From Beggiatoa sp. (GTDB lineage: Bacteria; Pseudomonadota; Gammaproteobacteria; Beggiatoales; Beggiatoaceae), in the NCBI GenBank assembly GCA_003245895.1, contig QKBZ01000257.1:1-41324 (forward strand): a stretch of 41,324 nucleotides of DNA, written 5' to 3'. Positions within the stretch are counted from its first letter, which is position 1; each line of letters begins with the position of its first letter. Under the pieces are notes generated by a model. The model saw only the letters and a list, made by a program, of their open reading frames with translations. It did not search any database and was not told the origin of the DNA. This document shows, in pieces, positions 1 through 41,324 of this stretch. A program made the position numbers and the translations under genes.

Positions 1-26
1 GGATAAGGCGTGAGCCGTCATCCGCC
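1..26 (+). repeat. REP-like palindrome, left end cut by window edge
   Basis: This copy begins inside the repeat with GGATAAGGCGTGAGCCGTCA and ends TCCGCC. It matches the GTAGG-headed palindrome seen at 6762, 38466 and 40856; the GTAGG head would lie just outside the window. It pairs as an inverted copy with 194-225. Confidence 0.8.
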
Positions 27-50
27 GTTAGGCTTTTGTTCTGACTTAAG

Positions 51-181
51 ATTGCCCTCACCCAAACCCTCTCCCAGAGGGAGAGGGCTTTAAGAGGAAG
101 CTGAAAGTCATTGTTTGAAAATTTTTTTATCTTTGCCGTTAAAGTCCTCGCCCTCTGGGAGAGGATTTAGGTGAGGGTAAT
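51..181. repeat. MITE-like element with about 36-bp terminal inverted repeats
   Basis: The left arm (from 51, ATTGCCCTCACCCAAACCCT) and right arm (to 181, reverse complement ATTACCCTCACCTAAATCCT) are imperfect inverted copies of about 36 bp, and the left arm contains its own palindrome CCCTCTCCCAGAGGGAGAGG. The roughly 60-bp centre is AT-rich and non-coding. CCCTCACCC-AACCCTCTCCC repeats occur in many proteobacterial genomes. This copy sits between two oppositely oriented REP copies. I saw no clear target-site duplication. Confidence 0.75.
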
Positions 182-193
182 CAAAACCCTAAT

Positions 194-225
194 GTCGGAT
201 GATGGCTCATGCCTTATCCGACCTA
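194..225 (-). repeat. REP-like palindrome (GTAGG head on minus strand)
   Basis: Read on the minus strand it is GTAGGTCGGATAAGGCATGA followed by GCCATCATCCGAC. The stem pairs GTCGGAT with ATCCGAC. It is the inverted partner of the copy at the window start and ends about 100 bp before the GTPase start codon. Confidence 0.85.
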
Positions 226-325
226 CAACACAACAATTCGCCCCACAGACTTGAGAAAAATCACAGTCAAAACGTAGTGTCTACTGTCGCGCAATGGGAC
301 ACGCAACCAGAAAAGGGATGCAACA

Positions 326-832
326 GTGAGTACTGTGCAAAAGAAAATCTGTATGATTGGGGACTTCTCGGTGGGTAAAACCAGCTTAGTCGCTCAATTT
401 GTTCGGCAAACATTCTCTGATAAATATTTAACCACTGTCGGCGTAAAAATTGATACCAAAATGGTCGCAATTGAAGCAGATAAAAATGTTAAATTAATTT
501 TATGGGATATTGCCGGTAATGATGGCTTAACCACGACCACTGCATCTTATTTAAGAGGTGCGGCAGGCTTCTTATTGGTGGTGGATAGCACACGCCGTCC
601 GACATGGGACAGTGCCGTCAAATTACAACAATCAGTGCAAGAGAAAATAGGTGACAAACCCTTTATTGTCTTGTTGAACAAATCGGATTTGGAACAAGAA
701 TGGGAATTAGATAATGCCGTCATTGAGCAGCACCGTGCAAAAGGTTGGACATTATTAAATACCAGTGCGAAAACAGGACTTAATGTTGAGCACGCATTCT
801 TACAATTGGCTACCGCCGTTACGCAAGCTTAA
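326..832 (+). CDS. Ras/Rab-like small GTPase
   Basis: A 168-residue protein, the length of a bare Ras-fold domain, with all G motifs visible: P-loop GDFSVGKTS (12-20, K18), a switch-I threonine in TTVG (36-39), switch II WDIAGND (60-66), NKSD (118-121) and SAK (147-149). It should bind GTP/GDP and act as a molecular switch in the cytoplasm; there is no prenylation box. The residue at the Ras Gln61 position is Asn (N65), which may lower intrinsic hydrolysis. The start is GTG, 7 nt after AAAAGGGA. A hybrid histidine kinase follows after 11 nt, suggesting a two-gene signalling operon. Bacterial Ras-like GTPases of the MglA/Rup type often work with Roadblock proteins, and one is encoded at 31050. 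Family certain; role unknown. Confidence 0.88.
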   Translation: MSTVQKKICMIGDFSVGKTSLVAQFVRQTFSDKYLTTVGVKIDTKMVAIEADKNVKLILWDIAGNDGLTTTTASYLRGAAGFLLVVDSTRRPTWDSAVKLQQSVQEKIGDKPFIVLLNKSDLEQEWELDNAVIEQHRAKGWTLLNTSAKTGLNVEHAFLQLATAVTQA

Positions 833-843
833 AGGATTGTGTC

Positions 844-2457
844 ATGCCGGAAGAATCTTCACCTTCGCCTAACCCAGAGCAGGAGGTTATGCGTATGACT
901 TCTATTCCGCTCAGTATCGTCAAGTACATCCGTTCATTATGGATGTCAGAGATGATCTTGACTTACTTTCATCTCGATCCAGAAGGCTTATTAGTGCGCT
1001 GGGGCGGTCATCCTTGGCATTATGGCTTGCGTAGTTTAAACACCGGACGCTTAGCCAGTGAGCAAATTGCCTTTTTAGAAGGCTTATTGCCCGTCACCCA
1101 TACCCAAGTGCTGGAATTTGTCACCATTGAACAAGGCAAAGTCGCACACGTACATTTAATTCCCTTCGATGCCGGTACATGGGTGTTGATGTTTGATGCC
1201 ACCGCAGAACATGAACGCCAGCAAAAAATGCAGCAACGCGCTAACGAGTTGAGCATTTTGACTTATCGCCAAACCCGTTTATTACAAGATTTGGAAGAAA
1301 CGCGGGTGGCTTTATTAGCTGAGAAACAGTTATTAGAGCAAGCCGGTCAGCAAAAAAGTGATTTAATTGCGAGCTTATCGCACGAATTGCGCAGCCCGTT
1401 AACCTCGTTAATTGGCTACACCGATTTACTGGCGCAAATGAAAGCCGCAGACACCGAAGAAAAACAATATTTAAATGGTGTGCGTAGCAATGTCAGTCAT
1501 TTATTGCACTTGGTGGATAATGTCTTAAATCAAGCCAGTTTAGAAACTGAGCAATTGCAGTTGCATTCTGTCACCTGTGACATGCGCTACTTTGTGCAAG
1601 AGTTAAATAGCTTATTTTTGCCCACCGCAAAAGAAAAAGACTTAGCCTTAATCATTAAACTAGCCCCCTCAGTGCCACCACGCCTGCGTTTTGATGAATT
1701 ACGTTTTCGACAAGTGCTGATTAATTTAATCGCCAATGCACTGAAGTTCACTGATCACGGTTCAATTAACGTGCAATTGCAGTGGGAAAGCGACTACTTG
1801 CAATTCACCGTCACCGACACAGGGCCGGGCATTGATTCAGCCGCACGCGAGAAAATTTTTCATCCCTTCCACCGCGAAGAGAACACTGCACAGCAAGTGG
1901 GCAACGGTTTAGGCTTAAGCATTACGCGCCAATTGGTGGAATTAATGGGCGGTTTTGTCAGCGTATGTGAAGCACCTAACCCACCAGGATCGCAATTTTC
2001 AGGACAAATTCTTGCCCCTATGGTGCAAATGACGCATGCCTTGCCGACGGACATGCCATCAAACACTGCACAAGGTACGATTTTAGTGGCAGAAGATTGC
2101 GCCATGATTCATACCTTAATCGAGTTGTATTTAACTGAAGCAGGTTATTCAGTGCTCAGTGCCAATGATGGGGATGAAGCCTTAGCCTTAGCACAACAAC
2201 ATACTGACATAGATTTAATGTTGGTGGATTTACACATGCCAAAACAAGATGGTGATGTGGTGGTCAAACAACTGCGTGAAGACAATTTCACTAAGCCGAT
2301 CATTGCCATGTCCGCATCTGAGTTTTCCCAAGATCGCTTATATGCCTTATCTTGTGGCTGTGATGATTACTTAACTAAGCCTATTGATATGCCAACCTTA
2401 TTGGCAGCAATCATGCGCCATTTACCACCCACGCCCGCCGTCGCAGAACAGCAATAA
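844..2457 (+). CDS. Soluble hybrid sensor histidine kinase with C-terminal receiver
   Basis: A 537-residue protein. N-terminal residues about 35-120 look PAS-like, then a coiled coil (about 125-170) leads to HisKA with SHELRSPLT (phospho-acceptor H180). The ATPase domain has the N box NLIANALKF (294-302), G1 DTGPGI (325-330), an F box near FHPF (339-342) and G2 GNGLGLSI (353-360). A receiver occupies about 412-527 with the acidic pair at 417-418, phospho-acceptor D462 in VDLHMP and K512. No membrane segment is visible, so the signal is probably cytoplasmic; the adjacent GTPase is an obvious candidate input. No output regulator is linked. Start uncertain: ATG 844 follows AAAGGA, but a better AGGAGG (881-886) sits 8 nt before an in-frame ATG at 895. 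Confidence 0.9.
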
Positions 2458-2512
2458 AACACTGTTATCGACGGTAAATACGTTTTCTGACAGCCAAGCG
2501 CGAGGATTGATC

Positions 2513-2815
2513 ATGGAATTGTCCCCCCGTGAAAAAGACAAACTGTTGATTTTTACTGCGGCTTTATTGGCAGAACGTCGCAAAGCCAAAGGTTTAAAAT
2601 TAAATTACCCCGAAGCCATCGCCTACATTTCTGCGGCGATTATGGAGGGGGCACGCGAAGGTAAAACCGTTGCTGAATTAATGGGCGAAGGTACGCGCTT
2701 GTTAAGCCGTGATGAAGTAATGGAAGGCGTGCCGGAAATGATTCACGAAGTACAAGTTGAAGCCACCTTTCCCGATGGCACCAAGTTAGTCACGGTTCAT
2801 CATCCTATCGTGTAA
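2513..2815 (+). CDS. ureA: Urease subunit gamma
   Basis: A 100-residue protein, the standard UreA length, starting [14 protein letters not shown] and containing the family signatures LNYPEAIA and [19 protein letters not shown]. Urease hydrolyses urea to ammonia and carbamate, and UreA helps assemble the (UreABC)3 apoenzyme around the UreC active site. I chose ATG 2513 because GAGGA lies 6 nt upstream and because the reading frame further upstream overlaps the kinase gene. ureB follows after 20 nt and ureC overlaps ureB, so the three form one operon. The gap from the kinase gene is only 55 nt, so some read-through is possible. Confidence 0.96.
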
Positions 2816-2835
2816 GCCACCACAAGGAGTTGCCC

Positions 2836-3141
2836 ATGATCCCCGGCGAAATTCAAGTCGCAGCGGGCGAGTTGCCGCTGAATTCAGACCGTCAAACCCT
2901 GATTGTCACCGTTGCCAATACCGGCGACCGGCCAATACAAGTTGGCTCGCATTACCATTTTTACGAAACCAACGCCGCATTACGCTTTGAACGTGAGGTG
3001 ACAAAAGGCTTTCGCTTAAATATTCCCGCAGGCACTGCCGTGCGTTTTGAGCCGGGGCAAGAGCGGGTGGTGGAGTTAGTCGCCTATGGCGGTGTGCGCA
3101 AAGTGTATGGTTTTAACGCTAAAGTCATGGGGGCATTATGA
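2836..3141 (+). CDS. ureB: Urease subunit beta
   Basis: A 101-residue protein of normal UreB length, starting [16 protein letters not shown], with the signatures [17 protein letters not shown] and [10 protein letters not shown]. It is the second structural subunit of the nickel urease complex. ATG 2836 is preferred because AAGGAG (2824-2829) is 6 nt upstream; a TTG 6 nt earlier overlaps that site and is not needed. The stop codon overlaps the ureC start as ATGA, implying translational coupling. Confidence 0.96.
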
Positions 3142-4841
3142 GCAGCATCACACGTCAAGCTTATGCTGATATGTATGGCCCTACTGTGGGCGATAGAGTG
3201 CGTTTAGCCGATACCGAATTGTGGATTGAAGTCGAAGGCGATTACACCTTATACGGGGAAGAAGTTAAATTTGGCGGCGGCAAGGTGATTCGCGATGGCA
3301 TGGGACAAGGCCAAGCACCTGCGGCAGAAGTGGCTGATACCGTGATCACCAATGCCTTAATCGTCGATCATTGGGGCATTGTCAAAGCAGATATTGGGCT
3401 GAAAAACGGGCGTATTTCCGGTATTGGCAAAGCAGGCAATCCCGATATTCAATCAGGGGTCACTATTATATTGGGCGCAGGCACCGAAGTGATTGCCGGT
3501 GAAGGTATGATCGTCACTGCTGGCGGTATTGATAGCCACATTCATTTTATTTGCCCTCAGCAAATTGAAGAAGCTTTGATGTCTGGTGTCACCACCATGA
3601 TCGGCGGTGGCACTGGCCCTGCGGCAGGAACCAACGCCACGACGTGTACACCCGGCCCTTGGCATTTGCACCGCATGTTGCAAGCGGCGGAAGCCTTCCC
3701 GATGAATTTAGGTTTTTTGGGTAAAGGTAATGCCAGTTTGCCGTTGCCGCTGAATGAGCAAATCGAAGCGGGGGCGATGGGCTTAAAACTGCATGAAGAT
3801 TGGGGCACTACGCCTGCCGCGATTGATAATTGCTTAAGCGTGGCAGAGCAATACGATATTCAGGTGGCGATTCATACTGACACTTTGAATGAATCGGGTT
3901 TTGTCGAAGATACCTTAGCCGCCTTTAAAGGCCGCACCATTCACGCTTATCACACTGAGGGCGCGGGCGGTGGACATGCGCCGGACATTATTAAAGCTTG
4001 CGGTGAAGCCAATGTGTTGCCCTCGTCAACCAATCCGACGCGGCCTTATACCCATAACACCATTGATGAACATTTAGATATGTTGATGGTGTGCCATCAT
4101 TTAGACCCAGCCATTCCTGAAGATGTCGCTTTTGCTGAATCACGGATTCGGCGCGAGACCATTGCTGCCGAGGACATTTTGCACGATTTAGGCGCGTTTT
4201 CCATGATTGCCTCTGATTCGCAGGCGATGGGGCGCGTTGGTGAGGTGATTTGTCGCACTTGGCAGACTGCGCATAAGATGAAAGTGCAGCGCGGTGCATT
4301 AGTAGAAGATAATGATCGCCGCGATAATTTCCGCGTGAAGCGTTACATTGCGAAATATACGATTAATCCAGCCTTAGCACATGGTATCGCGCATGAAGTT
4401 GGCTCGATTGAGCAAGGCAAATTGGCGGATTTAGTGTTATGGCGACCGGCCTTTTTTGGTGTTAAACCGTCGATGATTATTAAAGGTGGCATGATTGCCG
4501 CTGCGCCGATGGGTGATCCTAATGCCTCAATTCCAACTCCACAGCCAGTGCATTATCGCCCGATGTTTGGCGCGTATGGCAGTGCATTAGCTGCAACCAG
4601 TGTTAGCTTTTTATCTCAAGCGGCAGTGGACTCCGGTTTGGCGGCACAATTAGGTTTGAATCGGCGCGTGGTGGATGTGCAAGGTTGCCGTCAAGTGCGT
4701 AAGGCGAACATGGTGCATAACCATTATCAGCCTTTGATGGAAGTGGATTCGCAGACTTATGAAGTGCGTGCGGATGGCATATTGCTCACTTGTGAACCGG
4801 CAACGGTGTTGCCTTTGGCGCAGCGTTATTTCTTGTTTTAA
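3138..4841 (+). CDS. ureC: Urease subunit alpha (catalytic)
   Basis: A 567-residue catalytic subunit whose numbering matches the Klebsiella reference at every key residue I could check: nickel ligands H134 and H136 in DSHIH, carbamylated K217 in GLKLHE, H219, H246 in AIHTDT, H272 in [10 protein letters not shown], mobile-flap H320 in VCHH and D360. The enzyme should be active once nickel is inserted. The start overlaps ureB by 4 nt. No ureD, E, F, G, H or J lies in the window on either side, although metallocentre assembly needs ureDEFG, so these must be elsewhere if the urease works. The 94-nt gap downstream holds a REP copy. Confidence 0.97.
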
Positions 4842-4863
4842 GCGAAATCAGCGAACATTCTTC

Positions 4864-4896
4864 GGCGGATGACGGCTTGCGCCTTATCCGCCCTAC
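4864..4896 (-). repeat. REP-like palindrome
   Basis: A single copy whose minus strand reads GTAGGGCGGATAAGGCGCAA then GCCGTCATCCGCC. It lies in the gap between ureC and the flavodoxin gene, the usual 3'-UTR setting for REP sequences. Confidence 0.85.
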
Positions 4897-4935
4897 AAAA
4901 ATTACGGCCTTAATGCCTCCACATAAGCAAAGCTC

Positions 4936-5460
4936 ATGAGTCAAAAAATACTCGTCACTTACGCCAGTCGCGGCGGCTCTACCCAAGGGGTTGCACATAC
5001 CATCGGTGCAGAATTGGTCAAGCAAGGCTTTGATTTAGACTTGCGCTATATCTTAGATGTGAAAGATGTTAAACCGTATCAAGCGGTGATATTAGGCGCA
5101 CCCATTCGCATGGGACGTTGGCTGCCTGAGGCACAACATTTTTTATCTGTGCATGAGAAGGTGTTAGCACAAAAACAAGTCGCCTTCTTTGTTGTCTCCA
5201 TGACCATGCACGAAGATACGCAAGCGAATCGCAAAAAAGTGTTAGAAATGATCGCGCCTAGCCTGAACTTAATCACGCCAATGGACATTGGTTTATTCGC
5301 GGGTGCAGTAAAGCCTTCAAAGTTAAAATTTTTCTGGCGGATGATAGTTAAATTAATGCACGTACCGGAAGGTGATTTCCGAGATTATGAGGCAATACGG
5401 ATGTGGGCAGAGCAGTTGGCGGGGCAGATTACGGTGGTGACGACGGAGGATGTGGAGTAG
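4936..5460 (+). CDS. Flavodoxin-domain protein, HemG-like
   Basis: A 174-residue protein with a single flavodoxin fold. The N-terminal LVTYASRGGSTQGVA (about 7-21) is the FMN phosphate-binding loop, GAPIRMGRW (about 54-62) fits the second FMN loop, and DFRDYEAIRMWAEQLA near the C terminus resembles HemG. HemG is the menaquinone-linked protoporphyrinogen IX dehydrogenase of about 180 residues. The convergent neighbour is hemB, which supports a haem role, but many related flavodoxin-domain proteins have other jobs, so I leave the symbol empty. No signal peptide is visible. No strong ribosome binding site precedes ATG 4936. Confidence 0.75.
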   Translation: MSQKILVTYASRGGSTQGVAHTIGAELVKQGFDLDLRYILDVKDVKPYQAVILGAPIRMGRWLPEAQHFLSVHEKVLAQKQVAFFVVSMTMHEDTQANRKKVLEMIAPSLNLITPMDIGLFAGAVKPSKLKFFWRMIVKLMHVPEGDFRDYEAIRMWAEQLAGQITVVTTEDVE

Positions 5461-5472
5461 GCGCATTGTTTT

Positions 5473-5517
5473 GTAGGGTTTGCGCCGCGTCCTTTTGCGG
5501 TGCGAACGCGGAGAAGT
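5473..5517 (+). repeat. GTAGG-headed palindrome, TTTGCGCCGCG type
   Basis: GTAGGGTTTGCGCCGCG is followed by a short spacer and GCGGTGCGAAC, an imperfect 11-bp stem, then CGGAGAAGT. Related copies lie at 38411-38454 and, inverted, at 41172-41214. The head matches the other REP-like repeats although the stem differs. Confidence 0.75.
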
Positions 5518-5527
5518 TTGAACAGGG

Positions 5528-5674
5528 TTTTTCTCGTTCCCACTATTTTGGTGGGAATGCGTACCGCGTCGCTCCAGCGGCGCGAGTCGTGGTGATGAGC
5601 GGAATCATATTGCTATTCGTGCCGCTGGAGCGACACGGCATGCATTCCCATCAGGACGATGGGAACGAGAAAAA
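5528..5674. repeat. Long palindromic repeat with CGTTCCCA ends and GTCGCTCCAGCGGC inner arms
   Basis: The outer arms TTTTTCTCGTTCCCA (5528-5542) and TGGGAACGAGAAAAA (5660-5674) are a perfect 15-bp inverted repeat. The inner arms GTCGCTCCAGCGGC (5568-5581) and GCCGCTGGAGCGAC (5621-5634) are a perfect 14-bp inverted repeat. Each outer arm also ends in its own small palindrome of the CCCAnnnTGGG kind. A second copy starts at 40919, and the outer ends recur at 21977-22223. It lies between convergent genes and may act as a terminator; no coding potential is seen. Confidence 0.8.
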
Positions 5675-5682
5675 ACGAAGCG

Positions 5683-6860
<1,178 letters not shown>

Positions 6861-6874
6861 AAGCTGGTGCAAAG

Positions 6875-7756
6875 TTAAGCGGCAGGTTTACGTGCGTAAA
6901 AATAAGACAGCGGTGCGCCTAAGTAGCCATAAAAGGATGACCAGTACAAGCATAAGCCGACATCTTGAAAGCCAACACTTTGCATCTCGCCCACAAAATC
7001 CCAGCCGAAGTCATTAAACACTAATGAACCATCTTCCGACATGGGATTGCCATGATACATCTCCGGTAAATAATGTGTCAGTTTGCCATTGACCAATTCC
7101 GCACGGCGCACGTTTTCATCTCGATCCGCATGAAAAGGAATGGTTAAGAATAAGTTGCCATTGGGTTTTAGTACGCGGAAAATCTCGCGCAAGCTTTGCA
7201 GTGGTTGGTTGACGTGTTCTAACACATCGTTAGAAGTAATTAAGTCAATACTGTTATCGGCAAAACTTAAAGCTTCGGCATCTTCATGTCGAATACCGTC
7301 AACCACTGCGCCGCTTTGATGTTCTGGCCCCACGTATTCACTGCCGATGCAGTGCGCGTGCGGGAATATCTGTTGTAAAGCGTGGAATAAAGGGGTGACT
7401 TGTTCCATTGCATAAATAGTTGGCGACTCACTGTGTTCTTGTTCTGCTAAGGCCGCTTGAATTTGATGCAAAATAGCACGCTGGCGATTATTAAGCTGAC
7501 AAGACTCACATAATAAACGCTCTCGCCAATTGGGTAAGCTTAAGCCGTCTTCGGTTTGCTGATAACTAGAGATTGCATCAACTTGAAATAAGGTTGGCTT
7601 TGCGCACACTTTGCAATAACCATCTAAATGATAAACCGCTTCATCTTGATGACGACGCACAATCGCAAGCTCATACTCGCGCTGTTCTCTAAATTCAGGG
7701 ACATTTTGTAAATAATCGAAAAACGCTTGACGGTTGGTAAACGTGAGGGTGTGCAT
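6875..7756 (-). CDS. Class I SAM-dependent methyltransferase with N-terminal zinc-ribbon-like segment
   Basis: A 293-residue protein. The N-terminal third has two CxxC-type pairs (CKVCAKP and LLCESCQ) that may bind zinc. The methyltransferase part has an acidic residue in GSEYVGPEH, then HEDAEALSFADNSIDLITSNDVLEHV and FRVLKPNGNLFLTIPF, a classic Methyltransf_11 motif series. The glycine-rich motif I is poorly conserved or replaced (IFPHAHCIGSEY), which is seen in glycan- or cell-surface-linked methyltransferases. The substrate is unknown. The start ATG at 7756 has AAAGG about 10 nt upstream. It is divergent from the glycosyltransferase gene, so a role in surface glycan modification is possible but inferred from position only. 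Confidence 0.8.
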   Translation of the reverse strand: MHTLTFTNRQAFFDYLQNVPEFREQREYELAIVRRHQDEAVYHLDGYCKVCAKPTLFQVDAISSYQQTEDGLSLPNWRERLLCESCQLNNRQRAILHQIQAALAEQEHSESPTIYAMEQVTPLFHALQQIFPHAHCIGSEYVGPEHQSGAVVDGIRHEDAEALSFADNSIDLITSNDVLEHVNQPLQSLREIFRVLKPNGNLFLTIPFHADRDENVRRAELVNGKLTHYLPEMYHGNPMSEDGSLVFNDFGWDFVGEMQSVGFQDVGLCLYWSSFYGYLGAPLSYFYARKPAA

Positions 7757-8125
7757 GAAGTTGATAACCTTTGGCTGAAAGCTAAGCGCGTATTATAGCT
7801 AAGGTGTTATAAAAAGCATAAACCGTGCGTTTTTTCTACGCACTTGCTGCCTCACTATGGTTTCGCTTGTGCTTAAAACGCTTTACCTGTTGCTGGAGGT
7901 AATCTTGATTTAGAACAAAGGCTTGACGACAGACTATTTACTCACTATCTGAAAAGATGGCACAAATCCTATGTAAAAAATGGCAATATTCTGTCAATTT
8001 TAGAGTTTATCCCTTTAATTGATTAATAATGGACAAAAATATAGTTTGCCTCACACATATCTGTGCTAAGATTGCCGCAGCTATGGAGAGAGTCTTTTAT
8101 TTAAGTCGCTATTAATTAAACCTGC
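7757..8125. other. Divergent intergenic region, no gene seen
   Basis: These 369 nt separate the methyltransferase (minus) and glycosyltransferase (plus) starts. The sequence is AT-rich with stops in all frames and must hold both promoters. A poor -35/-10 pair, TTGCCT and TAAGAT with only 15 nt between, ends about 50 nt before 8126; I do not rely on it. I see no repeat here. Confidence 0.5.
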
Positions 8126-10213
8126 ATGTCCACCTCTGTTGAATTTAGCACCAATCCTGCGATCCAATTACCTCATTATCAATTAAATACTGCCGGTGTC
8201 AGCACAACTGCGCAAGCGGTTGATGTCATCGTATGTGTGCATAATGCCTTAGCAGATGTACAACAGTGTTTAAGTTCAGTGCGGCAATATAGTAGTGTGC
8301 CGTATCGTTTGATTTTGGTAGATGATGGTAGCCAAGCGGAAACCGCTGCATTTTTGCAGCAAGACGCAGCACAACACGTAGAAAATACGCTATTAATCCG
8401 TAACGAGCAGGCACGCGGTTACACTTGTGCAGCCAACCAAGGTTTGCAAGCCAGCCAGCACGCGCATGTTATCTTATTAAATAGTGATACTATTGTGACG
8501 GCGTTTTGGTTAGAGCGTTTAACAGCGTGTGCAGACTCTGACACAAGCATTGGTTTAGTAGGGCCTCTCAGCAATACTGCCTCATGGCAGTCCATTCCGA
8601 ATATTGAAGATCACGGTGATTGGGCAACCAATCCTTTACCTGTCGATTTCACCGTGGCACAAATGGGCGCACGTGTGGGTGCAACCGCTGCGCGTTTATA
8701 TCCGCGCATTCCTTTTTTAAATGGTTTCTGCTTACTCATCAAACGCGCCGTGCTAGAGGCATTAGGCTATTTTGATGAAGAAAATTTTGCCAAAGGCTAT
8801 GGCGAAGAAAATGACTATTGTCTACGCGCTCGCGCTGCGGGTTGGCAATTAGCCGTCGCGGATGATGTGTATATTTATCATGCACAGTCGCGTAGTTATT
8901 CTCATGATCGTCGCAAACAATTATCTGATCGTGCCGGTGTTGTCTTAGCACAGAAACACGGACAAGCTATTATTGATGCAGGCGTGTCTTTTTGTCTGCA
9001 CAGCCGTGTACTGCACAGCATCCGTTTACGGGCACAATATTTATTAGAGCGTTGGCATTACGTGGCGCAGGCACAATATCGTTGGTCAGGTAAACGCATT
9101 GTCTTTGTATTGCCTGTGATGGAAGTTGGCGGTGGTGCCAATGTTGTCATCACTGAGGCTAGAGTATTACGGCGCATGGGTATTGATGCACAGATTTTAA
9201 ATTTTGAGCATCACCGTGAGACTTTTGAACGCAGCTACCCCGACTTAGATGTACCGGTGATTTATTCACCAACCGATTTTGGTATTCCTGATCTGTGTCA
9301 AGATTTTGACGCAGTGGTGGCTACGGCAAATTATTCGATTGACTGGATTGCGCCCTTAGCGGAGCGACCAAACGCACCTAAGATCGCGTATTATATTCAG
9401 GATTTTGAACCGTATTTTTATGTAGATAAGGCAGCACGCTCGCGTCGGTTTTGGCAATCGGCATGGTTGCGACGACGTTGGGCTTCTTATTATTTCCGCC
9501 GTCACCCTGAGTTTCGGCGGGCATGGCTGTCTTATTTGCGCATTCCGCAGGCGACTTTTGTCACCAAAACGGAATGGACACAACAAGAAGTGGAGCGGCA
9601 ACTGGCGCGGCCTTGTCATGTGATTGGTGCGGCGGTTGATTTAGATTTGTTTTGGCCGAGAACAGAACGGCCTGCTGAGCCAGAACCTGTTGTCATCACT
9701 GCGATGGTACGTCCGTCTAGCATTCGGCGTGGTGCATTACGCACTATGCAAGTGTTACGTGCAATTCAGCAGCAATATGGCGAGCGTGTGCGTATTGTGA
9801 TTTTCGGTGCCAATGACGCAGAACTGACTGCGGCGGGTTTGCCACAAGATTTTACCTTTGAAAATCGTGGTGTCTGTCCACCACAAACGATTGCCGAACT
9901 GTTTGGACAAGCTGACATCTTTGTCGATTTTTCAACTTTTCAAGCAATGGGCTTAACGGCAATGGAAGCGATGGCGTGTGGCCTCGCGGTTGTCGTGCCT
10001 CAGTTTGGTGGGACAAATAGCTTTGCGTGTCATGAAAACAACGCTTTAGTGATTGATACCACATCTTATCCAGCTTGTTACAATGCTGTGCAACGTTTGC
10101 TGACAGACAGTGCGTTACGTGTTTCATTGATGACACAGGCACGTCAACAGATCGTGCGATTTGCACCGGAACGTGCGGCTTATCACCTACTTGCTCAATT
10201 ATTTAGTGTGTGA
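8126..10213 (+). CDS. Two-domain glycosyltransferase (GT2 fused to GT4-like)
   Basis: A 695-residue cytoplasmic protein with two sugar-transferase domains. The N-terminal GT2 domain has VDVIVCVHNA (32-41), VDDGS (65-69), the metal-binding equivalent NSD (119-121) and the acceptor-side GYGEENDYCLRAR near 230, as in rhamnosyl- or O-antigen glycosyltransferases. The C-terminal part starts at about 325 with IVFVLPVMEVGGGANVV and ends with a GT4-like donor site, QAMGLTAMEAMACGLAVVVP. Two domains suggest it adds two sugars in one glycan, or has two specificities. No membrane segment is visible. No clear ribosome binding site precedes ATG 8126. The gene stands alone, not in a polysaccharide cluster. 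A structured terminator-like segment follows it. Confidence 0.85.
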   Translation: MSTSVEFSTNPAIQLPHYQLNTAGVSTTAQAVDVIVCVHNALADVQQCLSSVRQYSSVPYRLILVDDGSQAETAAFLQQDAAQHVENTLLIRNEQARGYTCAANQGLQASQHAHVILLNSDTIVTAFWLERLTACADSDTSIGLVGPLSNTASWQSIPNIEDHGDWATNPLPVDFTVAQMGARVGATAARLYPRIPFLNGFCLLIKRAVLEALGYFDEENFAKGYGEENDYCLRARAAGWQLAVADDVYIYHAQSRSYSHDRRKQLSDRAGVVLAQKHGQAIIDAGVSFCLHSRVLHSIRLRAQYLLERWHYVAQAQYRWSGKRIVFVLPVMEVGGGANVVITEARVLRRMGIDAQILNFEHHRETFERSYPDLDVPVIYSPTDFGIPDLCQDFDAVVATANYSIDWIAPLAERPNAPKIAYYIQDFEPYFYVDKAARSRRFWQSAWLRRRWASYYFRRHPEFRRAWLSYLRIPQATFVTKTEWTQQEVERQLARPCHVIGAAVDLDLFWPRTERPAEPEPVVITAMVRPSSIRRGALRTMQVLRAIQQQYGERVRIVIFGANDAELTAAGLPQDFTFENRGVCPPQTIAELFGQADIFVDFSTFQAMGLTAMEAMACGLAVVVPQFGGTNSFACHENNALVIDTTSYPACYNAVQRLLTDSALRVSLMTQARQQIVRFAPERAAYHLLAQLFSV

Positions 10214-10226
10214 GAGGTATGAGATA

Positions 10227-10310
10227 AAACAGGTAGCTGTGATAGGGTAAATGACATTGCTGCTGACAAGGCAGTGCTATCACTTATACCTACAATACCT
10301 GTTTCTTTTT
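10227..10310 (+). terminator. Nested hairpin ending in a T tract, after the glycosyltransferase gene
   Basis: The outer stem AAACAGGTA (10227-10235) pairs with TACCTGTTT (10296-10304) and an inner stem GTGATAG (10239-10245) pairs with CTATCAC (10277-10283); CTGC/GCAG can close the apex. CTTTTT follows directly. It fits an intrinsic terminator, but is longer and more elaborate than usual. Confidence 0.6.
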
Positions 10311-10575
10311 GGGAATGGTTGTTGCTATTGATAACTTAAACTAAGTTAAAAATGTGAATAACCTTAAATCCCTTGCTGTAATAACGCTTAACCGCGTTTA
10401 AACAGTCATATTAAGCTAAATTTAATTGGCAGTTTAGTTGAGTATCTGAAAGCTGATTTAAGGTGATACTTAACATTTTTTAGTAACGCTTTTTTTGAAT
10501 AACGGGTTAACTATTTGAAGTCTGTGTTGTTTAAATACAACATAAATGATAGTGTGTGGCTTTTACGAAAAATTG

Positions 10576-10604
10576 TTGCACTTATATCTTAACCTTTGTA
10601 TAGT
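10576..10604 (+). promoter_or_regulatory. Candidate sigma-70 promoter for the exported-protein gene
   Basis: TTGCAC (10576-10581) and TATAGT (10599-10604) are separated by 17 nt. The -10 matches the consensus at 5 of 6 positions and the -35 at 3. A rival, TTGTGT with TATGCT, lies at about 10728-10756. Neither is proven. Confidence 0.35.
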
Positions 10605-10840
10605 AGTAACCGGTCACTGTGTTGATTTCGCTTCAAACTTTCACCTTAGACGTGCTTTTGGTGAATGTCAGACAGAATCAACTCTGTTCAATTAAAGATT
10701 GCTGTAAGTTTGTGTCTGTGCGTTATCTTGTGTAGACAGCGTAAATTTTGTATGCTTTGGTTCATCGTGCTTTGCTTTATCAAGGTTGATGCGCAGCAAA
10801 CTATTTTATCCATGCTTTTAAGTTAAGGAGTGGAAATTTA

Positions 10841-12619
10841 ATGAAGAGCATTATGAAGAAAAACCTTCTGTCTTCTGTGATGGCAGCAGCATTAGCAACT
10901 GGAGTTGGCTTCAGTGGCAGTGCACAAGCTATTCACTTAGCAGAAGATGGAATCGGTCAAGTGTTAATGGGCCCTATGTACATGGCCAATTACAGAGAAA
11001 CTGGTTATGACACTTACTTGACTGTTGTCAACACTCGTACTGATGTTGCTGTAAAAGCTAAAGTAGTTTTAAGAAGTGCTACCAACTCTACTGAGGTGTT
11101 AGACTTTATTTTATATTTAACTCCTGGTGACGTATGGCGCGGCCGTATCTACCAAGATGGTTTCTACACTGAATCTGATGCCGAAGTTGCTGCAAACTCA
11201 AGCTTATTAGGCAAACCTAAAGTTGTTCTGTACTCTGACGACGATTCTATCAAGAGTCCAGTAACTTCAAGCGAAACTTACCCAACTATCTGTGCTTCTG
11301 GCTGTACTTACACCTCTCCAGACGGTGCGCGTGCAACTTTTGGCTCAATCAAACCTGTAAAAGTTAACTTATTCACTGACCGCATCATCAACGGTCTGAA
11401 TGCAGGCACTGAAACTTTACAATTAGGCCACATCGAAGTTATCGGCGTTTATGGTGCTCGTGGTACTGTTCGCGTAACTGAAAGTGAGTCAGTTGTTGTT
11501 GAACGTGGCATGTCTAAATTCAGCGTTGCTAAAATTTTCGACACTTCTCGCGCAACTTTAAACAGCTTAAACGGCCGTGAAGTTATCGCTGTGACTCGTG
11601 ACGAAAGCGGCAACTTAATTGACGTTAACGGTGCACTGTATCCTAATGCTAACTCTGGTAACATCCGTTCTAGTGACCCAACTTGGGTTCGCTTAACTGG
11701 TGACGTGAGCTTACGCATCGGCACTGCTGACAGAATGGGTTACCCATTCTACGCATTAGCGGGTGAAGTATGGGATAACGTTCCTTACACTGACCGTATC
11801 CGTTACACCACTGCTGATGGTTTCGGTACTATCCGCGCTGGTTTCGTTCGTGAGCCTGTTGCAGTTTCTACTAACTTAGGTTACTACGGTACTACAACTC
11901 GTCCTTACTTATTCGACGGTCGTGTATTAGCTAACCCTGACTTTGACGCGATTGGTGGCTTAAACGCACCTGAAACTGCGATTGCGTTCAACTTCGGTGT
12001 TGACTTAGTTCGTGACGTGTCAATGGATAACTTGTTAGAAATTGAACACGCGTTAGCAACTCGTAACTTATACGGTTCTTACGAAGCGACTAGCACAGAA
12101 CAAACTTCTGTAATGGTAACTTTCCCAACACGTTACCGTCACCGTGTAAACGTTGGTGCTACTAACTTAGCAATCGACGAATTCAACAACCCTTGTGCGG
12201 TTGCAATCAACGGTGAATCTTCTGTTGCATCAAGTGAGCGTGTTTACAGCCCACCTTTCCGTTGGTCTGGCATTATCTCTCCATCAGTATCTTCATATAA
12301 CAACTTCGAGCAGTTAATTGTAACTACTGAAGGTTCTGTGTTCTCTGGTGGTGTTGCAGCAGTTGAAACTTTCATCAACTTAGTTGAAGTTAACTATGTA
12401 ATCGTACCTTGGGCATTTGAGTCTGGTTGGTTTGATATGTCATTCAACCCAGTTAGCAACGCAAGTGCAAACAACGGTTACATCGCTGGCTGTAACTATA
12501 ACGGTGTTCCTGCTTTAGGGTTATCACACAAATACTTCATTACCTCTACAGGTATTGGTAGCTCATTGGTAACTCCTCTGGCTCACAGCCCAGAAATGGA
12601 AAACCGTCAATGGCCATAA
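10841..12619 (+). CDS. Large exported protein, probably very highly expressed; function unknown
   Basis: A 592-residue protein with a clear Sec signal peptide: a basic start (MKSIMKKN), a hydrophobic core and a likely AQA cleavage near residue 30. The mature part begins with a segment resembling a surface-protein beta-sandwich (TYLTVVNTRTDVAVKAKVVL, then LTPGDVWRG), and has few cysteines (a CxxxC near 151-155). No transmembrane anchor or catalytic motif is recognised. Codon use differs sharply from the neighbours: AAC, ATC, TTC, TAC, GAC and CGT dominate, as in ribosomal-protein genes, and a GC-rich terminator follows. AAGGAG lies 10 nt before ATG 10841. An abundant surface or sheath protein is the obvious idea, but this is inference. 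Confidence 0.8.
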   Translation: MKSIMKKNLLSSVMAAALATGVGFSGSAQAIHLAEDGIGQVLMGPMYMANYRETGYDTYLTVVNTRTDVAVKAKVVLRSATNSTEVLDFILYLTPGDVWRGRIYQDGFYTESDAEVAANSSLLGKPKVVLYSDDDSIKSPVTSSETYPTICASGCTYTSPDGARATFGSIKPVKVNLFTDRIINGLNAGTETLQLGHIEVIGVYGARGTVRVTESESVVVERGMSKFSVAKIFDTSRATLNSLNGREVIAVTRDESGNLIDVNGALYPNANSGNIRSSDPTWVRLTGDVSLRIGTADRMGYPFYALAGEVWDNVPYTDRIRYTTADGFGTIRAGFVREPVAVSTNLGYYGTTTRPYLFDGRVLANPDFDAIGGLNAPETAIAFNFGVDLVRDVSMDNLLEIEHALATRNLYGSYEATSTEQTSVMVTFPTRYRHRVNVGATNLAIDEFNNPCAVAINGESSVASSERVYSPPFRWSGIISPSVSSYNNFEQLIVTTEGSVFSGGVAAVETFINLVEVNYVIVPWAFESGWFDMSFNPVSNASANNGYIAGCNYNGVPALGLSHKYFITSTGIGSSLVTPLAHSPEMENRQWP

Positions 12620-12650
12620 TGCTATCTAGCATTTAGTCATTAGCGTAAAA

Positions 12651-12677
12651 AACGCTCCTTCGGGAGCGTTTTTTTTT
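12651..12677 (+). terminator. Strong intrinsic terminator
   Basis: AACGCTCC (12651-12658), tetraloop TTCG, GGAGCGTT (12663-12670), then an unbroken T run to 12677. UUCG is the most stable tetraloop class. It ends the exported-protein transcript. Confidence 0.95.
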
Positions 12678-13097
12678 GTCTATTGATACAAATCCAGCCT
12701 ATCCGCTCGTCCTTTCTTTTGTAAACATCCGCTATTTTTACATTTGTATTTTTCTTTTATTTTTAACTACTTGTTTTTATATGACAATAGTCTAGGATTT
12801 AAACTAACTGGTAATTGACCTGCACTTGCGTATTAGTAATAGCGATACTTTAAGTGTGTTTTTGCATACAGCACTTATTCAATGGACTACAGAAAAATAT
12901 ATGTAATTTATTGAAATAAAAAGTATTTATAAAACTATCCAAGGTATTGTCAACTATATTTTGCCATTAAAGGTAGAGCTTAGCCATTTAACTAGTTGAT
13001 ATTCAAAATGAATGTGATAAATCGAGAGATATTAAACATAGTCATTCTTGAATGAATTCTGGTAGAATGTGGCTATTCTTAAGTGATTAATGCAAAA

Positions 13098-13120
13098 AAC
13101 TCTTTTAATTTTAAAGAGTT
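13098..13120 (+). promoter_or_regulatory. Hairpin in the leader just before the ribosome binding site
   Basis: AACTCTTT (13098-13105) pairs with AAAGAGTT (13113-13120) around a 7-nt loop. It lies 8 nt before the GAGG that serves ATG 13140. It could tune translation or stabilise the 5' end; this is inferred from structure only. Confidence 0.4.
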
Positions 13121-13139
13121 GTGTTTTGAGGATTTATAA

Positions 13140-15008
13140 ATGATTCGTTTGTTAACCTTGTTAAGATTGGGTTCAGCTTGTTTTCTGTTGCTATTAATGC
13201 AACAGGCAAACGCAATGATCTTGCCTTATTATGACTATGACTTTTTACCGTCATCTGCTTATACAGTCGCCACAGAAGGGACGACCTTACATACTTTAAA
13301 GGTCACTTATTCTTCTCGCACCACTGGTGGCAGTGTTCCCATTCCTGTTTTATCAACTGGCTCAGTATTACGGATGCGTATTTATATGCCACCTGGTGCT
13401 GACACCATTACCATTTCTGGCGAATCAGGTGATTGGCAAGGGGTGAGTGATGGCTCAGGCAGTTTTGCCGTTGGTACTTATCCAGTGATGGGGGGGTCTG
13501 AAGAAAACATTCCTTTTTGTAGTGATAACCCATCAGCAACTAATGCAACACCTTGTGGTTCAGGCACTTATATCTACCCTAATCAGTTAGAAGCGGCCAC
13601 AGGTGGCTTAAATAAAAAAGTATTTGGTAGTGTTATTCCTAACCCTATCCAAACTGAACAATACTTTTACTTTATTATTTATCAACAGCCTAATGCCTTA
13701 GGTGGCTTCGAGTTTGATAGCTTGTCTATCTCAATGACCATTGCAGATGTGGCGTTGTATAACAACTGGTGGTATGAAACCAATGGTGGTGTCAACCCTA
13801 GTACACCAACTGACAATAACACTTCAAACAGTGGCTCGCTCTCTTTGACGATTACACCTGCAACAGGTGGTTCCATCAGAACATCTGATGCTCAAATTAA
13901 CTGTAGCACAAGCAACAATACTTGCAGCAGCAGTTATACAACCGGCACAACTATCACCTTAAGTGCAGTGGCGACTACTGGTTATCAATTTACCCGTTGG
14001 ACCGGTGGTTGCAGTGGTTCTACGGTGACACCCATCAGTCTTACCTTAACTTCTGATATGGCGTGTAGTGCAGTCTTTTCTGTAACGACTACCGTAGTTG
14101 ATCCAGAACCGGAAGAAGAAGAGGAAGTTGTTGAGGAGGAAGAAGAGGTTGTTGAAACGCCTGCTAATGAATCCAGTTTATCTGTTAATCCAATTGAGTT
14201 GAGATTGGGTGATCAAACCGCAACACCTGCAACTAATGTTGGCTTAGTATTCTATGGCAATATTATCCGTGATGCGGCTAGCGAAACCTTAGACATTGAT
14301 ACCGTTAATACATTGGAAGCAGATGATATTATTAACTTAAGTATCAAAATCACACCTAATCCTGCCCATTCTCTAATTGACTTAATTGTAGTGTCTAGTT
14401 GGGGTGATCAAAGCAATCCTATGCGCCAAGTTTATGAAAAAGTAGAAGCACAAGACTTCTTTGGTTTCAGTAGCTTAGGCTGGTCACAATGGGATAGCAT
14501 TACGCCAGAGCGTTTAACCGGTTTAAAAGCTTATAAAAGCTCCTTGGCTGTGGATGATGGTCAAAGTTACTTAATTGATATTGGTCATGGTCAATTAACA
14601 GCACCTTCTGGCCTAGAAGCACAAGATCGCACTGTTGCGTTTTATGTTGGCTATCGTTACTTAAACCGTTTAACCGGTAATACTTACTTAGTCATCAATG
14701 AAACACCATTGCTCATTCAATTACCTGATGCGCCAGCACCTTCGGTGATTAATGTAGGACAAACCACGTGTGCTTATGGTGCTTCTGATGCTTCTTGCGA
14801 CTTCGTACGTACCTGTGAAGTAGATGCTGAAGCAGAAGCGTTCTTAGTGGTTAATCGCACTGATTTAGGCGCGGATAAAGTTTTGTGCTCGTTGTATGGT
14901 GCTGCTGCAGGGGATGCCACTTTATACATTACGACTACACAAGGTGTGGAGCTTTCATACTTAATTCAGGTTGTCGATCCAAATGCTGACAGCACTACAA
15001 CCGAGTAA
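13140..15008 (+). CDS. Exported protein with InlB-type repeat domain and acidic linker
   Basis: A 622-residue protein with a signal peptide (hydrophobic core LRLGSACFLLLLMQ, likely cleavage after ANA near residue 25). Residues about 235-315 (SLTITPATGGSI, then GYQFTRWTGGCSG and a final CSAVFS) match the bacterial InlB B-repeat-like domain of surface proteins. A strongly acidic Glu/Val linker follows (about 322-340), then an approximately 270-residue C-terminal part with a cysteine cluster (CAYGASDASCDFVRTC) whose fold I do not recognise. No LPXTG, PEP-CTERM or other anchor is visible, so it may be secreted, periplasmic or held by partners. GAGG is 8 nt before ATG. It may be part of the same surface layer programme as the preceding gene, but it has ordinary codon use. 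Confidence 0.75.
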   Translation: MIRLLTLLRLGSACFLLLLMQQANAMILPYYDYDFLPSSAYTVATEGTTLHTLKVTYSSRTTGGSVPIPVLSTGSVLRMRIYMPPGADTITISGESGDWQGVSDGSGSFAVGTYPVMGGSEENIPFCSDNPSATNATPCGSGTYIYPNQLEAATGGLNKKVFGSVIPNPIQTEQYFYFIIYQQPNALGGFEFDSLSISMTIADVALYNNWWYETNGGVNPSTPTDNNTSNSGSLSLTITPATGGSIRTSDAQINCSTSNNTCSSSYTTGTTITLSAVATTGYQFTRWTGGCSGSTVTPISLTLTSDMACSAVFSVTTTVVDPEPEEEEEVVEEEEEVVETPANESSLSVNPIELRLGDQTATPATNVGLVFYGNIIRDAASETLDIDTVNTLEADDIINLSIKITPNPAHSLIDLIVVSSWGDQSNPMRQVYEKVEAQDFFGFSSLGWSQWDSITPERLTGLKAYKSSLAVDDGQSYLIDIGHGQLTAPSGLEAQDRTVAFYVGYRYLNRLTGNTYLVINETPLLIQLPDAPAPSVINVGQTTCAYGASDASCDFVRTCEVDAEAEAFLVVNRTDLGADKVLCSLYGAAAGDATLYITTTQGVELSYLIQVVDPNADSTTTE

Positions 15009-15031
15009 CATCATTTAGTTTCAACCTTGAG

Positions 15032-15063
15032 AAATCCGCTCAGTCTACCACTGAGCGGATTTT
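15032..15063 (+). terminator. Intrinsic terminator after the InlB-repeat protein
   Basis: AAATCCGCTCAGT (15032-15044) pairs perfectly with ACTGAGCGGATTT (15050-15062) around CTACC. The 3' arm ends in a short T tract. It separates this gene from the methyltransferase starting at 15102. Confidence 0.85.
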
Positions 15064-15101
15064 CTATTGAAAGTCCACTCGTTATACATTGGAAGTTAAA
15101 C

Positions 15102-15812
15102 ATGCTAGACAGTACCTTAAGCGCATTGAAAAACTACACACCACCTGAAGGTTGGGGCGGTCATATTTTCTTATTGCCTGAGCAGGCAATGCGCGATATT
15201 TACCAATTCATTTTGGATCATAAAATAGAAAACTGTATTGAATTGGGAACCGGCTTTGGTGCCACCAGTTGTGTCATGGTCGCGGCTTTAGAACAACAAC
15301 AAGCAGGTCAATTGCTCACCATTGATAAATACATTCATGATCCGGTAAATGTGAATGTATTGCGCGAGCATGCAGGTTTGAAACCCGATCGCTTGCAAGC
15401 AGTTGGCGATCCTTTAGGTTATAACTGGTATTTAGCCGATTTAGTAGCAAAACAAACGGTTGATGGTGTTTGCCAGCCATTATTTGATTTTTGCTTATTA
15501 GACGGCGCACATGAGTGGGAACCGGATGCACTGGCCTTTAATTTAGTAGCAAAATTAATGAAACCCGGTAGTTGGGTTGCCATTGATGATTTAGATTTTT
15601 GTTTGCGTATGATTCCAAATTGGCAAGAAAGCCACGGTAATCATACTGATAAAGAGTTAGATGCGTTTCAAATGAAAATGGTGTATGACTTAGTAGTCAC
15701 ACAACATCCAGATTTCACTGATTTCCATATCAGTCACGAAGGCCGTATTGGTTGGGCAAGAAAGAAAGTGCCACAGCCTAAAACATGGTTACAAAAAGCT
15801 TTAGGTTGTTAA
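15102..15812 (+). CDS. Class I SAM-dependent methyltransferase (Methyltransf_24-like)
   Basis: A 236-residue protein. Motif I is ELGTGFGATS (about 46-55), the acidic SAM-ribose residue is in LLTIDKY, and FDFCLLDGAHEWEPDALAF followed by MKPGSWVAIDDLDF is typical of the Methyltransf_24 group, which is often linked to glycan or small-molecule methylation. Substrate unknown. ATG 15102 is chosen because GGAAG lies 6 nt upstream; the frame stays open upstream only through a terminator stem. The closest gene downstream is convergent, with a shared hairpin between. No partner gene is evident. Confidence 0.85.
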   Translation: MLDSTLSALKNYTPPEGWGGHIFLLPEQAMRDIYQFILDHKIENCIELGTGFGATSCVMVAALEQQQAGQLLTIDKYIHDPVNVNVLREHAGLKPDRLQAVGDPLGYNWYLADLVAKQTVDGVCQPLFDFCLLDGAHEWEPDALAFNLVAKLMKPGSWVAIDDLDFCLRMIPNWQESHGNHTDKELDAFQMKMVYDLVVTQHPDFTDFHISHEGRIGWARKKVPQPKTWLQKALGC

Positions 15813-15828
15813 TGTGAAGCTTTTAGTG

Positions 15829-15870
15829 AGTCTTGTCTGATTGGAAAAATAACCAAGAGCAGACAAGACT
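15829..15870. terminator. Hairpin between convergent genes
   Basis: AGTCTTGTCTG (15829-15839) and CAGACAAGACT (15860-15870) form a perfect 11-bp stem with a 20-nt loop. It lies 5 nt before the stop codon of the minus-strand haemagglutinin-type gene, so it can serve both transcripts, though there is no long T tract. Confidence 0.6.
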
Positions 15871-15875
15871 ATCAC

Positions 15876-18425
15876 TTAAGGTTTGCAGCTTATATTGGCA
15901 TCTGCCATTGCTAACATAAGTGTACCCCCAGCAGGTACAGCCGCCGCACTCACCGCTAACGCCTGCTCAACCTTCACTGGTATCAACAGACCGCTGGGAA
16001 TTAAATCGTCACTGCCCACCGTTGATACACCTTCCCGCTCAGCAACTACAAGACTGCTGAGATTTTCGGCTAAACGTGCTGTACATGGTGTCTGCAAGCT
16101 ATCCTCTGCGGATAAAAAATCACTGGCTAAGATAAGCAAGCTGCCACTCAAGTCAACATCAGGCGCATCAATCGCCACTACCCCATCAACGTTATTTTGA
16201 GAAGATGCATCGATAGGTGATGCTGAAAGCGGTAAAAAGCGGAATACGCCATTGGTGATGATACTAATATTACCGCCTGGCCCACTCACTGCCCGTGCAA
16301 TGACAGGGCTATCAGATAATACTAAGAAAGAAGGGGTTACAGTTAAATTGCCACCACTGCCCACACTGTCACCAACACTGGCAGAGATAGAGCTGTTTTC
16401 AGCGTAAATATAACCTGTAGTCTGGATTTGAATATTACCCCCATCGGCAGTATTCGCTTCTGTCGAAATCAATGCCCCATCACGCAAATCTAACTGTGTG
16501 GCTTGAATGCTGATATTGCCAGCAACCCCCTCGCCCGCGCTGGTGCTAGTGCCTGAGTCACTGTTCACACCGCTAAAGAAATCTCGTGTGCTGTTTGCGC
16601 TGTTTTGTCCAGTTAGTAAAATAGGCCCTGCGATGTTAATCGTAATATCACCAGCACGTGCATTAGTTTCACTGGTACTATTGATTTGCGCGCCACCACT
16701 GAGCAGTAACTGCTTGGCTTGGAGTGTGATGTTGCCTGCACTACCGGCAGTGCCTTCATTTGGGGAAAAATAGGTTAAAAAGGTTGTAGAATATTGGCTT
16801 AATGCATTGATATTGCTGATATTGCCTGAGCCATCCGCGACTTCTCCAGTGAGTTCCACTGCACCATCAACCACAATATTAATGCTGCCGCCTTGTCCAT
16901 AGCCACCTGTTGCAGTGGTAATTTGTCCGCCATTACTGACCGTTAACTCACCTGCAAAGATATTGATATTACCACTGTCACCGAGCAGTTCAGCGGTGGT
17001 AGAAATTGAACTAAATAGGCTCGCTGCGGCACTACCATCAACGGTTAATGCTTTATCTGCGTATATTAAAATGGTGCCACCGTTGCCTACGGCTGTGGCA
17101 AACGAACTGATCAAACCGCCATCTAATACCTGAATCGTATCTGCTTGTAAGGTCACACCACCAGCAGAACCACCTCGAAAGGAAAAGTTATCAGCACCAA
17201 TTTTGGTCTGATTTCCATCCACATCAGTGCCTTGAATGACGATATCTGGTGCTTGAATCACAATCTGCCCACCATTACCCACACCACTAACCATAGACGC
17301 TTCAATCCGTGCACCGTCAGTCAGCGTTAAACTAGGAGTAGTGACATAAATATTCCCACCATTGCCCTCTCGGCTAAAGGTCGAACTGGATAAGCGTGTG
17401 TATTGCCGTGAATTATTAATATAGACAACGTCTTGCAAGGTCACTGCTTCCGTTGCATTCACCACAATATCACCTGCTTGCCCACCACTGCCTTCAGAAA
17501 CATTGAGGATACGGCTTCCTCCAGACATGTTTAATTGATTCACTTTGACATCAATCGCTTGTCCAGAGGTATTGGGGATGACATTGCCAGAGCCTACAAA
17601 TGAGCCGTCTGACATGACAAAGTTGCCAGCACGAATATAAAACGCTGCGGTGCCGTATTGACGACTGGTGTCCTCAACAAAGTCATCGCCTTCTAAACGT
17701 GAATTGCTTAATGTTAAATCGCCACCTTGCGTGCTGGTTTGCACATCATTTGTGGTCATGGTGACAGTGCCTGCACCTTGTGTCGCAGCGATATTAAAAC
17801 GACCGGCTGCCGTGCGTATCACTGCACCATCTGTCATGCTGATATTGCCGCCAATTAAGGACACTGTTTGCTCAGGTGTAGTCGCTAATTGGCTTCCTTG
17901 CAAACGAATATCAGCCGTGCGATCTGATAAAAAACCAAACGCAGATACAGGAGCAGTGCTTAAAGTGCTGGTTTGGCCTAAGTCCGTATTAAACTGGCTG
18001 CCGTCACTGAAAATCACTTGTTCTGCGGTACTGGCGTGAAAACCACCTTGTACATCTAAACTGGCGTTTTCACCAAACATAATCCCTGCTGGGTTAACTA
18101 AATATAAGTCTGCATTGGGAATAGTGGTTTTCAGTTGACCATCGATATTAGAAGCAGTGCCCCCTGTGACACGACCGATAATATTACTCACAGAATCAGG
18201 GCCATTAAAACTGGCTGACTCTCCTTGCTGCACAGTAAATGTCTGAAAGCTATGGAATAAGTTACTACCTTGTTGCTGTCCTAAACTGGCATCAATTTGA
18301 TAATCAGGCCCAGTTAAAGCACCGCTCTGGCCTAAGCTACCATCTAACGCAATTTGCGCCATGCTTAAGCCAGCGACAGTGCTCAAATATGTACCGATAG
18401 CCCATTGCCAATATCGGTTTTTCAT
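15876..18425 (-). CDS. Haemagglutinin-type (TPS) exoprotein with filamentous-haemagglutinin N-terminal domain
   Basis: An 849-residue protein with a signal peptide (cleavage near SMA|QIA, residue 23) and a TPS secretion domain (about 25-150) marked by NLFHSFQTFTV, SNIIGRVTGG and NPAGIMFG. The rest is a long Gly/Asn/Ser-rich series of beta-helix rungs (repeated GGNIxxxxxxLxLxDGAxI patterns) with an extended C-terminal segment ending near a Cys. TpsA-type proteins cross the outer membrane through a TpsB/FhaC pore and act in adhesion, contact-dependent killing or matrix building. No TpsB is in the window. It starts 9 nt after the DUF928 gene, so the two form an operon. DUF928 genes accompany such proteins in cyanobacteria and Beggiatoa relatives. 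Confidence 0.88.
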   Translation of the reverse strand: MKNRYWQWAIGTYLSTVAGLSMAQIALDGSLGQSGALTGPDYQIDASLGQQQGSNLFHSFQTFTVQQGESASFNGPDSVSNIIGRVTGGTASNIDGQLKTTIPNADLYLVNPAGIMFGENASLDVQGGFHASTAEQVIFSDGSQFNTDLGQTSTLSTAPVSAFGFLSDRTADIRLQGSQLATTPEQTVSLIGGNISMTDGAVIRTAAGRFNIAATQGAGTVTMTTNDVQTSTQGGDLTLSNSRLEGDDFVEDTSRQYGTAAFYIRAGNFVMSDGSFVGSGNVIPNTSGQAIDVKVNQLNMSGGSRILNVSEGSGGQAGDIVVNATEAVTLQDVVYINNSRQYTRLSSSTFSREGNGGNIYVTTPSLTLTDGARIEASMVSGVGNGGQIVIQAPDIVIQGTDVDGNQTKIGADNFSFRGGSAGGVTLQADTIQVLDGGLISSFATAVGNGGTILIYADKALTVDGSAAASLFSSISTTAELLGDSGNINIFAGELTVSNGGQITTATGGYGQGGSINIVVDGAVELTGEVADGSGNISNINALSQYSTTFLTYFSPNEGTAGSAGNITLQAKQLLLSGGAQINSTSETNARAGDITINIAGPILLTGQNSANSTRDFFSGVNSDSGTSTSAGEGVAGNISIQATQLDLRDGALISTEANTADGGNIQIQTTGYIYAENSSISASVGDSVGSGGNLTVTPSFLVLSDSPVIARAVSGPGGNISIITNGVFRFLPLSASPIDASSQNNVDGVVAIDAPDVDLSGSLLILASDFLSAEDSLQTPCTARLAENLSSLVVAEREGVSTVGSDDLIPSGLLIPVKVEQALAVSAAAVPAGGTLMLAMADANISCKP

Positions 18426-18434
18426 AATGATTCC

Positions 18435-19541
18435 TTAGGGTGAATGCGTTTCTGCCAGTGTTTTATCATAAACTGCAACTTTAGGCATAGCGACTTGTTC
18501 TGATAATGCAGCACGGGCAAATCGAAAAACACTCTCATCATTCGCTGCTTGTGTAATCGCTTGCGACAACTCAGCAATTGCATCATACCAATATCCCGCT
18601 TCTGCATAGATTTGATACTGTTGATCGCCTGCTGTGTGTGCTAACTGGCTTTTTACTGAAGCTGGTAACGCTTGATAACGTAAGGTGCCGCTGGCGACCA
18701 AATCAGCAGAACGTTCCAACTCATCAGGCACAATCACAACAAACCATTCATATTCTACTTCAGGTTTTAACTGAATGTTGTAATCTGCCAGATTTAGCGC
18801 ATGCATGCCTTTAGCGTGTTGATCGCTGTCTTCAGGTAAACCGATAGTCAGCTCTAAAAGCGGTTCTACGCTTTCTGTGCTGTTGAGGGTAAATTCAAAC
18901 TCACCTGCCCACGGAGTGGAGTTATACCAATATAATGTAGGTTGGCTTTGACTGCTTAAACCGGTGCGGCGAGGGGCTAATGGTGCAAGTAAATCAGGTA
19001 ATGTAGCAGCTTCCTCAACAACAGCTACTTCACCGCGCGATACGCCTACGCCTCTGGAGACACCACGAGAAACGCCGCGTGATACGCCTCTGGAGACACC
19101 ACGAGAAACGCCGCGTGATACCCCTCTGGACACACCGCGAGAAACACCGCGCGATACGCCTCTGGAGACACCACGAGAAACGCCGCGTGATACGCCTCTG
19201 GAGACACCGCGAGAAACGCCACGCGATACGCCTCTGGAGACACCGCGAGAAACACCGCGTGATACGCCTCTGGAGACACCGCGAGAAACACCGCGTGATA
19301 CGCCTCTGGAGACACCACGAGAAACGCCACGCGACACGCCACGAGAAACTCCACGCACGGTATCATCATTGGTCAGCCCCGCTTCACGGCGACGAATGGG
19401 ATCATCTGGATTGGGAATATGATAAGTAACTTGATAAGTTGTCTCATCGCTAATGCTGGTTTGTGCATCAGTTGCCCAAGCAGTTTGACCAGCCAGTAGT
19501 AAGCAAACACATAAGGTGCTAAATAGGTAGTACTGTTTCAT
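18435..19541 (-). CDS. DUF928 protein with GVSR tandem repeats
   Basis: A 368-residue protein with a signal peptide (core LFSTLCVCLLLAG, cleavage near AWA). About residues 63-162 are 25 perfect GVSR repeats, then GV and one more GVSR. The C-terminal half matches DUF928: PTLYWYNSTPWAGEFEFTL, then LADYNIQLKPEVEYEWFVVI and WYDAIAELSQAI. DUF928 has no known biochemistry but is found next to TPS exoproteins. It is the first gene of the operon. The repeat is strongly cationic (one Arg per four residues), an unusual insertion for a periplasmic or surface protein. Repeat number is likely variable between strains. No other frame in this block looks like a real gene. Confidence 0.85.
   Translation of the reverse strand: MKQYYLFSTLCVCLLLAGQTAWATDAQTSISDETTYQVTYHIPNPDDPIRRREAGLTNDDTVRGVSRGVSRGVSRGVSRGVSRGVSRGVSRGVSRGVSRGVSRGVSRGVSRGVSRGVSRGVSRGVSRGVSRGVSRGVSRGVSRGVSRGVSRGVSRGVSRGVSRGVGVSRGEVAVVEEAATLPDLLAPLAPRRTGLSSQSQPTLYWYNSTPWAGEFEFTLNSTESVEPLLELTIGLPEDSDQHAKGMHALNLADYNIQLKPEVEYEWFVVIVPDELERSADLVASGTLRYQALPASVKSQLAHTAGDQQYQIYAEAGYWYDAIAELSQAITQAANDESVFRFARAALSEQVAMPKVAVYDKTLAETHSP
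19053..19352 (-). repeat. Coding tandem repeat: 25 GVSR units, higher-order 36-bp period
   Basis: The protein repeats every 4 residues but the DNA repeats every 36 bp (8 copies, 19051-19338). Within each 36-mer the three GVSR units are coded differently: GGC GTA TCA CGC, then GGC GTT TCT CGT, then GGT GTC TCC AGA. So Val, Ser and Arg each use a different codon in every slot. Copies differ by a few substitutions. Confidence 0.95.
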
Positions 19542-19972
19542 AACTTTATGATTCCTAAAACGAGTGCCAACAGACTGTTAACGAAAGTTATGTCTGTAAG
19601 GGTGATACGCAGCATGACTGCGTTTGTGACCCTAAGTTAATGACGTTTTAAGCAAATGATAAGCCAGCTTACCTACAATTAAATTATTGAATAAATTGAA
19701 TTTTATTTTTAGGATTGCTGAACTTACGCAATATCATTACATCTGTTGAGACAATCAATGACTAACTCCAAGTATATAAAAGATTGACTAAGAAATAAGC
19801 ACAAGTGCTAAGAAAATTCTTGTGTTACAAATACTTATTTGTGAAAGGTCTTTTACTTCAGTTTGTTAATAGCCTGCTTACCAGCATGAGAAAACGTATG
19901 TGAGGCTATTGCTTTGCTTGCTACACTGCTAGCATATTGATGACCTCTTAAACCCGACTCTCAAATTGCGTT
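19542..19972. other. Divergent intergenic region, no gene seen
   Basis: These 431 nt separate the DUF928 start (minus) and mutL start (plus). AT-rich, with stops in all frames and no REP copy. It should hold both promoters; I could not name a convincing one. Confidence 0.45.
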
Positions 19973-21970
19973 ATGGACATCCCAAATATTCAACTCCTTT
20001 CCCCACTGGTTGCCAATCAAATTGCCGCAGGTGAGGTCGTCGAACGTCCTTCTTCTGTTATCAAAGAGTTATTAGAAAATAGTTTTGATGCAGGCGCGGA
20101 TACAGTCGAAATTGATATTGAGCAAGGTGGCGCGAAGTTAATTCGAGTGCGGGATAATGGCTGCGGAATTCGAGAAGAACAATTAGCTTTAGCCTTAAGT
20201 CGGCATGCAACTAATAAAATTAAGGATTTAGACGATCTAAGTGCGGTGCATAGTTTGGGCTTTCGTGGCGAAGCCTTAGCCAGTATTGCGTCTGTGTCAC
20301 GTTTAACGCTGTACTCGCATTTTTACAGTGCTGAACATGGATTTAGTGTTGCAGTGGATCACCAAGGCCATCCGCAAGCAATAGCACCTGCCGCGCATCC
20401 TATCGGCACCACAGTAGAAATTCGTGATTTGTTTTATAACACGCCCGCACGGCGCAAGTTTTTACGCACGGAAAAAACCGAGTTTAGTCATATTAATGAA
20501 ATGGTTCGGCGCTTGGCGTTAAGCCAATTTCCGGTCAGCATTCGCTTACGACATAACCAGAAAACGGTGTTAGCGCTGCGCCCCGCATCCACTGAAGCCG
20601 AGCAACGGGAGCGGATCGCGGCTTTGTGTGGTAACAACTTTACTGAGCAAGCTTTATACATCGAAAACCAAGTGCAAACGGATGGTTTGCAGTTGTCCGG
20701 CTGGATTTCTCTGCCGACTTTTTCGCGCAGCCAAGCGGATATGCAGTATTTTTTTGTTAATGGACGCATTATCCGAGATCGCTTGATTAATCACGCGATT
20801 CGGCACGCTTATGATGACGTGTTATATCACGGGCGACATCCAGCTTATGTATTGTTTTTAAACATTGATCCCGATCAAGTGGATGTGAATGTACACCCGA
20901 CTAAGCACGAGGTGCGTTTTACTCAAAGTCGAGTCATTCACGGTTTTATCTCGCAAACTTTAAAACAGCAACTTGCTGACACGCGCCCCAGTCGCACAGT
21001 TTTAAATGCTCAATTGCCTACAGATAAAACCTCTCCTGAACCAGCAGATTACACGCCTGACGATTCAGTCTCCGCGCCAACTATCAGCAAGCCACGCCCA
21101 ACAGCATGGCAGCAAACCCAGTTGCCAATGCAACCTGCTAAGCCCAAGCCGCAGCAAGTGCAGGAATCATTACAGCACTATCAAGCCTTATGGCAATCTT
21201 TGCCCTCAGCGACAACAACACGTCCAGCGGTTGACGTTCAAACTGAGGAAAAACCTGCGGCAGCCGTGGCAAAGGCAAAAACGGAAGTTACTCCTGCTCC
21301 ACCACCGCCAGCACCAGCCCCTGTTTCCAAAAATATACCTACGCCTAAACCCGCAGCGTCTCCCATACCTGAACAACCAGAGACAGTACCACCGTTAGGC
21401 TATGCTCTAGGTCAATTACACGGCGTGTTTATTTTGGCGGAAAATGCCCAAGGTCTAATCATCGTCGATATGCACGCGGCACACGAGCGCATTACTTACG
21501 AACGCATGAAAACGGCATGGGACGGTGAAGGCTTAAAAACACAGCAATTATTAATGCCGGTTTCTGTCGCAGTTTCAGAAGGAGAAGCCGAGTTAGCCGA
21601 GCAGCATCAAGCCTTATTCCCCAGCTTAGGGCTAGAAGTACGCCGCACAGGGCCTGCGAGTCTTACTGTGACCCAAGTACCTGCCTTGTTACAAAACGCT
21701 GATGTGGCGGACTTGGTGCGAGATGTGTTAGCGGATTTAAAACGCTATGGTATGAGTGAGCGAGTGCAAAATCATATTGCTGCTTTGCTAGGCACAATGG
21801 CGTGTCATCATTCTGTGCGCGCTAATCGACAACTTACGGTGTCAGAAATGAATGCTTTGTTGCGCGATATGGAAGCGGTGGAACGTAGCAACCAATGTAA
21901 TCACGGGCGGCCTACATGGGTGCAGTTGAATTTAAAAATGTTAGATGGTTTGTTTATGCGCGGGCAATAA
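19973..21970 (+). CDS. mutL: DNA mismatch repair protein MutL, endonuclease type
   Basis: A 665-residue protein that couples MutS mismatch recognition to strand removal. The GHKL ATPase has [19 protein letters not shown] and [10 protein letters not shown], and ends with [15 protein letters not shown] Pro/Gln/Ala-rich linker (about 340-475) precedes the dimerisation domain. The latter has the nicking-enzyme motif [12 protein letters not shown] (D499-E510), MACHHSVRA and CNHGRPTW, so this MutL should be a metal-dependent nickase as in organisms without MutH. The start ATG 19973 gives the usual N terminus [20 protein letters not shown]. Its usual neighbours (miaA, hfq, amiB) are absent. A repeat element lies directly downstream. 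Confidence 0.96.
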
Positions 21971-21976
21971 CATTGC

Positions 21977-22223
21977 TTCTCGTTCCCATCGTCCCGAACA
22001 CTGCCATTAAGTTAAGCGTGTTTGTAGGGTGGAATAGGCGTAAGCCGTATTCCACCATGCGGTTTATAACCTGTTTTTGCTCAGCTTTTTTGCAGAAGTC
22101 TATGGTGGAATACGCTGCGCTATTCCACCCTACAACGACAACGGAATACGCTGCGCTATTCCACCCTACAACGACAACGCTTGCTTAACTTAATGGTAGT
22201 GATCGTCCCGATGGGAACGAGAA
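21977..22223. mobile_element. Nested MITE-like element inserted into a palindromic repeat, with 10-bp direct repeats
   Basis: The outer palindrome ends are TTCTCGTTCCCATCGTCCCG (from 21977) and GATGGGAACGAGAA (to 22223). It is interrupted by 21999-22201, whose ends CACTGCCATTAAGTTAAGC and (inverted) CACTACCATTAAGTTAAGC are 18/19 identical. ATCGTCCCGA occurs on both sides (21988-21997 and 22202-22211), a perfect 10-bp target-site duplication. Inside is a third inverted pair, GTAGGGTGGAATAGGCG (22024-22056) and the reverse copy (22104-22133). No transposase is encoded, so movement would be in trans. Confidence 0.88.
22107..22178 (+). repeat. Exact 36-bp tandem duplication inside the inserted element
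   Basis: 22107-22142 and 22143-22178 are identical, each beginning GGAATACGCTGCGCTATTCC and ending CGACAAC. The right-hand palindrome of the inner pair has thus been doubled, probably by slippage. Confidence 0.9.
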
Positions 22224-22263
22224 TCATATTGTTTTTAAAGATAAACTTTATCAAACTCAGGTC

Positions 22264-23715
22264 TCAATCTTCCTGCTCAGCCGCCACCAACCGCTGTGTT
22301 TGCCATTTACTACTCAAATTAGGCCAAATATTCAGCGTTAACACCACCAAAACCGCTAACACCAACATCACTAAACAGCCTTCAAAACTGCTGCTTAACT
22401 GATGAGCTAGCAGTTCTTTGCCTTGTAATAAAGGCGTACTCGCTGCGGCGAAAATTACTACCAATATACTTAAGCCTAAACTTGCCCCTAACTGATGTGC
22501 CACGTTAACCAAACCAGAAGCCGCACCTGCATCTTTATGTGCCACACCAGACACAGCAGCGACAGTTAAAGGAGCTAAGGCCGCACCATTGCCAAAACCA
22601 ATCAAAATCATCGGCCAGAAAATGCCGCTGAAATAGTCGGTATAAGCATTAATTTGTGTCAGGCCATACATACCGAACACCATGCAGACTAAGGCTAACA
22701 ACAACACACCACTATTGCCTAAACTGCGGCTTAATTTCGGCACTAAGGTCGATGCAATGAGCGTTGGAATAGTCACAGGTAAAAAGGCAGCACCTGCTTC
22801 CAATGGGCTAAACCCTAACACGCCTTGTAAAAATTGCGTGGCGAAGAAAAAGAAGCTGACCATTGTACCTAAGAACAACATACGGCCTAAATAACCACCT
22901 ACCCGCTCCCGACTGGCAAATAAGCGTAACGGCAGCAAAGGCTGTGGCGCACGGGCTTCTTGCAGAATAAACAACGTGATAAATACCAAGCCAATGGCAA
23001 CCATGCTAAACGTCAGCATATTGTGCCAACCATGACTGGCTGAATGCTCAATGCCAAAAACTAGTGCAGTCATGCCAACAGTTGAGGTAAACGCGCCTAA
23101 TAAATCAAATTTGCCAGAGTGTTTCTCCGTTTCGACTAATATTTTTTGTGCCGCAAATAGCAACACTAAACCAATCGGGATATTAATAAAAAAGCCCATT
23201 CTCCACGACAACCATGCGGTGAAAAAGCCGCCGATGACTAACCCAAGGCTAGAAGAAATACCAATCACGGCTGCGTAATAAGCCAGCGCACGGATACGCG
23301 CTTGGCCTTCAGGAAAATGGGTGGATAATAAAGCTAAGGTAGACGGGGCTAAAATTGCCGCACCGATACCTTGTAAAGCGCGGGCGATTAATAACCATTC
23401 TGGTGTTTGCGCCAATCCGACAATTAAAGAAGCAAAAGTGAATAAGGCAAGACCAATTAAAAACATACGTTTACGCCCTAGCAAATCGCCAGCGCGTGCG
23501 CCTAATAACAATAAACCGCCAAAACTCAATGTATAAGCATTTTGTACCCAAGATAAACCAGTATGGGAAAAGCCTAGCGTTTGATGAATTTCAGGTAAGG
23601 CTGTGATAACAATAAAAATATCAAGGACAATAATAAAATAAGTCGTCAGGATGATAAGCAGTATTGCAGTATTCTTCGTGTGTGAATCATTAGGTATATT
23701 TTCTGTCATAAACAT
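22264..23715 (-). CDS. MFS drug:H+ antiporter, DHA2 (EmrB/QacA) type
   Basis: A 483-residue inner-membrane protein of about 14 hydrophobic segments, the DHA2 layout. The family signature LDIFIVITALPEIHQTL lies in the first membrane helix, and GARAGDLLGRKRMFLIG (loop 2-3) and LLIARALQGIGAAILAPSTLALL (helix 4 and beyond) follow. It probably exports toxic organic compounds using the proton gradient; the substrate cannot be told. Start chosen at ATG 23715 (MFMTEN) with GTGGG close upstream; ATG 23709 is nearly as good. The frame is open to 23838, but the extra residues are polar and unlike the family. No linked TetR regulator or EmrA-type adaptor is present. Confidence 0.88.
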   Translation of the reverse strand: MFMTENIPNDSHTKNTAILLIILTTYFIIVLDIFIVITALPEIHQTLGFSHTGLSWVQNAYTLSFGGLLLLGARAGDLLGRKRMFLIGLALFTFASLIVGLAQTPEWLLIARALQGIGAAILAPSTLALLSTHFPEGQARIRALAYYAAVIGISSSLGLVIGGFFTAWLSWRMGFFINIPIGLVLLFAAQKILVETEKHSGKFDLLGAFTSTVGMTALVFGIEHSASHGWHNMLTFSMVAIGLVFITLFILQEARAPQPLLPLRLFASRERVGGYLGRMLFLGTMVSFFFFATQFLQGVLGFSPLEAGAAFLPVTIPTLIASTLVPKLSRSLGNSGVLLLALVCMVFGMYGLTQINAYTDYFSGIFWPMILIGFGNGAALAPLTVAAVSGVAHKDAGAASGLVNVAHQLGASLGLSILVVIFAAASTPLLQGKELLAHQLSSSFEGCLVMLVLAVLVVLTLNIWPNLSSKWQTQRLVAAEQED

Positions 23716-23938
23716 AAACCCACGCCCACCACACGATGTGAGCAACGATATGTCAGTTTCATTTTTAACCTCTAGCGGCTTGCAAAGGGAACAAATAGTC
23801 TGAAAAACAGATTGTCTATCATTAAAAAAACATATCAAATAAAATTAATTCTGATTAGAGGGATAATTTGCTAGGGGTTATGAATATTGCTCATAAATAG
23901 TTTGGTGAGAACAGGCTATAGTTGTATTCCGAGGTATT

Positions 23939-23967
23939 GTAGGATGGGCTGAGGCACGAAGCCCATC
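23939..23967 (+). repeat. GTAGG-headed palindrome, GATGGGCT type
   Basis: GTAGGATGGGCTGAGGCACG then AAGCCCATC, pairing GATGGGCT with AGCCCATC. Another copy with a full GTAGG/CCTAC closure is at 40448-40480. It lies in the roughly 300-nt divergent gap between the MFS and exonuclease genes, in which I see no gene. Confidence 0.75.
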
Positions 23968-24014
23968 AGTCGCGCCAACATCACAGTAAACTACAAATTA
24001 GAGACAAGCTGCTT

Positions 24015-24533
24015 ATGACTTACATCATGGTAGACATTGAAGCCGATGGCCCTATTCCTAGCGATTACTCCATGATTTGTTTTGGCGCGGTGGTGGTTGA
24101 GCCTTCCTTATCAAAAACCTTTTATGGACAGTTAAAACCCATTTCTGAACGCTGGATACCAGAAGCTTTAGCGGTGAGTGGCTTTTCGCGGGCGCAAACT
24201 TTGGCTTTTCCTGAACCTATCGATACCATGCAACAGTTTGCCGATTGGTTGACACAACACGCCAGCAAGCGACCGTTATTTATTTCCGACAATAATGGCT
24301 TTGATTGGCAGTTTATTAACTGGTATTTTCACCACTTTTTAGGGCACAATCCGTTTGGTTTTAGCTCCACCAATTTAGGCTCACTATACAAGGGCATCAT
24401 GCGCGATACCTTTCAAAACTTTAAACATTTGCGCCAAACCAAGCACACTCACCACCCTGTAGACGATGCTAAAGGCAATGCAGAAGCCTTATTAAGTTTA
24501 AAAGCTGAATATGGTTTAAAAATACGTCTTTAA
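24015..24533 (+). CDS. DEDD-type 3'-5' exonuclease
   Basis: A 172-residue single-domain protein. The DEDDh motifs are visible: D7 and E9 in MVDIEADGP (ExoI), D97 in NNGFDWQF (ExoII), and a His with Asp in HHPVDDAKGNAEALL (ExoIII, about 146-151). It should be a two-metal 3'-5' exonuclease on RNA or DNA ends, similar in layout to small RNase T/Rv2179c-like proteins. RNA is the likelier substrate by family, but I cannot tell. rlmE lies 159 nt downstream, so they are not clearly co-transcribed. Confidence 0.82.
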   Translation: MTYIMVDIEADGPIPSDYSMICFGAVVVEPSLSKTFYGQLKPISERWIPEALAVSGFSRAQTLAFPEPIDTMQQFADWLTQHASKRPLFISDNNGFDWQFINWYFHHFLGHNPFGFSSTNLGSLYKGIMRDTFQNFKHLRQTKHTHHPVDDAKGNAEALLSLKAEYGLKIRL

Positions 24534-24692
24534 CACACGCCACTACCAGTTTTGCGACTATTTATCCCTTTTATCGAGGATTCGCTTGTAGTTAAGCACT
24601 TTCTGCCCTAAAACATGTTAAAATCATACTTTTACCCTAAGATTTTGACTGAAAAGCCTTGTTAAATTGGTTTAGTTTTTATTTGAAAATAC

Positions 24693-25322
24693 ATGCGTCA
24701 GAAAAAAAGTAGTCACCGTTGGTGTCAAGAACACCGTACTGATCCTTATGTCAAACAAGCACACCAAGACGGATTTCGTTCGCGTGCCGTTTACAAACTG
24801 GAGCAAATTCAACAAAAGGATCGTATTTTGCGTCCTCATACCACAGTGGTTGACCTCGGTGCTGCCCCTGGAGGATGGTCACAATGGGTGAAAGCCAAGT
24901 TTGATGAGAAAATTCGCGTTTTTGCATTAGACATCTTGCCTATGGACCCGCTGGCAGGTGTGCATTTTATCCAAGGCGATTTTCGAGAAGAAAGCGTGTT
25001 GAATGAACTGTTAGCCGCCATTGGTGAGCAAAAGGCTCATCTTGTAATGTCAGACATGGCACCCAATATCAGCGGTAATAAATCGGTAGATCAACCCCGT
25101 GCGATGTTACTGGCTGAATTAGCCAGAGACCTTGCCTTTGAAGTATTAGCCCCCGACGGTCATTTTTTAGCCAAAGTCTTTCAAGGCGAAGGCTTTGATG
25201 CGTATGTGAAAAGTTTACGAGAACAGTTTCGTCAGGTCATGACGCGCAAGCCGGATGCATCGCGGGCGCGTTCACCAGAAATGTATGTATTAGCGAAACA
25301 CTATAAAGCGAAAGCGGTGTAG
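24693..25322 (+). CDS. rlmE: 23S rRNA 2'-O-ribose methyltransferase (U2552)
   Basis: A 209-residue protein equal in length to E. coli RlmE (FtsJ/RrmJ). It methylates U2552 in the ribosomal A loop late in 50S assembly. The catalytic tetrad K-D-K-E is present at K35, D121, K161 and E196 (E. coli numbering minus 3), with SAM motif [14 protein letters not shown] (52-65). ftsH follows downstream, the conserved rlmE-ftsH pairing of gammaproteobacteria. The start ATG 24693 gives the usual basic N terminus; no strong Shine-Dalgarno is seen. Confidence 0.95.
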
Positions 25323-25430
25323 TTCACATCGCTATCAACTATAATTGAATGACTCAAACGCCGACCGCCTGCGGTGTTTGTCTATACCTAACTGCCAAAG
25401 CAGTGTTTTTTGAGAAGAGGCATAATAACA

Positions 25431-27377
25431 GTGAATGATATGGCAAAAAACCTTTTACTCTGGGTCGTAATCGCCCTAGTACTGATGATGGTGTTCAACA
25501 ACTTTGGCCCCCGCCATGCCAACAACCAGTCCATTGAATATTCGCAATTTATCAATGCGGTACAAAGTGGTCAGGTTGAGCGAGTGGTCATCGAAGGACG
25601 CACTATCAAAGGGATTAAACAAGACGGTTCACCGTTTGTCACTTACAACCCTGGAGATAATGGTCTCATTGGCGATTTATTAGCCAATAACGTAGTGATT
25701 GAATCCAACCCACCGGAGCAACAATCACTGCTGATGCAAATTTTTATTTCATGGTTCCCCATGCTGCTGTTATTTGGTCTCTTGATCTTTTTCATGCGAC
25801 AAATGCAAGGCGGCGGTGGTCGTGGTGCGTTGTCTTTCGGTAAAAGTCGCGCGCGCATGATTGAAGAAGACCAAGTTAAAGTCACTTTTGCCGACGTGGC
25901 AGGGGCTGACGAAGCGAAAGAAGAAGTGACTGAATTAGTCGAATTCTTACGCGACCCTGGTAAATTCCAAAATCTGGGCGGTAAGATTCCACGCGGTGTG
26001 TTAATGGTTGGTTCACCGGGTACCGGTAAAACTTTGTTAGCGCGTGCCATTGCAGGCGAAGCCAAAGTGCCATTCTTCACCATTTCCGGTTCTGATTTCG
26101 TGGAAATGTTCGTCGGTGTCGGTGCGTCGCGGGTGCGCGATATGTTCGACCAAGCGAAAAAACACTCACCTTGCATCATTTTCATCGATGAGATTGACGC
26201 AGTGGGTCGCCATCGTGGCGCAGGTTTAGGCGGCGGTCATGATGAACGCGAACAAACTTTAAACCAGTTGCTGGTCGAAATGGACGGCTTTGAAGGTAAT
26301 GAAGGCATTATCGTGATTGCGGCGACTAACCGTCCTGACGTGTTAGACCCTGCGTTATTGCGCCCAGGTCGTTTTGACCGTCAAGTGGTTGTGCCATTGC
26401 CTGATATTCGCGGTCGTGAGCAAATCTTAAAAGTGCATATGCGTAAAGTGCCGATTGCTGAAGACGTAAAACCAAGTGTGATTGCACGCGGTACCCCTGG
26501 TTTCTCAGGTGCGGATTTAGCCAACTTGGTGAACGAAGCCGCTTTATTTGCTGCACGCGGTAATAAACGCTTAGTCGATATGAGCGATTTTGAGCGGGCG
26601 AAAGACAAAGTGTTAATGGGTGCTGAACGTAAGTCTATGGTGATGAGTGAAGATGAGAAAAAACTCACTGCTTACCACGAAGCCGGTCACGCCATTGTCG
26701 GTCGTTTAGTGCCTTCGCATGACCCTGTGTACAAAGTGACCATTATCCCGCGTGGTCGTGCTTTAGGTGTGACCATGTTCTTACCTGAGCAAGACCGTTA
26801 CAGCAGCAGCAAAGAGCGTTTGGAAAGTCAAATTTCCAGCTTGTTTGGTGGTCGCTTAGCAGAAGAATTAATCTTTGGTCTGGATCACATCACCACTGGC
26901 GCGAGTAACGATATTAAACGTGCGACTGAGTTAGCGCGTAATATGGTGACGCAATGGGGTATGTCTGAACGCTTAGGGCCTTTGAGCTACGGCGAAGAAG
27001 ATGGCGAAGTGTTCTTAGGTCATAGCGTGACTCAGCATAAAATGATGTCGGATGAAACCGCGCATTTGATTGATGAGGAAATTCGTTCTGTGATTGACCG
27101 CAACTATGCACGTTCAGAGAACATTCTGAAAGAAAACATGCATATTCTGCATTTAATGGCTGAAGCCTTAATCAAGTATGAAACGATTGATACTGATCAA
27201 ATCAATGAGTTAATGGAAGGCAAAGCACCGCGTCCGCCGAAAGATTGGGATGATACCCGTGGCGGTCGTGTTAATGGTGGTGATAATGACAGCGATGGCG
27301 CGGCAGAAGTGTCAGAGTTGAAAGCAAAACGCCCAGGCCCTGAAGGGGGGATTGGCGACCCTGCTAGCCAGCATTAA
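25431..27377 (+). CDS. ftsH: ATP-dependent zinc metalloprotease FtsH
   Basis: A 648-residue membrane AAA+ protease that degrades membrane and short-lived soluble proteins (sigma-32 and LpxC in E. coli). It has an N-terminal membrane helix ([17 protein letters not shown]), a second near 110-130 ([18 protein letters not shown]), the AAA domain with Walker A GSPGTGKT, Walker [13 protein letters not shown] and SRH motif [18 protein letters not shown], then zinc site HEAGH and a second acidic ligand downstream. The usual Walker A proline (GPPGTGKT) is Ser here. I chose GTG 25431 ([11 protein letters not shown]) because AAGAGG lies 10 nt upstream and it aligns with E. coli MSDMAKNL. folP follows 63 nt downstream, after a terminator. 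Confidence 0.96.
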
Positions 27378-27404
27378 AACTTGAGTTAAGTCCTTAAGCA
27401 GATT

Positions 27405-27440
27405 AACCTCGGTGGTTTTGATGACTACCGAGGTTTTTTT
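27405..27440 (+). terminator. ftsH terminator whose 3' arm carries the folP ribosome binding site
   Basis: AACCTCGGT (27405-27413) pairs with ACCGAGGTT (27427-27435) and is followed by a T tract to 27440. folP starts at 27441. GAGG at 27430-27433, inside the 3' arm, is 7 nt before that ATG and is the only plausible Shine-Dalgarno, so folding would both stop transcription and hide the binding site. Confidence 0.85.
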
Positions 27441-28259
27441 ATGCCTATTTGTTTGCAACAGCCGCATGTGATGGGAATTTTAAATGTGACACCGGATTCG
27501 TTTTCCGATGGCGGTCGCTTTGTGCAGTTGGAGGCGGCGTTGCAACAAGCGCGGCAAATGGTTGAGGAGGGGGCGACGATTTTAGATATTGGTGGCGAGT
27601 CAACGCGGCCTAATTCTGACGGGGTGAGTGAGCAGTTAGAGTTAGATCGGGTGATGCCAGTGGTGGAGCGAGTGCAGGCTGAGTTGCCGGTGGCGATTTC
27701 GGTGGACACCATGAAACCAGCGGTGATGCGGGCGGCGATTGCGTCCGGTGTGGAGATGATTAATGATGTGTTGGCTTTGCAGGCTGAGGGGGCTGTGGAG
27801 GCGGTAGCGGCTTCTGACAGTGTGCAAGTGTGTTTGATGCATATGAAGGGAGAGCCACGCACCATGCAGCAGCAGCCGGAGTATGCTTCGGTGGTGGCTG
27901 AGGTGAAGGATTTTTTATTGGCGCGGGCAGCGTGTTGTGAGGTGGCGGGGATTGGCGCGGATCGGATTGTGTTAGATATTGGTTTCGGCTTTGGTAAAAC
28001 GCCTGCGCATAATGTGCAGTTGGTGAAAGCGTTGTCTGAGTTTACTGCGTTGCCGTATCCGTCGTTGTTGGGGGTGTCGCGTAAGTCTACTTTAGGGGCG
28101 ATTACGGGTAAGCCGGTGGATGGGCGTTTGTATGCGGGGTTGGCAATGGCGACCTTGGGGTTTTATCAGGGGGTGAAGATTGTGCGCACGCATGATGTGG
28201 CGGCGACGGTGGATGTGTTGAGGATGGTGAGGGCGGTGTTGGGGGAGGTGGAGATATAG
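27441..28259 (+). CDS. folP: Dihydropteroate synthase
   Basis: A 272-residue enzyme that joins 6-hydroxymethyl-dihydropterin pyrophosphate to p-aminobenzoate in folate synthesis and is the sulfonamide target. Signatures: HVMGILNVTPDSFSDGG (9-25), GATILDIGGESTRPN, SVDTMKPAVMRAAI, LMHMKGEPRTMQ, DIGFGFGKTPAHN and LLGVSRKS, followed by a late RTHDVAAT. All substrate-binding blocks are present. The coding strand is strikingly G-rich, with GAG, GTG, TTG and GCG favoured, unlike ftsH upstream, which uses GAA and CGT. glmM, its common downstream neighbour, is absent. Its ribosome binding site lies in the terminator just upstream. Confidence 0.96.
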   Translation: MPICLQQPHVMGILNVTPDSFSDGGRFVQLEAALQQARQMVEEGATILDIGGESTRPNSDGVSEQLELDRVMPVVERVQAELPVAISVDTMKPAVMRAAIASGVEMINDVLALQAEGAVEAVAASDSVQVCLMHMKGEPRTMQQQPEYASVVAEVKDFLLARAACCEVAGIGADRIVLDIGFGFGKTPAHNVQLVKALSEFTALPYPSLLGVSRKSTLGAITGKPVDGRLYAGLAMATLGFYQGVKIVRTHDVAATVDVLRMVRAVLGEVEI

Positions 28260-28610
28260 GGTTATTAGGCTTAAACCCGATGCTTTTTATGTAACTTTTC
28301 CCAAATTTTAGCTTTTAATGGGGCGGTTGGTTTTTGTGCTAAACGACCTTTTTAAATAGGTCTTTGCCTTGTTCGTAATTCATTGAACAACTTAACAATT
28401 ATGGAATAATTGTATTAATAGGTGGGTTATACCAACGATTTTACTTTACAGAAGAAAAGTAAGTATTTACAATAGATGGGTTAATTTTCAGATATATAAA
28501 AATGTGCAGGGGAGACACTCAATGAAGAGTGTCGCATGTAATCCTGCACCTACGACAATAATTTTAGCTGTTTTTTATCATTTGTCAATATATTTTTAAT
28601 GGAGTGATTT
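28260..28610. other. AT-rich intergenic region with one repeat
   Basis: These 351 nt are AT-rich and non-coding. A GTAGG-headed palindrome lies at 28504-28553, just ahead of the Abi-like gene. A promoter for that gene should lie between the repeat and 28611; none is obvious. Confidence 0.5.
28504..28553 (-). repeat. GTAGG-headed nested palindrome, GTGCAGG type
   Basis: Outer arms GTGCAGG (28504-28510) and CCTGCAC (28543-28549), inner arms GACACTC (28514-28520) and GAGTGTC (28527-28533). Read on the minus strand it starts GTAGGTGCAGG, so the same head carries yet another stem. It marks the left border of the accessory cluster. Confidence 0.75.
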
Positions 28611-29300
28611 ATGAAAAATCAAGCAATTAGAGCAGCTTTACCTCATTCACAACTAGCATTTTACGAAAAAATGGAAACTGAACAAGGTGTTGATGCACTG
28701 GACCTCTATTTTTGGAATAGCCGTTTATCAGGTGCTTTCTGGTTCCCTTTAGAAATATGTGAATATGTGACTAAAAGTGCTGTAGTGAAAGCACTTAATA
28801 ATACTTATGGTGAAACATGGTTCTCTCATAAAGGCTTTGAAAAAACATTTAAAACCCCCAAAAACCACAAAAAATCAAAAAGCCTTGAGGTTTTAGAAAA
28901 AATCATAAATGAAATAAAGGAGAAAAACCCTAAAATAACACAAAATCAAGAAATTGAACCAGAAAAAATTATTACCAATCTTACTTTAGGTTTTTGGTGC
29001 CATATGTTTGCCCCCCATACTCTAGGCTTTATATGGAATTCACAATTAAAAATTGTATTGCCAAATATGGATTTTGATAATCTTTCGATGGAGCAATGTA
29101 TAAAAAAAATCTATCATGAATTAAATGAGATAAGAATTTTAAGAAATAAAATTGCCCATCATGAACACATTATAGATCGTAATTTAACACAAGATTATCA
29201 AAATATTATAACTATGATAGGGTTTTACAATAAAGATACACAGCAAGAAGTGGAAGCATTACAAACAATAACAGAAATTATTGAAGAAAATATTTTCTAG
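28611..29300 (+). CDS. Abi_2-like HEPN-domain protein, probable abortive-infection RNase
   Basis: A 229-residue protein matching the Abi-like (Abi_2/AbiD/F) family in layout: SRLSGAFWFPLEICEYVTKSAVVKAL early, LGFWCHMF in the middle and a C-terminal HEPN motif RILRNKIAHHEH with the RNxxxH core R178-N179-H183. HEPN proteins of this kind are metal-independent RNases that block phage growth by cutting host or phage RNA. A linker of Lys/Glu-rich residues (80-120) is low-complexity. The gene is much more AT-rich than the flanking core genes (AAA, ATT, GAA heavy), a sign of transfer. It converges on an HNH nuclease gene 19 nt away. No antitoxin is seen. Confidence 0.78.
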   Translation: MKNQAIRAALPHSQLAFYEKMETEQGVDALDLYFWNSRLSGAFWFPLEICEYVTKSAVVKALNNTYGETWFSHKGFEKTFKTPKNHKKSKSLEVLEKIINEIKEKNPKITQNQEIEPEKIITNLTLGFWCHMFAPHTLGFIWNSQLKIVLPNMDFDNLSMEQCIKKIYHELNEIRILRNKIAHHEHIIDRNLTQDYQNIITMIGFYNKDTQQEVEALQTITEIIEENIF

Positions 29301-29303
29301 TGT

Positions 29304-29342
29304 AAGTTAAGAAGCTTATTTATAGAGTAGGCTTCTTAACTT
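29304..29342. terminator. Shared hairpin at convergent gene ends
   Basis: AAGTTAAGAAGC (29304-29315) pairs perfectly with GCTTCTTAACTT (29331-29342), with T-rich sequence after each arm. It sits after the Abi-like stop and overlaps the last codons of the HNH gene (stop at 29320), so it probably ends both transcripts. Confidence 0.7.
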
Positions 29343-30072
29343 TATTTTCTTTAATAATTTCTCGTAATTCTTCTATACTAAGACATTCTTTTTTACTATG
29401 AAGCATTAAATGGCAATTTGGACAAACGGGTATTAAATCAGTTTCTGGGTTTAGCACATATTCTTTTTTATATTGAGAAACAGGTATTTTATGATGCACA
29501 TGAATTTTATATTGCCCAATTTTTCCATATACCTTTTCAAAATCAAATCCACATACTTGGCAGTGATAACCATATTTTTCTAAACAAATTTTTCTAGCAT
29601 GCCTATCTCTTTCATAAGCATTAATGATAACTTGCCTACAAGCTCCTTCTATTATTATTTTATCTGGCTCTACAATTTCTTCTGGCAAATAGGTGTCACT
29701 TTCTGTTTTTTCTTTTATTTCTAGCAATGCTTCTCTTAATTCTTCTCTTAGTATCCAATTAAATTTTGTTTTTTCTTGACATCCTGCAAAAGGGATATGC
29801 CATAATCTTTTAGTTCCGTCATCCCTTTCAGGTATTTTAATTTCAGGATGTTTTTTAATAATACGCTTACTAAAGTTAGGAATAAGTAAATTTAACTCCC
29901 CATGATTCTTATAACCTAGTGCAAGCGCAATTTCCTTACCAGAAGCTTCATTTCTGTCTTGTTTTAATAAAAAATTAAAAACAGCAAAAACTTTTTCGTT
30001 CATCAACTGTTGATCTTGTAAGATTTTTAACCAAAGTTCTTTGTTAATATTGATTTCTTGATCTTGAAACAT
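29320..30072 (-). CDS. HNH endonuclease, McrA-like
   Basis: A 250-residue protein. The C-terminal half is a textbook HNH with zinc cysteines: YGYHCQVCGFDFEKVYG (C171, C174), IHVHHKIPVSQ (H193, H194), and VCPNCHLMLH (C217, C220, H225). This arrangement is common in McrA-type, modified-DNA-dependent nucleases. The N-terminal 130 residues are helical and may read DNA, but I do not recognise them. Likely role: restriction of phage or modified DNA, inferred from family and company. AGGATTT lies upstream of ATG 30072. The gene follows the glycine-rich membrane gene by 29 nt on the same strand. AT-rich, like its neighbours. Confidence 0.8.
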   Translation of the reverse strand: MFQDQEININKELWLKILQDQQLMNEKVFAVFNFLLKQDRNEASGKEIALALGYKNHGELNLLIPNFSKRIIKKHPEIKIPERDDGTKRLWHIPFAGCQEKTKFNWILREELREALLEIKEKTESDTYLPEEIVEPDKIIIEGACRQVIINAYERDRHARKICLEKYGYHCQVCGFDFEKVYGKIGQYKIHVHHKIPVSQYKKEYVLNPETDLIPVCPNCHLMLHSKKECLSIEELREIIKENKVKKPTL

Positions 30073-30101
30073 ATCTAAATCCTAAATTTTGTTCGTAATT
30101 T

Positions 30102-30656
30102 TTATTTTTTTTGACCATGATATTCTACATCCGCCTCCAAATCCTCAATAGCCGCCACAATTAAAATATTAAGACGCTTTAAATAATCAAGTCGTTCAGA
30201 CTCTGCTTTAACAGAAGGATACGCCTCAATTTCCGCTTCAATCTTTGTATGTTTATCTCGTATCGAGGCTAATAATTCATCTTTCTTTTTAATAAGCAAG
30301 CGTTTATTACGTTGTGCTGCCCAAGCGTAACCACCAACACCTAACAACACAGCAGGCGCAGCTAAAACAGCTATTCCCGCAGCCATACCACCACCAATTA
30401 AACCACCTGCGGCAGCAAGGGCAGATGTCATGCCAGCAGCAGATAAACCTGTGATACCCGCATAATATAATCCGGCAAAACCAATCACACCACCTGTACT
30501 AATGCCACCCGCCGCAATAAGTGCCTCATTAATATCTTTTTCTGTAGAAGCTGTTCGTTCTTTATCATTTAATGCTTCTTCTGCTTCCGCGTTTAATTTT
30601 TCGATAGGTTTTAAGGCATCATTATTTTTATAAATTGGCTCTTTATCAGAACTCAT
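30102..30656 (-). CDS. Glycine-rich membrane protein with coiled coil; unknown
   Basis: A 184-residue protein with no family I can name. Residues 1-44 are charged and helical. Residues 45-114 form a continuous Gly/Ala-rich hydrophobic stretch (IAAGGISTGGVIGFAGLYY through LLGVGGYAWAA) with GxxxG and GGG motifs, enough for two or three packed membrane helices. Residues 115-180 are charged and heptad-like, likely a cytoplasmic coiled coil. A pore, a membrane sensor or an assembly scaffold are all possible. AGGAT lies 7 nt before ATG 30656. First gene of a likely two-gene operon with the HNH nuclease. Its location and AT richness suggest a defence or accessory role, but that is inference. Confidence 0.7.
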   Translation of the reverse strand: MSSDKEPIYKNNDALKPIEKLNAEAEEALNDKERTASTEKDINEALIAAGGISTGGVIGFAGLYYAGITGLSAAGMTSALAAAGGLIGGGMAAGIAVLAAPAVLLGVGGYAWAAQRNKRLLIKKKDELLASIRDKHTKIEAEIEAYPSVKAESERLDYLKRLNILIVAAIEDLEADVEYHGQKK

Positions 30657-30790
30657 TTTATATCCTATTAATTAGAAAATAATTTTGTATTTTATCTCTT
30701 ATAACGCCATCTAATATAGATAGCAATAGGTCAAACGTAAAATCTATAGCTAACATACTTAAAATCGACGAGACGGCATGCAAGGTTCAT

Positions 30791-30823
30791 GGCGGATGAC
30801 GGCTTGCGCCTTATCCGCCCTAC
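30791..30823 (-). repeat. REP-like palindrome at the right border of the accessory cluster
   Basis: Minus strand GTAGGGCGGATAAGGCGCAA then GCCGTCATCCGCC, nearly the same as 4864-4896. The surrounding 30657-31049 region is otherwise AT-rich and non-coding. Confidence 0.85.
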
Positions 30824-30968
30824 CTCATAAGCATTTTTTTATCCACCTTACAATTAACCCCAATATTAATTCAAAAAATCATTAAATCTAACCCCAACAT
30901 TTCAGCAAACTAACTAATAGCATAACACTACGTTTACACAATCAAGCTGCACGATAAAGCCGAGAATA

Positions 30969-30977
30969 TGTTATGAT
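30969..30977 (+). promoter_or_regulatory. Candidate extended -10 element for the Roadblock gene
   Basis: TGTTATGAT fits an extended -10 (TGn-TATGAT). No good -35 is visible at the right distance. It would give a transcript start about 65 nt before ATG 31050. Confidence 0.3.
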
Positions 30978-31049
30978 GCGGCTCAAACAGGGCATTTAGC
31001 ACGCCTTGTTGAACCAAACCATCAAACCTTATTGGGAGCTTTGCGCCAG

Positions 31050-31409
31050 ATGAAAGAGGCTATATCGATATTAACAGAAATAGATGGCTTTATTGCCTCC
31101 GCAGTTGTTGACTCAACCACCGGCATGATTCTTTGGTCTAAAGCACAGGATAACTTTGCAATTGAAATGGCAGCCGCCGCAAACACCGAAGTGGTGAAAG
31201 CCAAACTGCGTGCTATGAGTGAAGTGGGTTTAGATCACGAGCAAATTGAGGACATCTTAATTAGCTTAAGCACTCAATACCATTTGATTCGCCCGCTGAA
31301 ATCTAACCCTTTAATCTTCATCTATTTGGCGGTCTCTAACAAAGGTGAAAACCTTGCTATGAGCCGGTTGAAAATGAAGAAAGCTGAAGAATCAATTAAA
31401 AGCCTTTAA
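31050..31409 (+). CDS. Roadblock/LC7-domain protein
   Basis: A 119-residue single-domain protein of the MglB/LC7 fold. The family signatures are easy to see: IDGFIASAVVDSTTGMIL, AAANTEVVKAKLRAM, EQIEDILISLSTQYHLIRPL and a final short helix. Roadblock proteins regulate small Ras-like GTPases, as GAP-like (MglB), GEF-like or scaffold partners, and dimerise. The Ras-like GTPase at 326-832 is a natural candidate partner, though 30 kb away. I chose ATG 31050 (GGGAG 11 nt upstream). An in-frame TTG at 31032 would add 6 residues but has no ribosome binding site. A terminator follows. Confidence 0.85.
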   Translation: MKEAISILTEIDGFIASAVVDSTTGMILWSKAQDNFAIEMAAAANTEVVKAKLRAMSEVGLDHEQIEDILISLSTQYHLIRPLKSNPLIFIYLAVSNKGENLAMSRLKMKKAEESIKSL

Positions 31410-31428
31410 GGCATCAGCTAAGCTGGGG

Positions 31429-31464
31429 AAAAGGGACGTGAGGCAAAAAACGCATCCCTTTTTT
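31429..31464 (+). terminator. Intrinsic terminator of the Roadblock gene
   Basis: AAAAGGGA (31429-31436) pairs with TCCCTTTT (31455-31462); ACG inside can add pairs. A T run of six ends the element. It separates this gene from the convergent truB end. Confidence 0.75.
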
Positions 31465-31528
31465 ACACAATCCTACCCCCACGTATAGATTGACGCATCC
31501 AAGAATGCGTAACATTCCCCAGCCTATC

Positions 31529-32452
31529 CTATAGGTTTAACAAGCGCTTAGGCATCAACGCCCCTTCGTGCTTCATCTCACCTAAACCTAAAAACCGCGC
31601 AGACTCCTCACCCTCCGCAAACACCCGCACCACACTCCCGCCAACCAACTGAACTTCCGGCACTAACACCGTCTGCCCATGACATAAACGGGTGGCTAAA
31701 TCCGGTGCTAAAGTCACACTCGGAAACTGTGGCAACGCAGTTTCTAATGGCAGTAAATGCTCATCTAAGCCCGCTACACCGTCTTGATCAAAACAGTCTT
31801 GCAACTGCTCTAAAGTCACCATGTCCCGATACTGACCTACCGCTACACGCCGCAAAGCCGTGATATGCGCGCCACAACCTAAAGTCTCGCCGATGTCCTC
31901 TGCCAAGGTACGCACATAAGTCCCCTTGGAACAACGCACATAAAAGCGCAGCTTATCCGCCGTCCACGACAACAAACGCAATTCCTCAATCTGAATCGAC
32001 CGCGCCTCACGTTCCACCGTTTTGCCCTGACGCGCCAAACTGTACAAAGTTTGACCTTGATGCTTTAACGCGGAATACATCGGCGGCACCTGTTCTTGTG
32101 CGCCAAGAAAGCCTTGCAACAACTCAATTAACTGCGCCTCGTTTAACTCCGGCACGTCCCGCTGTAGCAACACCTCGCCCTCAGCATCCGCCGTGGTCGT
32201 GGTTACACCAAGCTGACATTCCGCTTCATACGCCTTATCTGCAGACAACAAAAAGCCTGACAACTTAGTGGCCTCGCCAAAACAAACAGGCAATAAACCA
32301 GTGGCTAAATTATCTAAACTGCCAGTATGACCCGCTTTCTGCGCTTGAAACAAACGCTTAGCCTTTTGTAGCGCGGCGTTAGAACTAATGCCTAGCGGTT
32401 TATCTAGCAATAAAATGCCATGCACGGGACGACCGCGCGCTGCTTTTTTCAT
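31529..32452 (-). CDS. truB: tRNA pseudouridine(55) synthase
   Basis: A 307-residue enzyme that converts U55 of the tRNA T loop to pseudouridine. The catalytic block GHTGSLDNLATGLLP carries the active-site Asp (about 47), preceded by DKPLGISSN. The RCSKGTYVRTLAEDIG and LRRVAVGQY motifs and a C-terminal PUA domain follow. It is the last gene of the rimP operon, starting 6 nt after rbfA. The usual next gene, rpsO, is not here: the Roadblock gene converges on it. No strong Shine-Dalgarno, consistent with coupling to rbfA. Confidence 0.96.
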   Translation of the reverse strand: MKKAARGRPVHGILLLDKPLGISSNAALQKAKRLFQAQKAGHTGSLDNLATGLLPVCFGEATKLSGFLLSADKAYEAECQLGVTTTTADAEGEVLLQRDVPELNEAQLIELLQGFLGAQEQVPPMYSALKHQGQTLYSLARQGKTVEREARSIQIEELRLLSWTADKLRFYVRCSKGTYVRTLAEDIGETLGCGAHITALRRVAVGQYRDMVTLEQLQDCFDQDGVAGLDEHLLPLETALPQFPSVTLAPDLATRLCHGQTVLVPEVQLVGGSVVRVFAEGEESARFLGLGEMKHEGALMPKRLLNL

Positions 32453-32458
32453 GAGCGG

Positions 32459-32839
32459 TTAATCTTTTGGTTCTTCGGGATCGGATTTTTCAGGACTGAC
32501 AGACTCAATTAAAGCCGACAAACGACTGCCGTATTCAATAGACTCGTCATAGAAAAACAATAAACGGGGTGTGTGACGCATATTGCGGATGCGTTGCGAT
32601 AAATGATGGCGTAACTCGCCCGCCGCTTCATTCAACTGCAAGCAAATATGCTTATGATCTTGCTGTGCATTTAAGCTAGTGACATAGACTTTCGCTTGTT
32701 TTAAATCGGGCGAAACATCTACAGAGGACACCGTGATCAAGCCTAAACTGGGAATGGATAATTCACGGCGAATAATATCAGCGAGTTCCCGTTGCAGTAA
32801 CTCGCTGACCCGTTGGGTACGACTAAATTCTTTTGGCAT
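32459..32839 (-). CDS. rbfA: 30S ribosome-binding factor A
   Basis: A 126-residue KH-type protein needed for 16S 5'-end maturation and cold growth. Signatures: RTQRVSELLQRELADIIRREL, LITVSSVDVSPDLKQAKVYV, RHHLSQRIRNMRHTPRLLFFYDES. It follows infB by 53 nt and precedes truB by 6 nt, the classic order. Confidence 0.95.
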   Translation of the reverse strand: MPKEFSRTQRVSELLQRELADIIRRELSIPSLGLITVSSVDVSPDLKQAKVYVTSLNAQQDHKHICLQLNEAAGELRHHLSQRIRNMRHTPRLLFFYDESIEYGSRLSALIESVSPEKSDPEEPKD

Positions 32840-32892
32840 GGCAAAGCCTCATGTAGCACAGCGGCTACATGCGCTCCGCTGTGCTGAAAAAT

Positions 32893-35694
32893 CTAAATAG
32901 AACGGGCTACACTGACGCGCTCGTAAACCTCAATTTGGTCGCCGACTTTCACATCATTGTAGTTTTTCACCCCAATACCGCACTCAGTACCTGATTTCAC
33001 CTCAGATACGTCGTCTTTAAAGCGGCGCAGTGATTCTAATTCACCTTCGTAAATCACCACGTTATCGCGTAACACGCGGATCGGGTTGCTACGTTTCACC
33101 GTACCATCAACCACTAAGCAGCCTGCAACCGCGCCAAACTTAGGCGAACGGAACACATCACGCACTTCTGCCAAGCCAATGATTTCTTCGCGAATTTCAG
33201 GTGCTAACATACCACTTAAGGCTTGTTTCACTTCTTCAATCGCTTCGTAAATCACGCTGTAGTAGTGTAAATCGACGCTTTCTTCATTGATCACGCGCCG
33301 TGCACTGGCATCCGCCCGCACGTTAAAGCCGATCAGAATCGCGCCAGAGGCCACTGCTAAGTTCACGTCAGATTCGGTGATACCACCCACGCCACTGGCG
33401 ACGATGTTAACCCGTACTTCGCTGTTAGACAGTTTGCGCAAGGACTCGCTTAAGGCTTCCACCGAACCATTCACATCGGCTTTTAACACGATATTGAGGC
33501 TGGAGGTTTCGCCCGCTTCCATTTGTGAAAACACGTTTTCCAGCTTGGCTGCTTGTTGACGCGCTAACTTCACATCACGGAACTTACCTTGACGGAATAA
33601 GGCAATCTCACGCGCTTTACGCTCATCAGGCACTACAATCGCGTCATCACCGGCTAATGGGGTATCAGACAAACCTAATACTTCCACTGGAATAGAAGGC
33701 CCTGCCGAATCCACTTGCTTGCCGTGCTCGTCTAACATCGCACGCACACGACCAAACACTTGACCGGTTAATAAGATGTCGCCTTTGCGTAAAGTACCTT
33801 GTTGAATCAAGATAGAAGCAACCGCACCGCGTCCTTTATCTAAACGCGATTCAATCACTACGCCACGCGCTGCGCCGTCAAATACAGTGGTCAGTTCTAA
33901 TACTTCTGCTTGTAACAAGATAGCTTCTAATAAGTTGTCGATACCTTCGCCACTTTTCGCTGAAACGTGTACAAACATGGTATCGCCGCCCCATTCTTCG
34001 GGCACAACTTCTTTCGCAGATAATTCTTGCTTCACGCGCTCAGGGTCTGCGCCTGGCTTGTCGATTTTGTTCACCGCAACCACCATCGGCACACCGGCTG
34101 CTTTCGCATGCTGGATAGCTTCTAAGGTTTGCGGTTTCACGCCATCATCAGCCGCCACCACCAGAATCACAATATCCGTGACCTTAGCACCACGCGCACG
34201 CATTGCAGTAAACGCTTCGTGACCGGGGGTGTCTAAGAAACAGATAGAGCCGCGCTCTAATTCAACGTGATACGCACCGATATGCTGGGTAATGCCACCG
34301 GCTTCGCCTTCTACCACTTTCGCAGTACGGATATAGTCCAGCAGCGAGGTTTTACCATGGTCAACGTGACCCATAATGGTTACAACCGGCGCACGCGAAC
34401 TGTGCTCACCGTCATGATCAGGATTTAACGCTAATTCGTCTTCTAAGGCATTTTCATTCAGCAGTTTTGCTTTATGCCCCATTTCTTCCACCACAATGGC
34501 GGCAGTTTCCTGATCGATGACCTGATTAATGGTGACCATGCTGCCCATAGTGATCATAGCTTTGATCACTTCAGCCGCTTTCACCGACATTTTCTGTGCT
34601 AAATCGCCTACCGTAATGGTTTCAGGTAAGGCCACTTCACGAATGATAGGGGCTGTCGGCTTGGTAAAGCCATGTTGCTGCTCAGGTTGTTTGCCGCGTC
34701 GGCTACGCTTACGGTTACGACCGCTGCCTTGCGTTTCTTGGCGTTCAAACTTATTGCCGCGATCATCACCACCGCGTGCACTGCTTTTGCCAGATTTGCC
34801 ATCCTTACCACCACTACTGCTACTACCACCACCGGTTTTTCCACCACCGGAACGGGCTGCGGGTGCTTTCTTAGGCGGTTTGGCAACTTTGCTCAGCTTT
34901 TTATCGCTTAATTCGTCCAAATCGTCATCATCATTTAAGATGCGAGTAGCGGGTTTCGCGCGGGCAGTTGGTTGTTGCGGTTGCGCGGGTTGCACGGGTT
35001 TTTTAGTCGGGGCCGTCGCCTCGGTTTTCTTCTGCTGCGTTTTCACGTCCTTGGCATCTGATGGTTGTTTTGACTGAGAGGGCTGTTCAGCGGTCTTGGC
35101 TGTTGCTTCAGCAGAGACTTGAGCAGCATCGGCTGCGGCTTTTTGTTGTTGCACTTGTTTCGCTTCTGCTTCTAAACGGGCTTTTTCTTCAGCCGCCACT
35201 TTGGCTTCCGCCGCTAAGCGAGCTTCTTCTTCAGCGCGGGCTTTGGCTTCTGCCTCGGCGCGTGCTTTAGCTTCCACTTCTGCTTGCTGACGTTTTAATT
35301 CAGCTTCAACGTCGCGTTGGGCGGCTTCTAAGCGTTCTTTTTCGCTTTGTAAACGCTCTTCATCTGCTTTAGAAGGGCGTTTGACATAAGTACGTTTTTT
35401 GCGCACTTCAACACTCACCGTTTTTTGCTTACCTTGCGCACCGGTAGGAACACGAATTTCGCTATGTGTTTTACGCTTCAAGGTAATTTTCGTGGGTTCG
35501 TTAGTGTTGGCATTGTCAACAGCTTCTTTGCCATGCGATTGGCGCAAATGGGTTAAAAGCTGCAACTTTTCTTGATCATTAATGTTGTCATCTGCTGCTT
35601 TCGCAGACAGACCGGCTTCTCCTAGTTGTGCCAGCAGACGTTCTATCGGAATACCGACCGTATCGGCGAATTGTCTTACAGTTACTTGTGCCAT
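32893..35694 (-). CDS. infB: Translation initiation factor IF-2
   Basis: A 933-residue GTPase that delivers initiator tRNA to the 30S subunit and promotes subunit joining. The first 50 residues are an IF2_N domain ([21 protein letters not shown]), followed by a long Lys/Glu/Ala coiled region, a second IF2_N domain near 390, and the GTPase with GHVDHGKTS (about 440), DTPGHEAF (about 487) and NKID (about 541). Domains II-IV complete it. The true start is ATG 35694 (MAQVTV); the frame is open a further 27 codons upstream but those residues are not family sequence. An in-frame internal start giving IF2-beta is possible, not shown. It follows nusA after a 176-nt gap. Confidence 0.96.
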
Positions 35695-35870
35695 ATTACT
35701 TCTCTGTGATCCAGTTATCCGTGAGTCGCCATCAGCTTCGTCTGCCGAACCATCCCTAGTGTGCGGTAGGCACAATGGCCTGTTGACACTCGCCTGACGG
35801 TGTTAGCGTTATTTAGTCAGTCATGACCGACTCCTTAACGTGGCTAACGAACAACTGAGGGGCGCAAAAA

Positions 35871-37370
35871 TTAGCTTTGCTGTTCATCTGCAAACCACGG
35901 GGCGCGCGCTGCCATGATTAAGGCACCGGCCCGTTGCTCGTCCATATCTTCTAAGGTGATGAGGTCGTCAATCGCTTGCTCTGCCAGATCATCCATACTG
36001 ACAATGCCACGACGGGCCAATGCCCACGCGAGTTCCTCGGTCATACCCTCCATATTTAACAAGTCTTCAGAGGGTGTTTGCTCACCGTCTAAATGTTCTT
36101 CGTCGGCAATTGCCGAGGTAACGAGCACGTCTTTCGCCCGTGTGCGCAGTTCTTTTACGATGTCTTCGTCAAAGTCATCAATTTCTAACATTTCATTGAG
36201 CGGGACGTAGGCCACTTCTTCCAAGCTGGAAAAGCCTTCTTGTACCAAAATCGTCGCCACATCTTCATCCACATCTAAATGCGTGATAAACATGTCTAAT
36301 AAGGCACGGGTTTCGGCTTCTTGCTTGGTTTCGGCTTGTGATTCTGTCATCACATTCAGCGTCCAACCGGTTAATTGGCTGGCGAGGCGCACGTTTTGAC
36401 CGTTTTTGCCAATCGCTTGTGATAATTGTTCTTCACGCACCGCAACGTCCATGCTGTGAGCGTCTTCGTCCACAATGATCGAGACAACTTCTGCCGGAGA
36501 CATGGCATTGATCACGAACTGAGCAGGGTTTTCATCCCATAAGATGATGTCCACCCGTTCGCCTGCTAATTCATTAGAGATGGCTTGTACACGCGAGCCG
36601 CGCATACCGACACAAGCACCCACTGGATCAATACGAGAATCGCGGGTCTTAACCGCAATTTTAGCACGCAAACCAGGGTCTCGCGCCGCGCCAATAATTT
36701 CGATTAACTGTTCGCCAATTTCCGGCACTTCTAATTTGAATAATTCAATTAAGAAATCAGGTGCAGTACGGCTTAAAAATAATTGTGGGCCGCGTTGTTC
36801 TGAGCGCACGCTTTTTAAGTAACCACGCAAGCGATCATTCGGGCGCATTGGCTCACGCGGGATTAAATCTTCGCGGTGAATTAAGGCTTCTACGTTGTTA
36901 CCTAAGTCTAAGATGACGTGACCGCGTTCGAGGCGTTTAATTACGCCGCTGAGCAATTCACCTTGGCGGTCAATATAGGCATCAACCACTTGGCTGCGTT
37001 CTGCTTCGCGAATTTTTTGTACAATGACTTGTTTTGCGGTTTGTGCGCCAATCCGTTGAAAGCTAACCGATTCAATTGCTTCTTCAACGTATTCACCCAC
37101 AACAGCCTCTGCACGTTGTGTTTGTGCATCGCTCAAGCTGATTTGGCGGTCGGTGTATTCTAATTTTTCATCTTCCACAATCAGCCAACGGCGGAATGCT
37201 CTGTATTCACCGGTATGGCGATTGATGGAGACGCGCACATCAAAATCTGTATTTTGGCTTTTTCGGGTCGCACTGGCTAAGGCGCATTCTAAGGCATCAA
37301 AAATAATACTTTTATCAACGCCTTTTTCGTTGGCGACTGCATCAACAACCAGCAAAATCTGCTTACTCAT
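35871..37370 (-). CDS. nusA: Transcription termination/antitermination factor NusA
   Basis: A 499-residue protein (E. coli 495). It binds RNA polymerase and nascent RNA to tune pausing, termination and antitermination. Order: N-terminal polymerase-binding domain (MSKQILLVVDAVANEKGV), S1 domain near 135-200 (GELLSGVIKRLERGHVILDLG), two KH domains (KIAVKTRDSRIDPVGACVGMRG; AIGKNGQNVRLASQLTGW), then two acidic AR-type repeats at the C terminus, as in gammaproteobacteria. Start chosen at ATG 37370 with AAGGA upstream; the frame opens 7 codons earlier. Autoregulation of this operon through leader terminators is known in E. coli. Confidence 0.96.
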   Translation of the reverse strand: MSKQILLVVDAVANEKGVDKSIIFDALECALASATRKSQNTDFDVRVSINRHTGEYRAFRRWLIVEDEKLEYTDRQISLSDAQTQRAEAVVGEYVEEAIESVSFQRIGAQTAKQVIVQKIREAERSQVVDAYIDRQGELLSGVIKRLERGHVILDLGNNVEALIHREDLIPREPMRPNDRLRGYLKSVRSEQRGPQLFLSRTAPDFLIELFKLEVPEIGEQLIEIIGAARDPGLRAKIAVKTRDSRIDPVGACVGMRGSRVQAISNELAGERVDIILWDENPAQFVINAMSPAEVVSIIVDEDAHSMDVAVREEQLSQAIGKNGQNVRLASQLTGWTLNVMTESQAETKQEAETRALLDMFITHLDVDEDVATILVQEGFSSLEEVAYVPLNEMLEIDDFDEDIVKELRTRAKDVLVTSAIADEEHLDGEQTPSEDLLNMEGMTEELAWALARRGIVSMDDLAEQAIDDLITLEDMDEQRAGALIMAARAPWFADEQQS

Positions 37371-37491
37371 TGGTGTTATCCTTCCCGTCATGGAGTGAAC
37401 AAAGTGACTCCATTGGTTTATTCATTATCGCTGCCAGTTTTAACAGGGAGGCGGCTGTTAACTGTGTGATAGCCTAACATCCAACTAGCAT

Positions 37492-37986
37492 TTAATTGCG
37501 TTTTGTCTTTAAAAACGCTTGTATATCTTCATTCGTTGGGTCTAAGTGGGCGCGGTCGATGGTGTCATACGGTAGCGTATAGCGTTCGTTGTCAACGTCT
37601 ATTTCTACTTGCGCCGCTGCTTGATCCACAGCTTTAATTAAGCCGGTAAATTTGCGTCGTCCGTGTATTGCTCGATTTAAGCGGACATGTACCCGCGAGC
37701 CACAGAATTGCGCAAAGTGCGCTAAGGTAAAGAGCGGACGGTCTAAACCTGGAGAGGAAACCTCTAAGGTGTATTGCCCTGAAACAGGGTCTTCAACATC
37801 TAACACACCACTAATTTGATGGCTGACTTGTTCGCAATCATCAATGTTAATGCCATTTTCATGGTCGATATAAACGCGCAATAATAAGCCGCGTTTACCT
37901 TGTGAAATGCGTTCTATGCCTAACAATTCGTAGCCTAAAGCGCTAACGACGGGTGTTAATAAAGTTTCTAAATGTTTGTCTAGCAT
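37492..37986 (-). CDS. rimP: Ribosome maturation factor RimP
   Basis: A 164-residue protein needed for 30S assembly. Signatures: GYELLGIERISQGKRGLLLRVYID, INIDDCEQVSHQISGVLDVEDP, YTLEVSSPGLDRPLF. The first gene of the operon, 121 nt before nusA. No tRNA gene lies upstream, unlike the metY arrangement in E. coli. Two minus-strand terminators lie between it and any far upstream promoter. Confidence 0.95.
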   Translation of the reverse strand: MLDKHLETLLTPVVSALGYELLGIERISQGKRGLLLRVYIDHENGINIDDCEQVSHQISGVLDVEDPVSGQYTLEVSSPGLDRPLFTLAHFAQFCGSRVHVRLNRAIHGRRKFTGLIKAVDQAAAQVEIDVDNERYTLPYDTIDRAHLDPTNEDIQAFLKTKRN

Positions 37987-38032
37987 CGTGGGTGTGTGTA
38001 AATTGGCTCAAGTACCAAATGTCAGAAACAAA

Positions 38033-38053
38033 AAATGGGCGTAAAGCCCATTT
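38033..38053 (-). terminator. Minus-strand terminator-like hairpin in the rimP leader
   Basis: AAATGGGC (38033-38040) and GCCCATTT (38046-38053). On the minus strand the stem is followed by a T-rich tract (TTTTTGTTT), so it would stop a transcript coming towards rimP. It ends about 45 nt before the rimP start. Confidence 0.65.
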
Positions 38054-38161
38054 AGTTAAGTTGATACTGTGCCAATGTGCATCGGCAAAGATGGCCTAAA
38101 ATCGGCAACTTTAGCTGATCAACTTTGTTCAATACACCTTTCCTAAGTGTCAAAAGCGTAT

Positions 38162-38189
38162 AATAAAAAACCCCAGCAATTGGGGTTTT
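38162..38189 (-). terminator. Second minus-strand terminator, about 110 nt further upstream
   Basis: AAAACCCCA (38167-38175), loop GCAAT, TGGGGTTTT (38181-38189). On the minus strand it is followed by six T residues. Read on plus, the T tract is only four. The two terminators bracket about 110 nt. Confidence 0.75.
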
Positions 38190-38410
38190 AGATCAATACA
38201 GTCAACGCTGGCTTTACCTAGTGTTGTCTATCTAGCCAGATATTTTAGTGTATAGCGGCCTTTATCGCAACTATTGCGCAAAAACTGTTGTAGTTTCGTC
38301 AAAGAGTTGGCAGTGTTTGGCCTATCCGTTGCCGTTATTTTACCTGTGCATGACAGACTTGATCCTAATGCTTAAACAACCACACCATGTAAGATGAACT
38401 TATGAGCATT

Positions 38411-38454
38411 GTCGGGTTTGCGCCGCGTCTTTTTGCGGTGCGAACGGGGAGACT
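38411..38454 (+). repeat. GTAGG-type palindrome, TTTGCGCCGCG variant with altered head
   Basis: GTCGGGTTTGCGCCGCGTCT then TTTTGCGGTGCGAACGGGGA. It matches 5473-5517 except for the head (GTCGG for GTAGG) and a few bases. Confidence 0.75.
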
Positions 38455-38465
38455 GTCACAGTCTT

Positions 38466-38565
38466 GTAGGGCGGATAAGGCGTAAGCCGTCATCCGCCGC
38501 AAGTAGCTTGGTGCAAGCTTCAACTGTGTTATGTCGGATGACGGCTAACGCCTTATCCGACCTAC
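38466..38565. repeat. Inverted pair of REP-like palindromes (BIME-like)
   Basis: Copy 1 (38466-38498, plus) GTAGGGCGGATAAGGCGTAA then GCCGTCATCCGCC. Copy 2 (38533-38565) is inverted, ending TTATCCGACCTAC. The spacer contains AGCTTGGTGCAAGCTT, itself a small palindrome; the pair at 6762-6860 has a similar AAGCTTG-bearing spacer, so both pairs probably share one ancestor. Confidence 0.85.
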
Positions 38566-38622
38566 AAAAATCATTTTAGCGTGTATTAGCGATAAGGTGT
38601 AACGGCGAGACAAGGAATCAAT

Positions 38623-40002
38623 ATGAGTGGTATTAAAGACAGTTACGTTAAATTAAAACAGCCTGATCAAGACCGTTTAATGCAAAGCTGCGAACGTATT
38701 GACGACGTAGATGCCAGTATTGCAGAACGTTTAAGCGAAGCGGCACAGCGTTTTCGTGAGTTTATCGAACGTCATTTACCACAGCTCAGCAGCACAGAAG
38801 CCAGCCAAGCCGCTATTATGCCCAGTCACAGCGGTTCTACACCGTCTTCACTGACGGATGCAGAACAGGCACAGTCACAAGCCACGCAACAGCTCAGCCA
38901 ACAATTTCAGCAGCAATTAAGCCGCTTACTCGATGCGCCCAACGAACAACAAGCCCCATTATTACGAGAACATTGCGAACAATTAAACGAAGCTCTTAAA
39001 CAACAACAGCAGCGTTTTCAACAGCACACCCGCGCTTTATATCAATCGCAATTAGAACGGCGACAAGATGAAAAAAGTTTAGCGTCGCAGTGGTTGGCGC
39101 GTTTGCGCGAGTTATTAGAGCCATTAAGCGAGCATGAAGCATTGGATTTAATGCCCGCAGGCGTGTTAACACCGTTTGATGAAACTTTACAGCAATGTGA
39201 TCAATATTATCAACGCGGCTATTATCAGGCTGCGTTAGCCGCTAGCCATGAATGTTATTTGCAAGCGCAACAGTTACGCTTAGAATTCGAGGCCACGCGC
39301 TTAACGCAAGCGGCTTGGCTGAATTTAGCGCAATATCGCCTTGCGGCGGCTAAAGCGACCGCTGAAGTGCAAAAACAAGCACAGTTTCGTTTTAGCGTTG
39401 GCGGGGCTGAAACCATTATTACCGCAGACATTGATTACTGGACAGATGGCCACTTAAGCCATTTGCAACAACAGTTAAATACCTTAGAACAACAATTAAA
39501 TGTACCTAATCGATTAAATACCGCACAATTACAACATTTAGTGATTCAAATTGAACAGCAACGGGCGCAACTCATGGCTCTAAGTGCTGATGCGCAAACC
39601 GCTTTAATTGCCTCGCAGTTACGCCATAATATTGGTCAAACCATCGAACATTCTTTAGCCAATGCCGGTTGGGAAGTGGTGGATGCCACCTATGAGCAAC
39701 AAGATTTTCGCCGCGCCATGCACATTAAATTGCGCAATTTCCAAGGCGATGAAATGGTGACCATTATTCAGCCTGCGCAAGCAGTGACCCCGCTGGATTC
39801 ACGTTTAAATATTGCATTTTTTGAATTAACCGCTGACGAACGCACGCGCCAAGCGCGTTTACAGCAAATGGTACAAGCATTACAACAACAAGGTTTAGAG
39901 GTTTCCACACCCCGTTGTCGTGCAGGCACGGAGCAGCAAAGCAGTGGCGAACGCGAGTTACTCGATTTTGAGCAGCTACGTCCTGCCCCTCAACATCGTT
40001 AA
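38623..40002 (+). CDS. Gln-rich coiled-coil protein, unknown
   Basis: A 459-residue, probably cytoplasmic protein with no recognised family. Residues 1-60 are charged and helical, 60-90 low-complexity, 90-330 rich in Gln/Leu/Ala heptads (QQLSQQFQQQLSRLL, QQQLNTLEQQLN), so most is coiled coil. A compact C-terminal domain (about 340-430) has alpha/beta character: NIGQTIEHSLANAGWEVV, then MHIKLRNFQGDEMVTII and LNIAFFELTADERTR. No membrane helix or catalytic motif. AAGGA lies 6 nt before ATG 38623, so initiation is sound. A globin gene starts 30 nt after its stop and is probably co-transcribed. A structural or scaffolding role is suggested, not shown. Confidence 0.7.
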   Translation: MSGIKDSYVKLKQPDQDRLMQSCERIDDVDASIAERLSEAAQRFREFIERHLPQLSSTEASQAAIMPSHSGSTPSSLTDAEQAQSQATQQLSQQFQQQLSRLLDAPNEQQAPLLREHCEQLNEALKQQQQRFQQHTRALYQSQLERRQDEKSLASQWLARLRELLEPLSEHEALDLMPAGVLTPFDETLQQCDQYYQRGYYQAALAASHECYLQAQQLRLEFEATRLTQAAWLNLAQYRLAAAKATAEVQKQAQFRFSVGGAETIITADIDYWTDGHLSHLQQQLNTLEQQLNVPNRLNTAQLQHLVIQIEQQRAQLMALSADAQTALIASQLRHNIGQTIEHSLANAGWEVVDATYEQQDFRRAMHIKLRNFQGDEMVTIIQPAQAVTPLDSRLNIAFFELTADERTRQARLQQMVQALQQQGLEVSTPRCRAGTEQQSSGERELLDFEQLRPAPQHR

Positions 40003-40032
40003 TCATTTATCCCGCTATGAAGGATTATTGCT

Positions 40033-40443
40033 ATGACACCCGAGGACATTAAATTAGTACAAGCCAGTTGGAGCAAAGTCACGCCAATTGCCGAACAAGC
40101 TGCGATGTTGTTTTATAACCGCTTGTTTGAAATTGAGCCGAGTGTAAAAGAGTTATTTAAAGGGGATATGCAAGCACAGGGCAGACGTTTAATGGCGATG
40201 ATTGACATGGCCGTCGTGAATTTGCATCAATTAGATAAAATCATTTTTGAACTTCGCGCCTCAGGCGTGCGCCATGTGGGTTACGGCGTTAAACCAGAAC
40301 ATTATCAAAAAGTAGGCACTGCCTTGTTATGGACTTTGGAGCAAGGCTTAAAAGAAGAATTTACCCCAGAAGTTAAAGCCGCATGGATTTCTGTGTATGG
40401 TACGTTGTCTAGCACCATGATTGCCGCAGGTGGCATGGCTTAA
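40033..40443 (+). CDS. Single-domain bacterial haemoglobin
   Basis: A 136-residue three-over-three globin, Vitreoscilla-haemoglobin type, without a flavohaemoglobin reductase domain. CD1 Phe is F42 (ELFKGDM), the E7 distal position is probably Gln (Q49), and the proximal F8 His is H81 in ASGVRHVGYGVKPEHY. It should bind O2 or NO and may buffer oxygen or detoxify NO, which suits a microaerophile, but this is inferred. AGGATT lies 7 nt before ATG 40033. The gene follows the coiled-coil gene by 30 nt. A REP-like repeat follows closely. Confidence 0.92.
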   Translation: MTPEDIKLVQASWSKVTPIAEQAAMLFYNRLFEIEPSVKELFKGDMQAQGRRLMAMIDMAVVNLHQLDKIIFELRASGVRHVGYGVKPEHYQKVGTALLWTLEQGLKEEFTPEVKAAWISVYGTLSSTMIAAGGMA

Positions 40444-40447
40444 GGTC

Positions 40448-40480
40448 GTAGGATGGGCTGACGCAGGAAGCCCATCCTAC
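40448..40480. repeat. GTAGG-headed palindrome, GATGGGCT type
   Basis: GTAGGATGGGCTGACGCAGG then AAGCCCATCCTAC. Perfect 11-bp stem GTAGGATGGGC/GCCCATCCTAC apart from the short loop. It may act as a shared terminator between the convergent globin and 64-residue genes. Confidence 0.85.
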
Positions 40481-40495
40481 GCATTTTGCTAAAAC

Positions 40496-40690
40496 TTATT
40501 GTTTCCACGCTGCAAAATTATCCGCGTTGTGTTGTTCGCCGTCGCTATAACCTGCGCTATAGGCTTCTGTTACACGTTGTTCTTCACGCATAGGGTTTTG
40601 TAAGTAGCCCCCCATCCAACCGAGAATATACTCTCGATCCACGTTTTGCCGCTCCATCGTGCTAACTGCTTCATAATACGTTTTATCCAT
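40496..40690 (-). CDS. Small conserved-looking protein, unknown
   Basis: A 64-residue acidic, helical protein (MDKTYYEAVSTMERQNVDRE, then WMGGYLQNPMREEQRVTEAY and SAGYSDG). It has no signal peptide or cysteines. AAGGAGG lies 7 nt before ATG 40690, among the best ribosome binding sites in the window, which argues for a real gene. I do not recognise a family. It converges on the globin gene. Confidence 0.65.
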   Translation of the reverse strand: MDKTYYEAVSTMERQNVDREYILGWMGGYLQNPMREEQRVTEAYSAGYSDGEQHNADNFAAWKQ

Positions 40691-40855
40691 CTGCCAGCCT
40701 CCTTAAGTGTTGGTAAAACAGCATCATGTTTGATTAAGCATAACACAATATAAGCATTTCATTATGGATGATTAATCTTATTGCTGGGTAAAATTTCTTT
40801 ATGCGGGGTAGTCTTGGCGCGAGAAAATATGCCGTTTCAAAAAAACAAGCTTCTT

Positions 40856-40888
40856 GTAGGTCGGATAAGGCGATAGCCGTCATCCGAC
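40856..40888 (+). repeat. REP-like palindrome
   Basis: GTAGGTCGGATAAGGCGATA then GCCGTCATCCGAC, the same stem as 6762. Confidence 0.85.
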
Positions 40889-40918
40889 ATGGCTAGGATA
40901 CGGTATATCAGTCAATTT

Positions 40919-41048
40919 TTTCTCGTTCCCATCGTCCCGATGGGAATGCATACTGTGTCGCTCCAGCGGCACGTTTAGTTGCATAAGCTGTCGTTGGAAC
41001 CTGATTCGCGCCGCTGGAGCGACGCGGCAGGCATTCCCACCAAGATGG
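40919..41048. repeat. Second copy of the CGTTCCCA palindromic repeat, right arm interrupted
   Basis: TTCTCGTTCCCATCGTCCCG near 40919 opens the copy; GTCGCTCCAGCGGC (40957-40970) and GCCGCTGGAGCGAC (41010-41023) are its inner arms, identical to those at 5568-5634. The right outer arm runs CATTCCCACCAAGATGGT and should continue GGGAACGAGAA, but a CACTACC motif starts there instead. Confidence 0.8.
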
Positions 41049-41049
41049 T

Positions 41050-41214
41050 CACTACCATTAAGTTAAAGACATGCACGCTTGTAGGGTGTGCGAAATGCCG
41101 CCACGGAGTTTGCGTGTCGCAATGCACTTGCTCGGCATTTTGCGCACGCGGAGAAGTTCTAACATCATGCAGACTTCTCCGCGTTCGCACCGCAAAAAGA
41201 CGCGGCGCAAACCC
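41050..41214. mobile_element. Left part of a second CACTRCC element carrying GTAGG palindromes
   Basis: CACTACCATTAAGTTAA (41050-41066) is followed by GTAGGGTGTGCGAAATGCCG (41081-41100), inverted as CGGCATTTTGCGCACGC near 41132-41148, and then an inverted TTTGCGCCGCG repeat (41172-41214). No inverted CACTRCC end is found before the window ends, so the right border lies outside or is lost. Confidence 0.65.
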
Positions 41215-41324
41215 TTGTATCTTATAAGCATTCATGATTAGCTACCATGAATAGGAAATCAGAGAGGCTGAGCAAACCCTGAGACCATCGAGTCTGTGAC
41301 GTAGATAAGCCACTGAGTTTCCAT

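Follow-up and report, generated by a model that had tools for sequence, protein, structure and literature searches.

A (GVSR)25 array in a Beggiatoa DUF928 protein marks a clade whose peptide repeats stay uniform whilst their codons vary

Introduction

Why should a bacterial protein contain 25 identical copies of a tetrapeptide that are spelled in different ways in the DNA encoding them? This question is raised by a gene in a 41,324-nucleotide stretch of a Beggiatoa sp. genome (contig QKBZ01000257.1; hereafter the window), the product of which carries an unbroken run of GVSR units ahead of a DUF928 domain (PF06051). The literature on DUF928 is almost absent; PMC5587647 mentions a CHASE2 neighbour and cites the response of Synechocystis sll1891 to acid stress. 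We found no published description of the array-bearing sub-clade to which the window protein belongs.

Results

The initial annotation had counted 25 GVSR copies, with a period of four residues in the protein and 36 nucleotides in the DNA, and both this count (the repeat number as read in the draft assembly) and the limits of the array (Table 1) proved exact. The proposed expansion of a 36-mer also agrees with the TRF output, in which period 36 dominates (8.2 copies, 91% match, score 483) and period 12 is far weaker (66% match, score 124). The three 12-mers of the consensus 36-mer (GGT-GTC-TCC-AGA, GGC-GTA-TCA-CGC and GGC-GTT-TCT-CGT) differ in their Gly, Val, Ser and Arg codons. The rotating triplets of codons that had been described are therefore true of the consensus but not of every single unit, where GTG, TCG, GGA and GGG also occur and the Arg of the third unit is either CGC or CGT. 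In all, the 25 units comprise 11 different 12-mers with no nonsynonymous difference between them. Long open frames on the opposite strand and in other frames arise because the repeat length is a multiple of three. Within its own genome, a GVSR peptide query matched this array only. Across 43 genomes of the order, a (GVSR)5 coding pattern was found in 11, solely at known DUF928 array genes, and its reversed form, which served as the control, gave no match in the same 43 genomes; these results together indicate that the array is not a product of chance.

Table 1. Features of the array-bearing gene and its downstream neighbour, in window coordinates
Feature	Position	Strand	Basis
Array-bearing DUF928 gene, 368 aa	18435..19541	(-)	ORF; Pfam PF06051, E=6.3e-27; clade placement
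Putative Sec signal peptide, residues 1-23, MKQYYLFSTLCVCLLLAGQTAWA	19473..19541	(-)	Read from sequence; inferred cleavage site
RRREAG motif, residues 50-55, conserved just 5' of the array	19377..19394	(-)	Alignment
(GVSR)x25 array, residues 64-163, 36-nt higher-order repeat of three synonymous 12-mers	19053..19352	(-)	
Imperfect terminal copy GVGVSRG (additional GV), closing the array	19032..19052	(-)	
DUF928 domain, residues 167-352	18486..19043 (about; start also given as 18483)	(-)	Pfam
Downstream neighbour, 849 aa, TPS secretion domain PF05860	15876..18425	(-)	Pfam

The protein scores 95 bits against PF06051 (gathering cut-off 26), covering positions 4-176 of the 184 in the profile. It has no TPS domain itself, PF05860 being confined to the neighbouring gene product, and is thus not a TpsA exoprotein. 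Nor does it have the Gly at every third residue of collagen-like Gly-X-Y sequences, given that its array has period four; a period of three was seen only in relatives with GVR, GLR or GMR units. The DUF928 domain is acidic (-13, pI 4.4) and the array carries a charge of +25. Nearly every member of the array-bearing clade has a hydrophobic N-terminal stretch, and the protein is probably exported. A single-sequence AlphaFold model had a mean pLDDT of 36.9, too low for a structural reading, and the two matches from a PDB profile search were dismissed as they lay solely in the RG-rich low-complexity part.

A gap of 9 nt separates the array gene from the TPS-domain gene on the same strand, and the two are probably co-transcribed; the next gene upstream is divergent and, by inspection, presumably mutL. 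In three relatives (L085, L087 and L093) the array-bearing DUF928 gene, one gene for a protein of ~1000 aa and a TPS gene stand in succession, and in L094 and L105-L108 a CHAT-TPR gene follows the array gene. On cyanobacterial plasmids, DUF928 adjoins CHASE2, CHAT and a filamentous-hemagglutinin-type protein. Neighbourhoods are poorly conserved, and many array genes adjoin unrelated genes.

The intervening protein of the three relatives (L085:5189-8005, L087:9739-12738 and L093:5242-8220; ~940-1000 aa) gave no convincing Pfam match, is 42% identical between L087 and L093 and 43% between L085 and L093, and in L085 bears its own TQPPITGTPTGG-type repeat. Two GLSR-array genes are each followed directly by a gene whose conserved product weakly matches von Willebrand A (L098:9433-11679 and L099:7785-9989; 60% identical to each other). 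Three genomes (G005, G033 and G034) have 28, 31 and 39 TPS-domain matches, but each has only one or two matches to ShlB-type transporters.

Whilst a cationic insert of this kind had been considered unusual in DUF928, comparison with relatives reverses that view. We searched 58 genomes, sampled at one per species, and found DUF928 genes in 27 of them, at one to six per genome. A maximum-likelihood tree of 81 DUF928 domains places all long-array proteins in one clade (support 100/99), which takes up 29 of the 81 rows and spans 20 genomes from 15 genera, all in one family. The array is what characterises this clade, standing at the same position in 28 of the 28 members with a readable N-terminus (the 29th, L047, is truncated by a contig end). 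The window gene falls inside the clade as sister to L022. Other branches of DUF928 have shorter GMR, GLR, GSR or GPSR runs. A Cryobacterium match from the genome-contig scan for relatives was dismissed as low complexity once its frame was read.

The initial annotation had also suggested looking for four-residue repeats in other DUF928 proteins, and these are indeed present in the clade. GVSR is the commonest unit, alongside GISR (L025), GLSR (L029 and L071) and GVAR (L058 and L009); GVR occurs in L021 and L050, and longer units take the form of GGFDTR (L053 and L054), RGRFAFKAN (L070), ~19 residues (L049) and GRAxxxFKRKV (L073 and L081). Almost all of these arrays are pure. The supposed selection for the exact GVSR peptide is therefore not supported as a general rule. 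In L062 and L068 a GLSR block precedes a GVSR block, as if turnover had been caught midway. At this orthologous position unit lengths are 3, 4, 6, 9, 12 or ~19 residues, for which reason a fixed helical or strand register was rejected and a disordered segment without fixed register appears more apt. This spread of lengths would be compatible with disorder of the kind expected in Arg-rich condensate-forming or elastin/resilin-like repeats. Regularly spaced Arg and Gly are what all units have in common. The majority of arrays bear a strong positive charge, and the DUF928 domain tends to be acidic. The GGFDTR arrays have a net charge of 0, from which it follows that charge alone cannot be the selected property, that the idea of an essential cationic nature is not supported and that binding to a polyanion would not be the whole story.

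The array stands where paralogues without an array have a short linker, RRVGAGTRG or RRVGAGSRG, and RRREAG and the SRG of the array align with the linkers of these paralogues, with R51, G55, R71 and G72 invariant; the counterpart of RRREAG is the RRVGGGTRG-type linker of array-less DUF928 proteins. A single short Arg-Gly motif of the RRxGGGTRG type lies between signal peptide and domain in many DUF928 proteins, cyanobacterial ones as well as those of this family, and on cyanobacterial plasmids linkers of the same type read GAPTNRTGGASRRG, PPRRQGGGTRG, APRDRKGAGTRG and SAAGSRGG. The window protein shares this Arg-Gly linker, which we observe here as a recurrent feature of the family, and we infer that amplification of the linker motif gave rise to the array. 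The residues immediately N-terminal to the GVR and GGFDTR arrays are still VSR, and their retention suggests VSRG as the ancestral unit. A DUF928 protein from a Planktothrix agardhii plasmid (L155, 3917-4762) has an N-terminal GGGTRG linker and a second copy, GREQGGGTR, at its C-terminal end, hinting that the motif may be functional in itself.

Counting variants from the first to the last unit that was exact and in register, we found 11 synonymous and 0 nonsynonymous variants in the window array, and 259 synonymous against 10 nonsynonymous distinct codon variants over 25 arrays (omega ~0.02; 0.018), where a synonymous share of ~32% would be expected. The nominal P of 4e-114 is not a true probability, given that units of one array share ancestry, but the direction is uniform, and nonsynonymous variants are entirely absent from 20 of the 25 arrays. 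An earlier count with a residue-restricting pattern gave 264:20 (omega 0.035). The suggestion of strong selection for peptide uniformity, to be gauged by dN/dS within units, is thus borne out. In L071, 26 GLSR units use 20 spellings with their amino acids unchanged. Both L053 and L054 retain GGFDTR, yet most of their codons for it differ (chiefly AGA, GAC and ACC versus CGN, GAT and ACT), which argues that this peptide outlived near-complete turnover of its DNA. Purity stops at the edges, with degenerate copies at the C-terminal end of the array in L039, L048 and L055. Judged from these codon patterns, purifying selection is what keeps the peptide units uniform while units switch between lineages.

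The rotation of spellings appears to have a simpler basis than had been implied. Super-periods of two units occur in L025, L042, L046, L021 and L050, of three in the window array, L022, L031, L055, L058 and L069, and of four in L029 (24, 36 and 48 nt), and none is seen in L039 or L043. Between the units of the window 36-mer, 36% of bases differ compared with 31% expected from random synonymous coding (P=0.38), and when 23 arrays were pooled, using the codon usage of each genome, unit differences were as random (Stouffer z=0.8). Over-dispersion of spellings, of the kind that selection against slippage would produce, was rejected on this result, and the rotation, offered as a signal, fits random synonymous coding. 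Spellings inherited across genera were likewise rejected; spellings common to two arrays exceeded random only inside the window's own subclade (z=3.0). The rotation is explained, on our reading of the repeats, by old, synonymously saturated units that were then copied as multi-unit blocks.

In TCN-type arrays (L001, L014, L022, L023, L055, L068, L069 and L071), AGA Arg codons mostly follow TCC; TCC-AGA occurs in 8 arrays and TCT-AGA in 0, which may reflect either shared ancestry, as a confounder, or codon context.

Discussion

We propose that a VSRG-like core of the linker was amplified in tandem within one orthologous clade, and that unequal exchange or slippage has since renewed its DNA in blocks of several units (24, 36 or 48 nt), which would yield higher-order repeats with several spellings. 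Purifying selection would remove nearly all amino-acid changes, with the occasional takeover of a whole array by a new unit (V to L or I, S to A, a 4-mer to a 3-mer, or wholly new units). We consider this evolutionary part of the model very likely. As to function, the array may form an exported, disordered and multivalent Arg-Gly tether of variable length, by which the DUF928 domain, acidic in most cases, would be attached through avidity to a repetitive partner, either a surface polymer or a TPS or CHAT partner. This is a tentative suggestion, possible rather than probable, and for evolution and tether taken together we see the chances as evenly balanced.

Several other readings of these arrays need to be weighed. 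Tandem arrays homogenise spontaneously, and the purity seen here could reflect recent copying by slippage without selection, as the nearly identical adjacent units of L039 and L043 might suggest. However, the super-repeat units are saturated at synonymous positions while the peptide is identical, the 26 units of L071 have gathered their many spellings without an amino-acid change, and the ratio of synonymous to nonsynonymous variants lies far from the neutral expectation, even though the events are not fully independent and the P value is overstated; we regard a neutral origin as very unlikely. Selection might instead act on the DNA, with alternating spellings that suppress 12-nt slippage, tRNA depletion or mRNA structure. 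Adjacent identity is indeed below random in L042 (0.48 vs 0.66), L025 (0.55 vs 0.67) and L021 (0.57 vs 0.71), but these low lag-1 values follow from repeated copying of one two-unit block, and L039, L043 and L048 do not alternate. Given that the differences between consensus super-units do not exceed those of random synonymous coding, selection on the DNA itself is unnecessary, and we find it decidedly improbable. That the repeat number or order was produced by short-read assembly is extremely unlikely: whilst this is a draft genome of 451 contigs and short reads cope poorly with 36-mers repeated over 300 bp, like arrays occur in independent assemblies of 20 genomes, some on contigs of >1 Mb (G018 and G009), and the scattered unit-specific variants would tend to collapse in an artefact.

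The main functional alternative to a tether is a peptide precursor, in which an Arg-specific protease would cut the array into identical short signal or inhibitor peptides, a possible candidate for this protease being the caspase-like CHAT protein whose gene adjoins several array genes. Fungal pheromone precursors provide a model for such cleaved repeated peptides. The units are uniform within each array, differ between lineages and each contain a basic residue, and the protein is of a secreted type with an adjoining CHAT-TPR gene in some relatives, all of which would suit a precursor. Against this, GVSR is common to many genera and would make a poor specific signal, four residues are very short, and most array genes have no CHAT neighbour. 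On balance, a precursor role is unlikely, and its fuller form, in which secreted precursors would each release tens of lineage-dependent Arg peptides, cut for example by a CHAT protein and acting as signals, is distinctly so.

Returning to amplification and turnover under purifying selection, the arrays can be set beside better known repeats. NANP arrays are also built of synonymously diverse 12-mers. In the Plasmodium circumsporozoite protein the NANP tetrapeptide is repeated in tandem, in ~36-43 copies of varying number (PMC6186114). Both are tandem tetrapeptides, but NANP belongs to a eukaryotic surface antigen with no sequence relation to GVSR and no comparable CHAT or TPS setting, and the likeness to DUF928 arrays is one of pattern only. 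The same is true of polyubiquitin, whose tandem identical units have prompted debate between concerted and birth-and-death evolution (PMC10457151); its units are folded, 76 aa long and cleaved apart, whereas those of the DUF928 arrays are short, apparently disordered and of a sequence that changes between genera. Persi, Wolf and Koonin (2016) found that protein repeats diverge fast within proteins and are conserved between orthologues (PMC5120217). The DUF928 arrays share with the repeats surveyed there the periodic, near-identical copies suited to within-protein dN/dS, but reverse the general pattern, in that copies are constrained within a protein and the unit changes between orthologues. 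Cyanobacterial and gammaproteobacterial DUF928 proteins have in common the domain, the Arg-Gly linker and the TPS, CHAT and CHASE2 neighbours, and within DUF928 at large the long pure array marks a sub-clade only. These roughly 25 natural, independently respelled arrays make it possible to test cleanly which property of short-unit repeats is visible to selection, and offer a first handle on DUF928, sited as it is beside TPS, CHAT and CHASE2 genes in cyanobacteria and in this gammaproteobacterial family.

Other repeats in the window

At 22107-22179 of the window, a 36-bp element with an internal inverted repeat, GGAATACGCTGCGCTATTCCACCCTACAACGACAAC, is present twice in tandem. The element is dispersed through the genome, with at least 43 matches among those listed and 202 first-look candidates, and resembles intergenic repeats of the REP or MITE kind. 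Imperfect 42- and 24-bp tandem repeats at 35158-35274 lie in the Ala/Glu/Lys/Arg-rich linker of a gene that we take to encode translation initiation factor IF-2.

Follow-up and report, generated by a model that had tools for sequence, protein, structure and literature searches.

A 203-bp miniature element with IS4-type ends lies nested in a REP-type palindrome and carries a REP-like core in a Beggiatoa genome

Insertion sequences (ISs) of the IS4 subgroup have been described as 1400–1650 bp long, with a single ORF containing YREK and DDE motifs, ends of the form -AATR--------WTW---- and target duplications of 10–13 bp (PMC2266710). ISs that target REP sequences are likewise on record, including ISRm22 (IS4 family), whose insertions into Sinorhizobium REPs generate 6-bp duplications (Tobes and Pareja 2006, PMC1525189). 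REP hairpins themselves occur as GTAG-tagged dimers and REPINs (PMC3116915; PMC3733652), and QMITE2 of Coxiella burnetii is a MITE containing a REP that serves as the target of IS1111 (PMC10969869). For Candidatus Thiomargarita nelsonii Bud S10, Flood et al. 2016 reported a MITE in hupL with a 10-bp duplication and no parental IS in ISfinder, noted a copy within a YhgA-like ORF and suggested a PD-(D/E)XK element as the source (PMC4853749).

Here we analyze a nested insertion in a 41,324-nt stretch of Beggiatoa sp. DNA (the window, contig C342) from a 4.92-Mb genome assembly of 451 contigs (99.46% complete). The middle of its three layers is very probably a MITE of the IS4 subgroup of the IS4 family, inserted with an 11-bp duplication into the loop of a REP-type repeat and holding a REP-type interior. 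The element is ordinary in kind (a MITE, an IS4 relationship, a REP target); the new parts are the assignment of an IS4-type parent to this MITE family, an 11-bp palindromic target rule and, most surprisingly, hairpin cargo that changes between constant ends.

A nested element between mutL and an MFS transporter gene

The host stretch (21977–22223) is intergenic, lying between mutL (+ strand, ending at 21970) and a convergent MFS transporter gene (− strand, 22264–23838), both named from their translations. A preliminary description had recognized three nested inverted-repeat layers here, the middle one MITE-like and flanked by a 10-bp target duplication, and all three were recovered at the positions listed in Table 1. 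The middle layer ends in CACTRCCATTAAGTTAAGC, its left and right copies differing once (R = G or A), and the inner pair consists of TTGTAGGGTGGAATAG at 22022–22037 with inverted copies at 22120–22135 and 22156–22171. The 10-bp direct repeat ATCGTCCCGA is exact (21988–21997 and 22202–22211), but the length of the duplication had to be revised: because sibling copies carry exact 11-bp repeats, it is 11 bp, ATCGTCCCGA followed by A or T, identical at 10 of 11 positions with the substitution adjoining the left end. Removal of the element and one duplication yields, as the same description had claimed, a complete palindrome, TTCTCGTTCCCATCG-TCC-CGATGGGAACGAGAA, with perfect 15-bp arms and a 3-base loop (restored site TTCTCGTTCCCATCGTCCCGATGGGAACGAGAA); paralogous empty copies of this outer palindrome exist in the genome, one of them in the window. 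The end motif is not there by chance, occurring four times in the window at ≤3 mismatches against 0.01 expected, and the single-stranded 247-nt stretch folds at z = −14.3. Elsewhere in the window, a 368-aa ORF (18435–19541, − strand) is secreted-looking and contains a long GVSR tandem repeat (~25 units), with alternative frames open across the repeat.

Table 1 Features of the nested locus and of related repeats in the window
Feature	Coordinates	Strand	Basis
Left arm of outer palindrome TTCTCGTTCCC, REP-like, CGTTCCCA family	21977..21987	+	Family census in genome
Left target site duplication ATCGTCCCGAA, 11 bp	21988..21998	+	Length fixed by sibling copies
Complete middle-layer element: 203-bp non-coding MITE, IS4-type ends	21999..22201	.	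97–99% identical siblings elsewhere in genome
Left terminal inverted repeat CACTGCCATTAAGTTAAGC	21999..22017	+	Equals left end of full IS4-family IS in L077
Inner core, REPIN-like: two inverted GTAG-tagged REP hairpins TTGTAGGGTGGAATAG ... CTATTCCACCCTACAA	22022..22171	.	Core also solo elsewhere
Private tandem duplication in core, 36-bp unit (22107–22142, 22143–22178)	22107..22178	+	Not in siblings L234, L220, L196
Right terminal inverted repeat CACTACCATTAAGTTAAGC	22183..22201	-	Sequence inspection
Right target site duplication ATCGTCCCGAT, 11 bp	22202..22212	+	Sequence inspection
Right arm of outer palindrome GGGAACGAGAA	22213..22223	+	Sequence inspection
Paralogous empty site: uninterrupted palindrome copy TTCTCGTTCCCATCGTCCCGATGGGAATGC	40920..40949	+	
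Outer-layer repeat, dimer form: pair of CGTTCCCA palindromes in inverted orientation about CGCTCCAGCGGC hairpins	5531..5671	.	
Related element: left end, different core TGTAGGTCGGATAAGGC, decayed right end	6736..6880	+	
Related element: left end CACTACCATTAAGTTAAAG abutting half REP TTCCCACCAAGATGGT; right boundary approximate	41050..41220	+	

Copies of the element were counted by a whole-genome pattern search and in an 842-kb sample of the same genome enriched for element-bearing contigs. The former returned 349 end matches at ≤3 mismatches, compared with 5 for the reversed pattern, and 154 exact matches to CACTRCCATTAAGTTAAG; in the latter, 49 pairs of ends were recognized, with 158 bp the commonest length. 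Ends left unpaired (contig ends, decay) number 94. Among the 49 pairs, exact duplications were of 11 bp in eight cases and 13 bp in one, with none at 7–10, 12 or 14 bp, and 20 pairs have 11-bp duplications when ≤2 mismatches are allowed. The other 29 are missing a clean duplication, partly through mispairing and partly because their flanks look recombined. At L206 (3765–3922) and similar copies in this genome, both flanks are REP-derived and the right one resembles the reverse complement of the expected left one, which suggests recombination or inversion between copies.

Three siblings (L234, L220 and L196) are 97–99% identical to the window element apart from the 36-bp tandem duplication, which is private to the window copy and accounts for its 203 bp as against ~167 bp in these siblings. 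Since such near-identical copies sit in different flanks, the window element is a member of a mobile family active not long ago. The features expected of a MITE are thus found together: a short (203 bp) unit with 19-bp terminal inverted repeats and no convincing ORF, a duplication (10/11 here, exact in siblings), dispersed copies and, via other genomes (L077, L155/L245), none having been found in its own, ends in common with an autonomous element.

These counts also bear on what the preliminary description had proposed. The past transposition of a non-coding unit of about 200 bp is upheld by the element, its dispersed siblings and their own 11-bp duplications elsewhere, and the MITE-like character of the middle layer is borne out and can be specified as IS4-type, the outer and inner layers being REP-type repeats. 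Further copies with the same ends do exist, as had been anticipated, with duplications of 11 rather than 10 bp, and neither of the outcomes named as telling against transposition (the same flanks around all copies, or other CACTRCC copies lacking direct repeats) was observed. An origin of the three layers as one complex palindrome, by local duplication or replication slippage without any insertion, draws on the fact that the entire stretch forms a single long inverted repeat that is almost perfect, and that palindromes are slippage-prone. The element nevertheless recurs at many loci, in varying flanks and with separate 11-bp duplications, the layers occur separately, and the ends are conserved across genera while the cores are not; because dispersed copies carry different duplications, slippage is already refuted, and we give it practically no credence.

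Likely IS4-family parents in other genomes and the hupL MITE

Full-length ISs with the same ends occur in relatives. A Crenothrix polyspora MAG contains a 1400-bp IS (L077, 3651–5050) with a 432-codon open frame, whose transposase matches NF033592 (IS4 family, E = 1.5e-48) and PF01609; this IS is flanked on both sides by the duplication ACGCTCTGCGT and lies inside a CGTTCCC...GGGAATG palindrome, of the window's palindrome family. In a genome of the window's bacterial family, a 1360-bp IS (L155/L245) has exact ends and encodes an intact transposase of 427 aa, which shares 51% identity with the L077 enzyme. The NF033592 scores of 165.6 and 142.5 bits (cut-off 115) assign family, not subgroup. 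For the subgroup, the motifs D(60–110)D(100–150)E and Y(2)R(3)E(6)K were scored as present: L077 has a complete YREK (YGLRWGIETFYGVIK) and DDE spacers of 80/108, and L245 a complete YREK (YYLRWGIETFYGFLK) and spacers of 79/95, the second slightly short of 100. The duplication is 11 bp, and the ends, CA(A/C)TG...TTA, fit the subgroup consensus, from which the C variant deviates in a single base. These ISs therefore resemble the IS4 subgroup (PMC2266710) in duplication range, ends, YREK/DDE motifs and single ORF but, at 1360–1400 bp, lie at or below its quoted length range, and the window element differs further in having no transposase of its own.

A transposase gene flanked by CACTRCC ends, which it had been proposed to look for, is thus present in other genomes and was not detected in the source genome. 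There, neither the L077 nor the L245 transposase query found a match (relatives of L077 were found in 22 of 43 family genomes), so the genome's own copies look like orphan MITEs, or the parent was lost in assembly gaps; in a 451-contig assembly, an IS present in several copies could collapse at contig breaks and escape detection. The autonomous copy has presumably been lost from this genome. A search of the source genome for PF13006 (N-terminal IS4 domain) found none, a result that says little alone because the L077 and L245 transposases are unmatched by it as well, and six PF01609 hits were rejected as parents, having no CACTRCC ends. The source genome is not alone in its load of orphan MITEs, since three others of the same family (G022, G007 and G036) hold 53, 28 and 35 end copies and no detectable transposase of the L077/L245 type. 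Apparent passenger transposons in L085, L057 and L090 (GNAT toxin-antitoxin-like, TolC-like and PIN-domain ORFs) were dismissed as mainly genes between MITE copies or ends. Two near-identical 154-bp MITEs with REP flanks enclose a GNAT-toxin/antitoxin-like gene pair at L085 (2562–4053, Methylomonas lenta), an arrangement that could be a composite mobile unit. No paper on a mobile element came up in literature searches with the end sequence.

The hupL MITE could be re-read in genome G016: a primer used for PCR by Flood et al. 2016 matches its contig C175 at 2605–2624, the published position, so this genome is that of Thiomargarita nelsonii Bud S10 or a near-identical one. The element, reported at 1357–1561, reads actgtttggat-CAATGCCATTAAGTTAAGG ... 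CTTAACTTAATGGCATTG-actgtttggat; its ends are CAATGCCATTAAGTTAAG, and the target duplication, 11 bp long, is ACTGTTTGGAT. The element is related to that of the window, which it resembles in its near-identical ends (the window's being CACTGCCATTAAGTTAAG), its length of ~200 bp, its 11-bp duplication, its palindromic core (with GTAGGGTGGG) and its abundance (matches on 260 of 439 contigs), and from which it differs in having another core and in being inserted in a gene, not a REP. The same genome contains 34 matches to IS4 transposase, among them, at L246 (608–2502), an element with the same ends, the duplication ATGTGATAGAGT and an interrupted IS4-family transposase frame, which supports an IS4-type parent for the hupL MITE. 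Derivation of hupL-type MITEs from a PD-(D/E)XK (YhgA-like) element was proposed on a copy in a YhgA-like ORF and the missing ISfinder parent (PMC4853749); against it stand the re-read ends and 11-bp duplication together with the IS4-family transposase between the same ends in that very genome, and we consider it highly improbable.

Palindromic targets and the outer REP-like layer

Judging by these sequence features, a DDE cut-and-paste transposase acting in trans would bind the CAMTRCCATTAAGTTAAG ends, and staggered 11-bp cleavage at the center of a palindromic target would insert the element; the target here was the loop of the REP-type repeat between mutL and the MFS gene, and the interior is a second REP-type unit (the GTAG-tagged inverted dimer) rather than transposase-derived. 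Across 62 distinct insertions (≤2 mismatches in the duplication), the target is the palindrome CCC-A-N9-T-GGG, with a C-rich left flank, a G-rich right flank, A at duplication position 1 (49/62) and T at position 11. About the duplication center, 8.3 of 20 positions are paired, compared with ~5 at shifted centers (n = 62). CGTTCCC-type palindromes host 28 of the 62 sites, with 9.0 of 12 positions paired, and the 34 non-REP targets show weaker symmetry (4.1 versus 2.8 of 12). In the own-genome sample, REP arms flank 13 of 49 elements on both sides and 22 of 49 on at least one, although the 46 intact palindromes occupy well under 1% of the 842 kb.

The window element is comparable to ISRm22 (PMC1525189) as an IS4-family element at a REP symmetry axis, and differs from it in its 11-bp duplication, in the REP family used and in that MITEs as well as full ISs are involved. 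REP targeting may well amount to a mere sequence preference, CCC-A-N9-T-GGG fitting REP loops, with no recognition of a hairpin or cruciform; this alternative concerns the target step only and is compatible with our main explanation. It accords with the A/T duplication edges and weak symmetry retained at the 34 sites outside CGTTCCC repeats, and less well with the strongly palindromic centers of the REP class, whose loop sequences vary.

The outer layer is a REP-like family. Its intact TTCCCA(3–13)TGGGAA palindromes number 46 in the 842 kb against 0.4 in shuffles, and CGTTCCCA palindromes sometimes pair with CGCTCCAGCGGC-type hairpins (Table 1); set against REP/REPIN features, the family has these 46 copies, one RAYT adjacency only and no GTAG tag. 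The genome's sole RAYT gene (NF047646, above cut-off) has a palindrome copy 8 bp past its stop, with the loop of the window's restored site. This adjacency is suggestive of a link between RAYT and outer palindrome, not proof of it; the other 42 family genomes contain no close relative of this RAYT (E ≤ 1e-40), and the link therefore rests on a single adjacency.

Changing hairpin cargo between constant ends

The inner core, TGTAGGGTGGAATA...TATTCCACCCTACA, an inverted dimer with GTAG tags, is also dispersed on its own, in full-length solo copies with unique flanks (e.g., L209:4222, L232:3874, L233:3741 and L235:151). No TGTAGG repeats lie within ~1.5 kb of the genome's Y1 transposase loci, and the cognate RAYT of the core may have been lost; because none was recognized, we call the core REP-like and do not file it as a REPIN. 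The locus shares with REPINs and GTAG REP dimers (PMC3116915; PMC3733652) this GTAG-tagged inverted dimer and an outer palindrome with a copy just behind a RAYT gene, but in the present case a DDE-type element carries the dimer as cargo, and no RAYT could be tied to the inner family.

Three different core families occur between the same ends in the source genome. We compared 119 elements sharing these 18-bp ends, drawn from many genera (Methylococcales, Beggiatoaceae/Thiotrichales, Legionellales and others): their cores fall into ~46 clusters without detectable similarity, mostly hairpins, and 39 of 46 core representatives have folds much more stable than those of mononucleotide shuffles (z < −3, median −7.0). 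An Rfam search gave no match. Internal deletion is the standard origin of MITEs, which, together with ends and a duplication length common to full ISs, counts for the window element being a deletion derivative whose hairpin core is left-over IS sequence. Yet comparison of the 119 cores with five end-bounded, transposase-bearing elements (1360–1895 bp) found interiors unshared beyond the ends except in nested or small-repeat cases (L037 and L054 with L176, where an IS seems to lie inside a MITE, and small repeats in L098 and L103), the window's core occurs solo at unique sites, and ~46 unrelated cores share the same ends. We regard a deletion origin as improbable and favor a REP-type interior not derived from the parent IS.

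Several elements of this family are themselves nested. At L176 (1306–2960, G014), a ~1428-bp IS copy (1383–2810, interrupted transposase) lies in a 215-bp MITE of the same family; L037 had been considered a deletion derivative in relation to L176, a reading rejected on the coordinates, which describe an IS inside a MITE (1655 − 1428 = 227, or ~215 plus a duplication). At L142, a 166-bp element in a Chromatiaceae MAG, the core is itself a CGTTCCCACGCTCCGCGTGGGAATGC repeat, the usual target family turned cargo. In the source genome, an ATGGGT-core element with an exact 11-bp duplication, CGTCACTGGCT, lies inside the apparent CGGATAA core of another element (L025, 1353–1519).

QMITE2 is likewise a MITE containing a REP that is an IS target, but IS1111 is another IS, and core exchange under constant ends was not found in the passages of that review consulted (PMC10969869). 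Here, cores may have entered by REPIN insertion between minimal ends, by recombination or by template switching at palindromes. Tentatively, IS4-type ends could be a general carrier of unrelated REP/REPIN dyads that prefers palindrome loops, so that DDE IS4 and HUH RAYT/REPIN systems exchange cargo and targets; the transposase would then possibly favor hairpin or cruciform DNA as both target and interior.

The MITE family in question abounds in sulfur-oxidizing and methane-oxidizing bacteria and was published, in the giant bacterium Thiomargarita nelsonii, without a parent; a likely IS4-type parent is now identified for it. The target rule (palindromes of the form CCC-A-N9-T-GGG, with 11 bp duplicated at their axis) is explicit and testable, and the pattern of constant ends and changing hairpins makes the purpose of a MITE's interior experimentally approachable. 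At this locus, transposition has layered small palindromic repeats of two different origins, and some of the REP-like sequence in these genomes may therefore owe its spread to a DDE transposase.
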